Below, piece by piece: positions 1-51,817 of a DNA stretch of 51,817 nucleotides. The translations under genes were made by a program, and so were the position numbers. Numbering within the stretch: position 1 is the first letter of the stretch; each line of letters opens with the position of its first letter. Origin of the DNA: Holophagaceae bacterium (GTDB lineage: Bacteria > Acidobacteriota > Holophagae > Holophagales > Holophagaceae); contig PLUC01000040.1 of assembly GCA_003165415.1 (NCBI GenBank), positions 1 through 51,817 of the forward strand. Direction: 5' to 3'. Under the pieces are notes generated by a model. The model worked only from the letters and a program-made list of their open reading frames with translations, searched no databases and was not told the origin of the DNA.

Positions 1-54
1 AGCAAGCTCCGTAACGGCTGCTAAACCTGCTTTTGGCGCTGATGGCGGAGTAAG

Positions 55-702
55 TCAGATACCGTTGGTAATGAGGATGGCGGGCTCGAAGCCCAGCACC
101 CCGGCCTCCGACGGGCGATCCATGCCCCAGAGGGCCAGACGGGATGCGAACGGCGCCCAGAAACCCGGCCGGGCCTTGACCTCGGAGAGGGGCAGGTGGA
201 AGGTGAGTCCGGCGGGGAGCTCGGCGAGGGTCTCTGCGTCCAGGTCGGCCGCTTCGTCCGCTTCCCACAGCAGGCCGCAGCGGGCCTCGTGGCAGGCGGA
301 CCAGAGCTGCAGGACCTCGCTGTGCTCGAAGCTGCTGAACAGCACCCGGTCCAGTGCCCCCGAGGCTTCCACCGCGGCCAGGGCCTGCTTCCAGCCGGGC
401 TCGCCCTTCAGCTCCACGTTCACCAGCCGGGCCGGCAAGCCCAGGACGTCCACCAGCCGGGGCACCGGCTCGCCGTTGTTCAGCAGGGACAGCTCGGCGG
501 ATTTCAGCTTGCGCAGGATCCCGGCCCCGCGCGCCGTGCGCGCCAGGTCGTCATCGTGCAGCACGTGGCAGACCCCGTCCTGGGTGGGCTGCACGTCCAG
601 TTCGAAGCCGTCCATGCCCGCGGCGAGCGCGCCCCGGAAGGCCTCCATGGAATTCTCAAGATGGCGGGCGGAAAGGCCGCGGTGGCCGAGCAGGATGGAC
701 AT
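55..702 (-). CDS. Glycerophosphodiester phosphodiesterase family protein
   Basis: A 215-residue single-domain GDPD protein of the UgpQ type, expected to hydrolyse glycerophosphodiesters to glycerol-3-phosphate and an alcohol in the cytoplasm. The TIM-barrel signature is visible: His7-Arg8-Gly9 near the N-terminus, Glu34-x-Asp36 (GFELDVQ) and His49-Asp50 (VLHDDD), which are the catalytic and metal ligands of the family. There is no signal peptide. The start at 702 is preferred because AGGGAG lies six bases upstream. An in-frame ATG at 726 overlaps the stop of the preceding kinase gene (ATGA) but has its SD-like bases almost touching the codon. It probably shares a transcript with that kinase gene. 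The substrate cannot be told from sequence. Confidence 0.9.
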   Translation of the reverse strand: MSILLGHRGLSARHLENSMEAFRGALAAGMDGFELDVQPTQDGVCHVLHDDDLARTARGAGILRKLKSAELSLLNNGEPVPRLVDVLGLPARLVNVELKGEPGWKQALAAVEASGALDRVLFSSFEHSEVLQLWSACHEARCGLLWEADEAADLDAETLAELPAGLTFHLPLSEVKARPGFWAPFASRLALWGMDRPSEAGVLGFEPAILITNGI

Positions 703-722
703 GGGAGACTCCCTACTACTAA

Positions 723-1628
723 TCATGCTCCTTCGGCCAGCCGCAACATAGCTTCGGCGATGGACTCCAGGGTCCGGGCCCGCTGCGGGTCCCCGGCTGC
801 GCTGAGCAGCCCGATGCTCCAGAGGGCGGCGTAGAAACGGATCGCCCTGAGCTCATCGGGCTCGGGGTTCCAGCAGCGGATGAGTTCCTCGCCGTAGAAG
901 CGTCCGGCCTCCCCCACCTCGGTGGCGATGAGGGTGAGGGTCGAGCCGACGGCCAGCAGCGGGTCGCCGTAGCAGACGCTGTCCAGGTCGATGAGCCCCT
1001 GGAGCGCGCCGCCCTCCACCAGGACGTTCTTGATGGTCAGGTCGTCGAGGAAGCAGACCGGGCGCACCCGGGCCAGGTACGGCTCCACCGGTTCGCGCAC
1101 CCCGCGCAGACGGCCGCGGAGCTGGTCCAGGGGCGTCGCGCCGGCGGCCACGGGACCGGTGGCGGGGGCGCCGAAGATCTCCGTCCAGCTTGCCGCCCCG
1201 GCCTTCTCGCCGATGGGCGCCCAGCCGAAGCCGGTGCCCTGGGGCAGGGTTCCCACCCGCTTCTGGCAGCCGGTGACGGCCCCGGCGACCCGGGTCATCT
1301 GCTCCGTGCTCATGCGGGGCAGCTCGTACTGGAGGTCGCGGCCCGGGATCCAGCTCAGGAGGATGAAGGAACCGCCCGTGGCGGTGGAGCCGGCCCCCAG
1401 GACCTCGGCCACCGGCAGCCCCAGCCCGCGCAGGATTTCCAGGTTCCGCCGGGTGCTGGCGAAGGCGGCGGGGTGCGAGCTGACCCGGAACGCCACCGTC
1501 CGCTGGTCCGGGAGCACCGCGCGGAATACGTCGTTGCCGCTGTCCGTCAGGCCCTGCCGGGCGACCCCAAGCGGCTGTACCCCCAGGGCGGTCCGCACCA
1601 GGTCGACGGCCTGGCCGTCGCTGATCAA
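723..1628 (-). CDS. Phosphotransferase of the aminoglycoside/choline kinase (APH) fold
   Basis: A 301-residue APH-family small-molecule kinase. The C-terminal lobe holds the catalytic loop LDDLTIKN (residues 194-201), where the usual HGDxxxxN is present with HG replaced by LD. Asp196 and Asn201 remain, and the metal-binding Asp214 follows in GLIDLDS. The essential acidic residues are thus intact and activity is plausible. The N-terminal lobe is divergent, with a possible ATP-lobe strand around RTVAFRVS (residues 43-50). The start is TTG, supported by a strong GGGAGGT upstream. It lies between the FAD oxidase gene and the GDPD gene on the same strand. The substrate is unknown: choline, a sugar, an amino acid or a nucleoside are all possible. 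Nothing here points to antibiotic resistance. Confidence 0.75.
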   Translation of the reverse strand: MISDGQAVDLVRTALGVQPLGVARQGLTDSGNDVFRAVLPDQRTVAFRVSSHPAAFASTRRNLEILRGLGLPVAEVLGAGSTATGGSFILLSWIPGRDLQYELPRMSTEQMTRVAGAVTGCQKRVGTLPQGTGFGWAPIGEKAGAASWTEIFGAPATGPVAAGATPLDQLRGRLRGVREPVEPYLARVRPVCFLDDLTIKNVLVEGGALQGLIDLDSVCYGDPLLAVGSTLTLIATEVGEAGRFYGEELIRCWNPEPDELRAIRFYAALWSIGLLSAAGDPQRARTLESIAEAMLRLAEGA

Positions 1629-1664
1629 CGCGCACCTCCCTGGATGGCCCCGGTCAGCATGGTG

Positions 1665-3002
1665 TCACACCACCTTGCCGGGGTTGAAGATGCCGCTGGG
1701 ATCCAGGGCCCGCTTGATGGCCCTGAGGCTGTGCACCTGGAAGGGGTCCGCGAAGCGGAGAAAGGCGTCCCGCTTGGCCAGGCCGATCCCGTGCTCGCCG
1801 CTGATGGCGCCCCCGAGGCCCAGGCATAGCTCGAACAGGGCATGCAGCTGGCGCTCCAGCGCCAGGGGCTCCGTGGTGCCGGCCGTCAGCAGGTTCACGT
1901 GCAGGTTGCCGTCGCCCAGATGGCCGTAGGTGACCGCCGGCAGCGCCAGGGGCTCCAGCTCCTGGAAGAACTCCCGGATGCGCGACCGGGGCACCACGAT
2001 GTCCTCGCTCACCTTGCCGGGGTAGCGCTCCTTCAGGTGGGAGGAGGTCATGCGCCGCACCGCCCAGAGGGCGTCCCGCTGGCGGGCGCCGGTGGCGGAC
2101 TGGAGGTGCTCCCCCTGGGGTCCCAGGGCCTCCACCAGGCCTTCCAGGAAGGGTTCCGACTGGCAGTCCCGGTCGTCGAACTCCAGCAGGGCCAGGGCCT
2201 CTCCCGGCAACCGCCGAGCCTCCTCGGGACCGGAGGCGCGCAGCTCCCGGAGCACGGCCGGGTCCCAGAACTCGAAGGCGGCGGGCAGGTAGCCGGCGGC
2301 CACCAGCTGGCCCGGCAGGTCCAGCAGGTCGTGCCAGCGCTCCATGGGCAGCAGCAGGGTGAGCCGCTGGGCGGGCTCCGGGATCAGGCGCACGGTGGCC
2401 CCCACGATGATCCCGAAGATGCCCTCGCTGCCCACCAGCAGCTGGCCCAGGCTGGGGCCGGTGTTGCACTTGACGCTGGCGATGCCAAACCTGTGCACCT
2501 CCCCGTCGTCCATGAGCGCGTCCACCGCCAGCACCCAGTGGCGGGTCATGCCGTACTTGCAGGCGCTGGGCCCGCCGGCGTTGGTGGCCAGGGTCCCGCC
2601 AAAGGCGCACTGGTCCCAGGAGTTCGGGTCGGGCGGATAGCACAGCCCCTGGGCCAGTGCCGCGGCCTTCACCTCCTTCAGCATGGCGCTGGCCGGCGCC
2701 CACAGGCAGAGATCCGGCTGGGACACCGCGATCGTCCCCGGGTATTCCCCCATGTCCACCACCACGCACCGGCCCAGGGGCGTGCAGCCCCCAGCCTTGC
2801 CGGTGCCGGCCCCCCGGGGCACCAGGCCGAAGCCCTCGGCCTTGGCCAGCCGCACCAGCTCTCGCAGGGCCGCCGGCCCCCTGGGCTTCACCACCGCCAG
2901 GGGCAGTTCCCCCACCACGTGGGATTCATCCCGGCGGTAGCCCTCCAAAAGATCGGGGCCGGTGATGACGGTGGCTTCAGGGAGGTTGTTCAGCAGGTCC
3001 AT
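1665..3002 (-). CDS. FAD-linked 2-hydroxyacid oxidase/dehydrogenase (GlcD / D-lactate dehydrogenase type)
   Basis: A 445-residue flavoprotein of the vanillyl-alcohol oxidase/PCMH superfamily. The FAD-binding domain shows PRGAGTGKAGG (residues about 62-72) and the later FGGTLATNAGGPSACKYG, typical of GlcD and D-lactate dehydrogenases. The C-terminal FAD-oxidase domain ends with the diagnostic GGAISGEHGIG. It should oxidise a 2-hydroxyacid such as glycolate or D-lactate and pass electrons to an acceptor. No glcE or glcF partner is adjacent, so a single-subunit D-lactate dehydrogenase is at least as likely as glycolate oxidase. The ATG at 3002 is used. A TTG at 3020 also opens the frame, but its AAGGA directly abuts the codon. 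It lies 43 bases downstream of pyrH and may be cotranscribed with it. Confidence 0.85.
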   Translation of the reverse strand: MDLLNNLPEATVITGPDLLEGYRRDESHVVGELPLAVVKPRGPAALRELVRLAKAEGFGLVPRGAGTGKAGGCTPLGRCVVVDMGEYPGTIAVSQPDLCLWAPASAMLKEVKAAALAQGLCYPPDPNSWDQCAFGGTLATNAGGPSACKYGMTRHWVLAVDALMDDGEVHRFGIASVKCNTGPSLGQLLVGSEGIFGIIVGATVRLIPEPAQRLTLLLPMERWHDLLDLPGQLVAAGYLPAAFEFWDPAVLRELRASGPEEARRLPGEALALLEFDDRDCQSEPFLEGLVEALGPQGEHLQSATGARQRDALWAVRRMTSSHLKERYPGKVSEDIVVPRSRIREFFQELEPLALPAVTYGHLGDGNLHVNLLTAGTTEPLALERQLHALFELCLGLGGAISGEHGIGLAKRDAFLRFADPFQVHSLRAIKRALDPSGIFNPGKVV

Positions 3003-3045
3003 GGGATCAGTCTGGAGCAATCCTTCGGAAAAAGTCCATGACCGT

Positions 3046-3750
3046 TCAGTTCACGAGCGTGCCCACCACATCCCCGCGCACCGCGGCCAGCAGGTTGCCC
3101 GGGACCATCATGTTGAACACCAGGATCGGCAGGCGGTTCTCCCGGCAGAGGGCGATGGCGGCGGCATCCATGACCTTCAGGTTCTGCTCCAGAACCTCCT
3201 GGAAGGTGATCGTTTCGTACTTGGTGGCCTTGGGGTCGGTCTTGGGGTCGGCGGTGTAGATGCCGTCCACGTTGGTGGCCTTCATCACCACCTCGGCGTT
3301 GATCTCGTTGGCCCGCAGGGCGGCGGCGGTGTCGGTGGAGAAATACGGGTTGCCGGTGCCGGCGCCGAAGATCACCACCCGGCCCTTTTCCATGTGCCGC
3401 ATGGCCCGGCGCCGGATGTAGCTCTCGGCGATCTTGGGCACATCGATGCCGGACATCACCCGGGTCACCACACCTTTCTGCTCCAGGGCATCCTGCAGGG
3501 CCAGGGCGTTGATCATGGTGGCGAGCATGCCCATGTGGTCGGCGGTGACCCGGTCCATGCCCTTGGTGGCCCCGGCCACGCCGCGGAAGATGTTGCCGCC
3601 GCCGATGACCAGCCCCACTTCCACGCCCAGCCCCTGGATTGCCTGCACCTGGTCCGCGATCAGATTGACCACCAGGGGATCGATGCCGTGGCCCTGGTCG
3701 CCCATAAGGGCTTCGCCCGAAAGCTTCAACATGATGCGTTTATACTTCAT
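3046..3750 (-). CDS. pyrH: UMP kinase
   Basis: A 234-residue amino-acid-kinase-fold enzyme that phosphorylates UMP to UDP in pyrimidine synthesis. The start [17 protein letters not shown] is the standard PyrH N-terminus. GGGNIFRG and the ALxAxxINAEVV/KATxVDGIY segments are further family marks. Length is typical. The ATG at 3750 has GGAG five bases upstream, better than a TTG 18 bases earlier. The usual partners (rpsB, tsf, frr) are not next to it. A rho-independent terminator separates it from plsX upstream, so it probably begins its own transcript, running into the glcD-like gene. Confidence 0.97.
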
Positions 3751-3784
3751 GACGACTCCAGAAAACAAGTTCGGGCTGGTTCGG

Positions 3785-3819
3785 AAAAACGCCCCCGGGG
3801 CAGGGATGCTCCGGGGGCG
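3785..3819 (-). terminator. Rho-independent terminator after plsX
   Basis: On the minus strand a nine-base perfect stem (CGCCCCCGG pairing with CCGGGGGCG, loop of 12) is followed directly by five T. It lies 40 bases beyond the plsX stop and upstream of the pyrH ribosome-binding site. It should end the rpmF-plsX transcript and separate it from pyrH. Confidence 0.85.
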
Positions 3820-3859
3820 CGGCAGGCAGGGCGTTCACAGGCTGGAAGCCGCGGACCGG

Positions 3860-4909
3860 TCAGGACGGACCGGAAGAGGCCTGGGCGAGGATGCGGGCCA
3901 GGGAGCGCTGGATGTGCTCGTTGACCCGGTGCTGGCTGGCGGTGAAGGCCGCGCGGATGGCGTTCTTCACCGCGCGGGCGTTGCTGCGGCCGTGGCCGAT
4001 GATGGTGATGCCCTTGACCCCCAGCAGTGGGGCCCCGCCGTACTCGGCGTAGTCCAGCTTCGCCTTGAACCGCCGCAGCGCCGGCAGGGCGAGGATGCCG
4101 CCCAGCTTGGTGTACCAGCTGTCCATGAAGGCGGCGGTCAGGCCGGAGATGAGCCCTTCGGCCAGGGCTTCCGAGGACTTGAGGATGGCGTTACCGACGA
4201 AACCGTCGCAGGCGATCACGTCGAACTTGCCGTTCCAGATGTCCCGGCCCTCGGCGTTGCCCAGGAAGTTCAGGTCCACGTCACGCAGGGCCTGGGCGGC
4301 CTCCTTGGTGGTGGCCGAGCCCTTGCCGTCCTCTTCGCCGACGCTGAGCACCCCGACCCGGGGCCGGTCCAGGCCCAGCACTTCCTCGGCGTACACCGAT
4401 CCCATCACCGCGAACTGGGCGATGTTCTCGGGCCGGCAGCCGACGTTGGCGCCGACGTCCAGAAGCACGGTGGGCCGTCCGGTCATGTTGGGCATGACCG
4501 AGGCCAGGCAGGGCCGGTCGACCCCCGGCAGCACGCCCATTTCCTTCATGGAGGCCACCATGGCGGCCCCGGTGTGGCCCATGCTCACCAGGCCGTCGGC
4601 CTGCCCGTCCCGCACCAGCTGGGCCGCGAGGCGGATGGAGGCGTCCTTCTTTTCCTTGAGGATGATGGTGGCCCGGTCCTCCATGGTCACCACGGTGGCG
4701 GAATGGACGATGTGGGTGCGGTCCAGAAGCTGCTTGGTCATGCCCATCTGCTTCAGGATGGGCGTCATGCGCTTCTCATCGCCCACCAGGTGGAGAAACA
4801 GTTCCGGATGGGCAGTCAAGGCTTCCCGGGCACCCTCAAGGATGGCCAGGGGGGCGTGGTCGCCTCCCATCACATCCAGCGCGATCCGGTATCCGGAAGG
4901 GACGTCCAC
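3860..4909 (-). CDS. plsX: Phosphate acyltransferase PlsX
   Basis: A 349-residue peripheral-membrane enzyme that converts acyl-ACP to acyl-phosphate, the first step of the PlsX/PlsY phospholipid route. It begins with the hallmark ALDVMGGDHAP and carries VSMGHTGA, LLDVGANV and the C-terminal GAPLLGVKG and IIGHGRSN blocks. The start is GTG with GAGG five bases upstream. It follows rpmF by seven bases, the conserved rpmF-plsX arrangement that couples ribosomal protein and lipid synthesis genes. fabH, which often comes next, is absent: a terminator follows instead. Confidence 0.97.
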   Translation of the reverse strand: MDVPSGYRIALDVMGGDHAPLAILEGAREALTAHPELFLHLVGDEKRMTPILKQMGMTKQLLDRTHIVHSATVVTMEDRATIILKEKKDASIRLAAQLVRDGQADGLVSMGHTGAAMVASMKEMGVLPGVDRPCLASVMPNMTGRPTVLLDVGANVGCRPENIAQFAVMGSVYAEEVLGLDRPRVGVLSVGEEDGKGSATTKEAAQALRDVDLNFLGNAEGRDIWNGKFDVIACDGFVGNAILKSSEALAEGLISGLTAAFMDSWYTKLGGILALPALRRFKAKLDYAEYGGAPLLGVKGITIIGHGRSNARAVKNAIRAAFTASQHRVNEHIQRSLARILAQASSGPS

Positions 4910-4916
4910 CCTGCCC

Positions 4917-5102
4917 TCAGACCGTCTGCTCGACGCGCAAGGCCTGTTTGCCCCGGTAGAAGCCGCAGGAGGGGCAGACCCGGTGGGGCATCCTGGAGGC
5001 GTTGCAGTTGGGGCATATGCTGGCGCTCATCACGTCCAGGGAGTCGTGGGTGCGGCGGCGGTCGCGGCGGGCGCTGGAGTGGCGTCGTTTTGGATTTGGC
5101 AT
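4917..5102 (-). CDS. rpmF: 50S ribosomal protein L32
   Basis: A 61-residue basic protein starting MPNPKRRHSSARRDRRR, the standard L32 N-terminus, with a zinc-ribbon pair CPNC and CPSC. All four cysteines are kept, so this is the zinc-binding (C+) form. AGGAG lies six bases before the ATG. A longer in-frame extension upstream overlaps the DUF177 gene and is not used. It sits between the DUF177 gene and plsX in one operon. Confidence 0.97.
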   Translation of the reverse strand: MPNPKRRHSSARRDRRRTHDSLDVMSASICPNCNASRMPHRVCPSCGFYRGKQALRVEQTV

Positions 5103-5152
5103 GAGTGACTCCTCACAGGATAAGTTCGAGGGGGTGGGGGGGGACTGGGCGC

Positions 5153-5707
5153 TCAGGCATCGGGACCGGATTCGGCCCCCAGGTCGGCGTCCTTGAGGTT
5201 CAATTTGAGGCCCACGAGGGCCTTGGCCAGGACTCCCGGCCCCTTGCGCAGTTCCAGGCGGCAGGTGCAGCGGCCCTTGTTCAGGTTCTTGCCGCACTCG
5301 GGGCAGAGACCCTCGCAGGCTTCCCTGCAGAGCGGGTGCATGGGCGCCTGGAGCTGGAACTGCTCCCGCACCAGGGCCTCCTCGTCCAGCAGGGATTCGG
5401 GGAAGAAGACCACATCCAGGTCCTGGGTGCCCAGGCTGTGGGCGCCGCGAACCACCAGGTCGGGGTCCTTGCTGCCCAGGAACTGGCTTTCCACGGTCAG
5501 GGGCAGGTCCAGGGGCTCGAGGCAGCGGGAGCAGGCGCCCTCCCAGACCGCGTCGCCCTTGATCTCCATGAAGAAGTCCGGGCCGGAGGGCATGACCAGC
5601 AGCCGCCAGTTGACGCCGCGCAGGGCATTCCCGTCCCCCATGGGCAGGGCGCCCAGGGAGCCGTCAAGCCGCAGCCCGTCGGCGGGAAGCTGGGTGAGAT
5701 CGATCAT
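5153..5707 (-). CDS. DUF177 family protein (YceD-like)
   Basis: A 184-residue cytoplasmic protein. It has the conserved CSRCL in its first half and a Cys-rich C-terminal block containing CREACEGLCPECG, typical of DUF177. Members of this family sit directly upstream of rpmF across bacteria and plants and have been linked to 23S rRNA accumulation. The same position here supports the call. The ATG overlaps the stop codon of the upstream pilin gene (ATGA), so translational coupling is likely. No separate SD is visible. The cysteines could bind a metal, which is inference. Confidence 0.88.
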   Translation of the reverse strand: MIDLTQLPADGLRLDGSLGALPMGDGNALRGVNWRLLVMPSGPDFFMEIKGDAVWEGACSRCLEPLDLPLTVESQFLGSKDPDLVVRGAHSLGTQDLDVVFFPESLLDEEALVREQFQLQAPMHPLCREACEGLCPECGKNLNKGRCTCRLELRKGPGVLAKALVGLKLNLKDADLGAESGPDA

Positions 5708-6165
5708 GGGGTCGCGCCTTTGGCCGGGGCCGCGGGAGCCGGGGCGGTGGTGTTGTCGCCTGACATCTTGCCGGGCTCCACCGTGAACGCCTTGCGGTCT
5801 TCCGCGCCATTGGGATCGCCCGCGCACTTCAGTTCGTACTTGCCCTTGCCGGCGGTGGCCTCGTAGGGATTGCCCCAGGGATCCTTGGTCGGCACGTTGG
5901 GGGGAATCATGTTCTCTTTGACCAGCGGGGAATTGGCGTCGATCATGCTCTCGTAGGTAGTGAGGTTCGGGTATTGCCCGTGCTGGAGGTAGTACTGGTC
6001 CAGGCCGTCGCCCACGATCCGGAGCGTGTCCTGGGCCTTGAGGTAGCGGGCCTTGGCGGAGTAGTTGTTGTACTGCTTGAAGCCCAGGGTGGCGATGACG
6101 GCGATGATCATCATGGCCACGAGCAGTTCGAGGAGGGAGAATCCGGATTGGCGGTTCTGGCGCAT
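5704..6165 (-). CDS. Type IV pilin / GspG-like pseudopilin
   Basis: A 153-residue class III signal-peptide protein. The leader MRQNRQSG is followed by FSLLELLVAMMIIAVIATL, with Glu at position +5 after the prepilin-peptidase site, then the long N-terminal helix. The globular part includes QYPNL and KDPWGNPYEA, which match the DPWGNPY block of GspG major pseudopilins, and a tail rich in Pro and Ala. It could be a type II secretion pseudopilin or a minor type IV pilin. A sigma-54 activator gene lies upstream and the DUF177 gene overlaps its stop. The start at 6165 lacks a clear SD but is fixed by the leader peptide. Confidence 0.85.
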   Translation of the reverse strand: MRQNRQSGFSLLELLVAMMIIAVIATLGFKQYNNYSAKARYLKAQDTLRIVGDGLDQYYLQHGQYPNLTTYESMIDANSPLVKENMIPPNVPTKDPWGNPYEATAGKGKYELKCAGDPNGAEDRKAFTVEPGKMSGDNTTAPAPAAPAKGATP

Positions 6166-6206
6166 GGCTTTGGTCCGCGTCTTGGGTGCCGAGGGTGGGT
6201 GAGGGG

Positions 6207-6245
6207 GGATGCTTCGAGAACCCGGACGTTTCCGTCCAAGCATCC
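6207..6245 (-). terminator. Nested inverted repeat between the sigma-54 activator and pilin genes
   Basis: GGATGCTT (6207-6214) pairs with AAGCATCC (6238-6245), and inside it GGACG (6224-6228) pairs with CGTCC (6233-6237) across a four-base loop. It lies 23 bases beyond the activator stop and 42 bases before the pilin start. No T-run follows on the minus strand, so it may be a weak terminator, a processing hairpin or a binding site. Confidence 0.4.
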
Positions 6246-6268
6246 CAGTGTGCCATAAGGAAATGATC

Positions 6269-7723
6269 TTACAAGAAATCATTGGCGGAATCACCCCTGA
6301 GTTGCGGTTCCGGGGTCCCGGTGGGCGGGAAATCGTCCGGCCAGGGGAATTGGGCGGGGAGCGTTTCCGCGCCACCCATTTCTTGAAGCCAATAACGATA
6401 TGCCCGGAAGCTCATGCCCAGCAGGCGGGCGGCCTTGGTGCGGTTGCCGTCGGCGCGCTCCAGCGCCTGGCTCATAAAAAACCCTTTGAGGGCCGCCAGA
6501 TAGGCCTCCAGATCGAAACCCTCGGCTGGAATGTCCAGGGTCTCGCCCGAAGCCGCCTGCGCCCCGGAGAGGCCCAGGACATTGTCGGGAAAGAGGTCCT
6601 TGCCGATGGGGCCGCCGGCGTTCAGGGCCACGCAGCGTTCCATGAGATTTTCAAGTTCCCGCACATTGCCCTGGAACCGGTAGCGGCGCAACACCTCCAG
6701 GGCGTCCTGGGCCAGGGTCATGGGGGGCTTGTTCAGTTTCCGGCAGAACTTGGCGAGGAAATGCTCGGCCAGCACCGGCAGGTCCTCCTGCCGCTCGCGC
6801 AGGGGCGGCAGCTCCAGGTGCAGGATGTTCAGGCGGAAGTACAGATCCTGGCGGAACTGGCCGCGCTCGGCCCGGGCCCTCAGGTCGCGGTTGCTGGCGC
6901 CGATCACCCGGGCGTCCACCGGGCGCTCCTCGGTGGCGCCCAGGCGCCGCACCCGGCGCTCCTGGAGCACCCGCAGCAGCTTCACCTGGAGCGGCAGCGG
7001 GATCTCGCCGATCTCGTCCAGGAAGATCACCCCGCCCTCGGCCTCCTCGAACAGCCCCCGCTTCATCCCCACCGCGCCAGTGAAGGCGCCCTTCTCGTAG
7101 CCGAACAGCTCCGATTCCAGCAGGGCCTCCGGCAGCGCCCCGCAGTTCACCGGCACGAACGGCCCCTTGGCCCGGTCGGAGTAGCGGTGGATCAGCCGGG
7201 CCACGATCTCCTTGCCGGTGCCGCTTTCGCCGGTGATGAGCACGGTGGTGTTGGCCCGGGCGATCTTGCCCACCAGGGCCTGGACCTTGCGGATGGTGCT
7301 GCCCACCCCCACCAGGTCGCCGATGTCCTCCAGCTCCTGGCCGGAAGGGGCGGCGGAGACCGTGAAGATGCCTTTGAGCACCTTGGTGAGCTCCTGGATG
7401 TCGTTCTTGGTCTTGGTGAGGAAGTCCACGGCCCCCAGGTTCAGCGCCTGCACGGTGGTCTCGGTGGTGGCGTAGGCGGTCATGATCACCACCGGGGTCG
7501 CCATGCCCCGGTCCTTCATCCAGGCCAGCAGATCGATGCCGCTGCCGTCCTTGAGCCTCAGGTCGGACACCACCGCGTCGAACGCCTCCGCCAGCAGCAG
7601 GCTCCGGGCTTCGGCCAGGGTGCCCACGGCCAGGGATTCGAAGCCCTGGGGGGCCAGCCCGATCTGCAGCACGTCCCGGAAGCTGGCTTCGTCCTCCACC
7701 AGGAGTACGCGTTTGAAAGGCAT
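6269..7723 (-). CDS. Sigma-54-dependent response regulator, NtrC/PilR family
   Basis: A 484-residue three-domain regulator. The receiver (residues 1-120) has acidic residues LVEDE and phospho-acceptor Asp54. The AAA+ domain has Walker A GESGTGKE (165-172), the sigma-54 contact loop GAFTGA (212-217) and Walker B FLDEIGE (234-240). The C-terminal Fis-type helix-turn-helix is GNRTKAARLLGMSFRAYRYW. It activates RNA polymerase with sigma-54 when phosphorylated. The sensor kinase is not in the window. Because a pilin gene follows, a PilR-like role is likely. The start at 7723 has AGGA eight bases upstream and gives the usual receiver N-terminus. Confidence 0.93.
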   Translation of the reverse strand: MPFKRVLLVEDEASFRDVLQIGLAPQGFESLAVGTLAEARSLLLAEAFDAVVSDLRLKDGSGIDLLAWMKDRGMATPVVIMTAYATTETTVQALNLGAVDFLTKTKNDIQELTKVLKGIFTVSAAPSGQELEDIGDLVGVGSTIRKVQALVGKIARANTTVLITGESGTGKEIVARLIHRYSDRAKGPFVPVNCGALPEALLESELFGYEKGAFTGAVGMKRGLFEEAEGGVIFLDEIGEIPLPLQVKLLRVLQERRVRRLGATEERPVDARVIGASNRDLRARAERGQFRQDLYFRLNILHLELPPLRERQEDLPVLAEHFLAKFCRKLNKPPMTLAQDALEVLRRYRFQGNVRELENLMERCVALNAGGPIGKDLFPDNVLGLSGAQAASGETLDIPAEGFDLEAYLAALKGFFMSQALERADGNRTKAARLLGMSFRAYRYWLQEMGGAETLPAQFPWPDDFPPTGTPEPQLRGDSANDFL

Positions 7724-7836
7724 GGTCGGAATCCTGCGGCAAGGGAGAGGATTTAAGCGACAGTATGTACTCAATTCCCCGGCAGGTGGCAACCGTTCCA
7801 TTGACGCTGCCCGCGGAATGCGGAACCATCCAAGAC

Positions 7837-8805
7837 ATGCGATGCATGATCCCCACCGGCGCCACCTGGCTGCGCTTCCCCCGGTTCGTGGGGGATGCCG
7901 CCATGCAGCTGCCCATCCTGAGGCTGCTGCGGAACCAGGGGGTGGGCCCCCTGGTGGTGTGGGGCCCGGCCGCCACCGTGGCCCTGGTGGCGGACAACGA
8001 ACTGGCCGACGCCGTGGTCCCGGACCAGGGCAGGCCGGGCCCCTGGGCCATGGCCGCCCTGCTGCGCCGGCACCGGGCCGCCCGCTCCATCCATTTCCCC
8101 AAGTCGCTCCGCCCGGCCCTGGCCGCCTTCCTGGCCCGGGTGCCGGAGCGGATCGGAGTGGACGAAAGCCTGGCGGGTGTCTTCAACACCCACAGTGGGC
8201 CTTTCTGGGACGCCCAAGGCCCCTTCATGGCCCGCTACCACGCGGTGCTGGCCAAACGCTGGCCCGGGCTCCCCCCCATGCCCTACGCCGATTATGCCCC
8301 CCTGGCGGACGTGCGCCTGCCCGAGGAGCCCTACCTGTGCCTCATGCCGGGCTCCACCTGGCCGTCCAAAGCCTGGCCCCGGGAGCACTTCCTCGCCCTG
8401 GCCCGGAAGGCCCGCCTGGACGGCATGGGAGTGGCGGTGCTGGGCAGCCCCGGGGAACAGGACATCTGCGCCTTCGTGGCCCAGGGCGCCACCCACGACC
8501 TATGCGGGCGGACCACCCTGGTGGAGGCCGCCGCCTGGCTCAGGGGGGCCCGGGCCGCCCTGGGCAATGATTCCGGCCTCAGCCATCTGGCCGCCGCCTG
8601 CGGCACCCCCACCCTGGCCCTCTATGGCGCCACCGATCCCGGGGGCAGCACCCCCTGGGGCCCGAGCACCCTTGCCCTCCGCCTGGACGGCATCCCCTGC
8701 GCCCCCTGCTTCAAGCCCGATTGCTTCGTGGCGGGCCACCCGTGCCTGGCCGGACTGGATCCGGGCCGGGTCTGGGCCAGCCTTCTGGCGCTCTTCCGCG
8801 CGTAA
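7837..8805 (+). CDS. Glycosyltransferase family 9 (heptosyltransferase-like)
   Basis: A 322-residue GT-B enzyme resembling lipopolysaccharide heptosyltransferases (WaaC/WaaF). The N-terminus reads TWLRFPRFVGDAAMQLPIL, matching the family's xxxGDxxxxxP block. The C-terminal nucleotide-sugar half has LMPGSTWPSKAWP, LVEAAAWLRGARAALGNDSGLSHLAAA and ALYGATDP. It probably adds a heptose-type sugar to the lipid A core from ADP-heptose at the inner membrane. The start is uncertain: 7837 fits the domain, 7846 is close, and the open frame reaches back to 7765 without family similarity. It is divergent from the sigma-54 activator and 21 bases ahead of the DUF1573 gene. Confidence 0.85.
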   Translation: MRCMIPTGATWLRFPRFVGDAAMQLPILRLLRNQGVGPLVVWGPAATVALVADNELADAVVPDQGRPGPWAMAALLRRHRAARSIHFPKSLRPALAAFLARVPERIGVDESLAGVFNTHSGPFWDAQGPFMARYHAVLAKRWPGLPPMPYADYAPLADVRLPEEPYLCLMPGSTWPSKAWPREHFLALARKARLDGMGVAVLGSPGEQDICAFVAQGATHDLCGRTTLVEAAAWLRGARAALGNDSGLSHLAAACGTPTLALYGATDPGGSTPWGPSTLALRLDGIPCAPCFKPDCFVAGHPCLAGLDPGRVWASLLALFRA

Positions 8806-8826
8806 TATAGTCTGAAAGAGGTTTCC

Positions 8827-9795
8827 ATGCGCATTCCCGCCCTCGTCCTCCTCGCTCCGGTCGTCTGCCTGGCCCAGGCCGCGCCGCACATCAGCTTCGA
8901 GGCCAGCCATTTCGATTTCGGCAAGATCTCCGCCGACACCAAGGTCTCCCACCGGTTCAAGGTCACCAACACCGGCCAGGCGCCCCTGAACATCACCCGG
9001 CTCAACCCATCCTGCGGGTGCACCTCCACCGTGCTGGGCAAGTGGACCCTGGCCCCGGGCGAGAGCACCGACATCGAGGTCACCTTCAACCCGGCCGGAT
9101 TCCGGGGCCTGTCCCGGAAATCCATCCAGGTGGTCTCCGACGACCCGGCCAGCCCCACCTCCACCCTCACCTTCGAGGCGGACGTGGTGCGGGAGATCAT
9201 GCCTTCCACCGACTCCGTGTTCTTCCAGGACCTGGTCCGCTCCGTCCCCAGGAAGATTTCCGTGAAGCTGACCTCCGGCACCGAGCGCCCGGTTGAGCTC
9301 ACCGACGCCAAGGCCCCCGGGGCCCCCTACCTGGCCACGGCCCTGCGCCGGGACGGCAAGGACGCCTGGGTGGACATCACCCTCGACGGCCGCAAGATTC
9401 CAGCCGGGCGCCAGCTGGGCGCGGATGCCGTCATCGTGCGCACCACCAACCCCAAGGTTCCCTCCATCACCCTCACCGTCCAGTGGGAGATGCGGGCGGA
9501 TGTGACCGCCGACCCGCTCCGGGTGGCCTGGTCCGAGCCCGCCGGCAAGCCACTGAGCAGCAAGGTCCTCCTGAAGCAGGTGGACGGCAAGCCGTTCCGC
9601 ATCCTTTCCTGGAAGAGCACCAATCCCGCGCTGAGCGTCACGGGCTCCGACCAGCCCGCCGCCTCCCGCCACGAGATCGAAGTGGTTCTCTCCGCCGACG
9701 CCAGGCCCGGGCTCTACACCGAGAAGGTCCTGCTGACCCTGGACGACCCCAACCAGCCCCAACTGGAACTGCGGGTTTCCGCCTCTCTGCGCTGA
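8827..9795 (+). CDS. DUF1573 domain protein, exported
   Basis: A 322-residue protein with a signal peptide (residues 1-19, MRIPALVLLAPVVCLAQA) followed by a beta-sandwich DUF1573 domain. The diagnostic block FDFGKI...F.VTNTG...I.....SCGC appears as DFGKISADTKVSHRFKVTNTG, then NPSCGCT with Cys63 and Cys65. The rest is two further Ig-like strand-rich segments without a named motif. DUF1573 proteins are periplasmic or surface proteins of unknown function. AGAGG lies five bases before the ATG. It may be cotranscribed with the glycosyltransferase gene, and it converges on the rsbU-like gene 12 bases away. Confidence 0.85.
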   Translation: MRIPALVLLAPVVCLAQAAPHISFEASHFDFGKISADTKVSHRFKVTNTGQAPLNITRLNPSCGCTSTVLGKWTLAPGESTDIEVTFNPAGFRGLSRKSIQVVSDDPASPTSTLTFEADVVREIMPSTDSVFFQDLVRSVPRKISVKLTSGTERPVELTDAKAPGAPYLATALRRDGKDAWVDITLDGRKIPAGRQLGADAVIVRTTNPKVPSITLTVQWEMRADVTADPLRVAWSEPAGKPLSSKVLLKQVDGKPFRILSWKSTNPALSVTGSDQPAASRHEIEVVLSADARPGLYTEKVLLTLDDPNQPQLELRVSASLR

Positions 9796-9807
9796 GCAGG
9801 CGTCAAG

Positions 9808-10971
9808 CTAGTTCCGGTCCAGCACCACCAGGGTCACGTCATCGGAAAAGGCCGCGGGCTGGTTGAAGGCCACCGCCTTCTCGATGATCCAGTCGGCCGC
9901 CGCTTCCCCGTCCGCCGGCAGATCCTCGCAGATCTCCTGCAGCCCCTCTTCGCCCAGGTAGCGGCGGTCCTCCCGCTCCACCTCCACCAGGCCGTCCGTG
10001 TAGAAGACCAGGCGATCCCCCGGCACGAAGGGGCAGACCTGCTCCGTGAACGGGAGGGTCTCGTCGATGCCCAGCAGGAACCCCTTGCCGCCCAGGATCT
10101 CCAGAGGCTTCCGGCCGCCGCTGGCGCCCTGGTGGATCAGCAGGGGTGCCGGATGGCCCGCCGAGACGTACTGCATGGTGCCGCCCACCGGATCCAGCCG
10201 GGCCAGGAAGGCCGTGGCGAACTGCTCTGAAAGGGTGCTGTGGGCCAGGTCCCGGTTCATGGCCTGGGCCCAGGCCAGGGGGCCTTGCGCGAGGCGCAAC
10301 TGGCTTTCGAAATAGGTCTTGACCATGGCCGAGATGAGGGCGGCGGTCACCCCGTGGCCGCTCACATCGGCGATCATGAAGGCGACGCTCTGGTCCGGGA
10401 GGGCCTGGATGGTGTAGATGTCTCCGCCGATCCCCTCCGCCGGCAGGTAGCGATGGGTGTAGCGCAGCCCCGAGACCAGCCCGGGGATGCCGGGCAGCAG
10501 GCCCATCTGCAGCCTGGCCGCCAGGGCTAGTTCCGCGGTCATGCGGTCCTGGAAGCGGGTGAGTTCCAGGTTCTGCCGCTTGATCTCCTTCTGCATGCCG
10601 ATGATCCGGAACGCCGACTCCACCTTGGCCATGACTTCCTGGGCGTGGAAGGGCTTGGAGATCATGTCGTCGGCGCCCAGGTTCAGGCCGCCGATCTTGG
10701 ACGCCAGCCCGTCCATGGCCGAAACCAGCACGAAGTAGATGTCCCGGGTCCTGGGATCGCCCTTCACCGCCTGGCACAGATCATCCCCGGCCATCTCCGG
10801 CATGCGCAGGTCGGAGAGGATGAGGTCGGGCTGCAGCTTGGCCATCTCCTCCAGGGCCATCCTGCCGTTCTCCGCCAGGAGCACCTGGTACCCGGCGCGT
10901 TTCAGGTAGAAGCTGAGGATATCCCGAATGGGCGCTTCGTCGTCAACTACCAGAACTACGCCTTTGTGCAT
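9808..10971 (-). CDS. Response regulator with PP2C (SpoIIE/RsbU) phosphatase domain
   Basis: A 387-residue fusion. The receiver domain (residues 1-125) has Asp10-Asp11, phospho-acceptor Asp54 (ILSDLRMPEM) and Lys in SKPFH. A short coiled linker is followed by a PP2C-type serine phosphatase (about 160-387) with GGDIYTI, ADVSGHGVTAAL, GHPAPLL, FYTDGLVE and FSDDVTLVVL, which are the metal-binding and catalytic blocks. It should dephosphorylate an anti-sigma-factor antagonist in response to a two-component signal. That antagonist gene lies 21 bases upstream on the same strand. AAGG lies six bases before the ATG. No RsbW/SpoIIAB kinase is nearby. Confidence 0.93.
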   Translation of the reverse strand: MHKGVVLVVDDEAPIRDILSFYLKRAGYQVLLAENGRMALEEMAKLQPDLILSDLRMPEMAGDDLCQAVKGDPRTRDIYFVLVSAMDGLASKIGGLNLGADDMISKPFHAQEVMAKVESAFRIIGMQKEIKRQNLELTRFQDRMTAELALAARLQMGLLPGIPGLVSGLRYTHRYLPAEGIGGDIYTIQALPDQSVAFMIADVSGHGVTAALISAMVKTYFESQLRLAQGPLAWAQAMNRDLAHSTLSEQFATAFLARLDPVGGTMQYVSAGHPAPLLIHQGASGGRKPLEILGGKGFLLGIDETLPFTEQVCPFVPGDRLVFYTDGLVEVEREDRRYLGEEGLQEICEDLPADGEAAADWIIEKAVAFNQPAAFSDDVTLVVLDRN

Positions 10972-10992
10972 ACACCGCCTTCCGGGGTCGCG

Positions 10993-11331
10993 CTATGCCC
11001 CCCGAAGCGCGTCCTGCTCAGTGGTGAAAATGGAGAAGTAGTTGGTGAGGTTGGTCTGGTCGAAGGTCTTCTTCACCTGCGGCGGCAGGCCGCAGAGGTG
11101 CAGCTTCCCGCTGTTCTTGTCGACGCTGTTCCGGGCCGCCACCAGCAGGCCCAGACCGGACGAGTCGATGAAGCTGACGCTCTCCAGGTTGATCACCAGC
11201 AGTTTGGGCTGCAGGGTGGTGACCGTGTCCCGGATGACGTCCCGCAACTGGGCGGTGACCTCGAAGTTCACCTTGCCCTGGATGGTGACCACCGAGGCAT
11301 TGCCCTCCTGGCGGGTCTGAATGTTTAACAT
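10993..11331 (-). CDS. Anti-sigma factor antagonist (STAS domain, RsbV/SpoIIAA type)
   Basis: A 112-residue single STAS domain. The phosphorylation loop is FIDSSGLGLL with DSSGLG at residues 56-61, so the regulatory serine is present. In the family the unphosphorylated form binds the anti-sigma kinase and frees a sigma factor, and the PP2C protein encoded next would reactivate it. AGGAGG lies four bases before the ATG at 11331. The open frame extends 34 codons further upstream without STAS similarity. The 163 bases before the gene contain a TATATT on the minus strand that could be a -10 element, but no good -35 is seen. Confidence 0.92.
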   Translation of the reverse strand: MLNIQTRQEGNASVVTIQGKVNFEVTAQLRDVIRDTVTTLQPKLLVINLESVSFIDSSGLGLLVAARNSVDKNSGKLHLCGLPPQVKKTFDQTNLTNYFSIFTTEQDALRGA

Positions 11332-11450
11332 GATGCCTCCTGCGTCACGATCCCGTGCAAATCCTTCGGCTGCCAAGAAGAAAGTAGTCTCCTCTCGCCC
11401 CGGGATCAACTCTGGAATATAGAAAAGTTCCATCCATCAGCCCCTCGCGG

Positions 11451-11485
11451 ACGGACCGGGGCGCCAGAGGCGCCCCGGGGACCGT
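11451..11485 (-). terminator. Strong hairpin after atpE
   Basis: CCGGGGCGCC (11456-11465) and GGCGCCCCGG (11469-11478) form a perfect ten-base stem with a three-base loop, flanked by ACGG and CCGT that can pair in addition. It begins ten bases beyond the atpE stop. No T-run follows on the minus strand, so it is either an atypical terminator or an mRNA-stabilising structure at the end of the atp transcript. Confidence 0.6.
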
Positions 11486-11494
11486 CGTTAAAAG

Positions 11495-11794
11495 CTAGTG
11501 CAGAGCGAAAGCGGCGACCAGCACATAAATGACCAGGGCCTCGATCAGGGCCAGACCGATGATCATGGTGGTCCGGATGTTGCCGGCGGCCTGGGGATTG
11601 CGGGCGATGCCTTCGCAAGCCGCGGCGACGGCCTTGCCCTGGGCCAGGCCGCAGCCGGCGGCCGCGATGGCGAGGGCGATGTGGGCCAGGAACTGGCCTT
11701 CGAAGAGGCTCTTGGTGGGGGCTGCGGGAGCGCCCTGGGCGAAGGCGGCCACGGCCAGGGTGAACAGGAAGGCGGTGGTGATGAACTTCTTCAT
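11495..11794 (-). CDS. atpE: ATP synthase FO subunit c
   Basis: A 99-residue proteolipid of the F-type ATP synthase rotor ring. After a signal-peptide-like first helix ([20 protein letters not shown]) come two transmembrane helices joined by the polar loop [12 protein letters not shown]. The ion-binding carboxylate is Glu85 in IEALVIY, with Gln52 on helix one and Tyr90 nearby. The Glu-Ala-Leu-x-Ile-Tyr pattern is the one of chloroplast-type proton rings. The Ser/Thr pair that marks sodium rings is absent, so proton coupling is inferred. GAGGTG precedes the ATG. It is the last gene of atpZ-atpI-atpB-atpE, and a strong hairpin follows. Confidence 0.95.
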
Positions 11795-11872
11795 GGAGAC
11801 ACCTCTAGGGTAAGGGGGCGGGGGGTTCGGAATCCCGTCGCCGGGGTCAGGCAAAGGAAGGATGGGCCCGGC

Positions 11873-12604
11873 CTAGTGCTCATGGGCGACCGCGCCGGAA
11901 ACGTAGATCGTGGCGAGCATGATGAACACGAAGGTCTGGATCAGCCCGAAGAACAGCCCCATGAGCATCATGGGCACCGGCACCACCAGCGGCACCAGCA
12001 TGAAGAAGATCCCCGACACCACGTGCTCGCCGGCGATGTTGCCGAACAGACGCAGGCTGTGGCTGAGGATCCGGGAGAACAGCCCCAGGATCTCCAGGGG
12101 CCAGAGCAGGACCCACAGAAACCACACCGGCCCCGCAAAATGGCCCAGGTAGCTGCCGATCCCGTGCTCGCGCATCCCGTGGAAGTTGTAGTAGAAGAAC
12201 ACCACCAGGGCGCAGCCCAGGGTGACGTTCCAGTTGGCCGTTCCCGAGCCCAGCCCGGGCACCAGGCCGAACAGGTTGTTCAGCATGATGAAGAAGCCCA
12301 GGGTGCCGATGAGGGGCATGTAGCGGTCCGGGTTGTGGTCCACATTGTCGGCCACCAGGGACCGCACGAAGGTGACCAAGTATTCCATGGTCTGCTGGAA
12401 GGGGCCGGGAATGCGGGCCATGCGGGTCCGGACCGCCAGGGCCAGGGCCACGGTCACCAGGGCCGCCAGGGACGAAATGAGCAAATGATCGTAGCGCTCC
12501 AGGAAGGAGAACGGCACGCCAGGTGCGAAGCTGCCCCAGGTATGCCTGGTCAACCCAAACATCCAGGTGAGAAAAACGGCAAGTCCCGAAGGGTGGAATT
12601 CCAT
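11873..12604 (-). CDS. atpB: ATP synthase FO subunit a
   Basis: A 243-residue polytopic membrane protein that forms the proton half-channels of ATP synthase. The conserved helix contains SHSLRLFGNIAGEH with the essential arginine at Arg185, and the last helix has LIQTFVFIMLATIYVS. Five to six hydrophobic helices are visible, and MLNNLFGLVPG is a further family block. GAGGT lies seven bases before the ATG. Its position between atpI and atpE is standard. The b, delta, alpha, gamma, beta and epsilon genes do not follow. Confidence 0.96.
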   Translation of the reverse strand: MEFHPSGLAVFLTWMFGLTRHTWGSFAPGVPFSFLERYDHLLISSLAALVTVALALAVRTRMARIPGPFQQTMEYLVTFVRSLVADNVDHNPDRYMPLIGTLGFFIMLNNLFGLVPGLGSGTANWNVTLGCALVVFFYYNFHGMREHGIGSYLGHFAGPVWFLWVLLWPLEILGLFSRILSHSLRLFGNIAGEHVVSGIFFMLVPLVVPVPMMLMGLFFGLIQTFVFIMLATIYVSGAVAHEH

Positions 12605-12630
12605 GGATCAAACCTCAGATGACACTTTAC

Positions 12631-13023
12631 TTAGGTGCTTCCATCGGGGCCCGGCCGGAAGATGAGATAGGCCGCCTCAAGCAGAATCGACGCGATGAAC
12701 AACAGGATGCCGGTGACGGAGGGAACCACTTCCAGGGGGAAGGAGTCCATGATGCCATGCAGGATAAGCGCAATCAACGCCAGTTTGACCATGACCAGGA
12801 ACCCGAACACCCAGCGCCGCCGCACCGAGGGAGTCAGCATCCGGGCCACGATCCACCGGTGCAGGTGCCAGAACAGGATGCTGGCCACCCCCGCCAGCGC
12901 GAACACCAGCGCCGCCCGCCATGACCGGAGCATCCAGGCAGCCGCGCCCAGGGGCAGCAGCGCCGCCTGGAACCAGGCGATCCGGGTCAGGTGCGAGGCC
13001 CCGCCATCCTCAGCCAGGTCCAT
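12631..13023 (-). CDS. ATP synthase subunit I (AtpI-like)
   Basis: A 130-residue protein with four predicted hydrophobic segments (about 23-33, 37-55, 72-88 and 100-121). That size, topology and position immediately before atpB match the AtpI/UncI assembly factor, which helps build the c-ring in some bacteria. Sequence similarity within the family is low, so the call leans on context. The start overlaps the 3' end of the atpZ-like gene by 14 bases, pointing to translational coupling. Confidence 0.75.
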   Translation of the reverse strand: MDLAEDGGASHLTRIAWFQAALLPLGAAAWMLRSWRAALVFALAGVASILFWHLHRWIVARMLTPSVRRRWVFGFLVMVKLALIALILHGIMDSFPLEVVPSVTGILLFIASILLEAAYLIFRPGPDGST

Positions 13024-13303
13024 CGCCGCCCCCGCTCCCGCCTCCGTCCCCGCCCTTGCCGTCGCCGTCCATGCGGTTGAGCCGGACCGTCACCTTGTAC
13101 AGTTCCCAGAACCCGGTGGCCGCCCCCCACACCAGACCCACCCCCATGCCGATCCGAGGGTGCCCCAGCAGCCCCCCGACCCAGCGCCCCAGGAAGAAGC
13201 CCAGGGCGATGGCGATGGGAAACACCATGCCCAGGGCCATGAGATCGCCCCAGATGGCCCTTTCCTTGGGATCCACATCCTTTTTCCCTGAGCCGAACCG
13301 CAC
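13010..13303 (-). CDS. AtpZ-like small membrane protein
   Basis: A 97-residue protein with two transmembrane helices (about 20-40 and 51-66) separated by GRWVGGLLGHPRIGMGVG, the typical AtpZ/AtpI hairpin with a central glycine-rich turn. The C-terminus is an odd Gly/Asp tail (GDGKGGDGGGSGGGDGPG). AtpZ and AtpI together are reported to act as a calcium/magnesium transporter or assembly factor for FO in Bacillus. The start is GTG with AGGGA upstream. It is the first gene of the atp cluster and is divergent from the NRDE gene. Confidence 0.78.
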   Translation of the reverse strand: MRFGSGKKDVDPKERAIWGDLMALGMVFPIAIALGFFLGRWVGGLLGHPRIGMGVGLVWGAATGFWELYKVTVRLNRMDGDGKGGDGGGSGGGDGPG

Positions 13304-13393
13304 GTGCCGTCCCTTTCCCTAGCCTCGGGACAACGTTATCACCATCTTGGACACGGGCCCCCGGGGTGGGGACAATGGCGCCAGGAGTCTCCC

Positions 13394-14203
13394 ATGTGCC
13401 TGATCCTGGTCGCCTGGCTATCCCATCCGCAATTCCCGTTGGTGGTGGCCGCGAACCGGGACGAATTCTACGCCCGGCCCAGCGCCTTGGCCGGCCCCTG
13501 GCCGGAGGATCCCCGGGTGCTGGGAGGCCTGGACCTGGAAGCCGGCGGCACCTGGCTGGGGGTGCGGGAGGACGGACGCTTCGCCGCCGTGACCAACGTC
13601 CGCGAGCCGGGCGTCCCCAAAAATCAGCCTGTCTCGCGTATCCACAAAGTGGATACCGAGAAAAATCAGCCTGTCTCGCGTATCCACAGAGTGGATACCG
13701 AGAGGGGCGCCCGTTCCCGCGGGCTGCTGACGAAGGATTTCCTGCTGGGCCGGCAGTCGCCGGGCGAATGCGCGGCGGCCATCGATGGCGGCCGGTATTC
13801 CGGCTTCAACCTGCTGCTGGCGGATGGGCAGGCCCTCTGGTACTGCTCCAACCGCGACGGCGGCGCCCGGCGACTGGCTCCCGGCGTCTACGGCCTGTCC
13901 AACCACTTGCTGGACACCCCATGGCCCAAGCTGGTCACCGCCAAAGCCAGGTTCGCCGCAGCCCTGGACGGCCTGCCGGCCTTCGATCCGGTCTTCAGCA
14001 TCCTGGCCGACCCGGAGATCGTCCCGGACCATGACCTGCCGAAGTCCGGGGTGCCGCTGGCATGGGAGCGCCTGCTGTCCGCCATCTTCGTCCAATCAGA
14101 GGATTACGGCACCCGTGCCTCCACCGTGCTGACCCGGGACCGCCAGGGAGCGATCCGGCTGGAGGAGCGCCGCTTCGGCCCGGGAGGCGCGCCGATGGCA
14201 TAG
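13394..14203 (+). CDS. NRDE family (TANGO2-like) protein with an in-frame repeat insertion
   Basis: A 269-residue member of the NRDE/TANGO2 family, named for the motif visible here as ANRDEFYARP. It starts MCLILVAW, and the Cys after Met is typical of this Ntn-hydrolase-like fold. Other family blocks are GGLDLEAGGTWLGV, AAVTNVREP, GARSRG, and YGLSNHLLDTPWPK. AGGAG lies six bases before the ATG. The exact activity of the family is unsettled. TANGO2 homologues have been tied to heme handling and lipid metabolism. The oddity is residues 76-103, two near-identical copies of KNQPVSRIHKVDTE placed between EPGVP and RGARSRG. Removing them restores the usual family spacing in frame. Confidence 0.88.
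   Translation: MCLILVAWLSHPQFPLVVAANRDEFYARPSALAGPWPEDPRVLGGLDLEAGGTWLGVREDGRFAAVTNVREPGVPKNQPVSRIHKVDTEKNQPVSRIHRVDTERGARSRGLLTKDFLLGRQSPGECAAAIDGGRYSGFNLLLADGQALWYCSNRDGGARRLAPGVYGLSNHLLDTPWPKLVTAKARFAAALDGLPAFDPVFSILADPEIVPDHDLPKSGVPLAWERLLSAIFVQSEDYGTRASTVLTRDRQGAIRLEERRFGPGGAPMA
13619..13702 (+). repeat. Tandem 42-bp palindromic insert inside the NRDE gene
   Basis: Two head-to-tail copies (13619-13660 and 13661-13702) differ at one base. Each starts AAAAATCAGCCTGTCTCGC and contains an inverted repeat, CTCGCGTATCCAC/GTGGATACCGAG, with a three-base loop and one bulged base. The insertion begins exactly on a codon boundary and adds 14 codons per copy. The unit has no stop codon in five of its six frames. 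No other copy is seen in this window. Confidence 0.9.
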
Positions 14204-14211
14204 GCCGTCGC

Positions 14212-14586
14212 CTATGGTTGGTGACGCCTTTCTTCCCGGCGGGCTTCGGGGCGCCGCTCACCGGGTCTCATGTCGTGGTGCCAGTTGCGGTAGCGGCCGG
14301 CGGGCATCCGCACCAGGGCGGACGGAACCCGGCGCGCATCCACCCATCCGAACGGGGCCCTCGGCGAAGCCGCCCGGTACCAGCCATCAGGCCGCCGGCA
14401 CCAGTACCAGCCCGCGCTGAAGAACACTTCCTCCCCGAAGCCTTCCACCACCTGGATCCCCGGCTGCACCTGCACCAGCGGAGGGGCCACCGGCAGGCCG
14501 AGGTTGATCGACAGCCGCACCTGGGCCTGGGCCGTGGACGGCATCAGGAAAACGAGCCCTGCGAGGGCGAAGGATAATTTTTTCAT
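14212..14586 (-). CDS. Small secreted protein of unknown function
   Basis: A 124-residue protein I do not recognise. It has a clear signal peptide (residues 1-20, MKKLSFALAGLVFLMPSTAQA). The mature part has a hydrophobic strand VRLSINLGLPVAPP, then VFFSAGWYWCRRPDGWYRA, a Trp/Tyr-rich segment seen in small periplasmic or outer-membrane-associated proteins, and a basic tail rich in Arg and Glu. AGGAG lies eight bases before the ATG. It follows nuoN on the same strand after 52 bases, in no obvious functional link, and converges on the NRDE gene. Confidence 0.7.
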   Translation of the reverse strand: MKKLSFALAGLVFLMPSTAQAQVRLSINLGLPVAPPLVQVQPGIQVVEGFGEEVFFSAGWYWCRRPDGWYRAASPRAPFGWVDARRVPSALVRMPAGRYRNWHHDMRPGERRPEARREERRHQP

Positions 14587-14638
14587 GACCGGGTCTCCTG
14601 TTGATCGGAGCAATGGACCCCGAGGCCAGGACCACGGT

Positions 14639-16102
14639 TTATACGATCGTCGACGCCCAGTCCAGCAGCTTGGCGCCGAAGCAGGTTCCCAGCAGCACCA
14701 GGGCGCAGGACAGGCCCACCACCCAGGTGGTGACGGCGCCCATGGTCCGGGGCTCCGCGGCTTCCGGGGCCGGGTCCTTGAAGTACATCAGGGCGACCAC
14801 GGCCAGGTAGTAGTAGGCCGCCACGGCGCTGGTGAGCAGGGCGATGACCGTGAGGGTGACGTGGCCCTGCTCGATGGCCAGCTTGAACAGGTAGAACTTG
14901 CTGAAGAAGCCCACCAGCGGGGGCACCCCGGCCAGGCTCAGCATGATCACCATCATGGCGAAGGCCAGCACCGGGCGGGTCCGGCCCAGGCCGCGGAAGT
15001 CCTCGATGCGCTCGCCGACGCCCTTGCCCTGGAGGAAGATGATGATGGCGAAGGCGCCGCTCTGCATGAACAGGTAGGTGAGCATGTACAGCCAGACCGC
15101 CTGGGGCCCGCCGGGGACTCCGGAGCACATGACGCCCAGCAGCATGTAGCCCACGTGGGCGATGCTGGAATAGGCCAGCAGGCGTTTCATGGTCTGCTGC
15201 TTGAGGGCGGCGATGTTGCCCAGGATCATGCTGGCCGCCGCCACGAAGGCCAGCGGGGCCATCCAGTCGGACTGGACACCGTTGAAGCCGGTGCCGAACA
15301 CCCGCAGGAACGCGGCCAGGGAGGCGGCCTTGGGGGCCATGGACATGAAGGCGGTGATGGGGGTGGGGGCGCCGTCATAGGCGTCGGGCGACCACATGTG
15401 GAACGGCACCGCCGCCACCTTGAAGCAGAAGCCCACCAGCACCATCAGCACCCCGGTGAACACCAGCAGGCTGTTGTTGGGCGAAGCCAGGGCCAGCTTG
15501 TCGTTGAGTTCCACCAGGTTGGTGGTGACCCCCCCGGCGGCGGCGAACAGCAGGCTGATGCCGAACAGGAGGATGCCGCTGGAGAAGGCCCCCAGCAGGA
15601 AGTACTTCACCCCGGCCTCGATGCTGCGGTCCTGGGTGCGGAAGTAGGCCACCAGGATGTAGATGCACAGGGCCATCAGCTCCAGGGAGAAGTAGATAGA
15701 GATGAGGTCGGTGGAGCCCACCAGGAACATCATGCCGCTGATGGAGAACAGCAGCAGCGCGTAGTACTCCACCGTCTGCTCCCCCATGGCGTCCAGCTGC
15801 AGCTGGCTCAGCAGGATGGTGATGATCCCGGCCGCCAGCACCAGGTACTGGAAGCCCTTGGTCAGGCCGTCCACCTCGAACATCTCGGAAAAGCCCAGCC
15901 CGTGGGGAGTGGTGAGCACGCAGAGGCCGGAGGCGATCAGGGCGATGACGGAGACGTAGGCCCAGCGGCGCTTCTCGCCCCGGGGCACGAACAGGTCCCC
16001 CGGCCAGAGCATCACCGTGGCGGTGATGATCAGGATCAGCTCGGGGAACAGGAGCGGAAGGTCCCGAACCAGGGCCTCCCACAGACCGGCGGCGAAAGGC
16101 AT
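14639..16102 (-). CDS. nuoN: NADH-quinone oxidoreductase subunit N
   Basis: A 487-residue antiporter-like membrane subunit of complex I with about fourteen hydrophobic helices. Family blocks include YFLLGAFSSGILLFGISLLF and the proton-channel segment VPFHMWSPDAYDGAPTPITAFMS. It pumps protons alongside NuoL and NuoM. GGGAGGT lies upstream, and its ATG overlaps the nuoM stop by one base (TGATG). It is the last gene of the nuo operon. I see no T-tailed terminator after it. Confidence 0.96.
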   Translation of the reverse strand: MPFAAGLWEALVRDLPLLFPELILIITATVMLWPGDLFVPRGEKRRWAYVSVIALIASGLCVLTTPHGLGFSEMFEVDGLTKGFQYLVLAAGIITILLSQLQLDAMGEQTVEYYALLLFSISGMMFLVGSTDLISIYFSLELMALCIYILVAYFRTQDRSIEAGVKYFLLGAFSSGILLFGISLLFAAAGGVTTNLVELNDKLALASPNNSLLVFTGVLMVLVGFCFKVAAVPFHMWSPDAYDGAPTPITAFMSMAPKAASLAAFLRVFGTGFNGVQSDWMAPLAFVAAASMILGNIAALKQQTMKRLLAYSSIAHVGYMLLGVMCSGVPGGPQAVWLYMLTYLFMQSGAFAIIIFLQGKGVGERIEDFRGLGRTRPVLAFAMMVIMLSLAGVPPLVGFFSKFYLFKLAIEQGHVTLTVIALLTSAVAAYYYLAVVALMYFKDPAPEAAEPRTMGAVTTWVVGLSCALVLLGTCFGAKLLDWASTIV

Positions 16103-17715
16103 CAGTTACCTCCCTCTTCCGATTCAGGCTTGGCTCCGGGCAGGCCCATGGCCGCCATGCCGGCCTTGGCCGCGGCGCGCTGTCCGGCCTCCAGGGCCTC
16201 CTGGCGGTAGAATTCGGGATTCACCTGCTGGACCAGCTTGACCACCGGCTGGCGCAGCACGTCCATCATGGCCTTGGGATAGAGGCCGATCCAGAAGGCG
16301 GCCAGGACCAGGGGCGCGAAGTAGGCGATCTCCCGGGCGTTCAGGTCGGCCATCTTGGTGTTGACCTCGCTGACCGGTCCGAACATGGCCCGCTGGAACA
16401 GCCAGAGCATGTAGGCGGCGCCCAGGATGATGCCGGTGGTGGCCAGCACCGCCAGCCAGGGGGCGGCCTGGAAGGCGCCCTGGAGGATGGCGAACTCGCC
16501 GATGAACCCGTTCAGGCCGGGCAGGCCGATGCTGCTCATGGTCATGATCATGAAGATGGTGGCGTAGATCGGCATGGTCTTGGACAGCCCGCCGTATTCC
16601 GAGATCATGCGGGTGTGGCGCCGCTCGTAGACGATGCCCACCAGAAGGAATAGTGCGCTGGTGGAGATGCCGTGGTTGAGCATCTGCAGGATGCCGCCGG
16701 TGATGCCGTTGGGGTTCATGGCGAACAGGCCGACCATACACAGGCCCAGGTGGCTCACGGAGGAGTAGGCCACCAGCTTCTTCATGTCCTTCTGGACCAT
16801 GGCCACCAGGGCGCCGTAGATGACGCCGATCAGGGCCAGGCCCATGAACCAGGGCATCAGCTCCATGGTCGCCTTGGGGGCGATGGGCAGCAGGAACCGC
16901 ACGAAGCCGTAGGTCCCCATCTTCAGCAGGACGCCGGCCAGCACCACGGAGCCCGCGGTGGGGGCCTCCACGTGGGCGTCAGGCAGCCAGGTGTGGAACG
17001 GGAACATGGGCACCTTGATGGCGAACCCCACGAAGAAGGCCAGGGCCAGCAGGATCTGGAAGGTGTGGCTCTGCTGGGCAACGGTGGCGGCCATGGCCTG
17101 GAACGAGGCGATGGACATGTCATAGTGGCCGGTGGTCTTGAACTGCAGGAAGTAGATGGCCAGGATCGCCACCAGCATCAGCACCGAACCGGACAGGGTG
17201 TAGAGGAACAGCTTGATGGCGGCGTAGAGCTTGTTGGGGCCGCCCCAGATGGCGATGAGGAAGTACATGGGCACCAGCATCAGTTCCCAGAACAGGTAGA
17301 ACAGGAACATGTCCTGGGTGATGAACACGCCCATCATGCTGAACTGCATGACCAGGAGCCAGATGTAGTACTCCTTGTGCCGCTCGCCGATGGCCTTGAA
17401 CGAGCACCACACCACGATGAAGCCCAGGAAGGTGGTGAGCAGCAGCAGCACCAGGCTGATGCCGTCCATGCCGATGCTGAACTTGACTCCGAGGCTGGGG
17501 ATCCAGTCCACCGCGTAGACCCACTGGACCGCGGCCGAACCCCGGTCGTACTGGAACCAGAGCGGCACGCTGATCAGGAAGTCGATCACCGTGACGGCCA
17601 GGGCCCCCAGCTCGAAGACCCGGCGCTGGCCCTTGGGCACCAGGAGCAGGAGCAGGGCCCCTAGGAGCGGGACGAAAGTGACCCACAACGGGAGATTTTG
17701 ATACCAGTGAATCAT
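16102..17715 (-). CDS. nuoM: NADH-quinone oxidoreductase subunit M
   Basis: A 537-residue proton-pumping subunit. It has the paired channel motifs LPDAHVEAPTAGSVVLAGVLLKMGTYG (inside residues about 225-270), the WELMLVPMYFLI helix and HLGLCMVGLFA. The ATG at 17715 (MIHWYQNL) has GGAG five bases upstream. A longer open frame upstream lacks similarity. The C-terminal tail is hydrophilic and rich in Ala, Glu and Lys. It lies 31 bases after nuoL and overlaps nuoN by one base. Confidence 0.97.
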   Translation of the reverse strand: MIHWYQNLPLWVTFVPLLGALLLLLVPKGQRRVFELGALAVTVIDFLISVPLWFQYDRGSAAVQWVYAVDWIPSLGVKFSIGMDGISLVLLLLTTFLGFIVVWCSFKAIGERHKEYYIWLLVMQFSMMGVFITQDMFLFYLFWELMLVPMYFLIAIWGGPNKLYAAIKLFLYTLSGSVLMLVAILAIYFLQFKTTGHYDMSIASFQAMAATVAQQSHTFQILLALAFFVGFAIKVPMFPFHTWLPDAHVEAPTAGSVVLAGVLLKMGTYGFVRFLLPIAPKATMELMPWFMGLALIGVIYGALVAMVQKDMKKLVAYSSVSHLGLCMVGLFAMNPNGITGGILQMLNHGISTSALFLLVGIVYERRHTRMISEYGGLSKTMPIYATIFMIMTMSSIGLPGLNGFIGEFAILQGAFQAAPWLAVLATTGIILGAAYMLWLFQRAMFGPVSEVNTKMADLNAREIAYFAPLVLAAFWIGLYPKAMMDVLRQPVVKLVQQVNPEFYRQEALEAGQRAAAKAGMAAMGLPGAKPESEEGGN

Positions 17716-17746
17716 GGGAACTCCAGCAATCAGACGAAAGGGGATC

Positions 17747-19996
<2,250 letters not shown>

Positions 19997-20029
19997 TCGT
20001 TCACCCGAAATCTGGTATCTGAGGGTTCG

Positions 20030-20332
20030 TCAGCCCTTGAGGAGGTTGATCTGGTCCACCTGGATGGTGTCCTTCTTCCGGTAGAGCGCCACCACCAGGG
20101 CCAGGCCGATGGACACTTCCGCCGCCGCCAGGCCCATCACCAGCAGGGCGAAGGCCTGTCCGTTCACGGTGCCGCTGTGCCGGGCGAAGGCCACCAGGTT
20201 GAGGTTGGCGGCGTTCAGCATCAATTCCACGCACATGAGGATGATGAGGACGTTGCGCCGGATCAGCACGCCGGCCACCCCCACCGAGAACAGCAGGAAG
20301 GAGATGAAGAGGACTGCGTTCATGGATGGCAT
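20030..20332 (-). CDS. nuoK: NADH-quinone oxidoreductase subunit K
   Basis: A 100-residue membrane subunit with three helices, including the conserved glutamate block LMCVELMLNAANLNLVAF and AAEVSIGLALVVALYR. Length is exactly typical. The ATG at 20332 is used because GGAG and GGGTG lie four to ten bases upstream. An ATG at 20323 is an alternative. It begins one base after the nuoJ stop. Confidence 0.96.
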   Translation of the reverse strand: MPSMNAVLFISFLLFSVGVAGVLIRRNVLIILMCVELMLNAANLNLVAFARHSGTVNGQAFALLVMGLAAAEVSIGLALVVALYRKKDTIQVDQINLLKG

Positions 20333-20333
20333 G

Positions 20334-20885
20334 TCACACCCGCTCCGTCTTGGCCAGGACCACCGCGCCCACCAGGGCCACCAGGAGGATCACCGACAGG
20401 ATTTCGAAGGGCAGAAGGTACTGGGCGAAGATGCCCCGGCTCACCGCCTGGGCGTTCTGGTTGGCCACGTCCAGCCCCTGGGCCAGCGTGGGGCTGAGGG
20501 TCAGGGCCTTGGTGGCGTCGGGGCCGAACCAGGTCCGCCAGAACACGCTGATGACCACCACCGCCCCCGCCAGCACCACCGCGATGGCGTACGGCGCCTG
20601 GATCTGGAACAGGCCCTTTTCCTTGTACTTGGTCATCTCCACAAGCATGACCACGAACAGGAACAGCACCACGATGCCGCCGGCGTACACCAGCAGCTGG
20701 GCCACCGCCAGGAACTCGGCGGAGAGGGTGAGGAAGCACCCGGCCACCGCCAGCATGGCCAGCAGGAAGCCGACGATGCTGTGGATGGCGTTCTTGGAAA
20801 AGACCAGGGCCAGGGCTCCGGCCACGGCCAGGAGGCCGAAGCAGTGGAACATGTAGTGGCCGATCGATGCTAGCAATGGGTCCAT
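20334..20885 (-). CDS. nuoJ: NADH-quinone oxidoreductase subunit J
   Basis: A 183-residue membrane subunit with five hydrophobic helices. The region LLVYAGGIVVLFLFVVMLVE is the diagnostic NuoJ helix with its pi-bulge glycines. Position between nuoI and nuoK is standard. The ATG at 20885 has AAGG six bases upstream and gives a normal length. The open frame upstream of it overlaps nuoI and is not coding. Confidence 0.95.
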   Translation of the reverse strand: MDPLLASIGHYMFHCFGLLAVAGALALVFSKNAIHSIVGFLLAMLAVAGCFLTLSAEFLAVAQLLVYAGGIVVLFLFVVMLVEMTKYKEKGLFQIQAPYAIAVVLAGAVVVISVFWRTWFGPDATKALTLSPTLAQGLDVANQNAQAVSRGIFAQYLLPFEILSVILLVALVGAVVLAKTERV

Positions 20886-20914
20886 GGGAGGCCTTGTCTT
20901 TCGCAGAGAGGGGT

Positions 20915-21427
20915 TCAGTCCTTGTCCGAGTCGGAGTAGGAGTACCGGCCGACCGGGGTCAGTTCGAACATGTTCTGGGACGTGCCCAGCATTCCGATGG
21001 AGAAGTCTTCCCGATTGTACGCCGCCAGCTCGAACTGGTGGTTGAGGATGATGGAGTCGAAGCCGCAGCTCTCCACGCAGAACTCGCAGAAGATGCAGCG
21101 CTCCATCTCGAAGTCGTAGCGAAGGGGGATCTTGGTCTTGCGCCCCTCCTTCTTGCCGGACTCGATGGTGATCACCTGGGTCGGGCAGATCTTTTCGCAG
21201 GCCAGGCAGCACACGCACTTGATCTCGCCCTGCTCGTCCTTGAGCAGGGTCAGCCGGCCGCGGAAGCGCGGCTGCACCTTGGCCGGCACCTCGGGGTACT
21301 CCGAGACCACGTGCAGCGGCACCTTGCGCCGGTTGGCGGTGCGGAACACCCGCATGAAGTGCTGGCCGGTCAGGTACAGGCCCTTGGCGATGTCCTGGGG
21401 GATGAGCGTCTTGAGGAAGTTGGTCAT
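20915..21427 (-). CDS. nuoI: NADH-quinone oxidoreductase subunit I (2 x [4Fe-4S])
   Basis: A 170-residue ferredoxin-like subunit that carries electrons from the peripheral arm toward the quinone site. Both cluster motifs are complete: Cys71, Cys74, Cys77 and Cys81-Pro in CVCCLACEKICP, and Cys111, Cys114, Cys117 and Cys121 in CIFCEFCVESC. A helix near the N-terminus anchors it to the membrane arm. GGAG lies eight bases before the ATG. It follows nuoH after 13 bases. Because NuoE, NuoF and NuoG are missing here, this subunit may be near the point where an alternative electron donor docks. Confidence 0.97.
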   Translation of the reverse strand: MTNFLKTLIPQDIAKGLYLTGQHFMRVFRTANRRKVPLHVVSEYPEVPAKVQPRFRGRLTLLKDEQGEIKCVCCLACEKICPTQVITIESGKKEGRKTKIPLRYDFEMERCIFCEFCVESCGFDSIILNHQFELAAYNREDFSIGMLGTSQNMFELTPVGRYSYSDSDKD

Positions 21428-21440
21428 AGGTCTTTCTCCC

Positions 21441-22595
21441 TCAGGCCATGGTGAAGCGGACAACGGCCGCCAGGGCAACGTCCACAAGCGTGAAGGGAAT
21501 CAAGTACTTCCACGCGATGGCCATGATTTGATCATACCGGTAGCGGGGAATGGTGCCCCGCACCCAGATGAAGGTGAACAGCAGGAAGAAGATCTTCAGC
21601 AGGAACCAGATGACGTTGGGGCCGCCGATGAGGGGCCAGGTGGCGGGCACGAAGCTCTGCAGTCCGAAGGGCAGCAGGAAGGGGCCGCCCAGGAAGAAGG
21701 CGCTGGCCAGGGCCGCCACCACGATCATGTTGATGTACTCCGCCAGGTAGAAGAACCCGAACTTCATGCCCGAGTACTCCGTGTGGAACCCGGCCACCAG
21801 TTCGTTCTCCGCCTCGGGCATGTCGAACGGCATGCGGTTGGTCTCGGCGAAGCCGCAGGTGAAGTAGACGAAGAAGCCCACGAACAGCAGAGGCACCGCC
21901 CAGATGGGCATCTGCGTGGCCACCATCCGGGTCATCTCGTTGAAGTTGAGGCTGCCGGACAGCACCACCGGCACCATCAGGCTCAAGGTGAGGGGAACTT
22001 CGTAGCTGACGATCTGGGCCGCCGAGCGCAGGCCGCCCAGGAGCGGGAACTTGGAATTGGAGGACCAGGCGCCCAGCACGATGCCGTAGACGCCCACCGA
22101 GGCGATGCCCAGGATGAACAGCAGGCCGACGTTCATGTTGGTGATGAAGCCGGTGAAGGGCAGGCCGCCGATGACCGGGACGCACCGGGGGAAGGTGAAC
22201 AGGGCGCCGGGGTAGAAGCTGATGGCGGCGAACACCACCACCGAGGCGACCATGCTCAGGGCCGGGGCGATGATGAAGATGGCCCGGTCGGCCTTGTCCG
22301 GGATGATGTCCTCCTTCACCAGCAGCTTGATGATGTCGCCGATGAACATGGGCAGGCCGCGCACGATGGAGAGGAAGGGCACCTTGCCCATCTTCCACAT
22401 GCCGCGGTTGAGGAAGCCGGTGAGGCCGTTGCGGGAGCCGGCGATGCGGGTGGCACCCAGGCGATCCTGGAGATAGCCCAGCACCTTGCGCTCGGCGAAG
22501 GTGGTGAGCGGCACCACGATGAAGATGAAGATGACCACGGCGATGGCCTGGAGGATGGCCATCACGCAGGTCTGGGACAGGGTCATGGTCTGCAT
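21441..22595 (-). CDS. nuoH: NADH-quinone oxidoreductase subunit H
   Basis: A 384-residue eight-helix membrane subunit that builds the quinone chamber and links the two arms. Conserved blocks seen are TTFAERKVLGYLQDRLGATR, GLPMFIGDIIKLLVKEDI, YEVPLTLSLMVPVVLSGSL, and FAETNRMPFDMPEAENELVAGFHTEYSGMKF. It directly follows nuoD, where nuoG would normally intervene. No good SD is visible. The ATG at 22595 is used, with another in frame three codons later. Confidence 0.97.
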   Translation of the reverse strand: MQTMTLSQTCVMAILQAIAVVIFIFIVVPLTTFAERKVLGYLQDRLGATRIAGSRNGLTGFLNRGMWKMGKVPFLSIVRGLPMFIGDIIKLLVKEDIIPDKADRAIFIIAPALSMVASVVVFAAISFYPGALFTFPRCVPVIGGLPFTGFITNMNVGLLFILGIASVGVYGIVLGAWSSNSKFPLLGGLRSAAQIVSYEVPLTLSLMVPVVLSGSLNFNEMTRMVATQMPIWAVPLLFVGFFVYFTCGFAETNRMPFDMPEAENELVAGFHTEYSGMKFGFFYLAEYINMIVVAALASAFFLGGPFLLPFGLQSFVPATWPLIGGPNVIWFLLKIFFLLFTFIWVRGTIPRYRYDQIMAIAWKYLIPFTLVDVALAAVVRFTMA

Positions 22596-22637
22596 GTCAT
22601 TCGCGCCCGGGTGAGACTTGGGTTGAGGGTTGCGCCG

Positions 22638-23738
22638 TCATCGGTCGATCTCGCCGAGAACCACGTCCAGGGTGCCGATGGTGGCGATGACGTCCGCCAC
22701 CAGGGAGCCTTCGATCATCATGGGCAGGGCCTGGAGGTTGATGAACCCCGGGGCACGCACATGGAACCGGTAGGGATTGGTGGAGCCCTTTTCGCCCACC
22801 AGGTAGTAGCCCAGCTCGCCCTTGGGGCATTCGGTGGGGTGGTAGACCTCGTTGACCTCGGCCCGGAGGATCTTGGGCAGCTTGGCCATGACCGGGCCTT
22901 CGGGCAGCCCGCCCAGGCACTGGTCGATGATCCGGTGGCTCTGGCGCATCTCCGCCAGGCGCACCAGGTACCGGGCGTAGGTGTCAGCCTCGGGACGGGT
23001 GGGGACCTCGAAATCCATCTCCGCATAGGCGGCGTAGGGGAAGGCTTTGCGGATGTCGTACGGCACACCCGCGGCCCGCAGCACCGGCCCGGTGACGCCC
23101 ATGGCGATGGCGTCCTCGGCCTTGAGCATGCCCACGCCGATGGTGCGCTTCTTCCAGATGCGGTTCTCGGTGAGCAGGGTCTCGTACTCGTCGATGCAGT
23201 CCAGGAACCGGGCCTGGAAGGTCCGGGCCATCTTCTCGAAGCCCGGGGGCAGGTCCTCCCGCAGGCCGCCGATGCGGAAGGCCGTGGTGGTGAGCCGGGC
23301 GCCGCAGAAGGCCTCGAACATGTCCAGGATCGCCTCGCGCTCCCGGAAGGTGTAGAGGAACACCGTCATCGCGCCGATGTCCAGGGCGTGGGTGGCCAGC
23401 CAGATGAGGTGCGAGGCCAGCCGGTTGTACTCGTTGAGCATGGTCCGGATGTACTGGGCCCGGCGGGGCACGGTGATGCCGAACAGCTTCTCCACCGCCT
23501 CGGCCCAGCCCAGGTTGTTGGCCACCGCGGAGGTGTAGTCCATGCGGTCGGTCCACACCTGGCCCTGGAAGAACGTCTTGTTCTCGCAGATCTTCTCCAC
23601 CCCGCGGTGCAGGTAGCCGATCACCGGCCGGCAGTGCTTGACCACTTCGCCGTCCAGCCTGAGCTTCAGGCGCAGCACCCCGTGGGTTGACGGGTGCTGC
23701 GGCCCCATGTTGATTTCCATTTCCTCGTTCTTGAACAC
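22638..23738 (-). CDS. nuoD: NADH-quinone oxidoreductase subunit D
   Basis: A 366-residue hydrogenase-like subunit of the quinone-reducing module. It has the opening MGPQHPSTHGVLRL, the quinone-site HRGVEK, and the ending ATIGTLDVVLGEIDR. The start is GTG at 23738, favoured by AGGAG six bases upstream over the internal ATG at codon 7. Typical length is about 390-420, so it is slightly short at the N-terminus. It lies between nuoC and nuoH as a separate gene, not fused to nuoC. Confidence 0.97.
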   Translation of the reverse strand: MFKNEEMEINMGPQHPSTHGVLRLKLRLDGEVVKHCRPVIGYLHRGVEKICENKTFFQGQVWTDRMDYTSAVANNLGWAEAVEKLFGITVPRRAQYIRTMLNEYNRLASHLIWLATHALDIGAMTVFLYTFREREAILDMFEAFCGARLTTTAFRIGGLREDLPPGFEKMARTFQARFLDCIDEYETLLTENRIWKKRTIGVGMLKAEDAIAMGVTGPVLRAAGVPYDIRKAFPYAAYAEMDFEVPTRPEADTYARYLVRLAEMRQSHRIIDQCLGGLPEGPVMAKLPKILRAEVNEVYHPTECPKGELGYYLVGEKGSTNPYRFHVRAPGFINLQALPMMIEGSLVADVIATIGTLDVVLGEIDR

Positions 23739-23761
23739 AAGGAACTCCTAAATCCGGTGCG

Positions 23762-24619
23762 TTATTCCGCCCTGGGGGGGTTGAGGTTGATCCCCATGTT
23801 GCCTGCCTTTTCCATCGCGATGCGCATGAGCACGCCGCTCCGGTCTTCCCTGAAGTCGATGTCCCGCTGGCCCAGGCCGAGGGTGGGGTATTCCTTGCGC
23901 AGGGCATGGCCTTCCCAGTCCTCGGGGCACAGGATGCGGGTCATGTCCGGGTGGTGCTGGAAGCGGATCCCCAGCATGTCCCAGATCTCCCGCTCCAGCC
24001 AGTTGGCGGTGGGGTAGAGCGGCACGGCGGTTTCGGGCTCGAAGCCTTCGGGGATCAGGATGCGCAGGCGCAGGCGCTTGCTCCTCCGGATGCTGGTGAG
24101 GTGGTAGACCACCGAGAAGGCGAAGCCCTGGGCCGCGGGGTAGTGGGTGGCGGTCTCGTCGGCCAGCATCTCGTAGCCCAGGGCCGCGTCGTCCCGCACC
24201 AGGGCCAGGGCCTCCAGGATGGATTCCTTCTTCACCTGGCAGGTGAGCTCCCCGGCCTGCTGGAAGATCTCCTCCACCTTGGGGCCGAGCACCTCCTGGA
24301 GGTGGAGCAGGTCAGGGTCCGTGGCCGGCGCCGGGGCGGGGAACTTCATGTCGTTGGTGTCGGGCTTGGGCACCGGGCGCACCGGGGGCTTGGGCGCGGG
24401 CTTGCCCTCGGCCTCGGCCTTGGCCTTGGCGGTTTCAAAATCGGCCAGGGATTTCTGCCACTTGGCCTCCTCGGCCACCACGGCGGCGGCCTGCTCCGCC
24501 AGGTAGATCTTCAGGCTGGGCAGGGGCACGGTCTTGGGCATCTCAACCTGGCGGTTGGGCGCGGCCTTGATGTCGTACACGTAGGGGCCCGCTTCGTTTG
24601 GAACGTCGTCTGTCGCCAT
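23762..24619 (-). CDS. nuoC: NADH-quinone oxidoreductase subunit C with extended N-terminal region
   Basis: A 285-residue NuoC (30-kDa) subunit. The conserved half is C-terminal: FAFSVVYHLTSIRR, PTANWLEREIWDMLGIRFQHHPDMTRIL and the closing RKEYP. The first 120 or so residues are unusual: a segment with an Ala/Lys/Glu-rich stretch (AKWQKSLADFETAKAKAEAE) and a proline-rich linker (KPAPKPPVRPVPKP) precede the normal N-terminal alpha/beta part. NuoC is usually about 160-220 residues. It begins two bases after nuoB. The extension is absent from the textbook proteins and may be a lineage trait. Confidence 0.94.
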   Translation of the reverse strand: MATDDVPNEAGPYVYDIKAAPNRQVEMPKTVPLPSLKIYLAEQAAAVVAEEAKWQKSLADFETAKAKAEAEGKPAPKPPVRPVPKPDTNDMKFPAPAPATDPDLLHLQEVLGPKVEEIFQQAGELTCQVKKESILEALALVRDDAALGYEMLADETATHYPAAQGFAFSVVYHLTSIRRSKRLRLRILIPEGFEPETAVPLYPTANWLEREIWDMLGIRFQHHPDMTRILCPEDWEGHALRKEYPTLGLGQRDIDFREDRSGVLMRIAMEKAGNMGINLNPPRAE

Positions 24620-24621
24620 GG

Positions 24622-25134
24622 CTAACCCACCGCCTCAAAGATTTCCTTGTAACGGTCCGCCAGGCTGCCGGACATGATCTTGTCCTGCAGCTTCAAGAAC
24701 CCGTAGATCAGGCTTTCGGGCCGCGGCGGGCATCCCGGGATGTAGATGTCCACGGGGATGACCTTGTCCACGCCCTGGATGGTGTGGTAGCTGTCGAAGG
24801 GCCCGCCGGCGGTGGCGCAGCTGCCCAGGGCGATCACCCACTTGGGTTCCGGCATCTGGTCGTAGAGCTGCTTGATGATGGGGGCCATCTTGTAGGTGAC
24901 GGTGCCGGCCACGATCATGAGGTCGCTTTGCCGGGGGGTGGCCCGGAAGATGCCGCAGCCGAATCGGTCGAAGTCGAACCGGGCGGCCCCGGCGGCCATC
25001 ATTTCGATGGCGCAGCAGGCCAGACCGAAGGTCATGGGCCAGACGCTGGTGGCTCGGGACCAGTTGATGATCTTTTCAACCTTGGTCGTGATGAGCACAT
25101 GTTCCAGCGCAGTAGGCTGATTCATCATTCCCAT
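24622..25134 (-). CDS. nuoB: NADH-quinone oxidoreductase subunit B ([4Fe-4S] N2)
   Basis: A 170-residue subunit holding cluster N2, the last iron-sulfur centre before quinone. Ligand cysteines are visible: Cys40-Cys41 in [10 protein letters not shown], Cys106 in [10 protein letters not shown] and Cys135 in IPGCPPRPE. The ATG at 25134 has AGGAG seven bases upstream, and the gene overlaps the end of nuoA by ten bases. A much longer upstream frame overlaps nuoA and is not coding. Confidence 0.97.
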
Positions 25135-25478
25135 GTAAGGGCTCCTTTGGACCAGATGTAGCCGTAGCCGAACAGAAGTAGGAACAGGAAGATGCCGATC
25201 TCCACCACACCGAAGAGGGCCAGCTCCTTCATCTGGATGGCCCAGGGCATCAGGAACACGGTTTCCACGTCGAAGATGAGGAACATCACCGCAATCAGAT
25301 AATACCGTACCGAGAACTTTTCCCGGGCCTCGCCGGTGGTCTTGATCCCGCACTCATAGGTGGAGTACTTGGCCGCGCTGGGGAAGTGGGGCCGGACCGC
25401 CCAGGAGACGGTCCAGATCACCACCGGCAGGGCGATGGCGATGAGGATGAGGAGTAGGACGGGGACGTAGCCGCTCAT
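25125..25478 (-). CDS. nuoA: NADH-quinone oxidoreductase subunit A
   Basis: A 117-residue three-helix membrane subunit and the first gene of the operon. The conserved loop [24 protein letters not shown] includes the quinone-site cysteine, and [12 protein letters not shown] is a further family block. GGAGG lies four bases before the ATG. A candidate promoter is found 36-65 bases upstream. Confidence 0.97.
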
Positions 25479-25513
25479 GGTGCCTCCCAGGCGGGGATCT
25501 GGTGAAAGTCAAG

Positions 25514-25543
25514 ATTGTGCGGCCCACCCGTGGGGGTGGTCAA
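25514..25543 (-). promoter_or_regulatory. Candidate sigma-70 promoter of the nuo operon
   Basis: On the minus strand TTGACC (complement of 25538-25543) and CACAAT (complement of 25514-25519) are separated by 18 bases and lie 36 bases before the nuoA start. The -35 matches five of six consensus bases and the -10 four of six. The 142-base gap between nuoA and the PilB gene must also hold a plus-strand promoter, for which I see no convincing boxes. Confidence 0.45.
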
Positions 25544-25620
25544 CGGCGGTTCCACATGGTTTCAAGGGAGAACGTTCACCTTTTGGACCACGTGCCCGCC
25601 CAACGCATTAACATTGAGCC

Positions 25621-27279
25621 ATGATACCGGAAAATCCCCCACAAGCCTCCCCCAGTTCTTCAACATTGGCCACCGACATCAGTCAGAGCCTGCCTGCGGA
25701 CGAACTTCCGAAAGCCGATCCGCGCCAGTCGCCCCTTTACCCGACCTTGGATTTAACCCGCGAGCCGGTGGATTTTGCCCTGTTCCAGGCGGTTTCCCTG
25801 GATTTGATGTTGAAACACCGATTTGTGCCCGTCCACGAACGGGACGGCTACCTCTGGCTGGCCATGGCCGACCCCCTGGACGTGGTGGTCCAGGATCTGC
25901 TGCGCATGCACCTGAAGCGGCCCCTGCGCTTCGCCGCCGCGCCCATGGCCCAGATCCTGGTGGTGCTGAAGAAATCCGAAAGCGGCCAGAAGGTCATGGA
26001 CGAGGCCGGGGAGGCGCTGCGGGTCCAGGTGCTCCGGGAGGAGGACGTGGAGGAGGAGCTGGACCTGGAGAACCTCACCGACAAGGAGGAGGCGCCCATC
26101 ATCCGGCTGGTGGACACGGCCATCTTCAACGCGCTGCAGCGGCGGGCCTCGGACATCCACATGGAGACCACCAGCAACGGCTTCCAGATCAAGTACCGCA
26201 TCGACGGCAGCCTCTACCCGGCGGCGGACCCCATCGACAAGCGCTTCGCCTCGCCCATCATCAGCCGCATCAAGGTCATGTCCGAGCTGGACATCGCCGA
26301 GAAGCGCAAGCCCCAGGACGGCCGGTTCAAGCTCAAGGTGCGGGGCCGGGCCATCGATTTCCGGGTGAGCATCATGCCCACCATCCACGGCGAAGACTCG
26401 GTCATCCGCATCCTGGACAAGGAGAACCTCAGCGAGGAGTTCAAGAGCCTGAACCTGGAGATCCTGGGGTTTTCCCCCAACGAGCTGACCAAGCTGCGCC
26501 GGTTCGCCCGGGAGCCCTACGGCATGTTCCTGGTCACCGGACCCACCGGCAGCGGCAAGACCACCACCCTGTATGCCGTGCTCAGCGAGATCCGCAGCCC
26601 CGAGGACAAGCTCATCACCATCGAGGACCCGGTGGAGTACCAGCTGGAGGGGGTCACCCAGATCCCGGTGAACGAAAAGAAGGGCCTCACCTTCGCCGTG
26701 GGCCTGCGCTCCATCCTGCGCCACGACCCGGACAAGATCCTGGTGGGCGAGATCCGCGACTCGGAAACCGCCCAGATCGCCATCCAGTCCGCCCTCACCG
26801 GCCACCTGGTGTTCACCACCGTGCACGCCAACCACACCCTGGACGTGCTCAGCCGGTTCCAGCACATGGGGGTGGAGGTCTACAACTTCGTGTCGGCCCT
26901 CAACTGCATCCTGGCCCAGCGCCTGGTCCGCACCTTGTGCGTCAAGTGCAAGCGGCCCCTGCCCCCGCCCAGCGAGGCCGAACTGCTGGAGAACGGCCTG
27001 GACCAGACCTGGGCCCGAACCGCCACCCTGTTCGACCGGATGGGTTGCGTGGAATGCAACGGCACCGGCTTCCGCGGCCGCCAGGCGATCATCGAGTTCA
27101 TGGGCATGAACGACGATATCCGCGAGCTCATCACCCGCCGGGCCTCGGTTCGGGAGATCAAGGCCGCCGCCCGGGCCTCCGGCATGCAGACCCTGCGGGA
27201 GAGCGCCGTGGAGAAGGTCCGGCAGGGGGTCACCACCTTCGCCGAGATCAACAAGGTGACGTTCAGGGAATCGGTCTAG
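25621..27279 (+). CDS. GspE/PilB family assembly ATPase
   Basis: A 552-residue type II secretion/type IV pilus ATPase that would power pilin polymerisation at the inner membrane. Domains in order: a divergent N-terminal MshEN-like region (to about 140), the N2 domain with ASDIHMETTSNGF and IKYRIDG, Walker A GPTGSGKTTT (about 307-316), the Asp box ITIEDPVEYQL, Walker B ILVGEIRD (about 372) and the His box GHLVFTTVHAN. A tetracysteine zinc site (CVKC about 440, CVEC about 476) is present, as in extension ATPases and not in PilT retraction ATPases. Whether it is PilB or GspE cannot be settled. No pilC/gspF follows. The SD is weak. Confidence 0.92.
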   Translation: MIPENPPQASPSSSTLATDISQSLPADELPKADPRQSPLYPTLDLTREPVDFALFQAVSLDLMLKHRFVPVHERDGYLWLAMADPLDVVVQDLLRMHLKRPLRFAAAPMAQILVVLKKSESGQKVMDEAGEALRVQVLREEDVEEELDLENLTDKEEAPIIRLVDTAIFNALQRRASDIHMETTSNGFQIKYRIDGSLYPAADPIDKRFASPIISRIKVMSELDIAEKRKPQDGRFKLKVRGRAIDFRVSIMPTIHGEDSVIRILDKENLSEEFKSLNLEILGFSPNELTKLRRFAREPYGMFLVTGPTGSGKTTTLYAVLSEIRSPEDKLITIEDPVEYQLEGVTQIPVNEKKGLTFAVGLRSILRHDPDKILVGEIRDSETAQIAIQSALTGHLVFTTVHANHTLDVLSRFQHMGVEVYNFVSALNCILAQRLVRTLCVKCKRPLPPPSEAELLENGLDQTWARTATLFDRMGCVECNGTGFRGRQAIIEFMGMNDDIRELITRRASVREIKAAARASGMQTLRESAVEKVRQGVTTFAEINKVTFRESV

Positions 27280-27292
27280 TTTCTGGATCCAC

Positions 27293-28276
27293 CTACGGGT
27301 TCACCGCCAGCAGCACGTCGACGCTGCTGATGCCGCCGGCATTGCTCGCGGTGACGGTATAGGAGTTCTGGGTGGAGGATGCGGCGGGGGTTCCGGAGAT
27401 CACGCCGAGGTTGGGATCCAGGGCCAGCCCTGTGGGCAACTCGGGCGAGACCGTGTAGACCAGGGCGGTGGTGGCGTTGCCGAAGGTCGGCGCGGGACCG
27501 GTGAAGAGCACGCCCTGGGTGGCGGCGAACGGGCTGCCGGCATAGGCCAGGCCCGCGGGCGCGACAGGCTGGGTGGCGCTCACCACCAGCCAGAAGGTGG
27601 CGTTGGCGCAGCCCACGGGGGTGGTGACGGTGAGCGTGTACGGGGTGGCGGAGGAGGGCGCGGTGGGGCTGCCGGAAACCAGGCCGGTGGAGGGGCTCAG
27701 AATCAGCCCAGCGGGCAGGGCCGGACTCACCCCGAACCCCGTGGCCGTGCCGCCGGTCACCGCGGCCGCCGGCAGCGCCAGGGACATGGACGCCCCCACC
27801 GCGGTGGAGACGGCTCCGGTGCCCTGGTAGTCCAGCGTCACGGGCGACGCGGCCTGCACCCCGAGGGTCACGTTGAAGGGCGTGCTGCCGCCCCCGTCAT
27901 GGCGGACATTGTTCGCGTAGATGGTGTAGGGGGCCTGGGCGCTCACCCCCCCCGGCGTCCCGGCGATGATCCCGGTCCCGGGATTCAGCGCGAGGCCGGA
28001 GGGCAGCGGGGGCGTCACCGAGAAGGTGAACCCTTCGGTCTCGGTGCTGCCCACGCCGTTGTCCACGTAGTAGGCCGAAACCTCAGGCGCGACGCTGGTG
28101 AACGGCTGGCCGGCGGTGGGCAGGATGAGGACTGACGCGTAGGACAGGCTGGGCGGATCGGTGAAATCGTCCGGCTTGTTGGACTTGTGGCAAGCCAGTT
28201 GCAACCCCGCGTTCAGCACCGCCAGGCCCAAAATCAGGCCATAGGCGGCAAATCCCTTCATCTTCCAACCCGGCAT
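27293..28276 (-). CDS. Putative Ig-like repeat surface protein
   Basis: A 327-residue exported protein. An N-terminal hydrophobic segment AAYGLILGLAVLNAGLQLAC precedes Cys, which could be a lipoprotein signal, though Gln at -3 makes the lipobox non-canonical. The rest is three to four repeats with the signature LPxGLxLxPxxGxISGTP (PLPSGLALNPGTGIIAGTP, ALPAGLILSPSTGLVSGSP, ELPTGLALDPNLGVISGTP), characteristic of putative-Ig (He_PIG, cadherin-like) domains in bacterial surface proteins. AGGAG five bases before the ATG at 28276 decides that start over the ATG at 28261. The function is unknown, with adhesion or surface display as a guess. It converges on the PilB-type gene. Confidence 0.75.
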   Translation of the reverse strand: MPGWKMKGFAAYGLILGLAVLNAGLQLACHKSNKPDDFTDPPSLSYASVLILPTAGQPFTSVAPEVSAYYVDNGVGSTETEGFTFSVTPPLPSGLALNPGTGIIAGTPGGVSAQAPYTIYANNVRHDGGGSTPFNVTLGVQAASPVTLDYQGTGAVSTAVGASMSLALPAAAVTGGTATGFGVSPALPAGLILSPSTGLVSGSPTAPSSATPYTLTVTTPVGCANATFWLVVSATQPVAPAGLAYAGSPFAATQGVLFTGPAPTFGNATTALVYTVSPELPTGLALDPNLGVISGTPAASSTQNSYTVTASNAGGISSVDVLLAVNP

Positions 28277-28319
28277 GAACGCTCCTGGACACCCTGTTGA
28301 GGGTAACGGGATGTGCCAG

Positions 28320-29837
28320 CTAGGTCCAGCGGAGCACGGGTTTCCGGGCCGCCATGGTCTCGTCCAGCCGGCGCATGCCCACAAGGACGGGGGCCTGGTG
28401 CAGGGATTCGGGGTTCTCCGCGGCCTGCAGGGCGATGTCCTTCATGGCCGCGATGAACTCGTCCATCTCCTCCTTGCTCTCGCTCTCGGTGGGCTCGATC
28501 ATCAGGGCGCCGTGGACGATGGCCGGGAAGTAGATGGTGGGCGGGTGGAAGCCGCGGTCGATGAGGCCCTTGGCCACGTCCAGGGTGTGCACGTCGTTGG
28601 CCAGCTCGCTGTCGTCCAGGACGACTTCGTGCAGGGTCGGGGTCTGGTATTCCATATGGTAGACGCCGGCCAGTTCCTTCCGGATGTAGTTGGCGTTGAC
28701 GATGGCGCGCAGGGTGGCGGCCTTGAGGCCGTCCCCGCCGTGGCTGAAGCAGTAAGTCATGGCCCGGACCACGATGCCGAAGTTGCCGAAAAAGGCATGG
28801 ACCTTGCCTATGCTCAGCGGCCGGTCCCAGTCCAGCCGGTAGCTGTGCTGGGCCACTCCGCCCTCGCCCACCTTGGCGGTATCCCGCACCACGACGGGTC
28901 GGGGCAGGAACGGCTCCAGCTCCATGGTGCAGGCCACCGGGCCGGAGCCCGGACCGCCGCCGCCGTGGGGGGTGGAGAAGGTCTTGTGCAGGTTCAGGTG
29001 CATGACGTCCACCCCGAAGTCGCCGGGACGGGCCACGCCGACCAGGGCGTTCATGTTGGCCCCGTCCATGTACAGCAGGGCCCCCACCTTGTGCAGGGCC
29101 TCGCTGATGTCCTGGATCCGGTATTCGAAGATTCCCAGGGTGTTGGGATTGGTGAGCATGAGGCCGGCCACCTCCTGGCCCAGTTCGGCGAGCAGGGTGT
29201 CGAGGCCCTTCTGCACCTTGCCGTCGGCACCGGTGACGTCCTCGAAGCTGACGGTGCCGTCCGCCTGGGAAGCGACCACGACCACCTCGTAGCCCGCCAT
29301 GGCGGCGGTGGCCGGGTTGGTGCCGTGGGCGCTGTCGGGCAGCAGGATGACCCGGCGCTTGGCGCCCTTGGACACATGGTAGGAGCGGATCAGCATGACC
29401 CCGGTGAGCTCGCCGGCGGCGCCGGCGCAGGGCTGCAGGGTGACGGCCGGCAGGCCGGTGATCTCCTTCAACCATTCCTGGAGGGTGTAGAGCACGGCCA
29501 GGTTGCCCTGGACGTGGGCGGCGGGCGCCAGCGGATGGGTGTCGGCGAAGCCCGGCAGGGCGGCCACCTTCTCGTTGATCCTGGGGTTGTGCTTCATGGT
29601 ACAGGAGCCCAGCGGGTAGAAGCCGTCGTCCACCCCGTAGTTCCAATGGGACAGGCGGGTGAAGTGGCGGATGACGTCCACCTCGGTGACCGAGGGCAGG
29701 GCTTTGAATTCGCCGCGCTTGAGATGGGCGGGGCGGGTGTCCCGGGCCGCGGGGACGTCGAGCCTGGGCAGGTCCATGCCGACCTTGCCGGCCACGGAGC
29801 GTTCGAAGATGAGGGGTTCGCGGGTTCTGGTGGTCAT
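28320..29837 (-). CDS. gcvPB: Glycine dehydrogenase (decarboxylating) subunit 2
   Basis: A 505-residue PLP enzyme, the C-terminal half of the two-part P-protein of the glycine cleavage system, which decarboxylates glycine and hands the aminomethyl group to lipoyl-GcvH. The PLP lysine is Lys285 in LNLHKTFSTPHGGGGPGSGP. Other blocks are LGSCTMKHNPRINE and LLPDSAHGTNPA. It is encoded after gcvPA with a 98-base gap that contains an AT-rich hairpin. gcvT and gcvH are not in the window. AAGGA lies ten bases before the ATG. Confidence 0.96.
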   Translation of the reverse strand: MTTRTREPLIFERSVAGKVGMDLPRLDVPAARDTRPAHLKRGEFKALPSVTEVDVIRHFTRLSHWNYGVDDGFYPLGSCTMKHNPRINEKVAALPGFADTHPLAPAAHVQGNLAVLYTLQEWLKEITGLPAVTLQPCAGAAGELTGVMLIRSYHVSKGAKRRVILLPDSAHGTNPATAAMAGYEVVVVASQADGTVSFEDVTGADGKVQKGLDTLLAELGQEVAGLMLTNPNTLGIFEYRIQDISEALHKVGALLYMDGANMNALVGVARPGDFGVDVMHLNLHKTFSTPHGGGGPGSGPVACTMELEPFLPRPVVVRDTAKVGEGGVAQHSYRLDWDRPLSIGKVHAFFGNFGIVVRAMTYCFSHGGDGLKAATLRAIVNANYIRKELAGVYHMEYQTPTLHEVVLDDSELANDVHTLDVAKGLIDRGFHPPTIYFPAIVHGALMIEPTESESKEEMDEFIAAMKDIALQAAENPESLHQAPVLVGMRRLDETMAARKPVLRWT

Positions 29838-29913
29838 TTTTCGTATGTCCTTAGCCGTTTCGTGGCGAATGAATTAAATAGCGCGTTGGTGGCCCGGTCT
29901 AAGCGGCCGTAGC

Positions 29914-29942
29914 AAAACAACTTGAACTGCACAAGTTATTTT
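29914..29942 (-). terminator. AT-rich hairpin between gcvPA and gcvPB
   Basis: AACTTG (29919-29924) pairs with CAAGTT (29932-29937) over a seven-base loop, extended by AAAA/TTTT after one mismatch. On the minus strand it overlaps the gcvPA stop codon and ends in a T-rich tract. It could be a leaky terminator that sets the gcvPA:gcvPB ratio. The stem is weak. Confidence 0.4.
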
Positions 29943-31309
29943 GCAACGCCCGCTAATCCAACCAGGCTGGGAACGCGGGCCAGAACTTCCACCAGCTGCT
30001 CGATCTGAGCGCGACTGTTCAGTTCCGTGGCACACCAGAGGATGCAGTTCTTGAGATCGGCGGCATAGGGCGTGAGGTCCAGGCCCGGAAGGATGCCGGC
30101 CTTGGCGCATTCCGCCTGGAGCGTCTTCATGTCGCCCTTGTAGCAAGTGACGAACTCGTTGAAGAACGGCGCGCTGAACTTGGCGGAGAAGTCCGGCAGT
30201 TCCAGCAGGCGGGCCTGGAGGTACTGGGCCTTGGCCACGTTCTGCAGGGCCAGGCCCTTGAGCCCCTCGGGGCCGGCCAGCTGCAGGAAGATGTTGGCCC
30301 GGAGCGCCACCAGCCCCTGGTTGGAGCAGATGTTGCTGGTGGCCTTGTCCCTGCGGATGTGCTGCTCCCGGGCGGTGAGGGTGAGCACGTAGCCCACCTG
30401 GCCGTCCAGATCGCGGGTCTGACCCACCACCCGGCCCGGGATTTCCCGCTTCTGGCTGTCCTTGACCGCCAGGAAGCCCAGGTAGGGACCGCCGAAGTTC
30501 AGCTTGTTGCCGAACGACATGGCCTCGCCGGTGGCCATGTCGGCCCCCAGCTTGCCGGGCGCTTCCAGCCAGCCGAAGGCCAGCGCCTCCTGGGTGACCG
30601 ACACCGCCAGGGCGCCGGCGGCGTGGGCCGCGTCGCTGATGGCCTTGAGGTCCTCCACGCAGCCCAGGAAGTTGGGATAGCCCACCATGACCGCCGCCAC
30701 GTCGCCGTTGAGCTTGGCGGCCAGGTCGTCCATGTCGGTGACGCCGTCCTTGAGCTGCACCAGCACCAGCTGCAGGCCCTCGTGGGGCGTGATGTTGGTG
30801 CAGAGCGCCTCCTGGTAGTGGGGGTGCAGGCCGGCCGAAATGAGGATGGTCTTGCGCTTCTTCTGCAGGCGCACGGCCATGAGCGCGGTCTCCACGCAGG
30901 CGCTGGCGCCGTCGTACAAGCTGGCGTTGGCCACCTCCAGGCCGGTGAGGTCGCAGGTGAGGGTCTGGTACTCGAAGATGTGCTGCAGGGTGCCCTGGCT
31001 GATTTCCGGCTGGTAGGGGGTGTAGGCCGTGAACCACTCCTGCCGGCTGATCATCTGGTCCACCGCCGCCGGCACGAAATGGTCATAGGCGCCCGCCCCC
31101 AGGAAGCGGGAATGGAATTGCGTGTTCATGGCGGCCAGGGCCGCCATCTGCTGGAGCACTTCCTGCTCCGACTGCTGCCCGGGAAGGTCCAGTTCCCGAT
31201 CCAGCCGCAACGGAGCCGGGATCCCCTGCAGGAGATCTTCGGCCCGGCCCACCCCGATGGCATCAAGAAGGGCACGATCCTCCGAAGGAGCCGAGGGCAA
31301 GTAGCGCAT
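29936..31309 (-). CDS. gcvPA: Glycine dehydrogenase (decarboxylating) subunit 1
   Basis: A 457-residue N-terminal half of the split P-protein, a fold-type I PLP-family protein without the PLP lysine, which pairs with GcvPB. Family blocks include FLGAGAYDHFVPAAVDQM, FTAYTPYQPEISQGTLQ, NASLYDGASA and the C-terminal REQHIRRDKATSNICSNQ. GAGG lies seven bases before the ATG at 31309. The frame stays open 59 codons upstream without similarity. No glycine riboswitch is visible in the leader. Confidence 0.96.
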   Translation of the reverse strand: MRYLPSAPSEDRALLDAIGVGRAEDLLQGIPAPLRLDRELDLPGQQSEQEVLQQMAALAAMNTQFHSRFLGAGAYDHFVPAAVDQMISRQEWFTAYTPYQPEISQGTLQHIFEYQTLTCDLTGLEVANASLYDGASACVETALMAVRLQKKRKTILISAGLHPHYQEALCTNITPHEGLQLVLVQLKDGVTDMDDLAAKLNGDVAAVMVGYPNFLGCVEDLKAISDAAHAAGALAVSVTQEALAFGWLEAPGKLGADMATGEAMSFGNKLNFGGPYLGFLAVKDSQKREIPGRVVGQTRDLDGQVGYVLTLTAREQHIRRDKATSNICSNQGLVALRANIFLQLAGPEGLKGLALQNVAKAQYLQARLLELPDFSAKFSAPFFNEFVTCYKGDMKTLQAECAKAGILPGLDLTPYAADLKNCILWCATELNSRAQIEQLVEVLARVPSLVGLAGVAK

Positions 31310-31640
31310 AGGGCAACCTCTTAATGTAAAGGTGACGATCAATCGTTCACGATCAAAAGGGTACCACGTCGCCCCGGACACCATTCCGCCTTTCCCCCTG
31401 GAAACAGCAGGACGTGATCGACCGCACCCTGCCCCGGATTTCAGGATTATTACTTTGAAATCAATCGTTGCGAATTTGTTCTGCAAAATTCTCGTTTGAA
31501 CGGAATTCGCGAAAAACGTTCAGCGGCCGGGGCGGGCGACGGGCGTTCCACGTAGAACATCCTGGGCGGGATCGGGCTAGGCCGTCGTCTAGAATCAACC
31601 TGAACACAGGTTATTCCGCAACGGCTGCTAACCTTGACCC
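31310..31640. other. 331-base divergent intergenic region between gcvPA and nrdR
   Basis: No gene is seen. It holds a pair of 9-base direct repeats (TGACGATCA at 31333-31341 and TCACGATCA at 31347-31355) just upstream of the gcvPA SD, an AT-rich stretch at about 31440-31510 that is the likely promoter zone, a degenerate parS site at 31544-31559, and a six-base hairpin AACCTG/CAGGTT at 31597-31612 just before nrdR. No NrdR box or glycine riboswitch was recognised. Confidence 0.5.
31544..31559. other. Degenerate parS-like site
   Basis: CGTTCCACGTAGAACA matches the 16-base bacterial parS consensus TGTTCCACGTGGAACA at 14 positions. It is non-coding and about 14.5 kb from dnaA. It may be a weak or decayed ParB site. 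Confidence 0.45.
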
Positions 31641-32276
31641 ATGCGCTGCCCATTCTGTGGCCACATCGAGGACAAGGTTGTGGATTCCCGTGAATCACGG
31701 GAGGGCGATACCATCCGCCGCCGGCGGGAGTGCCTCAAGTGCGGCCGGCGCTTCACCAGCTATGAACGGCTGGAGGAAGTGCCCATCCTTATCGTCAAGA
31801 AGGACGGCCGCCGGGAACCCTTCGACCGGCAGAAGCTGCTCCGGGGCATCATGTCCGCCTGCCAGAAACGGCCGGTATCCCTGGGCGCCCTGGAGGAGGC
31901 CGTGGGGGACATCCAGGCCAGGCTCATGGAACTGCCCGACCGGGAGGTGCCCAGCCGCAACCTGGGGGAACTGGTGATGGATGCGCTGAAGCGGATCGAT
32001 TCCGTGGCCTACGTCCGGTTCGCCAGCGTCTACCGGGATTTCAAGGATCTTCCTGATTTCGTGAAGGCCCTGGAGGGGCTCATGCCCGCCCCCGCCGCGC
32101 CGGTCTCCCGGCTGACCCGGCCTCCGGGCCCGGCGGTGGAGCCCCCGGCCCCGCCGCCGCCCCAGTTCCGCCAGGACCCGCTTCTTTCCGTGCCCCAGCC
32201 CTTCAAGTCCACCCCCCTGTTCCCGGGCGTGACCCCGGAGCAGCCGGGTCCGCCCAAGCGCCGCAAATCCCGTTGA
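31641..32276 (+). CDS. nrdR: Transcriptional repressor NrdR with proline-rich C-terminal extension
   Basis: A 211-residue repressor of ribonucleotide reductase genes. The N-terminal zinc ribbon has Cys3, Cys6, Cys31 and Cys34 (MRCPFCG, CLKCGRRF), and the ATP-cone domain covers about residues 49-139. NrdR is normally about 150-160 residues. Here some 60 extra residues follow, rich in Pro and Ala and ending in basic KRRKSR. No nrd gene is in the window. Its position before lon may be incidental: 36 bases separate them, so they may be cotranscribed. Confidence 0.95.
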   Translation: MRCPFCGHIEDKVVDSRESREGDTIRRRRECLKCGRRFTSYERLEEVPILIVKKDGRREPFDRQKLLRGIMSACQKRPVSLGALEEAVGDIQARLMELPDREVPSRNLGELVMDALKRIDSVAYVRFASVYRDFKDLPDFVKALEGLMPAPAAPVSRLTRPPGPAVEPPAPPPPQFRQDPLLSVPQPFKSTPLFPGVTPEQPGPPKRRKSR

Positions 32277-32312
32277 CGCACATCCCGCTAGACTGTTACC
32301 CAGAGGTATCCA

Positions 32313-34730
32313 GTGGCAGAAGAAATCGTCCCCCCGCAGCTGATCGAAGAATCGCCGAAAATCCCCGATGTCCTTCCCGTCCTGCCCTTGCGGGACGTTG
32401 TGGTCTACCCGTACGTGATCCTGCCCCTGTCCGTGAGCCGGGAGAAATCCCTGCGCGCGGTGGACGCCGCCCTGGTGGAAAGCCGCATGATCCTGCTCCT
32501 GTCGCAGAAGCAGATGGAAATGGAAGATCCCGGGCCCGAAGACATGTATACCGTGGGCACCGCCGCCCTGATCATGCGGGTGCTCAAGCTCCCCGATGGC
32601 CGGGTGCGGGCCCTGGTCCAGGGCCTGCAGCGGGTGCGGGTGGAGTACTTCACCGAGACCGACTCGCTGTTCAAGGCCAAGGTGGAAATCATCTCCGAAT
32701 CCGAGATCGGCGAGCATGACATCGAACTGGACGCCCTGCTGCGCTCGGTGAAGCAGACCCTGGAGAAGGCCGTGGCCCTGGGCAAGAACCTGCCCCAGGA
32801 GGTCCTGGTGATCGCCGCCAACCTGGACAGCCCCGGGCGGCTGGCGGACATGGTGGCCTCCAACCTGGACATCAAGCCGCCGCAGATGCAGGAGGTCCTG
32901 GAGATCGCCAATCCGATCCAGCGCCTCAAGCGGGTCAACGAACTGCTGATGCGGGAGATCGACCTGCTGGAAGTGCAGCAGAAGATCACCATGGAAGCCC
33001 GCGGCGAGATGGACAAGAGCCAGCGGGAGTACTACCTGCGCCAGCAGCTCAAGGCCATCCAGCAGGAGCTGGGGGAGGGCAGCGAACTGGCCGAGGAGAT
33101 CCAGGCCTTCCGGGACAAGATCGCCAAGCTGAAGGTGCCCCAGGAGCCGCTCACCGAGATCGAACGCAACCTCAAGAAACTGGAGCGGATGCACCCCGAC
33201 TCCAGCGAGACCGCGGTGACCCGCACCTACCTGGAGTGGATGACCGAGATGCCCTGGGGCACCATCACCGAGGACAACCTGGACCTCAAGGAGGCCAAGC
33301 GGATCCTGGACGAGGACCACTACGGCCTGGAGAAGATCAAGGACCGGCTGGTGGAATACCTGGCGGTGCGCAAGCTGAACCCGGAGCACAAGGGCACCAT
33401 CCTCTGCTTCGTGGGGCCGCCGGGCACCGGCAAGACCAGCCTGGGACGCAGCGTGGCCCGGGCCCTGGGGCGCAAGTTCGCCCGCATCTCCCTGGGCGGC
33501 GTCCATGACGAAAGCGAGATCCGGGGCCACCGCAGGACCTACGTGGGCGCCATGCCGGGCCGGATCATCCAGGCCATCCACCAGATCGGCTCCATCAACC
33601 CGGTGATCATGCTGGACGAGGTGGACAAGATCGGCCGGGACATGCGCGGCGATCCCTCCGCGGCCCTCCTGGAGGTGCTGGATCCCGAGCAGAACCACAC
33701 CTTCCGCGACCACTACATGAACGTGCCCATCGACCTCAGCCAGGTGCTGTTCCTCACCAACGCCAACGAGCTGGACCCCATCCAGCCGGCGTTCCGGGAC
33801 CGCATGGAGATCATCCATCTCTCCAGCTACACCCTGGAGGAGAAGATCGGCATCGCCGAGCGCCACCTCATCCCCCGCCAGCTGACCAAGAACGGCGTCA
33901 CCGCGGAGCAGGTGGAGTTCAGCCCCAAGGGCCTCCAGGCCATCATCACCGGCTACACCCGGGAGGCCGGCCTGCGCCAGCTGGAACGGGAGATCGGCAC
34001 GGTCTGCCGCAAGGTGGCCCGGAAGGTGGCCGAAGGGGAGCTGAAGGGCAAGTTATCCCTCACGGACAAGAACCTCCATGAACTGCTCGGCCCGGTGAAG
34101 CTGCTCCAGGATGAGCGCCTGAAGGCGCCCCGGGTGGGGGTGGTGACCGGCCTGGCCTGGACCTCCACCGGCGGCGAGGTGCTGTTCGTGGAAGCCCTCA
34201 AGATGCCCGGCAAGGGCGCGCTCACCCTCACCGGCCAGCTGGGCGATGTGATGAAGGAAAGCGCCCAGGCCGCCCTCAGCTACATCCGCTCCCGGGGCGA
34301 CGCCTTCGAGATCGAGCCGGAAACCTTCCAGAAATTCGACCTGCACATCCACTTCCCCGAGGGCGCCATCCCCAAGGACGGCCCCAGCGCGGGCGTGGCC
34401 ATTGCCACCGTGCTGCTTTCCGTGCTCAAAAGCGTCCCGGTGAAGAACACCTTCGCCATGACCGGCGAGATCGATCTGCGCGGGGAGGCCCTGGCCATCG
34501 GCGGGCTCAAGGAGAAGGCGCTGGCCGCGCTCCGCGTCGGGGTGAAGAACATCATCATCCCCTTCGCCAACCAGAAGGACCTGGAGGAGATCGCGCCCGA
34601 GGTGCGCCGGAAGCTGCACTTCCACCCGGTGAAGCAGGTGGAGGAGGTGTTCGAGATCGCCCTGGAGGGCTGGGTGCGGCCGGAAAAGCGCAAGAAGATC
34701 AAGGCCGTCCCAGCCAAGGCGTCCCATTGA
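32313..34730 (+). CDS. lon: ATP-dependent protease Lon
   Basis: An 805-residue LonA protease for misfolded and regulatory proteins in the cytosol. Order: LON substrate-binding domain (about 15-210, starting PVLPLRDVVVYP), coiled helical linker, AAA+ module with Walker A GPPGTGKTSL (about 368) and VIMLDEVDKIG, then the serine-lysine protease domain with catalytic Ser692 in DGPSAGVA and Lys735 in LKEKALAA. The start is GTG with AGAGG six bases upstream. The ftsY gene overlaps its stop (TTGA), so lon, ftsY and ribD probably form one transcript. Confidence 0.98.
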   Translation: MAEEIVPPQLIEESPKIPDVLPVLPLRDVVVYPYVILPLSVSREKSLRAVDAALVESRMILLLSQKQMEMEDPGPEDMYTVGTAALIMRVLKLPDGRVRALVQGLQRVRVEYFTETDSLFKAKVEIISESEIGEHDIELDALLRSVKQTLEKAVALGKNLPQEVLVIAANLDSPGRLADMVASNLDIKPPQMQEVLEIANPIQRLKRVNELLMREIDLLEVQQKITMEARGEMDKSQREYYLRQQLKAIQQELGEGSELAEEIQAFRDKIAKLKVPQEPLTEIERNLKKLERMHPDSSETAVTRTYLEWMTEMPWGTITEDNLDLKEAKRILDEDHYGLEKIKDRLVEYLAVRKLNPEHKGTILCFVGPPGTGKTSLGRSVARALGRKFARISLGGVHDESEIRGHRRTYVGAMPGRIIQAIHQIGSINPVIMLDEVDKIGRDMRGDPSAALLEVLDPEQNHTFRDHYMNVPIDLSQVLFLTNANELDPIQPAFRDRMEIIHLSSYTLEEKIGIAERHLIPRQLTKNGVTAEQVEFSPKGLQAIITGYTREAGLRQLEREIGTVCRKVARKVAEGELKGKLSLTDKNLHELLGPVKLLQDERLKAPRVGVVTGLAWTSTGGEVLFVEALKMPGKGALTLTGQLGDVMKESAQAALSYIRSRGDAFEIEPETFQKFDLHIHFPEGAIPKDGPSAGVAIATVLLSVLKSVPVKNTFAMTGEIDLRGEALAIGGLKEKALAALRVGVKNIIIPFANQKDLEEIAPEVRRKLHFHPVKQVEEVFEIALEGWVRPEKRKKIKAVPAKASH

Positions 34731-35638
34731 GCCTGTTCGGAAACCTCTTCACCAAGTTCAAGCAGGGTCTCCAGCGCACCCAGGAACTGGTGCTGGCGCC
34801 CATGGGCCGGCTGCTGGGGCTGCGCCGCCTGGACGAGGGGCAGCTGGAGGAGCTGGAGGATCTCCTGTTGCAGGCGGACCTGGGCGTGCACGCCGTGACC
34901 CGGCTCATGGAGCGGCTGCGCTTCGAGATGAAAAAGTCCGGGGAGATCGATCCCAAGGCCGTGCTCAAGGACGAGCTGCTGAAGACCCTGCGCCAGGTGC
35001 CGCCCCGGCCCTTCGTGGCCGATGGCACCCAGGTGATGCTGCTGGTGGGGGTGAACGGGGTCGGCAAGACCACCACCCTGGGCAAGCTGGCCGCGCACCT
35101 GAAGGCCAGGAACGAGGAAGTCCTGGTGGTGGCCGGCGACACCTTCCGGGCCGCCGCCATCGACCAGCTCGAGCTGTGGGGCCAGCGGGCCGGGGTCCAG
35201 GTGATCCGCAACCAGATGGGTGGCGACCCGGCGGCCATCGCCTACGACGGGGCGGCGAGCGCCCTGGCCCGGCGCATCCCCTGGGTGCTGGTGGACACCG
35301 CCGGCCGCCTGCACACCAAGGACCACCTCATGCGCGAGCTGGACAAGATCCGGCGCAGCCTGCAGAAAGTGATTCCGGAGGCACCCCAGCGGGTGCTCCT
35401 GGTGCTGGACGCCACCACCGGCCAGAATGGCCTGGTCCAGGCCGAGGCCTTCAAGCAGACCGCCGGGGTCACCGATCTGATCCTCACCAAGCTGGACGGC
35501 ACCGCCAAGGGCGGCGTGGTGGTGGCCATCCTGGAGCGGCTGAAGCTGCCCATCGCCTTCGTGGGGGTCGGCGAGCAGCTGGACGACCTGATCCCCTTCG
35601 ACGCCGAAACCTTCGTGGACGGCCTGCTCGATGTCTGA
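34727..35638 (+). CDS. ftsY: Signal recognition particle receptor FtsY
   Basis: A 303-residue SRP GTPase that docks ribosome-SRP complexes to the membrane. It consists of the NG domain only, with almost no acidic A domain. GTPase motifs: G1 GVNGVGKTTT (about 108-117), G2/insertion DTFRAAAIDQLE, G3 DTAGRLHT and G4 TKLDGTAKGG. The start codon is TTG and overlaps the lon stop. AAGG lies seven bases upstream. It overlaps ribD by eight bases. Confidence 0.97.
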   Translation: MSLFGNLFTKFKQGLQRTQELVLAPMGRLLGLRRLDEGQLEELEDLLLQADLGVHAVTRLMERLRFEMKKSGEIDPKAVLKDELLKTLRQVPPRPFVADGTQVMLLVGVNGVGKTTTLGKLAAHLKARNEEVLVVAGDTFRAAAIDQLELWGQRAGVQVIRNQMGGDPAAIAYDGAASALARRIPWVLVDTAGRLHTKDHLMRELDKIRRSLQKVIPEAPQRVLLVLDATTGQNGLVQAEAFKQTAGVTDLILTKLDGTAKGGVVVAILERLKLPIAFVGVGEQLDDLIPFDAETFVDGLLDV

Positions 35639-36764
35639 CCGCCTGCTCACCCCGGATCTGGCCTGGGAACTGGCCTGCGGCGGCCCGTTCCCGGATCCGG
35701 TGTCCCTGACCGGAGATGATAGCTTCATGGCCATGGCCCTGCGGGAGGGCATGCTGGGGGTGGGCCTGTCCAGCCCGAACCCGCCGGTGGGCTGCGTGCT
35801 GGTGCGGGACGGGCGGGTCCTGGGCCGGGGCGTCCACACCCGGGCCGGGGATCCCCACGGGGAGATCATGGCGCTGCGCGACGCCGAAAGCCGGGACGAG
35901 GACGTCCGGGGCGCCGCCGCCTACGTGACCCTGGAGCCCTGCTGCTACCAGGGCCGGACCCCGCCCTGCACCGCGGCCCTCATCCGCGCCGGCATCCAGC
36001 GGGTGGTGGTGGGGGTGCGCGATCCCAACCCCAGGGTGGACGGGGGCGGCATGGCCATCCTCGGCGCCCACGGCATCGACATCCAGGAAGGGGTCCTGGG
36101 CCGGGCCTGCGCCCAATTCCACGCCCCTTTCTTCAAGCTCATCCAGACCGGCCTGCCCTGGGTCATGCTCAAGCTGGCCCTGGGCGCCGACGGCTCCACC
36201 GGGCCCGAGGGCCAGAGCACCCAGGTCACCACCCCGGAGATCCAGCAGCTGGCCCACGCCCTGCGCCGGGCCAGCGAGGCCATCGTTGTGGGCCGCTGGA
36301 CGGTCCAGGTGGACGACCCCCTGCTCACCGACCGCTGGCACGCCCCCACCGCCCCCCACCGCCAGGCCCTGCGGGTGGTGCTGGACAGCCACGGGCGGCT
36401 GCCCGGGGACCGCAAGGTCTGGCGGCCGGCCGCCGGCCAGCCGGTGCTGCGGGCGGTGGTGGAGGACCTTCCGCCCCTGCGCGAGGTGGAGGATCTGCGC
36501 CTGCCTCCCAGCGCCAATGGCTGCAGCCTGCGCCACCTCCTGCACGAGTTGGCCGCCCGGGGGGTCGGCCGGGTGCTGTTCGAGGGCGGCGGCCAGCTGG
36601 CCCGGGGCCTGCTGGAGCTGGGCCTGGTGGACGAGTTCCACCGCTTCACCTCCGAGACCCCGGCCCTGGGCAAGCCGGTGGACCTGGACGTCTCCAGCCT
36701 CCCGCACCTGAGGGCCCAGGTGAGCTTCAAGGACGGCCGCTGGGACGTGCTGGCGCGGCGCTGA
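35631..36764 (+). CDS. ribD: Bifunctional riboflavin deaminase/reductase RibD
   Basis: A 377-residue two-domain enzyme for steps two and three of riboflavin synthesis. The deaminase domain has His77-Gly78-Glu79 where most RibD proteins have His-Ala-Glu, then Pro103-Cys104-Cys105 and Cys113 (PCCYQGRTPPC), so the zinc ligands and catalytic Glu remain. The reductase domain carries VMLKLALGADG, VDDPLLTDR and the NADPH-binding VLFEGGGQLARGLLE. Other rib genes are absent, and no FMN riboswitch is seen because the gene overlaps ftsY. The substitutions in the deaminase motif are unusual but conservative. Confidence 0.92.
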   Translation: MSDRLLTPDLAWELACGGPFPDPVSLTGDDSFMAMALREGMLGVGLSSPNPPVGCVLVRDGRVLGRGVHTRAGDPHGEIMALRDAESRDEDVRGAAAYVTLEPCCYQGRTPPCTAALIRAGIQRVVVGVRDPNPRVDGGGMAILGAHGIDIQEGVLGRACAQFHAPFFKLIQTGLPWVMLKLALGADGSTGPEGQSTQVTTPEIQQLAHALRRASEAIVVGRWTVQVDDPLLTDRWHAPTAPHRQALRVVLDSHGRLPGDRKVWRPAAGQPVLRAVVEDLPPLREVEDLRLPPSANGCSLRHLLHELAARGVGRVLFEGGGQLARGLLELGLVDEFHRFTSETPALGKPVDLDVSSLPHLRAQVSFKDGRWDVLARR

Positions 36765-36782
36765 TTCAGAGCCTGCCTCGGA

Positions 36783-36983
36783 TCAACCGCCGCCCACCAG
36801 CCGCACCACCTCCAGCTGGTCCCCGTCCCGGAGGCCGCTGGCCGGGTAGTCGGCCTTGCGCACCACCTGGCCGTTCAACTCCACCGCGCTGCCGAAGGCC
36901 GGCAACTCCAGCCACTGGGCCAGATCGGCCAGGGTCGCCAGCGCCGGGGTCTCCTGCTCCTTGCCGTTGATCCGCAGGCGCAT
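36783..36983 (-). CDS. thiS: ThiS-like sulfur carrier protein
   Basis: A 66-residue beta-grasp protein ending in Gly-Gly-Gly (VVRLVGGG), the C-terminus that is adenylated and thiocarboxylated in thiamine synthesis. MRLRINGKE and VELNGQVVRK are typical ThiS strands. No thiG, thiF or thiH is nearby. Instead it begins three bases after the stop of a Cys/Met-metabolism PLP enzyme gene on the same strand. A ThiS-like carrier for methionine synthesis is known (HcyS of Wolinella), so that role is an alternative. The evidence is context only. Confidence 0.85.
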   Translation of the reverse strand: MRLRINGKEQETPALATLADLAQWLELPAFGSAVELNGQVVRKADYPASGLRDGDQLEVVRLVGGG

Positions 36984-36986
36984 GGC

Positions 36987-38183
36987 TCAGCCCCTCTGGG
37001 CGGCGGCCTGGAAGCCGCACTCCAGATCGGCCTTGAGATCGGCGGAGTCTTCGATGCCCACGGAAAAGCGCAGCAGGCCGTCGGAAATGCCCAGCTTCGC
37101 CTTCACGTCCGGGGGGGTGCGCAGGTGGCTCATGCTGGCCGGGTGCTGGATGAGGCTTTCCACCCCGCCCAGGCTCACCCCCCGGGTGATGATCTGCAGC
37201 GACTCGCAGAACCTCTGCCCGGCGGCGAGGCCATCCTTCAGTTCGAAGCTCATCATGGCCCCGAACCCGCCCACCATCTGCCGCGCGGCCACCCGGTAGC
37301 CGGGGTGATCCTCGATCCCGGGATAATCCACCCGCGACACCTGGGGCTGCCAGCACAGCCACGCGGCCAGGGACTGGGCGTTGTCCGCGGCCCGCATCAC
37401 CCGCAGGTGCAGGGTCTTCAGGCCCCGGTGCAGCAGCCAGGCGGCCATGGGGTCCAGGGTCGGCCCGGTGAGCTTGGCCACGGTCCAGCAGGCCACGACA
37501 TCCGCATCTGTGCCGGCGATGACCCCGGCCACCAGATCCGAGTGCCCGCCCAGGTACTTGGTGGCGCTGGCCACGCTGAGGTCGATGCCCAGCTCCAGCG
37601 GACGGGTGAACACCGGCGTGGCGAAGGTGTTGTCGGCCACCGTGCGGATGCCCCGGGCCCGGGCCAGCGCCGCGATCCCCGCCAGGTCGGTGATGGCCAG
37701 GGTGGGGTTGGAAGGGGTCTCCAGGAAGATCATGGCCGTCTCCGGCCGGAGCGCGCGCTCCCACTCCTGCAGATCCAGGGTGTTGTCGATCCAGGTGATC
37801 CTGAGCCCCCTGCGGGACTCCCAGCGCCGCAGGAGCTGCTCGGTGCCGAGGTACAGGGCCGCCGGGGCCACCACGTGATCGCCGGGCTTGAGGAAGGTCT
37901 CGAACACAGTGGCGAAGGCGCTCATGCCGGAACTGGTCACCAGGGCCCGCTCCGCCTTTTCCAGGGCGGCCACCACCGCCTCCACTTCGCTGAAATTGGG
38001 GTTGCCCCACCGGGTGTAGAACTGCGGGGGCTCCGTGGCCGCCGAGAATTCAGCGCCCTCGGCGTTCTCCCTCAGTTCGAACACCGAGGTCTGGAAGATC
38101 GGCGTGGTCACCGCCCGGGTGTCGTTGTGCTGCCTGCCGGCATGGATGGCGGTGGTGCTCTGGCCCCAGTCGCGAGTGTTCAT
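36987..38183 (-). CDS. Cys/Met-metabolism PLP-dependent enzyme (cystathionine gamma-synthase/lyase family)
   Basis: A 398-residue fold-type I PLP enzyme. It has STTAIHAG, the TPIFQTSVF block, YTRWGNPN, SSGMSAFATVFETFLKPGD, the DNTFATPVF strand and the PLP lysine (about 209) in SVASATKYLGGHSD. The C-terminal GGVESLIQHPASMSH is the substrate-carboxylate motif. It could be cystathionine gamma-synthase, a gamma-lyase, or an O-succinyl- or O-acetylhomoserine sulfhydrylase. The adjacent sulfur-carrier gene favours a sulfhydrylase or methionine-pathway role, as inference. GGAG lies five bases before the ATG at 38183. ATGs at 38186 and 38204 are alternatives. Confidence 0.88.
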   Translation of the reverse strand: MNTRDWGQSTTAIHAGRQHNDTRAVTTPIFQTSVFELRENAEGAEFSAATEPPQFYTRWGNPNFSEVEAVVAALEKAERALVTSSGMSAFATVFETFLKPGDHVVAPAALYLGTEQLLRRWESRRGLRITWIDNTLDLQEWERALRPETAMIFLETPSNPTLAITDLAGIAALARARGIRTVADNTFATPVFTRPLELGIDLSVASATKYLGGHSDLVAGVIAGTDADVVACWTVAKLTGPTLDPMAAWLLHRGLKTLHLRVMRAADNAQSLAAWLCWQPQVSRVDYPGIEDHPGYRVAARQMVGGFGAMMSFELKDGLAAGQRFCESLQIITRGVSLGGVESLIQHPASMSHLRTPPDVKAKLGISDGLLRFSVGIEDSADLKADLECGFQAAAQRG

Positions 38184-38256
38184 CATGGCTCCCCGCGCAC
38201 GCATGGATCATGCGCACCGCGCTGGTTGCAGAATACCATTCCCGGCCCCGCCCTAG

Positions 38257-38544
38257 TCAGCGCGTGCGCCAGAAAACCAGGGCCAGGGACACGATCGCCA
38301 GCGCCAGCACCGCCAGGACCCGCCAGAAGGTGGGGCCGCCCCCGGCGTCGGTCTCGCCCCGGGTGGCGCCGGCGGGATCGGACAGCGCGGCCTGGGTGAG
38401 CTCGTCCTCGGGCGCTTCGGGGGGGTCCGGGTGGTACGGCACCAGATCCCGGGAAAGCTGGCCGAAATACACCAGCTTCCAGGCGTCCTTGTCCACCGGC
38501 GGCGGGGCGGGGGTTTCCGGTCCGTCGTCAGGATTCCCGGTCAT
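38257..38544 (-). CDS. Small tail-anchored membrane protein, function unknown
   Basis: A 95-residue protein I do not recognise. It has an acidic, proline-rich N-terminal two-thirds and a single C-terminal transmembrane helix (about residues 74-91, FWRVLAVLALAIVSLALVFW) ending RTR, which suggests a cytoplasmic domain anchored by its tail. The ATG overlaps the gatB stop (ATGA) and AGGAGG lies four bases upstream inside gatB, so translation is well supported. No catalytic motif is seen. Confidence 0.7.
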   Translation of the reverse strand: MTGNPDDGPETPAPPPVDKDAWKLVYFGQLSRDLVPYHPDPPEAPEDELTQAALSDPAGATRGETDAGGGPTFWRVLAVLALAIVSLALVFWRTR

Positions 38545-40004
38545 TTCGCCTCCTCTGAGGCCAGTATCTGCTCAAGCACTTCGTTCACCAGCGTCGGATT
38601 CATCTTGCCCTTTCCGGCCTTCATGACCTGCCCTACGAAAAAACCCTTGAGGCTGGCCTTGCCTCCGCGGTACTGGGCCAGCTGCCCGGGGTTGGCCGCC
38701 AGGACTTCCAGCACCATGGCCTCGATCGGCGCCCGGTCCGAAACCTGGCCCAGGCCCCGCCCCTGGACGATGGCCGCCGGGGTGCCCTCCCCCGCCAGCA
38801 GCAGCGGGAAGACCACTTCCTTGGCCGTGTTGAGGTTGACCGCGCCGGCTTCCACCATCCGGATGAGTTCGGCCAGATGGGCCGGCCGCAGGCCCAGGGC
38901 CTCGATGCTCTGGCCGCGCTCGTTGAGGGTCCGGCTCACTTCCCCCAGCATCCAGTTGGCGGCCTGCTTGCCCAGCCCGCCCCCGGCCGCGGCCTCGAAG
39001 CAGTCGGCGAAGGCGGGACTCTGGAGCAGCAGCCCGGCCTCGTAGGGGGAAACCCCGTACTGGGCCAGGAAACGCTCGAACCTGGCCTCGGGCAGTTCCG
39101 GCAGACCGGCGCGCACCGCGTCGATCTCCGCCCGGGCGATGACCAGGGCCGGCAGATCGGGTTCCGGGAAGTAGCGGTAGTCCATGGCCACTTCCTTGCT
39201 CCGCTGGCTCCGGGTCTCGCCCTTGTCCGCATCCCAGCCCCGGGTCTCCTGGCCGAAGGCCTCGCCCTTGGCCACCAGGGCGGTCTGGCGCTGGATCTCG
39301 TAGTCCAGGGCCATGCGCACGAAGCGGAAGGAGTTGATGTTCTTCACCTCGACCCGGGTGCCCAGGGGCGCCCCGCGGCGGCGAACGCTCACATTGGCGT
39401 CGCAGCGCAGGGATCCTTCCTCCAGGTTGCCGTCGCAGATGCCCAGAAAGGTCACCAGCCGGTGCACCGCCTTGAGGTAGTCGTAGGCCTCCTGCCCGCT
39501 GCGCAGATCGGGCGCGCCGACGATCTCCAGCAGCGGCACCCCGGCCCGGTTCAGGTCCACATAGGAGCTGCCCCTGCCCATGTCGTGGTTGGACTTGCCG
39601 GCATCCTCCTCCAGGTGGGCCCGCTCGATCCCCACCTGAACCACCCCGTCTCCGCCCCGGACCAGGGGGTCTCCGGGGATGCACAGGCGCCCCCGCTCCA
39701 CCACGGCCACCGGCCCCTGGGTGATCTGGTAGCCCTTGGGCAGGTCCGGGTAGAAGTATTGCTTGCGGTAGAAGGTGCTGCGCTCGCGGATCTCGCCGCC
39801 CACCGCCAGGCCCAGGGCGATGGCCATGCGTACCGCCTCGGCGTTGAGCACCGGCAGCGCTCCGGGCAGGCCCAGGCAGACCGGGCAGGTGCGCCCGTTG
39901 GGGGTGCCGCCGTATTCGTTGCGGCAGGCGCAGAACATCTTGGACCGGGTGCGGAGCTGCACATGGACCTCAAGACCGATGACCGCTTCGTAGCCCGATT
40001 CCAT
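38541..40004 (-). CDS. gatB: Asp-tRNA(Asn)/Glu-tRNA(Gln) amidotransferase subunit B
   Basis: A 487-residue kinase-like subunit of the GatCAB complex, which phosphorylates and amidates misacylated Glu-tRNA(Gln) or Asp-tRNA(Asn). Blocks: GLEVHVQL, the zinc-binding CAC...CPVCLGLPGALP, YYPDLPKGYQ-type FYPDLPKGYQITQ, LLEIVGAPDLRS, EVKNINSF and MDYRYFPEPDLP, then the helical tRNA-binding YqeY-like tail. gatA and gatC are not adjacent. GGGAG precedes the ATG. It lies 53 bases after mnmE. Confidence 0.97.
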   Translation of the reverse strand: MESGYEAVIGLEVHVQLRTRSKMFCACRNEYGGTPNGRTCPVCLGLPGALPVLNAEAVRMAIALGLAVGGEIRERSTFYRKQYFYPDLPKGYQITQGPVAVVERGRLCIPGDPLVRGGDGVVQVGIERAHLEEDAGKSNHDMGRGSSYVDLNRAGVPLLEIVGAPDLRSGQEAYDYLKAVHRLVTFLGICDGNLEEGSLRCDANVSVRRRGAPLGTRVEVKNINSFRFVRMALDYEIQRQTALVAKGEAFGQETRGWDADKGETRSQRSKEVAMDYRYFPEPDLPALVIARAEIDAVRAGLPELPEARFERFLAQYGVSPYEAGLLLQSPAFADCFEAAAGGGLGKQAANWMLGEVSRTLNERGQSIEALGLRPAHLAELIRMVEAGAVNLNTAKEVVFPLLLAGEGTPAAIVQGRGLGQVSDRAPIEAMVLEVLAANPGQLAQYRGGKASLKGFFVGQVMKAGKGKMNPTLVNEVLEQILASEEAK

Positions 40005-40057
40005 GAACGCTCCCAGGTGTGATTATCCCGGAAACCGGCCTTTACCGTCCGCACCAT

Positions 40058-41374
40058 TCATTTGCCCAGACAGAATCCCGAGAACACCTGATCCAGGGAG
40101 CTCTCCGCCCGGTCCTCCCCTGTGAGCCGGGCCAGCAGGCCCCAGGCCCCCTGCAGGGCCGACGCGGCCAGTTCCGGCGGCATCCCGGGCTCCAGGAGGT
40201 ACAGCAGGTCCATCTGCGCCACCAGCTCATCCAGCAGCTCCCGCTGGCGGCGGGTGGCCAGGGCGCCCAGGCAGGCGTCCGGGGCAAGGCCCCCCAGGAA
40301 CCGCTCGCGCAGGGCCTCGGCCAGGGGCTCCAGGTCCCCCGTCAGGGCGGAAACGCGAGGGCCGGCCGCGGGGGCGGATCCGGGCGGGGGGCCCAGGTCC
40401 GCCTGGTTGCGCACGGTGAGCACCTTCGCCGCGAAGGGCGCCAGCCGGTCCAGCACGCCGGAGTCCGGGGCCGGATCGGGCAGGGGGACCAGGTGCAGGA
40501 TGAGGTCCGCCTGCTCCAGCACCCCCCGCACCCGGGCCACCCCCAGCCGCTCCACCGGATCCTCGCTGTGGCGCAGACCCGCGGTGTCGAACAGGAACAG
40601 CGGCAGGCCCGCCCACTGGGCCCGCACTTCCAGCACGTCCCGGGTGGTGCCGGGCAGGTCCGTGACGATGGCCCGGTCCGCCCCGGCCAGGGCATTGAAC
40701 AGGGTGCTCTTGCCGGCGTTGGGCCGGCCCACCAGGGCGATGCGGATGCCATCCAGCAGCCAGCCGGCCGCAGACGCCCGCCCCTGTTCCACGTGGAACA
40801 GATCCTTCAGCGGCCCCAGCTCTCGGTGCAAGGCATGCAGATCCAATGAAATACCTTCATCTTCCCCATAGTCCACGCTGGCCTCGGCCCGGGCCAGCCA
40901 GGGGGCCAGGGCCGACCTGGCATGGGCCACCCAGGCCGGCAGGGCCCCGGCCCGGGCCTGGGCCTGGCGCACCTGGGTGTCCGTGGCCGCGTTCACCAGG
41001 TCCCGCAGGGCCTCCGCTTCCAGCAGGCTCTGCTTGCCGTTCAGGAGGGCGCGCCGGGTGAACTCGCCAGGCTCGGCCAGGCGGATGCCCATCCGACCCA
41101 GCTGCTCCAGGAACCGCTTCACCAGGAGCGGGTTGCCGTGCAGCTGGAACTCCACCAGGTCCTCCCCGGTGTAGCTGCGCGGACCCGGGAAGAACAGCAC
41201 CAGGGCCCGTTCCCGGTATCCGTCCCAGGCCAGGGTGCGCAGCCCGGCCTGCCTTGGGGCCGGCAGGGCCACCAGGGGCAGCAGCCGCACACCCAGGCCA
41301 GCCCCGGACACCCGCACCACCGCCACCGCCGAAGGCAGCAGGGGGGTGGCGGGGGCGCAGATGGGATCGGACAT
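40058..41374 (-). CDS. mnmE: tRNA modification GTPase MnmE
   Basis: A 438-residue potassium-activated GTPase that, with MnmG, places the carboxymethylaminomethyl group on wobble uridine. The N-terminal domain has PGEFTRRALLNGK. The G domain has GRPNAGKST (216-224), TDLPGTTRD (238-246) and DTAGLR (263-268). The G4 motif reads NQAD (323-326), where NKxD is usual. The C-terminus ends FCLGK, with the conserved CxGK cysteine. GGAG lies five bases before the ATG. mnmG, its usual partner near oriC, is not in the window. Codons 192-197 overlap a perfect parS site. Confidence 0.96.
   Translation of the reverse strand: MSDPICAPATPLLPSAVAVVRVSGAGLGVRLLPLVALPAPRQAGLRTLAWDGYRERALVLFFPGPRSYTGEDLVEFQLHGNPLLVKRFLEQLGRMGIRLAEPGEFTRRALLNGKQSLLEAEALRDLVNAATDTQVRQAQARAGALPAWVAHARSALAPWLARAEASVDYGEDEGISLDLHALHRELGPLKDLFHVEQGRASAAGWLLDGIRIALVGRPNAGKSTLFNALAGADRAIVTDLPGTTRDVLEVRAQWAGLPLFLFDTAGLRHSEDPVERLGVARVRGVLEQADLILHLVPLPDPAPDSGVLDRLAPFAAKVLTVRNQADLGPPPGSAPAAGPRVSALTGDLEPLAEALRERFLGGLAPDACLGALATRRQRELLDELVAQMDLLYLLEPGMPPELAASALQGAWGLLARLTGEDRAESSLDQVFSGFCLGK
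40785..40800. other. Perfect parS centromere site
   Basis: TGTTCCACGTGGAACA is the exact 16-base palindrome bound by chromosomal ParB. It lies within mnmE, where the codons give LFHVEQ. It is about 5.2 kb from the dnaA start. parA and parB themselves are not in the window. Confidence 0.92.
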
Positions 41375-41407
41375 GGTGGCTCCGGTTCACTCGAACAATA
41401 ATTGACA

Positions 41408-41436
41408 TTGGGCAATCAGGTGATCCTGGATAAAAT
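41408..41436 (+). promoter_or_regulatory. Candidate sigma-70 promoter of the malic enzyme gene
   Basis: TTGGGC (41408-41413) and TAAAAT (41431-41436) are separated by exactly 17 bases, 122 bases upstream of the start codon. The -10 matches five of six consensus bases. A TTGACA six bases upstream is too far from this -10. The region is clearly more AT-rich than the flanking genes. Confidence 0.5.
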
Positions 41437-41558
41437 CATGAGCCTAGCCAGCGCCATCCTTCAAAACTTACCCGCACATTGGACTCCCGCCACCGGATTT
41501 TCGTCTGGCCGCGGGTTACCGGGCTTCCCGGATTTAACCATCCTTCTTCGGAGGAGCC

Positions 41559-43091
41559 ATGAGCTTCCCAGCCTATCTAGACCTCAAGAATCTCAAGGAA
41601 CTGTTCCCCAAGGACCTGACCCCCGCGGAAGTGGCTAAGGCCCAGACCATCTTCCTGAAGCGCCTGTCCCTTGAGGCGCACCAGTTCTACGGCGGGAAGA
41701 TGGCCATGATCCCCAAGGCCGGCATCTATGACTTCGGCTGGTTCGGGGTCTACTACACCCCCGGCGTCTCCGCCGTCTCCACCGCCATCCGCGACAACAA
41801 CCTGGAGTCCTACAACCTGTCCAACCGCAGCAACCTGGTGGCCATCGTCTCGGATTCCACCCGGGTCCTGGGCGACGGCGACTGCACCCCCAGCGGCGGC
41901 CTGGGCGTCATGGAGGGCAAGGCCTTCCTGATGTACTACCTGGGCGGCGTGGACGCCATAGCGCTCTGCATCAACTCCCACATGGAGCCGGGCGCGCACA
42001 AGGCCGGCTTCGACTTCCGCTCCATGGGCAAGCACGAGCACGACCCCCAGAAGATCATCGACTTCGTGCGCATGGCGACGCCTTCCTTCGGCGCGGTGAA
42101 CCTGGAGGACATCTCCCAGCCCAATTGCTTCAAGGTGCTGGACAGCCTCCAGGACTGCGGCATCCCGGTGTGGCATGACGACGCCCAGGGCACCGCCTGC
42201 GTGACCCTGGCCGGCATGATCAATGCCATCAAGCTGGCGGGCAAGGACTGGAAGAGCGTGAAGGCGGTCTTCATCGGCGCCGGCGCCTCCAACGCCACCA
42301 TCATCCGGCTGATGCTCACCGAGGGCCTGGACCCCAAGAACGTCATCGCCTTCGACTCCAAGGGCGGCCTGCACGCCGGCCGCGACGACGTCAAGGCTGA
42401 CACGCGGTTCTACCGCAAGTGGGAGATCTGCCAGGCCACCAACCCCGACCGCATCGACGACGTCATGAAGGCCTGCCAGGGCGCGGACATCCTCTGCTCC
42501 CTGTCCACCCCTGGCCCCGGCGTGGTCAAGAAGGAGTGGATCCAGGTCATGGCGCCCAAGGCCATCGTCTTCGCCTGCGCCAACCCGGTGCCTGAGATCT
42601 ATCCCTACGAGGCCAAGGAGGCCGGCGCGCTCATCGTCGCCACCGGCCGCAGCGACTTCGCCAACCAGGTGAACAACTCCATGTGCTTCCCGGGGCTGCT
42701 CAAAGGCTGCCTGCTGGTGGACGCCAGCCGGGTCACCGACCGCATGGCCATCGCCGCGGCCCACTCCATGGCGAAGATGCAGCAGAAGCGCGGCCTGGAC
42801 ATCGACCACATCATGCCGACCATGGACGACGTGGAGGTGTTCCCCCAGGAGGCCGCCGACGTGGCCGCCCAGGCCATCGCCGACGGCGTGGCCCAGCGCA
42901 CCATGACCCCGGCCGAGGTGTTCCAGAAGGCCGACCACGACATCAAGGAGAACCGTGAGATGGTCCAGCTGCTCATGGAGCGGGACAAGATCAAGACCCC
43001 GCCCAAGAGCATGCTCGACGACGTCCTCAAGGCCACCCTCGCCGAGATCCGCGGCAAGATCGCGGCCGTGGCCGGCAACGCCGACGAGTAG
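41559..43091 (+). CDS. Malic enzyme (oxidative decarboxylation of malate)
   Basis: A 510-residue malic enzyme converting malate to pyruvate and CO2 with NAD or NADP. Seen are the malate-binding YYTPGVSAVS and SNRSNLVAIVSDST, FDFRSM, EDISQPNCFKVLD, VWHDDAQGTACV and the Rossmann GAGASNATI. A C-terminal phosphotransacetylase domain is absent, so it is the short form. Cofactor choice cannot be read safely. GGAGGA lies just before the ATG. It stands alone, with its own promoter and terminator, between mnmE and jag, two genes that are often neighbours. Confidence 0.93.
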   Translation: MSFPAYLDLKNLKELFPKDLTPAEVAKAQTIFLKRLSLEAHQFYGGKMAMIPKAGIYDFGWFGVYYTPGVSAVSTAIRDNNLESYNLSNRSNLVAIVSDSTRVLGDGDCTPSGGLGVMEGKAFLMYYLGGVDAIALCINSHMEPGAHKAGFDFRSMGKHEHDPQKIIDFVRMATPSFGAVNLEDISQPNCFKVLDSLQDCGIPVWHDDAQGTACVTLAGMINAIKLAGKDWKSVKAVFIGAGASNATIIRLMLTEGLDPKNVIAFDSKGGLHAGRDDVKADTRFYRKWEICQATNPDRIDDVMKACQGADILCSLSTPGPGVVKKEWIQVMAPKAIVFACANPVPEIYPYEAKEAGALIVATGRSDFANQVNNSMCFPGLLKGCLLVDASRVTDRMAIAAAHSMAKMQQKRGLDIDHIMPTMDDVEVFPQEAADVAAQAIADGVAQRTMTPAEVFQKADHDIKENREMVQLLMERDKIKTPPKSMLDDVLKATLAEIRGKIAAVAGNADE

Positions 43092-43107
43092 TCGGCCCCA
43101 TGAATGG

Positions 43108-43138
43108 AAAAGACGCGCTCTCCGGAGCGCGTCTTTTT
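43108..43138 (+). terminator. Rho-independent terminator, probably bidirectional
   Basis: GACGCGCTC and GAGCGCGTC form a perfect nine-base stem with loop TCCG, followed by five T on plus and preceded by four A. The minus strand therefore also has a stem with a T-run. It lies 16 bases after malic enzyme and 14 bases after the jag stop on the other strand, and should end both. Confidence 0.92.
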
Positions 43139-43152
43139 CATGGCCGGACCGT

Positions 43153-43617
43153 TCAGACCCGGCTGACCTTCAGGGCCTTGAAGGTCCCGGTGCCTTCGCT
43201 TTCGGTGGCGAAGCCGGGCTGGCGGCTCAGGACCATGTGCACCCAGCGGCGTTCCCGCGGACTCAGCGAGGTGAAGGTGTAGCTGCCGAAAGCCTTGGCC
43301 TTTTCGGCGGCGAAACCGGCCATGGCGATGATCTCCTTCATCCGGAACAGGCGGAACGAATCCACGTCCAGATAGGCCAGCCTGGCCTCCTCCCGCTCGC
43401 CCTGGGCTTCGTGCAACAGGAACTGCAAGGCGTCCAGGGCCTGCCCCTTGTTGGCGGCCAGCCAGGAGGCGTCGGGGCCGGTGATCACCAGCCGGTTCGG
43501 GAACAGGGCTTCGTCCCCCGACGGCCCGAAGGCCGCCGTCACCTTGAGCCCCAGCTTCCCGCACCAGCGGGTCACCAGGTCGGGCGCCTGTTCCAGCGGA
43601 AGGGAAGACTTGCGCAT
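43153..43617 (-). CDS. Jag/KhpB family RNA-binding protein (KH-II + R3H)
   Basis: A 154-residue protein in the conserved place after yidC. The KH-II part is recognised by NKGQALDALQFLLHEAQ, and the R3H part by SPRERRWVHMVLS with the Arg-x3-His pattern, then TESEGTGTFKALKV. The Jag-N domain found in longer homologues is missing. The KH loop, usually I-G-x-x-G, reads AANKG, so RNA binding through that loop may be weakened. In other bacteria KhpB acts with KhpA on cell division and small RNAs. AGGAG lies six bases before the ATG. Confidence 0.85.
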   Translation of the reverse strand: MRKSSLPLEQAPDLVTRWCGKLGLKVTAAFGPSGDEALFPNRLVITGPDASWLAANKGQALDALQFLLHEAQGEREEARLAYLDVDSFRLFRMKEIIAMAGFAAEKAKAFGSYTFTSLSPRERRWVHMVLSRQPGFATESEGTGTFKALKVSRV

Positions 43618-43627
43618 GGCGTTCTCC

Positions 43628-45247
43628 TCAGGCGACGACGGGCTGGGGCTTGTAGGTCTTCATCACCAGCCAGGTCTGCAGGATGCCGATGATGTTGAAC
43701 ATCAGGTAGTAGAGGCAGAGCCCGGACGGGGTCTTGGCGAAGAAGAAGGAGAACATCACCGGCATCAGCACCATCATCATCTTCCGCTGGGCGGGGTCGC
43801 CCACGGCCGGGGTCATGGCCTGCTGAATGATCATGGAGACGCCCATGAGCACCGGCAGGATGTAGAAGGGATCCTGGGCGGAGAGATCCGTGAGCCAGCC
43901 CAGGAAAGGCGCGTGGCGCAGCTCGAACACTGCGTTGAGCATGGACCAGAGGGCGAAGAACACTGGCATCTGCAGCAGCATGGGCAGGCAGCCGCCCATG
44001 GGGTTGTGCCCGTTCTTCTTGTAGAAGGCCATGAGCTCCTTCTGCATTTCCGCCTTCTTGGCCATGTCGTTGCCGAATTTCTCGTACTTGGCCTGGAGCG
44101 CCTTCTGGTGCGGCTCCAGTTCCTTCATGCGGATCATCTGCACGGTGGTCTTGTTGTTCAGCGGCCAGAGGGCGCCGCGGATGACCACGGTGAGCAGGAT
44201 GATGGCCCAGCCCCAGTTGGGAACGAAAGCGTGGATCCCCTTCAGGATCATGAACAGCAGCTTGGCGACCAGGCCGAAAAAGCCGAAGTCGACCACCTGC
44301 TTGAACATCGTCCCTTCCTCGGGGTTCCCCGGCGTATGGAACTGGGCCAGCGCCTCGGTCTGCTTGGGCCCCAGGTACAGCCGGGCCGAAACCTTGCCGC
44401 TGCCTTCAGGCGCCAGCAGGTAGCCCGCCGTGCCTTCCGTGATCCGCTGGGGCTCCCGGGAGGCGTCCCAGATGGCCGCGAAATAGTGAGTGGTCTGGGC
44501 CGGCTTCTTGGGATCCAGTCCGGCGTCCATGCCCAGGCGGCGGGAGGCCGGCGGCAGGACCTTGCGCTTGGAGCCCAGGAAGCTGAAGAAGGGGTCCTTC
44601 AGCATGGAGGCCCAGGTCACCGCCTTGATGCTGTTGGGCTCGATGCTGAACAGCCGGCCCAGGCCCGCCACGGCCAGGGGGTTGCCGGGCTCGGGGAGCA
44701 GGTTGAGGCTGGCGGCCCTGGGCGAGGCCCATTCCATGGAAACCACATAGCCCCGGTCGGGGACCTGGTAGGTGAGCCGGTCGCCCTGGGCGCTGTGGAA
44801 GCTCACCGTGCGCCCCTGGGGGCCGGCCGCCACGTCCGGCTCGCCGTCGAAGCGGACATCCACTGCGCCGGCCAGGCCCGGGAAATCCTTGGAGATTTCG
44901 ACGCCATCCTTGCCCAGCTTGGCTTCGGGGAAGAACTTGGTGCCGTCGTTCCACTCCACCTGCACCAGGGCGCCGTCGCCCTTGCGCCAGGTGAGGTTCA
45001 GGGTGTCGTTCCGGAGGCTGACGCAGGCCCGCGGATCCACCGCGGGCAGGGCCACGGGCGCGCCAGGGGCGGCCGACGCGGCGCCGGCCGCGGGCGAGGC
45101 GGCGCTGGTGGCGGGCTGGGCCGGTTCAGGACCCTGCACCTGCTCCACCGCCGGCTTTGGCGGGTTCAGGCGCGTCATCAGCATGTTGTAGCCTCCGAGC
45201 AGAAGGATGCTCAGGACCACAAAGATCAGCATGTTCCGGTTTTTCAT
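43628..45247 (-). CDS. yidC: Membrane protein insertase YidC
   Basis: A 539-residue Oxa1/Alb3-family insertase that folds proteins into the inner membrane alone or with SecYEG. Order: N-terminal helix (NMLIFVVLSILLLGGYNML), an Ala/Pro linker, the large periplasmic P1 domain (about 75-330), then five helices with the hydrophilic groove. The conserved core has LWPLNNKTTVQMIRM, MKELEPHQKALQAKY and NPMGGCLPMLLQMPVFFALW. The ATG overlaps the rnpA stop (ATGA). yidD, often between them, is absent. Confidence 0.97.
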   Translation of the reverse strand: MKNRNMLIFVVLSILLLGGYNMLMTRLNPPKPAVEQVQGPEPAQPATSAASPAAGAASAAPGAPVALPAVDPRACVSLRNDTLNLTWRKGDGALVQVEWNDGTKFFPEAKLGKDGVEISKDFPGLAGAVDVRFDGEPDVAAGPQGRTVSFHSAQGDRLTYQVPDRGYVVSMEWASPRAASLNLLPEPGNPLAVAGLGRLFSIEPNSIKAVTWASMLKDPFFSFLGSKRKVLPPASRRLGMDAGLDPKKPAQTTHYFAAIWDASREPQRITEGTAGYLLAPEGSGKVSARLYLGPKQTEALAQFHTPGNPEEGTMFKQVVDFGFFGLVAKLLFMILKGIHAFVPNWGWAIILLTVVIRGALWPLNNKTTVQMIRMKELEPHQKALQAKYEKFGNDMAKKAEMQKELMAFYKKNGHNPMGGCLPMLLQMPVFFALWSMLNAVFELRHAPFLGWLTDLSAQDPFYILPVLMGVSMIIQQAMTPAVGDPAQRKMMMVLMPVMFSFFFAKTPSGLCLYYLMFNIIGILQTWLVMKTYKPQPVVA

Positions 45248-45675
45248 CGGGTTTCCCAGCGGCTCAGGGCCAGACGCAGCTGGCCTTCGATTTCATGGAA
45301 TGTGAAAGGACAGCCCTTTGGGGCGCCCCGGGCAGGGCGGACCCACACCACATATCGTAGTTCGTTCGCGCACGGTTGTTCGCGCAGGATCTTGAGAAAG
45401 GCCATGCGCACCCGGCGCCGGAAGCGGTTGCGCTGGACGGCCCGTCCCTGTTTCCGGGACGCGTTCACCAGCAGCATCGGCCCTGGGCCTTCGGACCTGG
45501 GTTCTGGGCCTTCGGACCTAGGCTCTGGGCCTTCGGACCTAGGCTCTGGGCCTTCGGCCCGGCCCCAGACCCTGATGTCCAAAGGCTGCTCCCGTCCCAG
45601 CAGGGGACGGGGAGCAACGCTGGGCACAGCGTGATCCTGGCGTCGCACGGTCCGGTAGCGCCCGGCTACCCGCAT
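45244..45675 (-). CDS. rnpA: Ribonuclease P protein component, with tandem peptide repeats
   Basis: Up to 143 residues. The core is clear: LLVNASRKQGRAVQRNRFRRRVRMAF, holding the RNR signature of RNase P protein, followed by ELRYVVWVRPAR and the closing helix. It helps RNase P RNA bind precursor tRNA. Before the core sit three copies of the heptapeptide GPEPRSE plus a partial copy, encoded by a 21-bp tandem repeat. The N-terminal segment lacks the usual F-x-x-V/Y strand. Two starts are possible: ATG 45675, six bases after the rpmH stop, with no SD, and TTG 45582, with GGGAG six bases upstream and a family-like length of 112. Confidence 0.85.
   Translation of the reverse strand: MRVAGRYRTVRRQDHAVPSVAPRPLLGREQPLDIRVWGRAEGPEPRSEGPEPRSEGPEPRSEGPGPMLLVNASRKQGRAVQRNRFRRRVRMAFLKILREQPCANELRYVVWVRPARGAPKGCPFTFHEIEGQLRLALSRWETR
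45485..45557. repeat. 21-bp tandem repeat within rnpA
   Basis: Three units (45485-45505, 45506-45526, 45527-45547) and a ten-base partial fourth, each GGGCCTTCGGACCTAGGCTC plus one T or close to it. Units two and three are identical, and unit one differs at two bases. Being a multiple of three, copy-number change keeps the reading frame. Confidence 0.92.
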
Positions 45676-45681
45676 GCGGGC

Positions 45682-45816
45682 CTACAGGGCCAGTACGTGG
45701 CGGCCCTTGGCACGGCGACGTTTCAGGACCAGGCGGCCGTTCTTCGTCTTCATGCGGGTGAGGAAACCGTGGGTCTTGGCACGGTGCCGGTTGTTGGGCT
45801 GGAAAGTCCGCTTCAT
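45682..45816 (-). CDS. rpmH: 50S ribosomal protein L34
   Basis: A 44-residue highly basic protein, [21 protein letters not shown] to [10 protein letters not shown], of exactly typical length and sequence. GAGGTG lies just before the ATG. It is the first gene of the leftward operon rpmH-rnpA-yidC-jag and diverges from dnaA, the classical arrangement at bacterial chromosome origins. Confidence 0.98.
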
Positions 45817-46037
45817 AGAACACCTCATGGCCCCGTCTGGAAGGAAAGGGCGAACCTTCGAGGCTACCAGGAGGTCATTCGACACTCAACCCTAAAGAAC
45901 GGCCCTCGCGGGAGGAAGGCGATGCTAAAGTACATTTCCCGCATCCGAAGTGGAGTTCTGGGGCACCTCCCCCAAGATTGGTCTGACGCCCTTCCCGGGT
46001 CGGACTCCCCTTCAATTCCATAGACTGGGACTTCGCC
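45817..46037. promoter_or_regulatory. Divergent rpmH/dnaA intergenic region
   Basis: A 221-base gap that must hold promoters in both directions. On minus, TTGAGT and TAGCCT with 17-base spacing are a weak candidate for rpmH. Toward dnaA there is an imperfect hairpin, GTCTGACGCCC/GGGTCGGAC, at about 45981-46005. No canonical DnaA box is seen. Confidence 0.35.
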
Positions 46038-47414
46038 ATGGCACATGACCCACAATCCCTATGGGAAACCCTGCGCAAGGGGCTGGCCCAGCGCCTCCCC
46101 GAGCGCACGTTCATCGACTGGATCGAGCCCTGTTCTGCCCTCAATTTCGACGGGACCACCCTGCTCATCCAGGTGCCGTCCCCGTCCGCCCGGATCTGGA
46201 TCGAGCAGCAGCTGGCCGAAGAGTTCCACGATGTGCTGGTGCAGTCCGACCTGGCCAGCCTGAGGCTGGGCTTCATGGTGGCCGGAGACGCCCGGCAGAC
46301 CAAGGCCGCCCTGAGCCCCAAGGCGGCCGCGGCCGCGGTGGCGGAGACCCCCGTGAATTCGCCCTTCCCCCAGGGTTTCCACCGCTACACCCTCGACCGG
46401 TTCGTGGTGGGGCCCAGCAGCCAGCTCGCCTTCGCCGCCGCCAACGCCGTGGTGGAAAGCCACGGCAAGCCCAATTCCGCGTTGAACATGAACCCCCTCT
46501 TCGTCTACGGCGGTTCGGGGCTGGGCAAGACCCACCTGATGATCGGCATCGGCAAGGGCCTGCTGGCCAAGAACCCGGCCCTGCGGGTGGCCTACCTGAA
46601 AGTGGATAACTTTTTTAATGAGTTGACCATTGCGATCCGGGCCAAGAACACCGAGCCCATGCGCAAGAAGTACCAGCAGAACGACGTCCTGCTCCTGGAC
46701 GACGTGCAGACCCTAGGCAAGATGGAACGGACCCAGGAGGAGATCTTCTATATCCTGGAATACCTGCTGCAGTACGGAAAGCAGATCGTCATCACCTCGG
46801 ACAAGCCCCCCCAGAAGCTGGAGGGCCTTCATGATAGACTTATTACCCGTTGCAAGTGGGGACTCACTGCCGACATCCAGCCGCCGGATTTCGAGACCCG
46901 GGTGGCCATCCTGAGGAAGAAGCTGGAAGACGAGGTGTTCCAGGATCTGCCCGAGGTCGGGGAGGAAGTGATCACCTTCATCGCGCACAAGGCCAAGGGC
47001 AGCGTGCGCGACCTGGAGGGCCTGCTCACGCGGGTGGTGTTCCAGAGCAGCTTCCTGGGGGTCTCACCCAGCCTGGAGGTGGCCCAGCTGGCCTTCCAGG
47101 GCCTCACCGGCAACGAGGCGAGCGCTTCCATCTCCATGGAGCGGATCTGCCGGATGACCGCGGAGACCTACAACATCTCCTTCAGCGATCTGATGAAGAA
47201 GAAATCCCGGCAGCAGGCCATCCTGCTGCCGCGGCAGGTGGCCATGTACCTCACACGCGAACTCACCGCTTCTTCCTTTACGGAAATCGGCAACAGCTTC
47301 AACAACATGCACCACAGCACGGTCATGAACGCCATCAACTCGGTGAAGAACCGCATGCAGAAGGACGGGGATTTCCACAAGCTTGTCCACTCCCTTCTGA
47401 ATAGCATCCAATAG
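46038..47414 (+). CDS. dnaA: Chromosomal replication initiator DnaA
   Basis: A 458-residue AAA+ initiator. Domain I (about 1-85) starts LWETLRKGLAQRLPERTFIDWIEP. Domain II is a short Ala/Pro linker. Domain III has Walker A GGSGLGKTHL (158-167) and Walker B LLLDDVQTLG (218-227). Domain IV (about 360-458) has KKKSRQQAILLPRQVAMYLTREL. The recognition loop, GGRDHTTV in most DnaA proteins, reads Asn422-Asn423-Met424-His425-His426-Ser427-Thr428-Val429, so the Asp that contacts the DnaA box is His. Codons 188-194 and 265-271 are AT-rich and rare against this GC-rich gene. The SD is weak. Confidence 0.97.
   Translation: MAHDPQSLWETLRKGLAQRLPERTFIDWIEPCSALNFDGTTLLIQVPSPSARIWIEQQLAEEFHDVLVQSDLASLRLGFMVAGDARQTKAALSPKAAAAAVAETPVNSPFPQGFHRYTLDRFVVGPSSQLAFAAANAVVESHGKPNSALNMNPLFVYGGSGLGKTHLMIGIGKGLLAKNPALRVAYLKVDNFFNELTIAIRAKNTEPMRKKYQQNDVLLLDDVQTLGKMERTQEEIFYILEYLLQYGKQIVITSDKPPQKLEGLHDRLITRCKWGLTADIQPPDFETRVAILRKKLEDEVFQDLPEVGEEVITFIAHKAKGSVRDLEGLLTRVVFQSSFLGVSPSLEVAQLAFQGLTGNEASASISMERICRMTAETYNISFSDLMKKKSRQQAILLPRQVAMYLTRELTASSFTEIGNSFNNMHHSTVMNAINSVKNRMQKDGDFHKLVHSLLNSIQ
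46601..46609. promoter_or_regulatory. DnaA-box-like 9-mer inside dnaA
   Basis: AGTGGATAA differs by one base from the DnaA box TGTGGATAA and is followed by an AT-rich run, CTTTTTTAATGAG, unusual in this gene. Confidence 0.35.
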
Positions 47415-47637
47415 AATGATTGGACTTGTTCAGAAACCAGCAAAAACGCTCGGAACCGGCGGACAGTACCTGTGGATAACCTTCCCGACCCCTTGCACGG
47501 CCCTGGGTCCGCACCGGCCAATCCACCGTTCTCGGCTCCCGAAGCGCATCTGCCCAGAGCCATTGTTTCAAGCTACAATAAGGGTTTGAACCGAAATCCG
47601 CAGGATTGCTCCCCACTCAGCATAATCAGGGTGATTC
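47415..47637. other. dnaA-dnaN intergenic region, candidate oriC or part of it
   Basis: A 223-base gap with one exact DnaA box, TGTGGATAA, at 47471-47479. I see no cluster of further canonical boxes and no strong AT-rich unwinding element, so oriC may use variant boxes or lie partly elsewhere. TACAAT at about 47572 could be a -10 for dnaN. Confidence 0.5.
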
Positions 47638-48765
47638 ATGAACTTTCAAGTACAGGTATCAAAAGAACGTCTTGATAAGACCCTGGGGATCTTGAAACAT
47701 GCCCTGGAGCGCCGGGTGACCCTGCCCATCCTCCAGCACATCCTGGCGGAGGTGAACGACCACGAAATGACGCTCAAGGCCACCGACATGGAGCTGGCCT
47801 TCGAGGCGGTGGTTCCGGTGGAAGGCCAGGGCAACCGGGTGGTGGCCATTCCCGGCAAGAAATTCATCGAGACCGTCCGGGTCTACCCCGACGGCCTGCT
47901 GACCCTGGAGTGGCCGGACACCGGCAACCGCATCTGGCTCCGGGCCAAGGGCTTCAATTCGGAGCACAACATCCAGCCGGGGGAAGGCTTCCCGGAGCTG
48001 CCCAAGCCCGAGCCCGGACTGCCCAAGGTCACCGTCCCGGCCCAGGCCTTCCGCAAGGCCATCCAGCTCGGTTCCATTTCCGTCAGCAAGGACGCCACCA
48101 AGCCGGCCCTGTCTGGAGTCCTCCTGCACCTGGGCAAGCACTTCATCCGGGTGGTCTCCACCGACGGGTTCCGCCTGGCGGTGGTGGAAGTTCCCTGCGA
48201 GACCGGGCTGGAAACCGACGCCCGGCTGATCGTGCCGCGCCGCGCCCTGGACCTGCTGCCTTCCTCCCTGGGCGACGACGGCCAGCTGACCCTCTCCTGG
48301 GACGAGCGCAGCCTGTTCATGGACCAGCCGGGGCTCAAGTTCTCCACCCGCCGGGTGACCGGCAACTATCCGGCCTACGAGAAGGTCCTTCCCGCGGAAC
48401 TGCCCAGGAAGGTCATCATCGACCGGGAAGATTTCCTCCGGACGCTCCGGGTGGTGGGGCTCAAGAAGGACGACTACAACAAGAACGTGCGGCTGTTCTT
48501 CGAGTTCCCCAATCTGCGGGTGTTCTTCCAGCACCCGGACGAGGGCGTGAACCAGGGCACCCTCGCCTTTTCCGGGGAGGAGCAGCCGCTGGAACTGGCC
48601 TTCAACATCGACTACCTCACCGAGCTCCTGGAACGGCTGCCCGGGGAAGAGGTGGTCTATCAGTTCAAGGATGATGTGGGACAAGGGATCTTCATGTCCC
48701 CGAGCATCGAGGACATGAGTTTCCGCTACATCCTCATGCCTGTGAAATTCGCCAACCCCAGCTGA
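47638..48765 (+). CDS. dnaN: DNA polymerase III subunit beta (sliding clamp)
   Basis: A 375-residue three-domain clamp that dimerises into a ring round DNA and tethers polymerase. It begins MNFQVQVSKERLDKTLGILK, with LPILQHILAEV, VVSTDGFRLAVVEV, and the closing YILMPVKFANPS that matches the M-P-M/V-R/K-x clamp tail. Length is typical. AGGGTG lies just before the ATG. It follows dnaA by 223 bases, with gyrB next and no recF between them. Confidence 0.97.
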   Translation: MNFQVQVSKERLDKTLGILKHALERRVTLPILQHILAEVNDHEMTLKATDMELAFEAVVPVEGQGNRVVAIPGKKFIETVRVYPDGLLTLEWPDTGNRIWLRAKGFNSEHNIQPGEGFPELPKPEPGLPKVTVPAQAFRKAIQLGSISVSKDATKPALSGVLLHLGKHFIRVVSTDGFRLAVVEVPCETGLETDARLIVPRRALDLLPSSLGDDGQLTLSWDERSLFMDQPGLKFSTRRVTGNYPAYEKVLPAELPRKVIIDREDFLRTLRVVGLKKDDYNKNVRLFFEFPNLRVFFQHPDEGVNQGTLAFSGEEQPLELAFNIDYLTELLERLPGEEVVYQFKDDVGQGIFMSPSIEDMSFRYILMPVKFANPS

Positions 48766-48802
48766 AACCCCGCCGCATGATCCCTTGGCCCTGAAAAAGT
48801 GA

Positions 48803-51328
<2,526 letters not shown>

Positions 51329-51354
51329 CAGCACTCACGGTGCTGATCTTGAAC

Positions 51355-51370
51355 TGTTCCACGTGGAACC
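51355..51370. other. parS centromere site between gyrB and gyrA
   Basis: TGTTCCACGTGGAACC matches the parS palindrome at 15 of 16 bases. It fills most of the 55-base gap between gyrB and gyrA and lies about 5.3 kb from the dnaA start, nearly mirroring the site in mnmE. Confidence 0.88.
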
Positions 51371-51383
51371 TACGGAAGCCTGA

Positions 51384-51817
51384 ATGATCCCCAACCAGCG
51401 CGAAGAACCCATCGAAATCGAAAAAGAGATGCGCAAGTCCTACCTGGACTACGCCATGAGCGTCATCGTCGGGCGCGCCCTGCCCAGCGTGCACGACGGC
51501 CTCAAGCCGGTGCACCGGCGGGTGCTGTATGCCATGAAGGAAAGCGGCAACGAGTGGAACCGCGCCTACAAGAAGTCCGCCCGCACCGTGGGCGACGTCA
51601 TGGGCAAGTACCATCCCCACGGCGACTCGGCCATCTACGACACCCTGGTGCGCATGGCCCAGCCCTTCTCCATGCGCCACGTGCTGGTGGACGGCCAGGG
51701 CAACTTCGGCTCCATCGACGGCGACAGCCCGGCGGCCATGCGCTACACCGAGGCGCGCCTGTCCCGGCTGGCCAGCGAGATGATGGCCGACCTGGAACAG
51801 GACACGGTGGACTGGGG
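51384..51817 (+). CDS. gyrA: DNA gyrase subunit A, 5' part
   Basis: The first 144 codons of GyrA, cut by the window end. The N-terminus has [22 protein letters not shown], the DNA-gate helix [17 protein letters not shown] and the catalytic Tyr121 in [10 protein letters not shown]. At the quinolone-resistance positions Ser82 and Asp86 (Ser83 and Asp87 in E. coli) the wild-type residues are present. GGAAG lies five bases before the ATG. It begins 55 bases after gyrB, with a parS site between. Confidence 0.98.

Follow-up and report, generated by a model that had tools for sequence, protein, structure and literature searches.

A Holophagaceae-wide family of 42-bp palindromic elements found in frame within protein-coding genes

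The NRDE/TANGO2-family gene of the window (that is, of the entire 51,817-nucleotide stretch of Holophagaceae bacterium DNA analyzed here) contains a segment that, judging from the corresponding sites of its homologs, is an insertion of 84 bp made up of two cassettes (Table 1). This segment very probably consists of two tandem copies of a mobile, non-autonomous stem-loop, for which the name "Holophagaceae palindromic element" is coined here. The element constitutes a Holophagaceae-wide dispersed family with hosts in soil and sediment. In form A, it is a 42-bp cassette that consists of a 12-nt leader and a 30-nt hairpin and is inserted after an A (CCA^RG), and in form B, the hairpin lies between direct repeats.

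Table 1. Coordinates of the host gene and of the tandem element copies in the window
Feature	Position	Strand	Remarks
NRDE/TANGO2-family host gene	13394..14203	+	269 aa, ATG start; ORF and family searches
Element copy 1, 42 bp, codon register, KNQPVSRIHKVDTE	13619..13660	+	Alternatively 13620-13661, with 13619 as the host A
Element copy 2, 42 bp, KNQPVSRIHRVDTE	13661..13702	+	Equally 13662-13703
12-nt leader of copy 1	13620..13631	+	Family consensus about RATTTCAGTTCG; profile from 90 non-redundant duplication-free sites
30-nt hairpin of copy 1	13632..13661	+	13 pairs, one unpaired C, 3-nt loop; family pattern, 0 mismatches
12-nt leader of copy 2	13662..13673	+	Family pattern and leader profile
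30-nt hairpin of copy 2	13674..13703	+	Family pattern, 0 mismatches
Target 5' half, CCCA	13616..13619	+	CCA^GG split by the insertion; empty site in same-genus L204

The product of the host gene matches the Pfam entry PF05742 in a profile search (E value, 1.1e-61) and, in phmmer, the PDB chains 8sv7 and 9bwa (E values of about 2e-29), which carry the name "Transport and Golgi organization protein 2 homolog." The tandem 42-bp palindromic copies that the preliminary description placed inside this gene are indeed there; however, instead of being one base apart, they abut directly. An A is present at both junctions (positions 13619 and 13703), which allows the register to be shifted by one base. 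The two copies are identical at 41 of 42 positions, and both are in frame in the NRDE open reading frame (ORF). The hairpin of each unit, which has 13 pairs with an unpaired C and a 3-nt loop, is slightly larger than the 12-base imperfect inverted repeat originally ascribed to it. Within the window, the inner palindrome has two matches with up to 3 mismatches, both of them in the NRDE gene, versus a mean of 0.07 and a maximum of 1 in the shuffled sequences, and there are no Rfam matches above the gathering scores. If translated, each unit of the insert would read KNQPVSRIH(K/R)VDTE. In the AlphaFold model of the protein (mean pLDDT of 83), residues 72 to 105 are the sole segment with pLDDT values below 50, so the insert is probably a flexible loop joining a strand to a helix and is probably tolerated as such. 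The window also contains a 21-bp tandem repeat, about GGTTCTGGGCCTTCGGACCTA, at positions 45479 to 45560.

Homologs of the NRDE protein were found in 10 other genomes (38 genomes were searched, including the source genome itself), and the segment is missing from all of them. Three same-genus homologs are shorter at this point by exactly 28 residues, the number of residues that the insertion had been said to add in frame, and in the seven more distantly related ones, the gap at the element site amounts to 27 or 28 residues. The filled site in the window reads GGC GTC CCC, then the 84 bp, then AGG GGC GCC, whereas the empty site in the same genus (L204, genome G001) reads GGC GCC CCC directly followed by AGG GGC GCC. 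The closest of these homologs come from the same genus and share 70 to 78% identity with the window protein.

The search for the 42-mer elsewhere in the genome and in its relatives, which the preliminary description proposed, recovered many more copies. That description had named the lack of any other copy in the genome and the presence of the segment in distant orthologs as outcomes contrary to its reading, and neither occurred. In the source assembly, a BLAST-type search revealed 9 further places (the weakest with an E value of 0.19), and a search with the hairpin pattern, allowing 3 mismatches at most, yielded 13 hairpins, including the two copies in the window, versus none for the reversed control pattern. 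A scan of 60 genomes, 37 from the family (the source genome included) and 23 from outside it, produced 233 hairpin matches versus 8 control matches in the former set and 14 matches, in 10 genomes, versus 10 control matches in the latter; all 11 listed of these 14 non-family matches carry 3 mismatches. At least one match is present in 28 of the 36 relatives within the family, several of which have a single match, no better than the control level, and the largest number of hairpins among the 60 genomes scanned (35) is found in G032. In that genome, two loci (L299 and L300) show pairs of hairpins in inverted orientation, spaced by 223 bp and enclosing a conserved segment, an arrangement that resembles REPINs. 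In a scan with one genome per species, the hairpin was detected in at least 118 stretches; among the matches listed, 116 of the 118 stretches have titles with Holophagaceae, Geothrix, or Acidobacteria bacterium, and none of the 118 has a Rickettsiales title. The species-wide matches listed include named Geothrix strains, so the group has cultured members. Hairpins were also seen, among the matches listed, in metagenomic bins labeled Rhizobiales (L141) and Proteobacteria (L169), which perhaps contain misbinned Holophagaceae contigs. Genomes assembled into a single contig carry the hairpin family, too. Viral contigs had no exact matches to the element, and no gain or loss of a copy was observed among strains of the same species; the element may still be mobile at present.

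Folding of the family members yields a stem of 13 pairs with one unpaired base, which is nearly always C or T, and a 3-nt loop. Covariation was analyzed in 147 distinct hairpins that were selected by the pattern alone, with positions 11 to 21 left free and no pairing filter (rows L023 to L029 and L053 to L082 were left out of this set). The pair 12/20 is formed in 94.6% of these hairpins (shuffle maximum, 61.9%) and the pair 13/19 in 98.0% (shuffle maximum, 60.5%), and both swap between G-C and C-G; the pairs 11/21 and 14/18 vary little and are slightly above their shuffles. Similar figures were obtained in an earlier count in which the hairpins had been prefiltered for at least 11 of the 13 pairs. 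The loop has the form purine-N-A in 111 of the 147 hairpins, and GNA loops make very stable DNA hairpins. The predicted folding energies are nearly equal for both strands, so that folding does not tell which strand matters.

The properties of form A were derived from 234 distinct hairpins, of which 131 were duplication-free and passed the filters, leaving 90 after removal of redundancy. An A is found at position -13 in 73% of these 90 hairpins and in 91% of the 67 hairpins with a leader-like sequence, defined as one whose last 11 leader bases resemble ATNTCAGTTCG with no more than 5 differences, a selection that does not include position -13. On the 3' side, the hairpin is followed mostly by a purine and then by G. 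Together, the A at -13 and the purine and G 3' of the hairpin delimit a unit of 12 + 30 = 42 bases inserted at about CCA^RG, with no target duplication beyond one A. The form A leaders end in ..GTTCG and the form B leaders in ..GAGG. Derivation of form A from form B by loss of one repeat was rejected, given that the in-frame copies are exact 42-bp inserts. Form A often lies within a dispersed repeat, ACCACGAAGACACGAAG / CACCAAGACACCAAG, such as at L033, L085, L116, L138, L129, and L106.

Form A copies within genes are scarce; they have been accepted in six genes, all on one strand and in one frame: those encoding NRDE, CarA, the L145 protein, OppD, an SNF2 protein, and an FmdB-like protein (L004, named from its letters). 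In all six, the insert splits an AAG or AGG codon behind its first base. Exact 14-codon inserts have been demonstrated in three of them, namely NRDE (where the insert is doubled), carA, and the L145 gene. The carA gene is longer by 42 bp than the four same-genus homologs that span the site (a fifth one, in G005, does not span it), and the L145 protein, from a Geothrix metagenome-assembled genome, has 14 residues more than L344 and L349; the remaining five of its seven homologs deviate by 1 to 3 residues within a stretch rich in proline. OppD and the SNF2 protein also have the element peptide in the same frame; OppD was compared with a paralog and distant homologs, and the C terminus of the SNF2 protein is not alignable in the relatives, so that no clean empty site of the same gene could be shown for either. 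In the fmdB-like gene, the TAG in the leader ends the protein early. Scanning of all 234 hairpins for in-gene copies (173 in an earlier pass) produced 15 in-frame candidates. A hairpin at position 1200 of L271 (genome G033, minus strand) has SVSRNGAAGTEK in a long ORF in the same frame and is a plausible candidate for a seventh in-gene copy. Another six candidates were rejected as spurious or as ORFs at gene edges, a judgment based on base composition rather than homology: L033, L103, L248, and L257 have a different frame or strand, and the coding signal of L233 and L253 is weak. L025, with 3 mismatches and of another class, was taken as a chance match and left out of the in-gene and covariation counts, and L005, at the 5' end of accC, was not counted because of an uncertain start codon.

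As noted in the preliminary description and confirmed by eye, five of the six frames of the unit are free of stop codons; the sixth has TGA. With a length of 42 bp equal to 14 codons and a single frame closed by a stop, the element can sit inside genes and would be translated there. The common frame of the six genes has to be viewed against the distribution of the target: among 753 CCA^RG sites in the window genes, 175 are in sense frame 1 and 345 are in antisense frame 2, where the element would read TGA (determined by hand). Sense frame 1 thus accounts for 175 of the 408 usable sites, and the probability of finding six of six genes in it is about 0.006, not 2e-5 (calculated by hand). Stop avoidance and codon usage account for much of the uniform frame but not clearly for all of it.

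In form B, represented by 70 of the 225 scored hairpins in 19 site clusters, the left copy of the repeat starts 73 to 78 bp upstream of the hairpin and the right copy starts 0 to 2 bp after it. Shuffling of the right flanks gave two hits, none at 68 to 79 bp and both in the range of 115 to 148 bp. The left copy is preceded by an A in all 70 hairpins and all 19 clusters; this A may belong to the duplication, as it is the same as the last base of the hairpin. The repeat then continues with N (A in 12 of 19 clusters), a purine (19 of 19), A (16 of 19), and, at position 5, G (17 of 19). Many of the repeats match over the coding part only, and their full length would follow from the constant distance between the hairpin and the repeat. 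The length of the repeat varies to some extent, as in 18 more of the 225 hairpins, the best offsets are 115 to 148 bp (plus one at 25 bp). Several of these were found repeatedly at the same two genes, a biotin-domain gene and a permease-like gene, both named from the translated letters. The biotin-domain-like gene end, ATGCAGAACGAG.., carries the hairpin and a repeat of 127 to 140 bp at L243, L270, L185, L118, L298, L046, L110, and L117. Tandem arrays of about 103 to 107 bp occur as well.

The form B sites that could be read from translations, which are part of the 19 clusters, are located at gene starts or ends: the end of rpsU and the starts of polA and uppS. A hairpin with a doubled start of polA is found in G008 (L352) and G018 (L350), whereas the other 9 of the 11 genomes have a single start in the 260 nt inspected upstream. 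Of the two copies in G008, the upstream one is similar to the region where the gene begins in relatives that have no hairpin, and the downstream one carries a new leader and different codons. At the 3' end of rpsU (named from its translation), the hairpin and the duplicated gene end are seen in four genomes (L021, L035, L231, and L052), with repeat offsets of 73 or 115 bp; on the sequences at hand, this site may be either a hotspot or an old shared insertion.

These observations suggest a tentative scheme. The hairpin would move as single-stranded DNA, and its 3' end would be joined 3' of a target A. Joining of the 5' leader at once would produce form A, and copying of the target strand first, for ∼75 nt (less often 115 to 148 nt), would leave a direct repeat flanking the hairpin, that is, form B. 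Form B events would survive where the repeat spans a gene end and one gene copy is kept whole. In the NRDE gene, form A would have entered at CCC A^GG, followed by a doubling for which slippage or unequal exchange between copies would be the simplest route. The 3' junction after A that both forms share suggests a single joining reaction; the leaders of the two forms differ, so two mechanisms are also possible. Taken alone, the proposed joining mechanism is rather doubtful. The same applies to the broader idea of a new insertion chemistry, in which a stem-loop would be joined 3' of an A in a purine-rich target by an enzyme family not yet recognized as a transposase, and to its corollary that the partner strand would be either closed at once, giving the codon-neutral 42 bp, or extended by about seven or twelve helical turns; both would have to be regarded as speculative. 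If true, both outcomes would leave genes working, with the target duplication restoring a gene end in the second.

Several other explanations of the hairpins and their spread deserve consideration. One of them, polymerase template switching at the hairpin, would generate form B as a replication error, with form A spreading rarely and no dedicated enzyme needed. Indeed, hairpins obstruct replication forks, tandem arrays of about 103 to 107 bp are present, and no enzyme has been found: when ORFs were called naively in the 1.5 kb around the hairpins (536 in total) and clustered, inspection by eye of the 40 largest clusters revealed no recurring mobility gene, and no insertion sequence family stood out. 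However, both the preferred target of form B (A before the left copy, A at position 3, and G at position 5) and the fixed 12-nt leader of form A point to site recognition, which makes this explanation unlikely. Movement of the hairpin as a repetitive extragenic palindrome (REP) by a Y1 (HUH) tyrosine transposase, in the manner of REPINs and RAYTs, appears less likely still. The short, bulged, dispersed hairpin, the lack of a long duplication in form A, and the insertion after a preferred base are all features of single-strand transposition, and the source genome has three Y1_Tnp matches. Nevertheless, among the 25 family genomes searched, 12 have at least 3 hairpins, and in 9 of these 12 there is no Y1_Tnp match, the exceptions being G000, G010, and G015; some of those 9 are drafts, but they include the single-contig genomes G008 (11 hairpins) and G013 (3 hairpins). 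Conversely, G004 has five Y1 matches yet one hairpin, and the repeats of form B are not expected from the Y1 mechanism. Copying of a hairpin RNA into DNA at a nick is also improbable, perhaps marginally more so. This route would give long target duplications, and the long duplications of a preferred length seen here resemble those of target-primed reverse transcription. However, a search for RVT_1 in these 12 hairpin-rich genomes gave no match in 9 of them, including G008, and 7 of the 12 have neither RVT_1 nor Y1_Tnp. The same-genus genomes G002 and G004 have 7 and 13 RVT_1 matches, respectively, many of them with identical scores. Resident Y1/RAYT proteins and reverse transcriptases are thus unlikely to mobilize the element; a dedicated enzyme, if any, would be a different one or may have been lost.

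The other two alternatives concern the nature of the segment itself. A repeat module selected at the protein level for the peptide VSRIPEGDTE, rather than a DNA element, would fit the common strand and frame of the six in-gene copies. This fit is weakened by the target bias and the antisense stop, which bring the probability to about 0.006 instead of 2e-5; in addition, the remaining form A copies lie outside recognizable genes, and the stem pairs covary, so this reading is very improbable. An assembly artifact or contamination might be suspected in a draft genome of 273 contigs with 7.4% contamination, but the closest homologs come from the same genus and the single-contig genomes carry the family, which leaves this explanation the least probable of those considered here. 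The copy number of two in the NRDE gene could be wrong.

Palindromes inside genes are, as such, already known. The Rickettsia palindromic elements (RPEs) were reportedly the subject of the work of Ogata et al. in 2000 and 2002. Wolbachia palindromic elements, the double-hairpin elements of Allomyces, and the GC clusters of yeast mitochondria are likewise small mobile palindromes, some of them in coding sequences; they belong to other hosts and can be likened to the Holophagaceae element by description. RPEs are in-frame palindromes of 105 to 146 or about 150 bp in Rickettsia genes (PMC10969869, PMC2229807, and PMC3733652), and their target duplication and enzyme are listed there as unsettled (table in PMC2229807 and PMC3733652). 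RPEs share with the Holophagaceae element a palindromic structure, dispersal, and in-frame location inside unrelated protein genes but are longer and occur in Rickettsia, whereas the Holophagaceae element is 42 bp long, has a resolved A^RG target, and has a repeat form of mostly 73 to 78 bp. The properties expected of an RPE-like element were found in the 13 palindromes of the source genome, the in-frame inserts missing from homologs (in NRDE, carA, and the L145 protein), and the shared orientation and frame of all six accepted genes, although the fmdB-like copy supplies a stop. The likeness to the selfish in-frame palindromes of Rickettsia that was originally suggested for the NRDE segment is borne out by the filled and empty sites, the dispersal over unrelated genes and intergenic positions, and the in-frame insertion in several genes. 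On the best reading, the element would work like RPEs and be an apparently independent counterpart of them, likened by kind and from descriptions rather than by sequence.

PMC3733652 assigns RPE-4 and RPE-6, as well as the neisserial dRS3, to the CGTC-tagged REPs, which it describes as having no associated transposase, intragenic members in several species, stems of 8 to 9 bp, loops of 4 to 5 nt, a terminal CGTC (or TGTC or CCTC), and mostly a CCA tail. The Holophagaceae hairpin resembles them in being a short stem-loop with AT pairs near the stem base that is found in genes and lacks an associated transposase; it differs in its 13 pairs with a bulge, its 3-nt loop, and the absence of the CCA tail. 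Many form A leaders run GTTCG into TCTCG, which creates CGTC across the foot of the stem; form B is without CGTC. The GTAG-tagged REPs and REPINs with their RAYTs (PMC3733652; compare PMC3116915 and PMC2817692) are small dispersed hairpins as well, but the Holophagaceae leaders end in GTTCG or GAGG with no GTAG tag, and the hairpin-rich genomes mostly (9 of 12) have no Y1 transposase match of the kind that this system entails. With regard to the features of classical MITEs, namely, IS-like terminal inverted repeats and a short target duplication of fixed length, form A has no duplication beyond one A, form B has a repeat of mostly 73 to 78 bp, and no IS family was prominent next to the copies.

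No report of this hairpin family was found in the literature searched, which comprised titles and the beginnings of abstracts and covered few subscription papers. To the extent of that search, the family, its host group, the exact 42-bp insertions with a resolved target, and the duplicating form all appear to be new. The addition of segments to proteins by selfish DNA, through palindromes located in coding sequences, has been discussed before and is known mainly from Rickettsia. Here, filled sites can be compared exactly with their empty counterparts in a group with cultured members, and the element has a preferred target, a length that keeps the codon register, and a second form that duplicates the target. 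The question of how such palindromes insert thus becomes directly testable, and the Holophagaceae element provides a lead toward a mobility enzyme that is not yet recognized.
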